18,595 bases of DNA, taken from contig CAMEAW010000047.1 of assembly GCA_945911685.1 (NCBI GenBank), forward strand, positions 1 through 18,595, read 5' to 3'. This stretch comes from Bordetella parapertussis (GTDB taxonomy: Bacteria; Pseudomonadota; Gammaproteobacteria; Burkholderiales; Burkholderiaceae_B). The translations under genes were made by a program, and so were the position numbers. The notes under the pieces were generated by a model, which saw nothing but the letters and a program-made list of their open reading frames with translations, was not told the DNA's origin and did not search any database. Shown piece after piece: positions 1-18,595 of this stretch (its first letter is position 1; each line of letters begins with the position of its first letter).

Positions 1-411
1 ATGAAGGCGATGCTCAAGGATCTTCGCGCTGTGCACTCGAATGGTCGTATTCTGGCCTCTCTGGCAGTCGACGATATTCTGCCGCCGGGGCAAGACTGCG
101 CCGCGCAGGCAACACTCTCAGCGGTACACCCTGTGGTGCGAACGCATCCGGGCACCGGCAAAAAAGCGCTGTACGTCAATGTGATGCACACCGAGCGGTT
201 TGAAAATATGACTGTTGCCGAGAGTGCGCCGCTCTTGAAATTTTTATATGATCACTCGACACGTCCTGAATTCAGCTGTCGCTTCCGTTGGCAACCCGGA
301 TCGATTGCCTTTTGGGACAATCGATGTTGCCAACACCTAGCGCTGGCCGACTACCCAGGGCAACGCCGCTTAATGCATCGCGTTCAAATCCGTGGCTCTC
401 AGCCCGTTTAA
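1..411 (+). CDS. TauD/TfdA-family Fe(II)/2-oxoglutarate dioxygenase, C-terminal part (5' end outside window)
   Basis: The 136 visible residues match the C-terminal half of the TauD/TfdA family, non-heme iron enzymes that use 2-oxoglutarate and O2 to hydroxylate small substrates such as taurine or other organic acids. Visible family blocks are HPVVRTHP (about residues 43-50), ALYVN (56-60), and SIAFWDNRCCQH (101-112), where H112 is the expected distal iron ligand. R123 and R127 in the following block are candidates for the 2-oxoglutarate-binding arginine. The first half, with the HxD iron motif, lies upstream of the window, so the ATG at base 1 is an internal methionine and not the start. A Bug-type receptor gene starts 17 bases downstream, so the two are probably cotranscribed. 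The substrate is unknown. The family call is firm; a taurine-specific role is not supported. Confidence 0.88.
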   Translation: MKAMLKDLRAVHSNGRILASLAVDDILPPGQDCAAQATLSAVHPVVRTHPGTGKKALYVNVMHTERFENMTVAESAPLLKFLYDHSTRPEFSCRFRWQPGSIAFWDNRCCQHLALADYPGQRRLMHRVQIRGSQPV

Positions 412-428
412 ATATTTTTACACACACC

Positions 429-1415
429 ATGAAAAACTTTTTTAGACTACGCTTTTTTGCCCTAGCCTTCACCTCTTCGCTGTGCTTGCTGTGTTCTTTT
501 GGGATAACTGACAGCTTTGCACAAACATATCCCACCCGAACCATTCGTTTAATTGTGCCCTACGCCGCTGGCGGTGGCACAGACGTACTGGGCAGAGCTT
601 TGGCACAAAAACTCACTGAGGCGTTAGGACAAGCGGTCATCGTTGAAAACCGCCCCGGTGCCGATGGCATGATTGGCTCTGAAGTCGTTGCCCGCGCCGT
701 CCCCGATGGTTACACGTTGCTTTTTAATTCAAGCAGCCACGGCATTAACCCATCGATTCATCCTAATATTAATTTTGACACCGCGCGCGATCTGCGCTGT
801 ATTAGTCAAACTGCATCGCAGCAAATGATCTTGGTGGTGCATCCCTCTTTACCGGTGAATTCTGTCAAAGAACTCATTGCCTATGCCAAAGCTAATCCCA
901 ATGTCTTGAATTTTTCGTCCTCATCCAAGGCCACTCAATTACCAATGGAATTGTTTAGCTGGATGGCGGGCATACGCATGACTAACATCCTGTACAAAGG
1001 CTCTGGCCCTGCAACAACGGATTTGCTCGCAGGACGAATTCAAACAAGTTTTGGTGGAGCCGCTTCAGTTGTTCCACACATTAACGCCGGAAAACTGCGC
1101 GCACTCGCGATTGGCGATAATCGGCGCTCGCCACTCACGCCTGACATTCCGACAGTTGCCGAAGAAGGCTTGCCAGATTTTTACTCTGTTTTATGGTCGG
1201 CAATGTTTGCCCCCTCAGGGACGCCACCTGCCATCATTGACCGATTGAATGCAGAGTTGGTTCGTGTCTTGAAAGACCCTCAATTTAAAGCAAAGACCGC
1301 ACAGCAAGGGTTCGAGAACGATGGCACCACACCGCAAGCCTGCGACAGCTTCGTCCAACGCGAAATTACAAAATGGGCGGATGCGATCAAACAAGCGGGG
1401 ATCAAGCCCGAGTGA
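429..1415 (+). CDS. Bug/TctC-family periplasmic solute-binding receptor
   Basis: A 328-residue secreted receptor of the tripartite tricarboxylate transporter (Bug) family, which binds small carboxylates or related ligands in the periplasm. The ATG at 429 is chosen over an in-frame start at 288 because it begins a normal signal peptide: MKNFFRLRF, a hydrophobic stretch, then a probable cleavage after SFA before QTYP. The mature protein opens with the family pattern YPTRTIRLIVPYAAGGGTD, followed by VIVENRPGADG and DGYTLL, all hallmarks of Bug proteins. Length is typical. The 17-base gap from the dioxygenase fragment suggests cotranscription, so the ligand may be the dioxygenase substrate. No TctA or TctB membrane gene is nearby, making this an orphan receptor, as is common in Burkholderiales. 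The ligand cannot be predicted. Confidence 0.93.
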   Translation: MKNFFRLRFFALAFTSSLCLLCSFGITDSFAQTYPTRTIRLIVPYAAGGGTDVLGRALAQKLTEALGQAVIVENRPGADGMIGSEVVARAVPDGYTLLFNSSSHGINPSIHPNINFDTARDLRCISQTASQQMILVVHPSLPVNSVKELIAYAKANPNVLNFSSSSKATQLPMELFSWMAGIRMTNILYKGSGPATTDLLAGRIQTSFGGAASVVPHINAGKLRALAIGDNRRSPLTPDIPTVAEEGLPDFYSVLWSAMFAPSGTPPAIIDRLNAELVRVLKDPQFKAKTAQQGFENDGTTPQACDSFVQREITKWADAIKQAGIKPE

Positions 1416-1517
1416 CATCTTGTCAGCGCACAAACGCACTGGCCTCAGATTGAGCATATAGAGCATATCGAGCCCGCCAGCTTGGCGGTCAAGTGCGCCG
1501 AGGATGTCATTTGTGCG

Positions 1518-1584
1518 TCGCAACAAATTATCATGCTTCAGCCTGAAACCCCAGGCAAAGAATTTGTTGCGAGACCCTCGCAAC
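1518..1584 (+). promoter_or_regulatory. Overlapping, mutually exclusive inverted repeats upstream of the aldolase gene
   Basis: Hairpin A pairs TCGCAACAAATT (1518-1529) with AATTTGTTGCGA (1561-1572), a perfect 12-base stem. Its 31-base loop holds a small GCCTG/CAGGC stem (1541-1545 with 1552-1556). Hairpin B pairs GTTGCGAG (1566-1573) with CTCGCAAC (1577-1584), a perfect 8-base stem with a 3-base loop. B reuses the right arm of A, so only one can form at a time in RNA. As DNA, the same stretch gives three copies of the TCGCAAC core in alternating orientation. The element ends 44 bases before the ATG at 1629. It may be a leader RNA switch or a multi-site operator. No U-tract follows either stem, so it is not a plain terminator. 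The upstream part of this 213-base gap also has a GAGCATAT direct repeat (1452-1468) and a CCGCCA/TGGCGG stem (1474-1488). Confidence 0.5.
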
Positions 1585-1628
1585 GGTAGTAATCTCGATG
1601 ACACAAATCAATTTCAAAGAGGCTCGTC

Positions 1629-2396
1629 ATGTCCGTGCACAATCTAAATGTCAAACAACAGTCTGACGCTGTTCAACAGGCAAAAATTCATCTTGCCGCT
1701 GCAAATCGTCTTGCCGTGCTCGATGACTTGCACGAAGGCATTGATAATCACTTTACGATGATCGTGCCTGGTCGCAAAGACCAGTATCTAATTTCGCCCT
1801 TTGGCATGCATTGGTCAGAAGCCCGTGCAAGTGACATGATGATTTTTAATGAGAACGGTGACACGATTGAAGGCGTGGGCGTTGTTGAGCGTTCAGCTAA
1901 GTGCATTCATGCACCCATCCATCGCATCACAGGCGCCAACGTTGTCTTGCATACCCATCAGAACTGGGCGCTTGCTTTAAACATGCTGCAAAATAACCGA
2001 CTCTTACCTGCTAGCCAGACCGCTGCCTTCTTTATGGGGATCACGGGCTACGATGATACCTATTTGGGCGTCGCCGATGGCTTGAGCGAAGGCGAACGCT
2101 TGGCCGCACAAGTAGGCGACAAAAAAGTGTTGTTCATGAAAAATCATGGCGTGCTGGTTGTTGGCGATACCGTCGCCGAAGCCTACAAACGTCTGTATAA
2201 ACTTGAACGTGTCTGTCGTGCCCAGGTCTTGGCCATGAGCACGGGTCAGCCGATTCAATTGTTGCCCGACGAGGTCGTGAACAATGTTCAAAACACAGCC
2301 CCGGGCGATAGCCATTCGCGTCAAGAGCGTGACGAGTTGTTTTTTGCCGCGATGATGCGTGTGTTGGACCGCGAGTTACCAGGCTACGCAGACTAA
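1629..2396 (+). CDS. Class II aldolase/adducin-family protein
   Basis: A 255-residue cytoplasmic protein of the class II aldolase/adducin family, whose members use a His-bound divalent metal to cleave or decarboxylate sugar phosphates and hydroxy/keto acids. Metal ligands are visible as H108 and H110 in the LHTHQNW block, and H173 in MKNHGVLVVGD, a family signature. The catalytic glutamate of L-fuculose-phosphate aldolase, normally in an SSE motif before the first histidines, seems replaced: the matching region reads VERSAKCIH, with alanine at residue 90. Many uncharacterised members differ here, so aldolase activity should not be assumed. The start is supported by a purine-rich AAAGAGG ribosome-binding site (1616-1622). 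It stands alone between a receptor gene and a convergent dioxygenase gene. Family is clear; reaction is unknown. Confidence 0.9.
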   Translation: MSVHNLNVKQQSDAVQQAKIHLAAANRLAVLDDLHEGIDNHFTMIVPGRKDQYLISPFGMHWSEARASDMMIFNENGDTIEGVGVVERSAKCIHAPIHRITGANVVLHTHQNWALALNMLQNNRLLPASQTAAFFMGITGYDDTYLGVADGLSEGERLAAQVGDKKVLFMKNHGVLVVGDTVAEAYKRLYKLERVCRAQVLAMSTGQPIQLLPDEVVNNVQNTAPGDSHSRQERDELFFAAMMRVLDRELPGYAD

Positions 2397-2412
2397 GTCG
2401 TAGCTAGTACCG

Positions 2413-2437
2413 CCCCTATCCTTTTGCCAGGATGGGG
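2413..2437. terminator. Hairpin between convergent genes, candidate terminator
   Basis: CCCC-T-ATCCT (2413-2422) pairs with AGGATGGGG (2429-2437), giving nine base pairs with a single bulged T and a six-base loop. It sits in the 74-base gap between the aldolase gene (plus) and a dioxygenase gene (minus), where a shared bidirectional terminator is expected. No clear T-tract follows on either strand, so the role is inferred from position and stem stability. Confidence 0.45.
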
Positions 2438-2470
2438 AGTCGTCTGAATGCAAGCGTCAAGAAGATCAAA

Positions 2471-3526
2471 CTATTGCGGCTTCAGAGGTGCCTGCCATGC
2501 TGTGGCGGGCATCATCACCCCACCCCGATTGCCTGGTTCAACTGAACCGTAACGCTGCGCCCATTCCGGTGCCAGCGCGCGCGCCTCGGGAGACGACAGC
2601 CACAAACGCAGCAAATGTCGCTTGCGAGATGGATCGTTCCAGTCTTCAAACGCAGTGCGATCGTGCAACAAGGTGTGATTGTGCACAAACTGCATATCAC
2701 CTGCTTCTAAGCGCATCAAAAAATTCAGATCAGCGCCATTGGCCAGCGCATCAAAGCAATCAAGCGCCTCAACATGCAAGGGCGTTAAACGAAATGCCTC
2801 TTCGAAACGCTGGGCAGCGTCAATATATTGACGCTGATAGATTGTCGACATCAATCCCTGATACCAGCTAAAGACTGGGATTTCAAAAAACGGTTTTTGG
2901 CCTGAGGCAACTTCACCGCGACGGTCGGTTGCGATCGGATCAAACAGCAACGCCGCCAACCGAGGGTGCAACGCGCGCATTTGGTTATAGAGGGTGTTTG
3001 AAGACACCAAGGCCGAATCGCCACCCCTCTTCGCCTGTTGTAAGCACACCAGCCCCACGATATCGCACGAGTCAGTATGAAAGGTTTGTCGCTCGTGTGT
3101 TTGATAAATGCGAACGTTCGGGTCTTTCGCCTCTAAGCCCATATCAATCACATGGCCGAGCACGTGTCCTTTTGAATTTTGCGGGCGTGGATTGCCCAGA
3201 TGTGTACCCAAACCGTAAAAAGCGGCTGCAGTGAGTTGCGTCGACCACTGCCTAACGGGTAAAGAACGGATCAAGGCGAAACCACAACCCTGCAAAAGTG
3301 CAGCGTGTATCTCACGTAGCCTTGGGCCAAGGGTCGGCAGCAAAAAATTCGAACGACAAATTTGAGTTAGATCCTCACTCGCCTGCAAACAGTTGGAAGC
3401 AGCCGTTTCGAGCTCTCGCACCTCTTCATCGGTTAGCGCGTGCTGCCAATGTTGTTTTGTTGACTCTTCAGGCCCAAGCCAGGCGCTGGCGCCTAGAATG
3501 GCAGGTGGTAACGTATTCGGCTGCAT
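2471..3526 (-). CDS. TauD/TfdA-family Fe(II)/2-oxoglutarate-dependent dioxygenase
   Basis: A 351-residue TauD/TfdA-type oxygenase. Numbered from the ATG, the iron ligands are H150 and D152 in TFHTDSCD and probably H288 in HTLLHDR. The block KRHLLRLWLSS supplies the likely 2-oxoglutarate-binding arginine (R307). This HNHTLLHDR...KRHLLRLWL arrangement belongs to the branch that differs from classical taurine dioxygenase (DNR...H), so the substrate is open. The frame also extends to a TTG at 3538, but the ATG at 3526 is preferred because GGACAG lies about 9 bases upstream of it, while the TTG has no recognisable ribosome-binding site. It is divergent from a TauE/SafE-type exporter gene and may share its control region. 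It belongs to a different branch from the dioxygenase fragment at the left edge. Confidence 0.9.
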   Translation of the reverse strand: MQPNTLPPAILGASAWLGPEESTKQHWQHALTDEEVRELETAASNCLQASEDLTQICRSNFLLPTLGPRLREIHAALLQGCGFALIRSLPVRQWSTQLTAAAFYGLGTHLGNPRPQNSKGHVLGHVIDMGLEAKDPNVRIYQTHERQTFHTDSCDIVGLVCLQQAKRGGDSALVSSNTLYNQMRALHPRLAALLFDPIATDRRGEVASGQKPFFEIPVFSWYQGLMSTIYQRQYIDAAQRFEEAFRLTPLHVEALDCFDALANGADLNFLMRLEAGDMQFVHNHTLLHDRTAFEDWNDPSRKRHLLRLWLSSPEARALAPEWAQRYGSVEPGNRGGVMMPATAWQAPLKPQ

Positions 3527-3617
3527 GCTACTGTCCAATCATTGCGCTGTTTGAACTTCATTTTAAGCCATTCGCTTAAGCCTCAGGATCGCGCCTCACA
3601 ATTTCACATTACATCTC
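3527..3617. promoter_or_regulatory. Divergent control region between dioxygenase and TauE-like genes
   Basis: These 91 bases must hold at least the start signals of both flanking genes. They contain a perfect dyad TTAAGC-CATTC-GCTTAA (3563-3579), a candidate operator. I could not pick out a convincing -35/-10 pair on either strand, so specific promoters are not called. Confidence 0.4.
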
Positions 3618-4370
3618 ATGTCAGATCACTTAGTCGTCATCGCTTTAACTGGCGCGATTTTTATAGCCGCCGGGATCGTCAAGGGCGTGTTGGGCATGGG
3701 CTTACCCACAGTGGCCATCGGTTTTTTAGGTTTGGTCATTGCGCCTGTAGAGGCTGCGGCCATGCTGGTGCTGCCGTCTCTCATTACCAATGTGTGGCAA
3801 TTAATCGCGGGCCCAAATTTCAAAGCCTTAAGCAAACGCTTTGGCACATTGCTAGTGGGCATCTGCTTGGGCACGCCGATCGGGGTCAGCTTCATCACCA
3901 GTGGCAATACACAAATCGTCACCGCAGGCCTCGGAGCCGTACTCGCGATTTACGGTGCCTTTGGGCTCAGCGCTGCGCGTCTCACTGTTTCACCGAAATC
4001 AGAGTGGTGGTTATCGCCAGTGATGGGATTTTTCACTGGGATTTTGATGGGTGCCACAGGCATTTCAGCCCTGCCCGTGGCGCCTTATTTCACCGCACTC
4101 GGCTTAAAAAAAGATGACCTGATTCAAGCCCTGGGTCTGTCGTTCACGGTGTCGTCATTCGCCTTAGCCGTGGGTTTGTTTGTTACGGGTCAGTTTGAAA
4201 TGACTGTTGCTGCGGCCTCGTTAGTGGCCCTGATCCCAGCGTTTGCTGGAATGTTCTTGGGACAAAAGCTGCGCAACCGAATGCCGCAGGAGTTATTCAA
4301 AAAATGTTTTTTCGGTGGCCTCTTGATACTTGGGGTTTATATGGCGTATCGAGCGATCACCTTAATGTAG
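3618..4370 (+). CDS. TauE/SafE-family membrane transporter (sulfite/anion exporter type)
   Basis: A 250-residue integral membrane protein with about seven or eight hydrophobic helices. It has the family N-terminal motif GIVKGVLGMGLPTVAIGF (about residues 20-37) and a repeated half in the middle (GFFTGILMGATGISALPVAPY). TauE/SafE proteins are inner-membrane permeases linked to export of sulfite, sulfoacetate or other organic anions, although substrates of most members are unknown. Divergence from a TauD-type dioxygenase fits a role in moving sulfite released by desulfonation, but that is inference because many Burkholderiales TauE-like genes lie in non-sulfur loci. The ATG at 3618 is the first suitable start; the preceding bases lack a strong Shine-Dalgarno. 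Length is normal and no truncation is seen. Confidence 0.9.
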   Translation: MSDHLVVIALTGAIFIAAGIVKGVLGMGLPTVAIGFLGLVIAPVEAAAMLVLPSLITNVWQLIAGPNFKALSKRFGTLLVGICLGTPIGVSFITSGNTQIVTAGLGAVLAIYGAFGLSAARLTVSPKSEWWLSPVMGFFTGILMGATGISALPVAPYFTALGLKKDDLIQALGLSFTVSSFALAVGLFVTGQFEMTVAAASLVALIPAFAGMFLGQKLRNRMPQELFKKCFFGGLLILGVYMAYRAITLM

Positions 4371-4430
4371 GCATCGTCCGCTACCTTAACCACCATCGTG
4401 ATCAAGCGCACTTGATTCGGATTTAGCCAA

Positions 4431-4455
4431 GCGCCCCGTGACTTGAACGGAGCGC
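4431..4455. terminator. Hairpin between convergent TauE-like and amidohydrolase genes
   Basis: GCGC-C-CCGT (4431-4439) pairs with ACGG-A-GCGC (4447-4455): eight pairs with one C/A mismatch and a seven-base loop. A smaller ATCAAG/CTTGAT hairpin lies just upstream (4401-4416). The 96-base gap separates two convergent genes, so a bidirectional terminator is plausible. Neither hairpin has a clean T-tract. Confidence 0.4.
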
Positions 4456-4466
4456 GGCGATGGACC

Positions 4467-5504
4467 TTACCCCAAACGATAGACGCGCTCTGCTGTCGCA
4501 CTGAACATGGCAGTTTTCTCAGCAGCCGAATAATCTTTGGCCAAGCATTTGAAAGCATTCCAAAGAACTTGATAGCTAAACATGCCCTTATCAACCGGAA
4601 AATTACTTTCGAACATGCAGCGATCGACGCCAAACAGTTCAACGCAAGTTTCGAAATACGCCCGCCAGGCAATCGCTAGTTGTTCTGAGGCCGGTGGAGT
4701 CGGCGCGTGATCAAAGCGGATCCCAAAGACTGGCATCCCCGCTCCACCCATTTTGATCACAGTGTTGGGCAGGCTGGCAACCAATGCGATGCCAGCGCGC
4801 CACTGCTTAAACATATCGGTCATATCCGCAGCGTGAGGCCCTACGCCGACGGGCCCGCCAAAGTGATCAATGATAACTGTCACGTTTGGATTGACCTTTG
4901 CGAGGTCGTAGACTTCGCTGAGCTGCGTGTGGTAAGCCCAAACATCTAACGATAGCCCTTGCACGCCAAGCTGCACCACACCGCGTCTAAACGCAGCATC
5001 AGCCAGCAGACCTTGTCGCGGAGGCGCCGCGGTGCTGGATTGCACGTCAGGGCTGGCGTGCCAAACTACTGGGTTACGCACACCGCGCAACCTGCCGCCG
5101 GCGCTGTGTGCCATCAACTCAAGCACCGGTGTAACCCGATCCCCTAGCTGTAAATCCGCACCGGCAACAATCGCAGTGCACGCGCGTGACGACCCGTAGA
5201 GCCCACTGGCACTCATCGCGGCAATGCCCGTCACGAATTCGACTTCGCCCAGCGGAGCCAGCTCTGGTGGCCCGTCGGCGCGCAACATTGTTCGGCACTG
5301 CACAAAAACGGTCGATACAACGTTGTGACCGGCCGTCATGTCGGCCAGCAAGTCATGAAACAGATAAGGATTATCCTGCCGATCCCATAGATGATGATGC
5401 GGATCGACAATCTTCAGCTCAGGCTCAAGAATAGCCTCTGTGCGCAGCGCGAGCCACTCTGGACGGACGGCGGCATGAGGATTTCTTTCAAGAGTCTCGG
5501 CCAT
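4467..5504 (-). CDS. COG3618-type amidohydrolase (TIM-barrel metal-dependent hydrolase)
   Basis: A 345-residue member of the amidohydrolase_2 superfamily, which includes 2-pyrone-4,6-dicarboxylate lactonase and related lactonases acting on ring or lactone substrates in the cytoplasm. The strand-1 motif IVDPHHHLWD (residues 32-41, with D35-H36-H37-H38) gives metal or base residues. H214 in IIDHFGG, and ESNFPVDK (299-306) near the C terminus, are typical of COG3618. The start MAETLERNPH is the first ATG of the frame. It lies on the same strand as the flavin-reductase-like gene but 132 bases downstream of it, with a hairpin between, so full cotranscription is uncertain. A lactonase or ring-opening role is likely; the substrate is unknown. 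Confidence 0.9.
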   Translation of the reverse strand: MAETLERNPHAAVRPEWLALRTEAILEPELKIVDPHHHLWDRQDNPYLFHDLLADMTAGHNVVSTVFVQCRTMLRADGPPELAPLGEVEFVTGIAAMSASGLYGSSRACTAIVAGADLQLGDRVTPVLELMAHSAGGRLRGVRNPVVWHASPDVQSSTAAPPRQGLLADAAFRRGVVQLGVQGLSLDVWAYHTQLSEVYDLAKVNPNVTVIIDHFGGPVGVGPHAADMTDMFKQWRAGIALVASLPNTVIKMGGAGMPVFGIRFDHAPTPPASEQLAIAWRAYFETCVELFGVDRCMFESNFPVDKGMFSYQVLWNAFKCLAKDYSAAEKTAMFSATAERVYRLG

Positions 5505-5605
5505 AATTTGCCCTACCTAAAAAAGTCACGTTAGCCTGCAAAGGCACCCGGTTGCGACGTCCTGACTTGCAACGAGTGTTTGCCTTCGCAGCAGAGGCCT
5601 ACCTC

Positions 5606-5633
5606 GCGACGAAGGTCTCATCCGTCTTCGCGC
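5606..5633 (-). terminator. Hairpin immediately after the flavin-reductase-like gene
   Basis: Read on the minus strand, GCG-CGAAG pairs with CTTCG-(T)-CGC, eight pairs with one bulge and an 11-base loop, starting within a few bases of the stop codon at 5637. No T-tract follows, so it could be a weak terminator, a processing site or an mRNA 3'-stabilising stem between this gene and the downstream amidohydrolase. Confidence 0.4.
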
Positions 5634-5636
5634 AGC

Positions 5637-6263
5637 TTACTTCGCGACGTAATCTTTTGGACGGAACATCTCAAACAGAGTGTTGACTTCGACGTAATCA
5701 CCTTGGTAGCCACAGCGACCCAAGGGCTTTGCGGCTGCCGTATCAAAAATGCCATCTTTCAAAAACGCATTGTTAATGTGTACGCCCACAACTTCACCAA
5801 GCGTCAACCAGGTATTAATCAGATTGCCCTTGGCATCAGTCAACTGCGTGGTGCTAATCAGCTTGCACTCGAGTGCGGCAATTGCGTTGGTCACGCGTGG
5901 AGGCTTGACCAAAGTCGAGGCCGTTGCTGCCAAACCAGCAAGTTTCATTTCGTCGATACCAGGTGCCACGGATGCAGACGTAATGTTCATCTCTTGGGCC
6001 AAGTCAGCGCCGCAAAAATTAGCCACAAACTCGCCCGTTTCGTCGGCGTTATTACAGCTGTCTTTACGCTCGCCGCTGGTGCAAAACCCAATGACTGGCG
6101 GTGTCTCGGCAAAGGCATTAAAAAAACTGTAGGGCGCTAAATTGACGCGGCCGAGTTTGTCGATGGTCGAAATCCAACCAATTGGACGAGGCGCAATGAT
6201 GGCCTTGAACGGGTTGTGGGGCAGGCCATGGCCTTTGCTCGGTTCGTAAAAATAATCGCTCAC
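5637..6263 (-). CDS. Flavin reductase-like, FMN-binding split-barrel protein
   Basis: A 208-residue protein of the flavin_reduct (FMN split-barrel) family. The core block IAPRPIGWIST is followed by LGRVNLAPYSFF, then PPVIGFC and GEFVANF, all standard for this fold. Related proteins reduce FMN/FAD with NAD(P)H to feed two-component monooxygenases, or bind FMN for other redox tasks. No monooxygenase gene lies in the window. I choose the GTG at 6263 because AAAGGA sits seven bases upstream of it. A longer in-frame ATG at 6317 would add 18 residues outside the usual fold and has no such site. It is transcribed divergently from the isochorismatase/ABC operon across a 294-base region with dyad elements, hinting at coordinated control. 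Confidence 0.88.
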   Translation of the reverse strand: MSDYFYEPSKGHGLPHNPFKAIIAPRPIGWISTIDKLGRVNLAPYSFFNAFAETPPVIGFCTSGERKDSCNNADETGEFVANFCGADLAQEMNITSASVAPGIDEMKLAGLAATASTLVKPPRVTNAIAALECKLISTTQLTDAKGNLINTWLTLGEVVGVHINNAFLKDGIFDTAAAKPLGRCGYQGDYVEVNTLFEMFRPKDYVAK

Positions 6264-6270
6264 TTTAAGA

Positions 6271-6276
6271 TCCTTT
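6271..6276 (-). promoter_or_regulatory. Ribosome-binding site fixing a GTG start
   Basis: AAAGGA on the minus strand lies seven bases before the GTG at 6263. It is the only good Shine-Dalgarno near the 5' end of the flavin-reductase-like gene and therefore decides its start. Confidence 0.65.
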
Positions 6277-6463
6277 GTAATTTTTAAAAAAACTTGTTTG
6301 ACGATTCGATCACTCAACGCCCAAAATTTAAAAGCGCACTTATTCAGGCTGTTTTGGCTATTTTGACCGCACGCTCAATAACCGTAGCATAGCGCACCAA
6401 AAAATACGAGATATTGAGACCTTAACTGTTGGTAAAAATAAAGCAAGTCAAAATAATTCGGGC

Positions 6464-6491
6464 TTTCAAAATCTATATTGTCATTTTGAAA
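6464..6491. promoter_or_regulatory. Perfect 9-base dyad, candidate operator of the divergent region
   Basis: TTTCAAAAT (6464-6472) and ATTTTGAAA (6483-6491) form a perfect inverted repeat with a ten-base spacer, so the half-site centres are 19 bases apart, close to two helical turns. Two further copies of the core heptamer occur: TCAAAAT at 6448-6454, 18 bases before the left half-site, and ATTTTGA at 6360-6366. The right arm starts at the last base of a predicted -35 box, which would suit a repressor. No regulator gene is in the window. Confidence 0.5.
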
Positions 6492-6506
6492 ATCTAGCTT
6501 TAGACT
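6478..6506 (+). promoter_or_regulatory. Candidate sigma-70 promoter for the isochorismatase-ABC operon
   Basis: TTGTCA (6478-6483, five of six matches to TTGACA) and TAGACT (6501-6506, four of six to TATAAT) are separated by 17 bases. This would start transcription about 45 bases before the ATG at 6558. It is the best pair I find in the divergent region, but the region is A/T-rich and chance matches are possible. Confidence 0.45.
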
Positions 6507-6557
6507 GTGGCTGAATTTATACATTCCTTAACCCTCTACCCCTAGATAGGCGATCCA

Positions 6558-7196
6558 ATGAGCGAACCCACCCGTGACGAAAACTACCGTGGCGTCTTTG
6601 ATACTGCGTTGGGTTTTGGCAATCGCCCTGCTGTAATTGTGGTTGACTTTGTCAAAGCCTACACCACACCAGACGCGCCTTTTTTTGGACAAGGTGTTGT
6701 CGATGCGGTGCAGCATTCAGTGCCACTCCTAGAGGCTGCGCGAGCAGCCAAGGTACCCGTGCTGTACACCCAGGTGGTTTATCACCCCTCAGGCGCTGAC
6801 GGTGGCATGTTCTTTAAAAAGGTTCCCTCGCTCAAACTTTTTGTAAAAGGCGAACCATTAGGTGAGATCGACGCTCACATTACGCCTCACCCTCAAGATT
6901 TTATTATCACCAAGCAATACCCAAGCTGTTTTTTTGGCACATCCCTAGGGTCAACCCTTAAGACTTTAGATATCGACACTATCGTGCTGATTGGTTGCTC
7001 GACCAGCGGCTGTGTCCGAGCGACCGCCGTTGATGGCATCCAGTATGGTTACCGTGTCGTGGTGCCCCGCGAATGCTCAGGTGATCGCCACGAGGGCCCG
7101 CACGATGCGGCCTTGTTCGATATCAATGCCAAGTACGGTGATGTTGTACCAAAATCAAAAGTGATTAGTTGGTTTAATACACTGGCTCACAACTGA
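6558..7196 (+). CDS. Isochorismatase-family amidohydrolase (N-carbamoylsarcosine amidase/maleamate amidase-like)
   Basis: A 212-residue cysteine hydrolase of the isochorismatase-like fold. The catalytic triad is visible as D30 in VIVVDFVKAYT, K119 in ITKQYPSCFFGT and C152 in GCSTSGCVRATAVDG. The GFGNRPAVIVVDF-type N terminus resembles the branch holding N-carbamoylsarcosine amidase and maleamate amidohydrolase, rather than nicotinamidase or true isochorismatase. Such enzymes release ammonia (plus CO2 from carbamoyl groups) from small amides in the cytosol. It is the first gene of the operon; the next starts one base after its stop, so translation is probably coupled. Its association with an amidase and an importer supports a nitrogen-compound degradation role. 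The exact substrate cannot be read from the sequence. Confidence 0.92.
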   Translation: MSEPTRDENYRGVFDTALGFGNRPAVIVVDFVKAYTTPDAPFFGQGVVDAVQHSVPLLEAARAAKVPVLYTQVVYHPSGADGGMFFKKVPSLKLFVKGEPLGEIDAHITPHPQDFIITKQYPSCFFGTSLGSTLKTLDIDTIVLIGCSTSGCVRATAVDGIQYGYRVVVPRECSGDRHEGPHDAALFDINAKYGDVVPKSKVISWFNTLAHN

Positions 7197-7197
7197 C

Positions 7198-7878
7198 ATG
7201 AGCGCACCAGCACTCACCATTCTTAAAGATTGGCCTCGCTTCACCGTTCAGCCTTATCCAGTTTTTTTAAAAGCATCTTCTAACCAATTTAGCGATGCGA
7301 CTGACGGGCGTGGCACTCTCAAGCACTCGTTGCGCCGTTTTTCCGGAGGCTCCAGACTCATGGGTTCTGCCCTGCCAGTCTGGACAGCCCCTGGGGATAA
7401 TCTGGCCCCCTACGCTGCACTAAAAGTGATTCAACCCGGCGACATACTCGTGGTTGCAAGCGCCTCTTATACAGGCTGCGCACTTTTAGGTGATCACATT
7501 ATGGGCCTCTTGAATAATGCGAAAGCGGCGGGCATGATTACCGACGGCTTAATACGTGATCTTGAGGGCTTAAGCGACATCAACTTGCCGGTGTACGCCG
7601 CCGGCACTTCGCCTCTGGTTCCTACCAAGCATGGGCCCGGCACAGTTGGTTTACCCATAACTCTGGGGTCTGTCGTCATCCACCCTGGTGATCTAATCAT
7701 CGCAGACGATGACGGCATCGTCATTGTCCCACCCGCTGAGTTTGCTCAGGTATCAGACAAACTAATAGCGCTGCGAGAACGGGACGCAGCGCTTGAACAA
7801 CGCGTTCGTGCAGGCGCCACAGAGCCACCAGACTTTGAGCAACTTCTTGAACGCGTTGGGGTTCGGTGGCTCACATGA
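7198..7878 (+). CDS. RraA-family protein (HMG/CHA aldolase-like)
   Basis: A 226-residue member of the RraA/4-hydroxy-4-methyl-2-oxoglutarate aldolase family. The signature AAGMITDGLIRDLEGL (110-125) carries the conserved R120-D121 pair that in HMG aldolases contacts substrate and metal. HPGDLIIADDDGIVIVP (161-177) is the other typical block. Family members are metal-dependent aldolases or oxaloacetate decarboxylases in aromatic-acid degradation, or the RNase E regulator RraA. The catabolic context favours an enzyme acting on a keto acid. The N-terminal segment (1-35) is divergent, but length is in the normal range. The stop codon overlaps the next start by four bases (ATGA), so translation is coupled with the amidase. 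Confidence 0.88.
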   Translation: MSAPALTILKDWPRFTVQPYPVFLKASSNQFSDATDGRGTLKHSLRRFSGGSRLMGSALPVWTAPGDNLAPYAALKVIQPGDILVVASASYTGCALLGDHIMGLLNNAKAAGMITDGLIRDLEGLSDINLPVYAAGTSPLVPTKHGPGTVGLPITLGSVVIHPGDLIIADDDGIVIVPPAEFAQVSDKLIALRERDAALEQRVRAGATEPPDFEQLLERVGVRWLT

Positions 7879-9284
7879 GCTCAAAACACAACAAGCGCTC
7901 TGCACCCTTATGGGCAATCACGCTTGCCGAGGCCTCTGCGCGCATTGCAAATCAAACGCTCTCGCCAAGTGACTTGTTAGAGGCTTATCTTGAGCGCATA
8001 GCGGCCGTCGACGATCGCATCCATTCTTATATTCACGTCGCAGCCGCGCAGGCTAGAGTTGCGGCTGCACAAGCGGGCAAAGAGATTACTGCCGGTCATT
8101 GGAAAGGCCCCTTGCATGGCCTACCTTTTGCAGTCAAAGATAACTATGATGTCGCGGGCATGCCTGCGACTGCAGGATCACGCCTACGTCTGGAACATGT
8201 CCCCTCGCAAGATGCTGCCTTGGTTCAACAACTTAAAGCTGCCGGCGCCATACTGATGGGTAAGCTCTCGACATGGGAATTTGGCACGGGCAACGGTGGC
8301 GAATACTTTGATTTACCTTTTCCGCCGGCGCGTAACCCTTGGGATACAAGTCGCTTTACCGGCGGGTCCTCAACCGGCGCGGGCGCCAGCGTCGCCGCAG
8401 GCACCACGCTCTTTGCTCTGGGCTCCGACACAACGGGTTCAGTACGTTTGCCGGCTGCCGCCTGTGGTGCGATCGGCATGATTGCGACGCCAGGCCGTTT
8501 ATCCACGCAAGGCATTCTCCCAAATTGTTGGTCACTTGATATCCCTGGCCCTTTAGCCTGGACCGTCGAAGACTGCGCCATGATTTTGGACACACTGTTT
8601 AATCAAACGATTGATCCAAAAAATATTCAGCCTAGCCTACGCAGATCGATCGGCAAACCGATCACCGGTCTACGTATCGCAGTGGTTGACGATCCGGGGC
8701 CTGGTTTTCCCGATGCCGATCCTCCGCTGAAAAAGGGTTTTGAACAAGCCTTAGAAGTACTTGAGCAACTGGGCGCACAACTCACCCGAGTCAAATTGCC
8801 GGTTCCCGCGGCCGAGTGCTTTGCAGCCTCGCGAATGATTGGTCCGGCAGAAACGGCTGCGATTCATGAACAAGAATTAAAAGAACAGGCAGACCAAATG
8901 GGGTTTGCCTTGCGCGATAAATTGCTGGCGGGTTCGCTGGTGCGCGCCGTTGACTATCTTGCAGCGCAGCGCCTGCGGCGCACGGTTGCGACGAGTCTAG
9001 ATACTTTGATGCGCGGCTATGATGCGCTTGTCACCTTCGGTACCTTACACATGCCGCCCCGTTTAGGCGTCGAGCCCGAGATGACTGCCTTCACTATTGA
9101 AACCATGCTCACGCCTTTTAATCTCTCGGGACATCCCGTCATGATGCAATGCAATGGTTTCAATAAGGGGCTGCCGCTCAATTGGCAAATCGTTGGCAAC
9201 CGCGGAGATGAAGCAACAATTATTCGCGTGGCTTCCGCATACGAAAACGCAACCACGTGGCGTGAAAAACGGGCGCAACCCTGA
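7875..9284 (+). CDS. Amidase-signature family hydrolase (GatA/AtzE-like)
   Basis: A 469-residue amidase-signature enzyme. The Ser-cisSer-Lys triad can be placed as K88 in LPFAVKDNYDV, S165 in FTGGSSTGAG and S189 in SDTTGSVRLPA, with the cis-Ser to nucleophile spacing of 24 residues usual for the family. The block after the nucleophile reads GMIATPGR where many members have GLKPTxGR. These enzymes hydrolyse carboxamides to acid and ammonia in the cytosol. The ATG at 7875, inside an ATGA overlap, is preferred to an in-frame GTG at 7866. Its stop overlaps the start of a 69-residue GatC/AtzG-like gene, as in the AtzE/AtzG pair of cyanuric acid degradation. It is not called AtzE because the surrounding Atz pathway is absent. 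The substrate is unknown. Confidence 0.92.
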   Translation: MSSKHNKRSAPLWAITLAEASARIANQTLSPSDLLEAYLERIAAVDDRIHSYIHVAAAQARVAAAQAGKEITAGHWKGPLHGLPFAVKDNYDVAGMPATAGSRLRLEHVPSQDAALVQQLKAAGAILMGKLSTWEFGTGNGGEYFDLPFPPARNPWDTSRFTGGSSTGAGASVAAGTTLFALGSDTTGSVRLPAAACGAIGMIATPGRLSTQGILPNCWSLDIPGPLAWTVEDCAMILDTLFNQTIDPKNIQPSLRRSIGKPITGLRIAVVDDPGPGFPDADPPLKKGFEQALEVLEQLGAQLTRVKLPVPAAECFAASRMIGPAETAAIHEQELKEQADQMGFALRDKLLAGSLVRAVDYLAAQRLRRTVATSLDTLMRGYDALVTFGTLHMPPRLGVEPEMTAFTIETMLTPFNLSGHPVMMQCNGFNKGLPLNWQIVGNRGDEATIIRVASAYENATTWREKRAQP

Positions 9285-9493
9285 TGACCAAATCAAAGAC
9301 AAAGAAAGCCGAACCCACCCTCGAGGAAGCAAACGCCTTTGCCCAGCGGCATGGATTGAATCACCTGAGGCCAGAGTACATCGCTCGACTGCGCGAACTC
9401 ATCGCGCCCGTCGCCTTTTATGGACAACAAGTTAGACGTTCTCCGCATAAAGAGAATGCGCCCGCGTCCGAATTCACAGCTTTTAAACCGTAA
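9284..9493 (+). CDS. Small GatC/AtzG-like partner protein of the amidase
   Basis: A 69-residue protein whose ATG overlaps the TGA of the amidase gene (TGATG), forcing near-equal expression. A charged N terminus (MTKSKTKKAEP) precedes a predicted helix (EEANAFAQRHGL), a second helix (PEYIARLRELIAPVAFYGQQV) and an extended tail ending ASEFTAFKP. That helix-helix-tail layout, size and position match the GatC/AtzG type (DUF4089-like), small subunits that wrap around amidase-signature enzymes and are needed for folding or activity. AtzG with AtzE is the closest functional parallel I know. Sequence identity is too weak to assign by eye, so the call rests on size, predicted structure and overlap. 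It could instead be an unrelated small protein. Confidence 0.62.
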   Translation: MTKSKTKKAEPTLEEANAFAQRHGLNHLRPEYIARLRELIAPVAFYGQQVRRSPHKENAPASEFTAFKP

Positions 9494-9523
9494 CTAAACG
9501 ACTACTTAAAGAGGGCAGCAAAC

Positions 9524-11086
9524 ATGCAAAAAAAACCTTCATTCAATACCGACATGAGTCGACGGCACATGTTGGGACTTATGGGCGCGACAGCGGCAGT
9601 CTCGATGCTTCCTTGGGATCCTCTTAGCGCTCAAACAGCCACTGGTGTCTTGCGCGTGCGTTTGGGCGCGGACATTGGAAACCTGGATCCTGCAAAAATA
9701 TTTTTAATTGAAAATCAAACGGTCGCTGGGCATATTTATAACGGCCTTGTGAAATATGATCAGAAAACAAATAATATCGTCCCCGATCTAGCCGCTAGCT
9801 GGGAAGTTTCACCCGACGCAACGGTCTACACGTTCAAACTCAAGCCCGGCGTCAGCTTCCACAAAGGCTTTGGTCCACTGACCTCTGATGATGTCAAATT
9901 TTCGTATGATCGCGTCATCGACCCGACTGGTGGCAGCGCGTATCGCGGCCAACTCGCCTCGATCAAAACGATTGAAACGCTCGATCCCTTAACTGTCAGA
10001 ATCACCCTGACAGCGCCAACGGCGGGCTTCTTACACAAGTTAACTGCATTCAATCAAGGCTGGATCGTATCGCGCAAAGCCGTCACCGAGATCGGTGATA
10101 AGTACTCAATGCAGCCTATTGGCACCGGTCCCTTCGTGTTTGACAAGTGGACACCAGGAAATGAAGCGCGTGTCATCGCAAACAAAGCCTACTTTGACGG
10201 TTCACCTAGCGTAAACGAAGTCATCTTCAAGGTGATCAGAGACGAAACTGCCGCAGCAATTGCGGTCGAGAACCGTGAAATAGATATTTTCTTTGCCTTA
10301 CAGCAGCCAGATATGATTGCGCGAATGCGTAAAGCAAAAGGCGTAGTTGTTTTCGAACGCCCTGCCAATCACACAATCAATTTAGTCCTCAACACAACTA
10401 TCAAACCGCTTGATGATGTGCGCGTCCGTCGGGCAATGACTCATGCGATCAATCGAAAAGCTCTGATCGATGGCTATTTCAAAGGTACAAAAAACGAAGC
10501 AAGCACAGTGCTGACTCCTTCCTTCGTCGAGTATTCAGAAGACGTTGTGAAGTATCCCTACGACCCTGCGAAGGCAAAGGCGCTGCTGAAAGAGGCTGGC
10601 CTTGCCTCTGGATTTAAATTCGTCATCACCTCAGTCGGGCTCAATCCCTTTGACAAAATTCCCGTCCCGATTGCTGAAGACCTAAAAGACGTGGGAATTG
10701 ACGCCAGCATTCAGATTCTTGAACGGGCTGCTTACCAACAAGCTCGCTCAAAAGGCGAAATCCAAAGCTGTATTACTGGTCTAGTTGGGCCACCAGACCC
10801 AGACTCGCCACTTGTTTCGCTTTTCTCGACAAAATCATTTCCGCCCGGACTCAATACTTCAAAGTACGATAAGGTCGATGATTTGCTCGCAAAAGCTGCG
10901 ACCAGCACTGATCCAAATGCTCGCAAAGCGGCCTACGCAGAAATATTAAAACGCACAGCATCGGATCAACCTTTGATTCCGCTTTACCAAGATCGTCTAT
11001 TTTTGGCACATACTGAGCGAGTTCAAGGGCTGATACAAAACTCGCTATTTACGATGCAGTCCTTCGGTGTGTCTTTGAAAGGATAG
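9524..11086 (+). CDS. ABC transporter substrate-binding protein, peptide/nickel (SBP_bac_5) family, Tat-exported
   Basis: A 520-residue periplasmic binding protein of the Dpp/Opp/Nik class. The N terminus has a twin-arginine motif, SRRHML (R13-R14), a hydrophobic stretch and a probable cleavage near PLSAQ, suggesting folded export by the Tat system. Family blocks include LRVRLGADIGNLDPAKI, IYNGLVKYD, ASWEVSPDATVYTFKLKPGV and DDVKFSYDRV, then VRRAMTHAINRKALIDGYFKG. It should capture the operon substrate and deliver it to the two permeases encoded downstream. A GAGGGC ribosome-binding site precedes the ATG by about nine bases; the 30-base gap from the small amidase partner shows no separate promoter. 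Binding proteins of this class carry peptides, but also opines, nickel and other compounds, so the catabolic neighbours are a better guide to the ligand. Confidence 0.95.
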   Translation: MQKKPSFNTDMSRRHMLGLMGATAAVSMLPWDPLSAQTATGVLRVRLGADIGNLDPAKIFLIENQTVAGHIYNGLVKYDQKTNNIVPDLAASWEVSPDATVYTFKLKPGVSFHKGFGPLTSDDVKFSYDRVIDPTGGSAYRGQLASIKTIETLDPLTVRITLTAPTAGFLHKLTAFNQGWIVSRKAVTEIGDKYSMQPIGTGPFVFDKWTPGNEARVIANKAYFDGSPSVNEVIFKVIRDETAAAIAVENREIDIFFALQQPDMIARMRKAKGVVVFERPANHTINLVLNTTIKPLDDVRVRRAMTHAINRKALIDGYFKGTKNEASTVLTPSFVEYSEDVVKYPYDPAKAKALLKEAGLASGFKFVITSVGLNPFDKIPVPIAEDLKDVGIDASIQILERAAYQQARSKGEIQSCITGLVGPPDPDSPLVSLFSTKSFPPGLNTSKYDKVDDLLAKAATSTDPNARKAAYAEILKRTASDQPLIPLYQDRLFLAHTERVQGLIQNSLFTMQSFGVSLKG

Positions 11087-11091
11087 TCAGC

Positions 11092-12033
11092 GTGCTCGGA
11101 CATGTTGGTCGAACCCTGTTAAGACTATTCGTTACGGGGCTAGGGATTGCTTCGGTCGCGTTCTTTTTAATGAGAGCGATACCGGGTGATCCCGCGTCCT
11201 TCATGCTCGGGGACTATGCCACCAAAGAATCGATCACAGCCCTGCGCGCAAAGCTCGGACTCGATGAGCCCGTCTGGCGCCAATACACCTTATTTTTAAG
11301 CCACGCGGCTACTGGTAATTTCGGAACTTCAGTTGTCACCGGGCAACCGGCGCTTCAAGAAGTGATGGCCAGCATCCCATCTTCGGCCGTTCTAGCGTTG
11401 TCGGGGCTCTTTATCGCGATCTTGATTGGGCTGCCGTTAGGCATCGTCTGTGCAGTGCGGCACGGAACCTGGGTGGATGTCAGTGTGATGCTTGGCGCGT
11501 TAGCCGGCATTTCTTTTCCGGTCTTCTGGATGGGCTTAGCAGCAATTTTACTTTTCTCATACTGGATTCCAATCTTTCCGGCGCTTGGTTCGAGTAATGC
11601 AAAAGATATTTTGACGCAAATTCACCATCTTATTTTGCCTGCTCTGGTGCTCGGGGTGTCGATCGCAGCTTACATTGCTCGGCTCACACGCTCGGCAATG
11701 TTAGAGGTCTTATCTCAAGACTATATCCGTGTGGCGCGCGCCATGGGGGTACCCGAGAGACGCATTATTTTTAAACTTGCCCTGCGTAATGCCTTGGTGC
11801 CGATCTTGGCTGTGATTGGTGTCACCTTTGCCTGGTCGTTTGGTAATGCGATCTTGATTGAAGCTGTGTTTAGCAGACCTGGTCTGGGCTCAATGTTATT
11901 GAAAGCGATTTTGGCGCGAGATTATCAGTTGGTACAAGCCGGCGTTTTGATACTCGCCTTCATGGTTGTCCTCATTAACGCGAGCCTCGACTTAACCTAC
12001 ACCTTAATCGACCCACGGCTGAAGGCATCATGA
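11092..12033 (+). CDS. ABC transporter permease, DppB/OppB type
   Basis: A 313-residue inner-membrane permease with about six hydrophobic helices. The N-terminal motif FFLMRAIPGDPASFMLG is characteristic of DppB/OppB, as is the periplasmic segment around GLDEPVWRQY and GNFGTS. The cytoplasmic EAA loop (about residues 203-237, LSQDYIRVARAMGVPERRI) is the docking site for an ATPase. It begins at a GTG at 11092, six bases after the binding-protein stop, with a GGA purine site overlapping that stop. No ATG near the 5' end would preserve the conserved N terminus. It would form the channel with the DppC-type permease, whose gene overlaps by four bases. Confidence 0.95.
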   Translation: MLGHVGRTLLRLFVTGLGIASVAFFLMRAIPGDPASFMLGDYATKESITALRAKLGLDEPVWRQYTLFLSHAATGNFGTSVVTGQPALQEVMASIPSSAVLALSGLFIAILIGLPLGIVCAVRHGTWVDVSVMLGALAGISFPVFWMGLAAILLFSYWIPIFPALGSSNAKDILTQIHHLILPALVLGVSIAAYIARLTRSAMLEVLSQDYIRVARAMGVPERRIIFKLALRNALVPILAVIGVTFAWSFGNAILIEAVFSRPGLGSMLLKAILARDYQLVQAGVLILAFMVVLINASLDLTYTLIDPRLKAS

Positions 12034-12923
12034 CCACATCTCTCGACCAGCAGAAGCGCGATCAGCAAGATCGCCGCAGAGCGACCTGGCGTCGGTTCAC
12101 CAGTCATCCGAGTCTGATGATCGGCACCGTTATTCTGGTAATTCTAGTCGTCGTTGCACTCGCCGCCCCGTGGCTCGCACCCTACTCTCCTACACGCACA
12201 AGCTTGATCAACACCTTACAAGACGCCTCATGGGCTCACCCGCTCGGAACAGATCAATTTGGACGCGACGTACTTTCTCGGCTGATTCATGGGACACGCG
12301 TGTCCTTATTAGTTGCATTTTGGGTCGTCACCTTATCACTCATCATTGGCACCGTCGTGGGTGGCATTGCCGGCTTTTTCGGTGGCTGGATTGATCGAAG
12401 TATCAACGTCGTCAACGATATCTTGATGGCGTTTCCTGGTTTTTTACTTGCGCTTGCCATCGTAGCGACCCAAGGCTCATCGCTCGAGTCAGTCATCATC
12501 GCAGTATCGATTGCCTATACACCGCGCGTCACAGCAGTGATGCGCTCAGTGGCACTCACGATTCGCCCACGCCCCTTTATTGAAGCCTCTCGTTCGATCG
12601 GTATGACGTCAACGCGAATCTTGCTTAGACATGTGATCCCTAATGCTCTGCCCCCGGTGATTGTCGTTGCGACACTCAGCGCAGCCTCAGCCATCCTCGC
12701 AGAGGCTGGCTTGAGTTTTTTAGGCTTAGGCGTCAGGCCACCGATTCCGACCTGGGGAAACATCATCGCGGATGGTCAAGCATCCATCACAACAAATCCG
12801 CTCATCTCGATTTCTTCTGGTCTATGTATTGCCGCCATGGTCATCGCACTAAATTTAATTGGTGACGGACTCAGAGACGCACTTGATCCACAGATGCGTC
12901 GCCAGACTGCGAAAATTCTATGA
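12030..12923 (+). CDS. ABC transporter permease, DppC/OppC type
   Basis: A 297-residue inner-membrane permease. It has the hydrophilic N-terminal tail usual for DppC, a first helix (GTVILVILVVVALAAPWLA), the family motif HPLGTDQFGRDVLSRLIHG, and an EAA loop (EASRSIGMTSTRILLRHVIPN) that contacts the nucleotide-binding subunits. EAGLSFLGLGVRPPIPTWG is another DppC hallmark near the C-terminal helices. The start overlaps the preceding permease gene in ATGA, and its own stop overlaps the ATPase gene in the same way, so the two channel halves and ATPase are probably made in proportion. All expected motifs are present with no sign of damage. Confidence 0.95.
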   Translation: MTTSLDQQKRDQQDRRRATWRRFTSHPSLMIGTVILVILVVVALAAPWLAPYSPTRTSLINTLQDASWAHPLGTDQFGRDVLSRLIHGTRVSLLVAFWVVTLSLIIGTVVGGIAGFFGGWIDRSINVVNDILMAFPGFLLALAIVATQGSSLESVIIAVSIAYTPRVTAVMRSVALTIRPRPFIEASRSIGMTSTRILLRHVIPNALPPVIVVATLSAASAILAEAGLSFLGLGVRPPIPTWGNIIADGQASITTNPLISISSGLCIAAMVIALNLIGDGLRDALDPQMRRQTAKIL

Positions 12924-13918
12924 GCCATCCTTCAAAGGTATTGCTCGATATTCAACAACTCTCGGTGGCAGTGAGTGAAGCGCATTCGGCGATCCCTTTA
13001 GTGCACAATGTATCTCTTCAGATCAATTCAGGAGAAACACTTGCCGTCGTTGGCGAATCTGGATCCGGCAAAACCCTAACCTTTTTAGCCGCGTTAGGCA
13101 TTGCTCCCGCGGGCATTAAAGTCACCTCTGGTAAGGTTCTTTTTGAGGGTGACGATCTAACAAAACTGAATCCTAACGCGCTACGTACAATGCGCGGCAC
13201 CGCAATTTCGATGGTGTTCCAAGATCCCCTGTCCGCACTGAACCCAGTCTTTTCGATCGGCACCCAAATCATTGAAGTCTTGCGCGCTCACTTACCGTTG
13301 ACTAAAGCGCAAGCGCGCACGCGCGCAATCGAATTACTCGAGCGCGTTCACATTCCTGATCCTCATCACCGAATTGATGATTACCCACACCAGTTTTCGG
13401 GTGGTATGCGGCAACGTGCCTTGATCGCTATGGCTATTGCGCTTGAGCCTAAAGTGCTCATTGCGGACGAACCCACGACGGCACTTGACGTGACCGTGCA
13501 AGCGCAAGTGCTCGAGTTACTTTCTCAGCTGCGGGAAGAAACTGGGATGGCCTTGGTGCTGATCACCCACGATTTAGGCTTGGTTGCCCGACATGCCGAT
13601 CGTGTTGCAGTGTTTTACGCTGGAAGAATCGTTGAACAGGCGGCGGTTCAAGCTTTATTTCGCGAACCGCGCCACCCGTATACCGTTTCTTTATTTCGAA
13701 CCATTCCCAGATTAGATAGCCCCACAGATATAGCCCTGACCCCGATTGTCGGCCAACCCCCCAATCTAGCAAAATTACCAGCGGGCTGTCCCTTTGCACC
13801 GCGCTGCTATCTCGCGAAATCAGATTGTGGATCGTTACAGACCACACTCGTCGACACGACTAGCAAAGAACATCTGTCGGCTTGTCAGTATTGGCCTGAA
13901 GTTCACCAAGAGTTTTAA
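12920..13918 (+). CDS. ABC transporter ATP-binding protein, DppD/OppD type
   Basis: A 332-residue nucleotide-binding subunit powering uptake through the DppB/DppC channel. Walker A is GESGSGKT (45-52), the signature FSGGMRQ (159-165), Walker B VLIADE (179-184) and the switch histidine H217 in LITHDLG. The C-terminal oligopeptide-transporter domain has clustered cysteines (C290, C296, C303, C322) in the pattern seen in many OppD/DppD proteins. Some relatives bind an iron-sulfur cluster there; whether this one does is not shown. It overlaps the permease gene by four bases and ends one base before the second ATPase gene. Confidence 0.95.
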
Positions 13919-13919
13919 G

Positions 13920-14969
13920 ATGGCGCATCCTACACCAGCCCCTTTGCTTGAACTCAAGAATATCTGCAAGACGTTCAATGGCTCCGTGTCTTGGCGCGGT
14001 CGCTCGTCCAACGGGGTTCAAGCGGTGGATCAAGCCACGCTGGCTCTATACCCCGGTGAAACCCTTGGTTTAGTGGGCGAAACCGGTAGTGGAAAAAGTA
14101 CCTTGGGGCGGATTGCTCTGCGCTTGATCGAACCCAGTTCAGGGAGCGTAATGTTTGAAGGGCAAGACATCACACATTTGTCGCCCCGTTCAATGCGCGA
14201 AAAGCGGCAACGTATGCAAATGGTCTTTCAAGACCCCTACGGCTCGCTTGATCCGCGTATGAGTGTTAACAAACTCGTTTCAGAACCATTAGTCGTTCAC
14301 AATGTCGCCTATGCGCAACGTCAAGAAAAAATGCATGCGGCGCTCGAGCAAGTTGGCCTTGATCCATCGCTGGCGCATCGCTACCCACATGAATTTTCAG
14401 GAGGCCAACGTCAACGCATTGGTATTGCGCGCGCGATGGTTCTTGATCCCGCTTTTCTGGTTTTAGATGAGCCTGTCTCTGCACTCGATGTTTCCATTCA
14501 AGCTCAAGTTTTAAATCTGCTACACGAGATTCAAATTCGTACTGGGGTGTCATACCTGTTTATTGCGCATGACTTGTCTGTCGTGCGCCATATTAGTCAT
14601 CGCGTAGCCGTGATGTACCTTGGTCGTATTGTCGAAATTGGCACGCGCGACGCTATCTATAACCGGCCCAAGCATCCCTACACAGTCTCACTCTTATCCG
14701 CTGTACCCATACCCGATCCGATGCTTGAACGCGCGCGCAAACGAATCCCCTTGATCGGCGAAATCGGCTCGGCCAACAACACACCTAGCGGCTGTCGCTT
14801 TCATCCACGCTGCCCACGCGCGCACGAGATCGCGCAGCAGAGCAATATCGCGAAACAAAAACTAGGCGCCATTGAAATACCAGTCTTGTGCGCCACGCAA
14901 GACCCTGCACTTGTCGGCTCTGATACAGAGCAGGCCTGTGCCTGTCACTTTCCTCATGAGACGTTCTAG
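13920..14969 (+). CDS. ABC transporter ATP-binding protein, DppF/OppF type
   Basis: The second ATPase of the importer, 349 residues. Walker A is GETGSGKS (53-60), the signature FSGGQRQ (159-165), Walker B FLVLDE (179-184) and the H-loop H217 in FIAHDLS. The C-terminal GCRFHPRCPRA segment is typical of DppF/OppF. The ATG at 13920 follows the stop of the DppD-type gene by one base and has AAGAG about ten bases upstream. A longer in-frame reading from 13794 would lie wholly within the previous gene and is rejected. An extra stretch near residues 19-33 (SVSWRGRSSNGV) is a variable insertion common in OppF between the first strands. It completes a five-gene Dpp-type system. Confidence 0.95.
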   Translation: MAHPTPAPLLELKNICKTFNGSVSWRGRSSNGVQAVDQATLALYPGETLGLVGETGSGKSTLGRIALRLIEPSSGSVMFEGQDITHLSPRSMREKRQRMQMVFQDPYGSLDPRMSVNKLVSEPLVVHNVAYAQRQEKMHAALEQVGLDPSLAHRYPHEFSGGQRQRIGIARAMVLDPAFLVLDEPVSALDVSIQAQVLNLLHEIQIRTGVSYLFIAHDLSVVRHISHRVAVMYLGRIVEIGTRDAIYNRPKHPYTVSLLSAVPIPDPMLERARKRIPLIGEIGSANNTPSGCRFHPRCPRAHEIAQQSNIAKQKLGAIEIPVLCATQDPALVGSDTEQACACHFPHETF

Positions 14970-14984
14970 CCAACACCCCAAGCG

Positions 14985-15869
14985 ATGAATAAATTAATCA
15001 TTGAAGTTCGAATTAACGAGTATGCGATGCGCGATGAAAATCCGCACGTGCCCTGGACGCCTGAAGAAATTGGGCGCGAAGCACGCGCAATTCAGGATGC
15101 AGGCGCTTCGATTGTTCACTTTCATGCGCGTGCCGCCGATGGTTCTCCTGCGCACGGTTTAGAGGATTATGCTGCCCCAATCAGAGCAATACGCGCAAAT
15201 TCTGACTTGATGATTAACCCCACACTTGGGCAAATCACCAAAGGCGGCAAACTCGAGCGAATCAGCCACATTGAGGCCTTTGCGACTGACCCCATCTTGA
15301 AACCTGAAATTGTTGGTCTCGATCCAGGCTCAACCAATATCGATATTTTTGACCCGCAAAATCGACGCTTTGTGACTGACGGCAAAGTCTACGTCAACGC
15401 GCACGACACCTTAATCGCCTTTACAGAGCGTTTCCGCACTCTCGGGATCAAGCCGGCGCTTGCCTGCTGGAGCATCCCGTTTATGCGCAGCGCTGCTGCC
15501 TTAATGGATATGGGCTTAGTGGCTGAGCCTGCAAATTTTTTATTTGTGCACGGCGGGGAAGGCCAACTCGGCGCGCACCCAGCAACAGCCGAAGGGCTTC
15601 GCGCTTACACAGACCATCTACCTAAAAATCGACAATCTGAATGGGCGGTCTGCTGCAAGAGCGGTAATTTATTTCCGATCGCACTCAGTGCGATCGCCCA
15701 AGGAGGCCATATTGCCATTGGAATTGGTGACTATGCCTATCCAGAACTTGGCTACCCTACAAACGCAGAATTAGTCCAAGAGATCGTTGATTTGGCAAAA
15801 ACTGTCGGGCGTGAAGTCGCAACGCCCGCTGAAGCGCGAGAGATTTTGGGTATCCTTCCAAGATCTTAA
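14985..15869 (+). CDS. BKACE-family protein (DUF849, beta-keto acid cleavage enzyme) with altered active site
   Basis: A 294-residue member of the BKACE family, whose characterised enzymes cleave a beta-keto acid with acetyl-CoA to give acetoacetate and a new CoA ester. Conserved features are PWTPEEI (23-29), the zinc pair H45 and H47 in VHFHARAADGSP, NPTLG (78-82) and the C-terminal REVATPAEAREILG. The usual GGHVRVGLEDN motif reads GGHIAIGIGDY (240-250): the arginine that anchors substrate is A244, and the glutamate that completes zinc binding in 3-keto-5-aminohexanoate cleavage enzyme is G248, while D249 is kept. The usual KPELE block is KPALA (156-160). It is the last operon gene, 15 bases after the DppF-type gene. 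It may be a functionally shifted subfamily with different chemistry or substrate. Confidence 0.88.
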   Translation: MNKLIIEVRINEYAMRDENPHVPWTPEEIGREARAIQDAGASIVHFHARAADGSPAHGLEDYAAPIRAIRANSDLMINPTLGQITKGGKLERISHIEAFATDPILKPEIVGLDPGSTNIDIFDPQNRRFVTDGKVYVNAHDTLIAFTERFRTLGIKPALACWSIPFMRSAAALMDMGLVAEPANFLFVHGGEGQLGAHPATAEGLRAYTDHLPKNRQSEWAVCCKSGNLFPIALSAIAQGGHIAIGIGDYAYPELGYPTNAELVQEIVDLAKTVGREVATPAEAREILGILPRS

Positions 15870-16085
15870 TGGAGCGCTCAATTTTTGCAGTGCAATATTT
15901 TTTTGTCAACGGCTCCAAGTCTTGCAAAAAAAATAGTCATGGCATTGCTGTATTTTTGGTCATCTACTAAAGGTCTTAATAATAAGATTGGTTATCGCAG
16001 CGCAAAATTGAAGTTTTAGGTACTATTTCCGACATCTACAAAATCTCAGCAGCTCGTATTTTTAAAAAAACTAGAGACAATCACC
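15870..16085 (+). other. Non-coding A/T-rich gap after the operon
   Basis: No credible ORF is seen in these 216 bases. The region holds a T7 run (15898-15904) and an A8 run (15926-15933) that can pair with each other through an adjacent G-C pair, giving an eight-pair stem, and a TTGC-AGT-GCAA mini-stem just before the T run (15889-15895). Termination of the ten-gene operon here is plausible. I find no convincing promoter for the downstream glutaredoxin-DinB gene, although one is expected. Confidence 0.4.
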
Positions 16086-16853
16086 ATGCAAACCACAAAT
16101 TCGGCCCGCGTTCAAGTTTTTTGGCAGCCCGGCTGCTCGTCTTGTTTACGTACCAAAGAGTTTCTAACGAAACAAGGAATCGACTTCGAATCGATCGATG
16201 TACATAACGACCCAACAGGAATGGATAAATTACGTGCCTTAGGTGCCCGCAGCGTACCGGTCGTGGCCCTCGGTGGTAAGTTCACAATGTGTCAGTCATT
16301 TAACGATGTGATCAAGTTTTTAGATCTCAAAACGAAGTTAATGGATCCCTTGCCTCCAGAGCAGCTGGTCGCAAAGTTAGACATCGTCTTGCAGACCGCT
16401 GTTCGGTTGATTCAGCAATTCAAACCAGAGCAATTGCGCGAAAATTTTCGCAATCGCAACCGCAATCCAGCAGGCACGGCTTTTCATATTTTTCGAGTCG
16501 CACAAATGGGTGTTGAAGCCGCCCATCAAATCGATCTGAAATTTGAAAGCTTTAACGAAGTCGCACCTGATGACTGGACAGCAAGCGACCTAGCTAAGTG
16601 GGGAGAAACCGTGCGGGCTGAACTACTCGCGTGGTGGGCAAAGGAAGCGAACCGTAACCTTGACTACCTCGTGCCCACTTACTACGGACGACGCAGCATG
16701 CACGACGTCTTTGAGCGCACAGCGTGGCACTCTGCTCAACACACGCGACAAATGACGCTCATGCTTGAAACCTATGGGATCACGCCTGATCGCCCCTTAA
16801 GCGCTGAAGACTTAAAAGGCCTGCCCGTTCCTGATGAAGTTTGGGATCGCTAA
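16086..16853 (+). CDS. Glutaredoxin-DinB fusion protein
   Basis: A 255-residue two-domain cytosolic protein. Residues 8-80 form a glutaredoxin-like domain with a dithiol centre CSSC (C17-C20) in FWQPGCSSCLRTKEFL, and the cis-proline segment RSVPVVALGG (P58). Residues 92-232 resemble a DinB-type four-helix bundle, with a possible metal triad of H134 (TAFHIFRVAQ) and H215/H219 (AWHSAQHTRQM). DinB proteins include thiol-dependent transferases and hydrolases such as mycothiol- and bacillithiol-dependent S-transferases, so a physical link to a glutaredoxin domain suggests a glutathione-coupled reaction; this is inference. The gene stands alone, with 216 non-coding bases before it and a terminator after it. 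Both domain assignments rest on visible motifs; the substrate is unknown. Confidence 0.85.
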   Translation: MQTTNSARVQVFWQPGCSSCLRTKEFLTKQGIDFESIDVHNDPTGMDKLRALGARSVPVVALGGKFTMCQSFNDVIKFLDLKTKLMDPLPPEQLVAKLDIVLQTAVRLIQQFKPEQLRENFRNRNRNPAGTAFHIFRVAQMGVEAAHQIDLKFESFNEVAPDDWTASDLAKWGETVRAELLAWWAKEANRNLDYLVPTYYGRRSMHDVFERTAWHSAQHTRQMTLMLETYGITPDRPLSAEDLKGLPVPDEVWDR

Positions 16854-16967
16854 GTTAAAGGCCTTGAGTTGCTCACTAAAAGCTCTAGATCGCGAACGAG
16901 GCGATTTGGATGTCTGACTAGAAGCTTAGGCTCTTTAGCTGAAAGTTGAGGGTACTGCCTCGAAACT

Positions 16968-17006
16968 TGCGATGACGAAACGACTCGAGATTCATCGCAT
17001 TTTTTA
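16968..17006 (+). terminator. Strong intrinsic terminator, possibly an attenuator of the Bug gene
   Basis: TGCGATGA (16968-16975) pairs perfectly with TCATCGCA (16992-16999), followed directly by TTTTTTATTAT. It is the best rho-independent terminator in the window. A second hairpin lies just upstream: AAGTTGAGG (16943-16951) with CCTC-GA-AACTT (16958-16968), nine pairs with a two-base bulge. The T-tract ends only 22 bases before the ATG at 17029, leaving little room for a promoter. It may therefore end the glutaredoxin-DinB transcript, or act in the leader of the receptor gene. Confidence 0.7.
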
Positions 17007-17028
17007 TTATCTTATTTTAGAGCTTGCC

Positions 17029-18030
17029 ATGAAATCTACCTTGTACAGAGACATCAAACGCGCCTATTTATTTAGCAGCGCTCTCGCCTTTTTTGGTCTA
17101 AGCGGCGTGATGCACACAGTGCATGCGCAAGACGATTATCCAAATCGTGCGATTCGCATTGTTGTGCCATTTTCACCAGGTGGCGGCGGAGATGCCGTCG
17201 TACGCTACATGAGCGATAAACTCGCCGAGCGGCTCAAACAACAAATTATTGTTGAGAACAAGCCTGGTGCCTCGGGATTTATTGGTGCACAAATCGTTGC
17301 AACGGCAGCACCAGACGGTTACACGCTTCTAATGGGGTTTGATGGCAGCATTGTCGTTGCGCCAAACATGCTCAATGCGCCTTTCAACCCTATTACCGAT
17401 TTTGCACCAGTGACCAAGCTCAATGATGCAACGATTATTCTGGTCGCCAACCCCTCAGTACCAGTCAAAAATATCAGCGACATTGTGGCACTGGCAAAAT
17501 CCAAACCTGAAGGGCTTCAGTTCAGTTCGTCTGGGCCGGGTACAACACCTCACCTCGCGGGTGAGCTCCTGGCTCTACGCACTGGCATGAAGCTGTCACA
17601 TATTCCTTATAAAGGTGGTGGACAAGCGGTCACTGATGCAGTTGCCGGGCATTTTCCAATTTTCTTTACCGTCGTGCCGACTGTTGCAAGTTACATCAAA
17701 CAGGGTCGACTGAACGCCATCGCTGTGGCCGGTGACAAGCGTTCACCGGCATGGCCTGACATCCCCACAATCGCCGAATTGGGCGTTCCGGATTTTAACG
17801 TCAGTTCTTGGTATGGAATTTTGGCCCCGGCCAAAACGCCCAAAGTCATTATTGATCGCTTACAGAGAGATATCGCGGCGGTTTTAGCGATTCCAGAGGT
17901 ACGCGATCGTTACCTCAACAATGCCTTCGATCCAATTGCTAGCACCCCTGAGGCGTTTGCCGCCCAAATCAAAGCTGACTATGCACGCTGGGGCCAAGTG
18001 GTAAAAGATGCCAACCTTAAGCCACAGTAA
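17029..18030 (+). CDS. Bug/TctC-family periplasmic solute-binding receptor
   Basis: A second orphan receptor of the tripartite tricarboxylate transporter family, 333 residues. The signal peptide runs from MKSTLYRDIKR through a hydrophobic core to a probable cleavage after VHA before QDDYPN. The mature part carries AIRIVVPFSPGGGGDAVVR, IVENKPGASGFIGA and APDGYTLLMG, closely parallel to the receptor at 429-1415 but clearly divergent, so they are paralogues and not a recent duplication. An in-frame ATG at 16972 is rejected because it lies within the terminator stem and would add residues before the signal peptide. No TctA/TctB membrane gene accompanies it. It lies 90 bases before the split nitrile hydratase-type genes, so its ligand might be related to their substrate, but this is speculative. 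Confidence 0.93.
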   Translation: MKSTLYRDIKRAYLFSSALAFFGLSGVMHTVHAQDDYPNRAIRIVVPFSPGGGGDAVVRYMSDKLAERLKQQIIVENKPGASGFIGAQIVATAAPDGYTLLMGFDGSIVVAPNMLNAPFNPITDFAPVTKLNDATIILVANPSVPVKNISDIVALAKSKPEGLQFSSSGPGTTPHLAGELLALRTGMKLSHIPYKGGGQAVTDAVAGHFPIFFTVVPTVASYIKQGRLNAIAVAGDKRSPAWPDIPTIAELGVPDFNVSSWYGILAPAKTPKVIIDRLQRDIAAVLAIPEVRDRYLNNAFDPIASTPEAFAAQIKADYARWGQVVKDANLKPQ

Positions 18031-18120
18031 AGCCTTTGAGCTAGCACATTCACTCATATCGCGCTACGCTTAGAATCCTTACGAAGTTAATTTTTTAGCC
18101 CATCACACAATGGATCTTTC

Positions 18121-18444
18121 ATGACAGAACGTAAAGTCAATGATATCGGTGGCCTACCCGCTGGCCCAGTCTGCCAAGACGAACACGCCAGTACCTTGCA
18201 CGAAAAACGAGTCGATGCCATTTTAAAAATTTTATCTGGTCCAAAGCTTAAGGCGTTCACTTCGGATGCGATGCGCCGAGCGATCGAATCTAACACCAAA
18301 GAAGACTACCGTAACCTGGGCTATTACGACAAGTGGATTCGGGCTGCGTGCGAACTGATCATTGAGCAACAAATCTTGAGCCGCGAAGAAATCGAAGCTC
18401 GGGTCGAACTATTACGTGCAAAACATAAAATGGTGGCAGCATGA
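18121..18444 (+). CDS. Nitrile hydratase beta-subunit N-terminal half (thiocyanate hydrolase/split-NHase type)
   Basis: A 107-residue protein matching the N-terminal half of nitrile hydratase beta. The opening NDIGGLPAGPV mirrors the HDxGG...GPV start of NHase beta. The helical region around MRRAIES (51-57), then YYDKWIRAACELIIEQQIL, follows the YYxHWL...LLVEKGVL pattern. R52 may be the counterpart of the conserved beta arginine near the catalytic metal. The protein stops where full NHase beta continues, and a separate overlapping gene (ATGA) encodes the C-terminal half. Splitting of beta is known for thiocyanate hydrolase and toyocamycin nitrile hydratase. Alternatively it is a NHase-associated accessory/activator homologue, but the gene that follows favours a split subunit. 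The metal-binding alpha-type subunit is not in the window. Confidence 0.83.
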   Translation: MTERKVNDIGGLPAGPVCQDEHASTLHEKRVDAILKILSGPKLKAFTSDAMRRAIESNTKEDYRNLGYYDKWIRAACELIIEQQILSREEIEARVELLRAKHKMVAA

Positions 18445-18595
18445 CGGCCTTTGCGATACGTCCAGGTCAAGCACTACCGGTCGGTGCACCCGTTCGCGTG
18501 CGCAAGCAGCCGCCCGAGCAACATTGCCGCACGCCGTTTTACTTGCGCGGCATCGAAGGTGAAATTACCGATGTGATGGGCTGCTTCCGCGACCC
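18441..18595 (+). CDS. Nitrile hydratase beta-subunit C-terminal half, 5' part (runs off window)
   Basis: The 51 complete codons visible encode the start of the NHase beta C-terminal, SH3-like domain. LPVGAPVRVRKQPP (12-25) matches the FxxGdxVxV...P entry strand, and EQHCRTPFYLRGIEGEITDV (26-45) matches the HtRxPxYxRGkxGxI signature. R30 fits the second conserved beta arginine that contacts the oxidised cysteine ligands of NHase. The ATG overlaps the stop of the preceding gene in ATGA, so the two halves are translationally coupled. The frame is open to the end of the window, so its length and any downstream alpha-type gene (expected CxxCSC metal motif) cannot be seen. Together the two genes suggest a three-subunit NHase/thiocyanate hydrolase-like enzyme. 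Confidence 0.83.
   Translation, partial: MTAFAIRPGQALPVGAPVRVRKQPPEQHCRTPFYLRGIEGEITDVMGCFRD

Follow-up and report, generated by a model that had tools for sequence, protein, structure and literature searches.

The window analysed here, a stretch of 18,595 nucleotides, breaks off within two overlapping genes that resemble the two halves of the beta subunit of nitrile hydratase (NHase), which raises the question of what a split beta subunit says about the enzyme. A split beta and thiocyanate or another exotic substrate are two separate things that are easily conflated.

Split beta genes and their alpha partner

The first gene (betaN, 18121..18444, forward strand) encodes 107 aa that match the N-terminal domain of the NHase beta subunit (PF21006 NHase_beta_N, 6.5e-13, 49.2 bits against a cut-off of 21.5). 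The second (betaC, 18441..18595, forward strand), whose frame opens at the ATG at 18441 and runs for 51 aa up to the window edge, matches the C-terminal domain (PF02211 NHase_beta_C, 1.9e-7). The stop of the former and the start of the latter overlap in the four bases ATGA (18441..18444, forward strand), which suggests translational coupling of betaN and betaC. Full-length orthologues of both halves are found in the nearest genome compared (G001, locus L006; betaN at 7223-7546, 7.2e-15; betaC at 7543-7863, 1.3e-18). The window betaN contains an Arg, R52; in the betaN orthologue of L006, R52 aligned to residue 56 of the Rhodococcus beta chain 1ahj_B, and we take it to be the counterpart of betaArg56, an Arg with a role in NHase. 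The betaC motif HCRTPFYLRG contains a further Arg, R30, which should align with residue 141 of the Rhodococcus beta chain; this match was made by offset only (query residue 12 being chain residue 123 of 3a8m_B) and assumes an ungapped fit. The N- and C-terminal beta domains and both conserved beta Arg of the NHase superfamily (EC 4.2.1.84-like) are thus present, R30 by offset only. The domain matches confirm the initial annotation in its reading of the window genes as both halves of one NHase beta subunit, encoded by genes that overlap by four bases.

Among 32 genomes of the genus, judged by open-frame length, 23 have a separate betaC (110-132 aa), one has fragments, six have a fused beta only and two have none; the beta subunit is split in 62 of the 76 loci L011-L086. 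The 40 proteins matched by betaC are all 72-146 aa long, which adds little, as the search admitted only 0.55-1.75 times the query length. A frameshift or an assembly error was considered as the source of the split and was rejected, because both half-genes recur throughout the genus (20/20 fetched regions) and in numerous genomes beyond these.

The orthologous region of G001 shows 89% DNA identity to the window over 475 bases. Here betaN (107 aa), betaC (106 aa) and alpha (226 aa) follow one another with a four-base overlap at each junction, and the alpha protein (PF02979, 2.6e-74) carries the CTLCSC motif and a His-rich tail. The alpha of L007 is 96% identical to this copy; L213, which is the same locus as L007, has the same gene order and a complete alpha, and its interval between betaN and the upstream Bug receptor gene is identical to that of the window at 89 of 90 bases. 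A 92% identical alpha is carried by a short MAG contig (L008, CAMCZQ010000257.1). The window ends before the alpha gene, which can be predicted downstream with high confidence from the nearest relatives. The initial annotation had expected a three-subunit enzyme with an alpha-type gene bearing CxxCSC to the right, and both expectations are borne out by these relatives, where a CTLCSC alpha follows betaC in the order betaN-betaC-alpha; the CxLCSC alpha of the NHase superfamily is likewise seen in the nearest relatives only.

On TIGR01323, the model of the NHase alpha subunit, the L006 alpha reaches 240.2 bits, just under the equivalog cut-off of 249.85; on TIGR03887, the model of the gamma subunit of thiocyanate hydrolase (SCNase), it reaches 205.2 bits (9.1e-61) against a cut-off of 291.45. 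The window-type alpha is named by no curated model, since it falls below the NHase equivalog cut-off too. Its best PDB matches are Co-type NHases (P. putida 3qxe, 206.6 bits), with SCNase at 181.5 bits.

The split clade, thiocyanate hydrolase and the pocket residue

The initial annotation had taken the split beta as a sign of chemistry like that of SCNase or of toyocamycin nitrile hydratase (ToyJKL), the latter also a three-subunit enzyme. We classified 172 alpha ORFs, of which 115 go with a split beta and 50 with a fused one, while 7 were cut or unsure; some genes are counted more than once (G001 as L002, L006 and L120; L107/L172; L109/L157). A peptide-pattern locus search (VVCTLCSC, YPRMLLGI), in which 80 of 590 loci were kept, biases the shares of split beta and of the pocket Arg discussed below. 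Loci L087-L176 were picked by family models; the order and phylum sets were ranked by the SCNase model and may favour Arg, and the order-set rows (399 genomes) are all split or cut.

The alpha tree was built with motif columns masked, after alpha domains shorter than 170 residues and rows at least 82% identical to a kept row had been removed (L006 was restored, and L139 was removed as a long branch in one tree). A branch with 100/100 support divides its 70 rows into 48 (split, SCNase and window group) and 22 (18 fused and 4 related to the AnhDEA enzyme described below). The window group comprises seven rows (support 100/100) and lies outside the SCNases, which form their own group of five (100/98). 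The split side spans Rokuibacteriota, Binatota, Chloroflexota, SAR324, a Streptomyces (L044), and Alpha-, Beta- and Gammaproteobacteria, and its internal backbone is weakly supported. In AU tests, run with a window group that did not include L012, a clade of the window group and the SCNases is unrejected (p 0.206), a clade of the window group and the AnhDEA type is marginally rejected (p 0.040), and a single clade of all split rows including AnhDEA is neither shown nor rejected (p 0.449). The split beta is thus a clade-wide trait across several phyla and, taken alone, no pointer to an exotic substrate. No title or abstract describing this split Arg-type clade as such was found in the literature searched, which excluded most subscription journals.

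The alpha of L012 (JANQMX010000012.1), a transporter-linked split NHase from a Rhodovibrionaceae MAG, falls near the SCNases or near the window group, depending on the tree, and its operon has possibly passed between enzyme lineages. Beta-alpha fusions in eukaryotes are the subject of PMC3323583.

A functional precedent exists for a split beta. According to PMC7329996, the cobalt NHase of S. canus CGMCC 13662, ScNHase, consists of three subunits (AnhD-AnhE-AnhA), and a search for its activator gene found none; AnhD acts as a metal and subunit-swapping chaperone, and the enzyme hydrates ACE (acetamiprid), THI and BN, of which we read the last two as thiacloprid and benzonitrile. A 2026 review calls AnhDEA a novel three-subunit NHase without accessory protein (PMC13243292). 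The two split precedents named in the initial annotation are thus not the only ones, and the third, AnhDEA, acts on organic nitriles. With the split being clade-wide in several phyla as well, the step from split beta to SCNase- or toyocamycin-like chemistry is not supported.

The split beta, the order betaN-betaC-alpha and the motif CTLCSCYPR are nevertheless common to seven true SCNase loci and the window type, and the SCNases lie within the same 100/100 side of the tree, with a sister relation unrejected. That the locus is itself a thiocyanate hydrolase, with its pocket Arg serving the thiocyanate anion, is decidedly unlikely, though. In an order-wide profile search of 399 genomes, seven alpha-type genes scored above the SCNase cut-off of 291.45 on TIGR03887, at 338-400 bits, against 204.5 for G001; a phylum-wide search of 299 genomes found none above it. 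The window type stands outside the 100/98 SCNase group, and its betaN has about 107 aa against 140-202 in SCNase ORFs, some of which are overlong at the start. An ORF like P15K, the SCNase activator discussed below, lies downstream in 0/20 window-type loci and in 6/7 SCNase loci. The two types also differ at alpha positions 161 and 187, which are Glu and Asp in the window type but Trp and Lys in the five SCNase rows. By score, clade and activator, the window-type locus would not be an SCNase and the proposed membership falls away, while a sister relation stays compatible with the AU test (p 0.206). Split NHases are frequent among the sampled relatives and bear a mark by which they can be recognised, so an SCNase label given from the split alone may mislead. 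According to the methods passages of PMC10098168, SCNases were collected there by profile, with hits limited to E-values of 1e-10 and filtered by length; given 9.1e-61 for the window-type alpha on the SCNase model, that set may mix both types.

By an offset of 22, the residue that follows CTLCSCYP is the counterpart of residue 117 in the Rhodococcus alpha chain. We take this residue to line the NHase substrate pocket; nothing on a Trp117 pocket was found in the literature searched. In the 172-ORF set, which is in part pattern-biased, it is Arg in 107/115 split and 2/50 fused rows. Aligned at position 117, split rows have Arg in 67/73 and Lys in 3 (L081 and L123, which are of the Trp type, were excluded beforehand), and fused rows have Trp in 25/31 and Arg in 1/31; the SCNases have Arg (5/5) and the AnhDEA type Leu or Val (6/6). 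SCNase, which is known to act on an anion, has Arg at 117, and this suggests that the class takes polar or anionic nitriles. For the window type, the alpha Arg in place of the canonical Trp is a hint in the same direction. A His-rich alpha tail was also considered as a mark of the split type and was rejected, as fused enzymes have it too (22/29 with at least six His).

These counts bear on whether the enzyme might be an ordinary NHase in which the split is neutral gene fission, without bearing on substrate or maturation. The closest PDB relatives of its alpha are canonical Co-NHases, and fission alone is possible, since the Trp-type L081 and L123 on the fused side are split too and keep a second betaN-like ORF. 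We consider such neutral fission unlikely, as the split goes with Arg at 117 in 47/48 split and 0/40 fused rows among the family-model picks L087-L176, and in 11/11 and 0/18 among picks made by the betaC domain alone, which are mostly from one genus. Outside SCNase it also goes with a missing activator ORF, across one well-supported clade. In L081 and L123 the gene order is alpha-betaN-betaC, with the further betaN-like ORF after it, and the splits of these two are apparently independent.

Activator genes and the gene neighbourhood

NHase activators are weakly similar to the beta subunit, as stated in a passage of PMC7329996. We searched with the betaN profile for an ORF of at least 13 bits just downstream of the enzyme genes, in loci with at least 1.2 kb to look in. 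Such an activator-like ORF is present in 24/28 fused loci, 6/7 SCNase loci and 1/64 other non-fused survey loci (a few of them cut), the sole exception being L081, which bears Trp and lies among the fused enzymes in the tree. With at least 1.2 kb searched, it was found in 0/20 window-type loci (L007 and L213, one and the same locus, are both counted) and 0/4 AnhDEA-type loci. The SCNase downstream ORFs score only 15-21 bits on this profile; in a background control of 6209 ORFs, 7 score 13-30 bits; apart from one alpha fragment, these are the SCNase ORFs, six in number. These ORFs fit P15K, an SCNase activator reportedly described by Kataoka in 2006 (cited in PMC3511329). When a threshold of 25 bits is applied anywhere in the locus, matches are found in 28/29 fused loci, 2/62 split survey loci (L067, with a broken betaN, and L081), 0/23 window-type loci and 0/7 SCNase loci, where the flanks are then too short and the ORF itself scores below this threshold.

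The small downstream activator gene predicted by the initial annotation is thus lacking in all 20 window-type loci with 1.2 kb downstream, which is compatible with an activator elsewhere in the genome. The simplest reading would be that the free betaN half does the work of the activator in the window type, as reported for AnhD. Two groups speak against a simple rule linking split and activator: in the SCNases a split beta is accompanied by an activator-like ORF, and the eight fused loci of a CTAF type show none. Since the SCNases combine both features, a free betaN half alone does not make the activator needless. Most split enzymes lack a neighbouring activator-like gene, whereas most fused enzymes and SCNases have one, and this poses the question of whether a free betaN can replace the activator. 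The CTAF-type fused NHases (L097, L099-L105, from eight genomes of the genus) have a CTLCSCTAFS/T alpha and a beta of about 205 aa, and are perhaps another activator-free type, with no activator-like ORF nearby; five of the eight genomes, including G001, also encode the split enzyme.

Upstream of betaN lies the gene of a Bug/TctC-type tripartite transporter receptor (17029..18030, forward strand; PF03401, 4.2e-71), which had been proposed to supply the ligand. Between this gene and betaN we recognise a deletion scar (18058..18110, forward strand), in which the final ~53 bases of an ABC-transporter ATPase gene survive, the rest of that gene being lost. Aligned locally to the ATPase gene end of six relatives, the scar scores 34-49, values reached by 0-2 of 2000 two-base-block shuffles, and the same scar is found in L213, L215 and L203. 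Immediately upstream of betaN, G001 carries the four genes of an ABC transporter. Its binding protein (L006 3308-4387) is nearest to PotD and 4edp_A, its permeases to PotB and PotC, and its ATPase to PhnT2 and PotA, all matches being below equivalog cut-offs. The transporter is upstream of the split NHase in L006, L216, L217, L208 and L209 of the genus, and also in L009 (Ferrovibrio), L010 (Burkholderiaceae) and L012 (Rhodovibrionaceae), which represent three further genera.

The scar makes the adjacency of Bug and NHase a by-product of deletion. The receptor is co-directional with the NHase genes in the window and adjoins them in L213 and L215 as well, but the four transporter genes separate the two in L006, L216 and L217. 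In L203, where the split NHase is intact, the Bug gene next to it survives only as a remnant (8948-9175 on the reverse strand of the locus), and a Bug homologue was not found in L009 or L010. It is scarcely credible, then, that the adjacent receptor supplies the NHase substrate, and this proposal is abandoned. In several other loci of the genus, the upstream place of Bug is taken by a gene homologous to window 5637-6317 and lying on the opposite strand. A gene fusing a glutaredoxin domain to a DinB-like domain (window 16086-16853; PF00462, PF12867) lies beside the Bug receptor in L006, L213, L215, L216 and L217.

Two genes elsewhere in the window could act on an amide. The first encodes an isochorismatase-family hydrolase (6558..7196, forward strand), with its nearest PDB matches to N-carbamoylsarcosine amidohydrolase (4.3e-47) and to the 'putative isochorismatase' entries 3ot4/3uao (7e-34). 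It is 56-58% identical to the copies in L009 and L010; in L009, L010 and L012 such a gene starts 0.7-1.6 kb after the alpha start, and the enzyme is a candidate for hydrolysis of the amide product. The second candidate amide hydrolase is an AtzE-like amidase of the amidase signature family (7866..9284, forward strand; PF01425, 2.1e-86; NF006631, 265.6 bits against a cut-off of 461). Both lie in a catabolic-looking island (window 6558-15869) that also holds an RraA-like protein and a beta-keto acid cleavage enzyme, and the ORFs between the island genes look, by eye, like a Dpp-type ABC transporter.

In 20 fused control regions, chosen among Trp and His types with the eight CTAF-type loci left out, no binding protein, permeases or isochorismatase-family hydrolase were found. 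The full transporter set is absent from the other split survey loci, so the transporter operon is a trait of one subgroup. Outside it, single weak neighbour matches occur: a permease and an ATPase in L042 and L075, the isochorismatase family in L072, and an amidase in L061 and L071. When neighbours were clustered across all of the wider split clade, no partner common to it emerged; the two largest clusters occur only antisense to NHase genes and are read as antisense ORFs, and most of the others are shared by a few loci, mainly of Rhodobacter type.

A proposed pathway and comparison with known systems

The best joint explanation is a three-subunit cobalt NHase in which betaN helps to load the metal and which feeds an amidase, and as a whole we hold it to be probable. 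As expected from the family, betaN, betaC and alpha would assemble into the usual NHase fold, with Co(III) held by the CTLCSC cysteines of alpha, one catalytic Arg contributed by each beta half, and the site at a subunit interface. Of the two halves, betaN resembles NHase activators, and it may serve as a metallochaperone and take part in subunit swapping, the roles that have been published for AnhD. A small organic nitrile would be hydrated to its amide, and the amide could be cleaved to acid and ammonia by the isochorismatase-family amidase, and perhaps by the AtzE-like one. In relatives, the substrate would enter through the Pot-like ABC importer, which is gone from the window lineage, and Arg at the alphaTrp117 position might favour a polar or anionic nitrile. 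Against this explanation, the tree places AnhDEA, which serves as functional precedent, on its opposite side, a joint clade being marginally rejected (p 0.040), and the SCNases too carry Arg and the split.

A broader reading is conceivable but less likely than not. Split beta, a free betaN serving as activator and an Arg tuning the pocket to anionic or carboxylate nitriles would define a broad, little-described NHase class, of which the SCNases would be a specialised branch that kept or regained an activator and the window subgroup a full scavenging operon (Pot-like importer, split NHase and isochorismatase-family amidase).

Among known systems, canonical Co-type NHases (P. putida 3qxe and others) share with the window type the best alpha PDB match, CTLCSC, both beta Arg and often a His-rich alpha tail. 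They differ in having a single beta chain, mostly Trp at 117, and a separate activator-like ORF in 24/28 fused loci. ScnBAC (TIGR03887; 2dd4) shares the split beta, gene order, CTLCSCYPR, some alpha-tail His and the side of the tree, whereas the SCNases form a separate 100/98 group with 338-400 bits, a longer betaN and an activator-like ORF in 6/7 loci. The comparison with AnhDEA uses Streptomyces relatives found by the anhD start instead of the published S. canus sequence: the published anhD primer/start is matched with at most two mismatches in 35/392 Streptomyces genomes, a CTLCSC alpha is present in 19/20 of the matching loci fetched, and the tree includes alpha rows of four of these genomes. 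AnhDEA agrees with the window type in its three subunits, its betaN-betaC-alpha order and its lack of an activator gene. Its relatives, however, fall on the fused side of the tree, together with CTAF and TNW types (94/76), carry Leu or Val at 117 where the window type has Arg, and have a median of 1 His in the alpha tail against 11.5. The window locus would thus combine an AnhDEA-like build with a pocket mark of its own and with the transporter and hydrolase of its subgroup.
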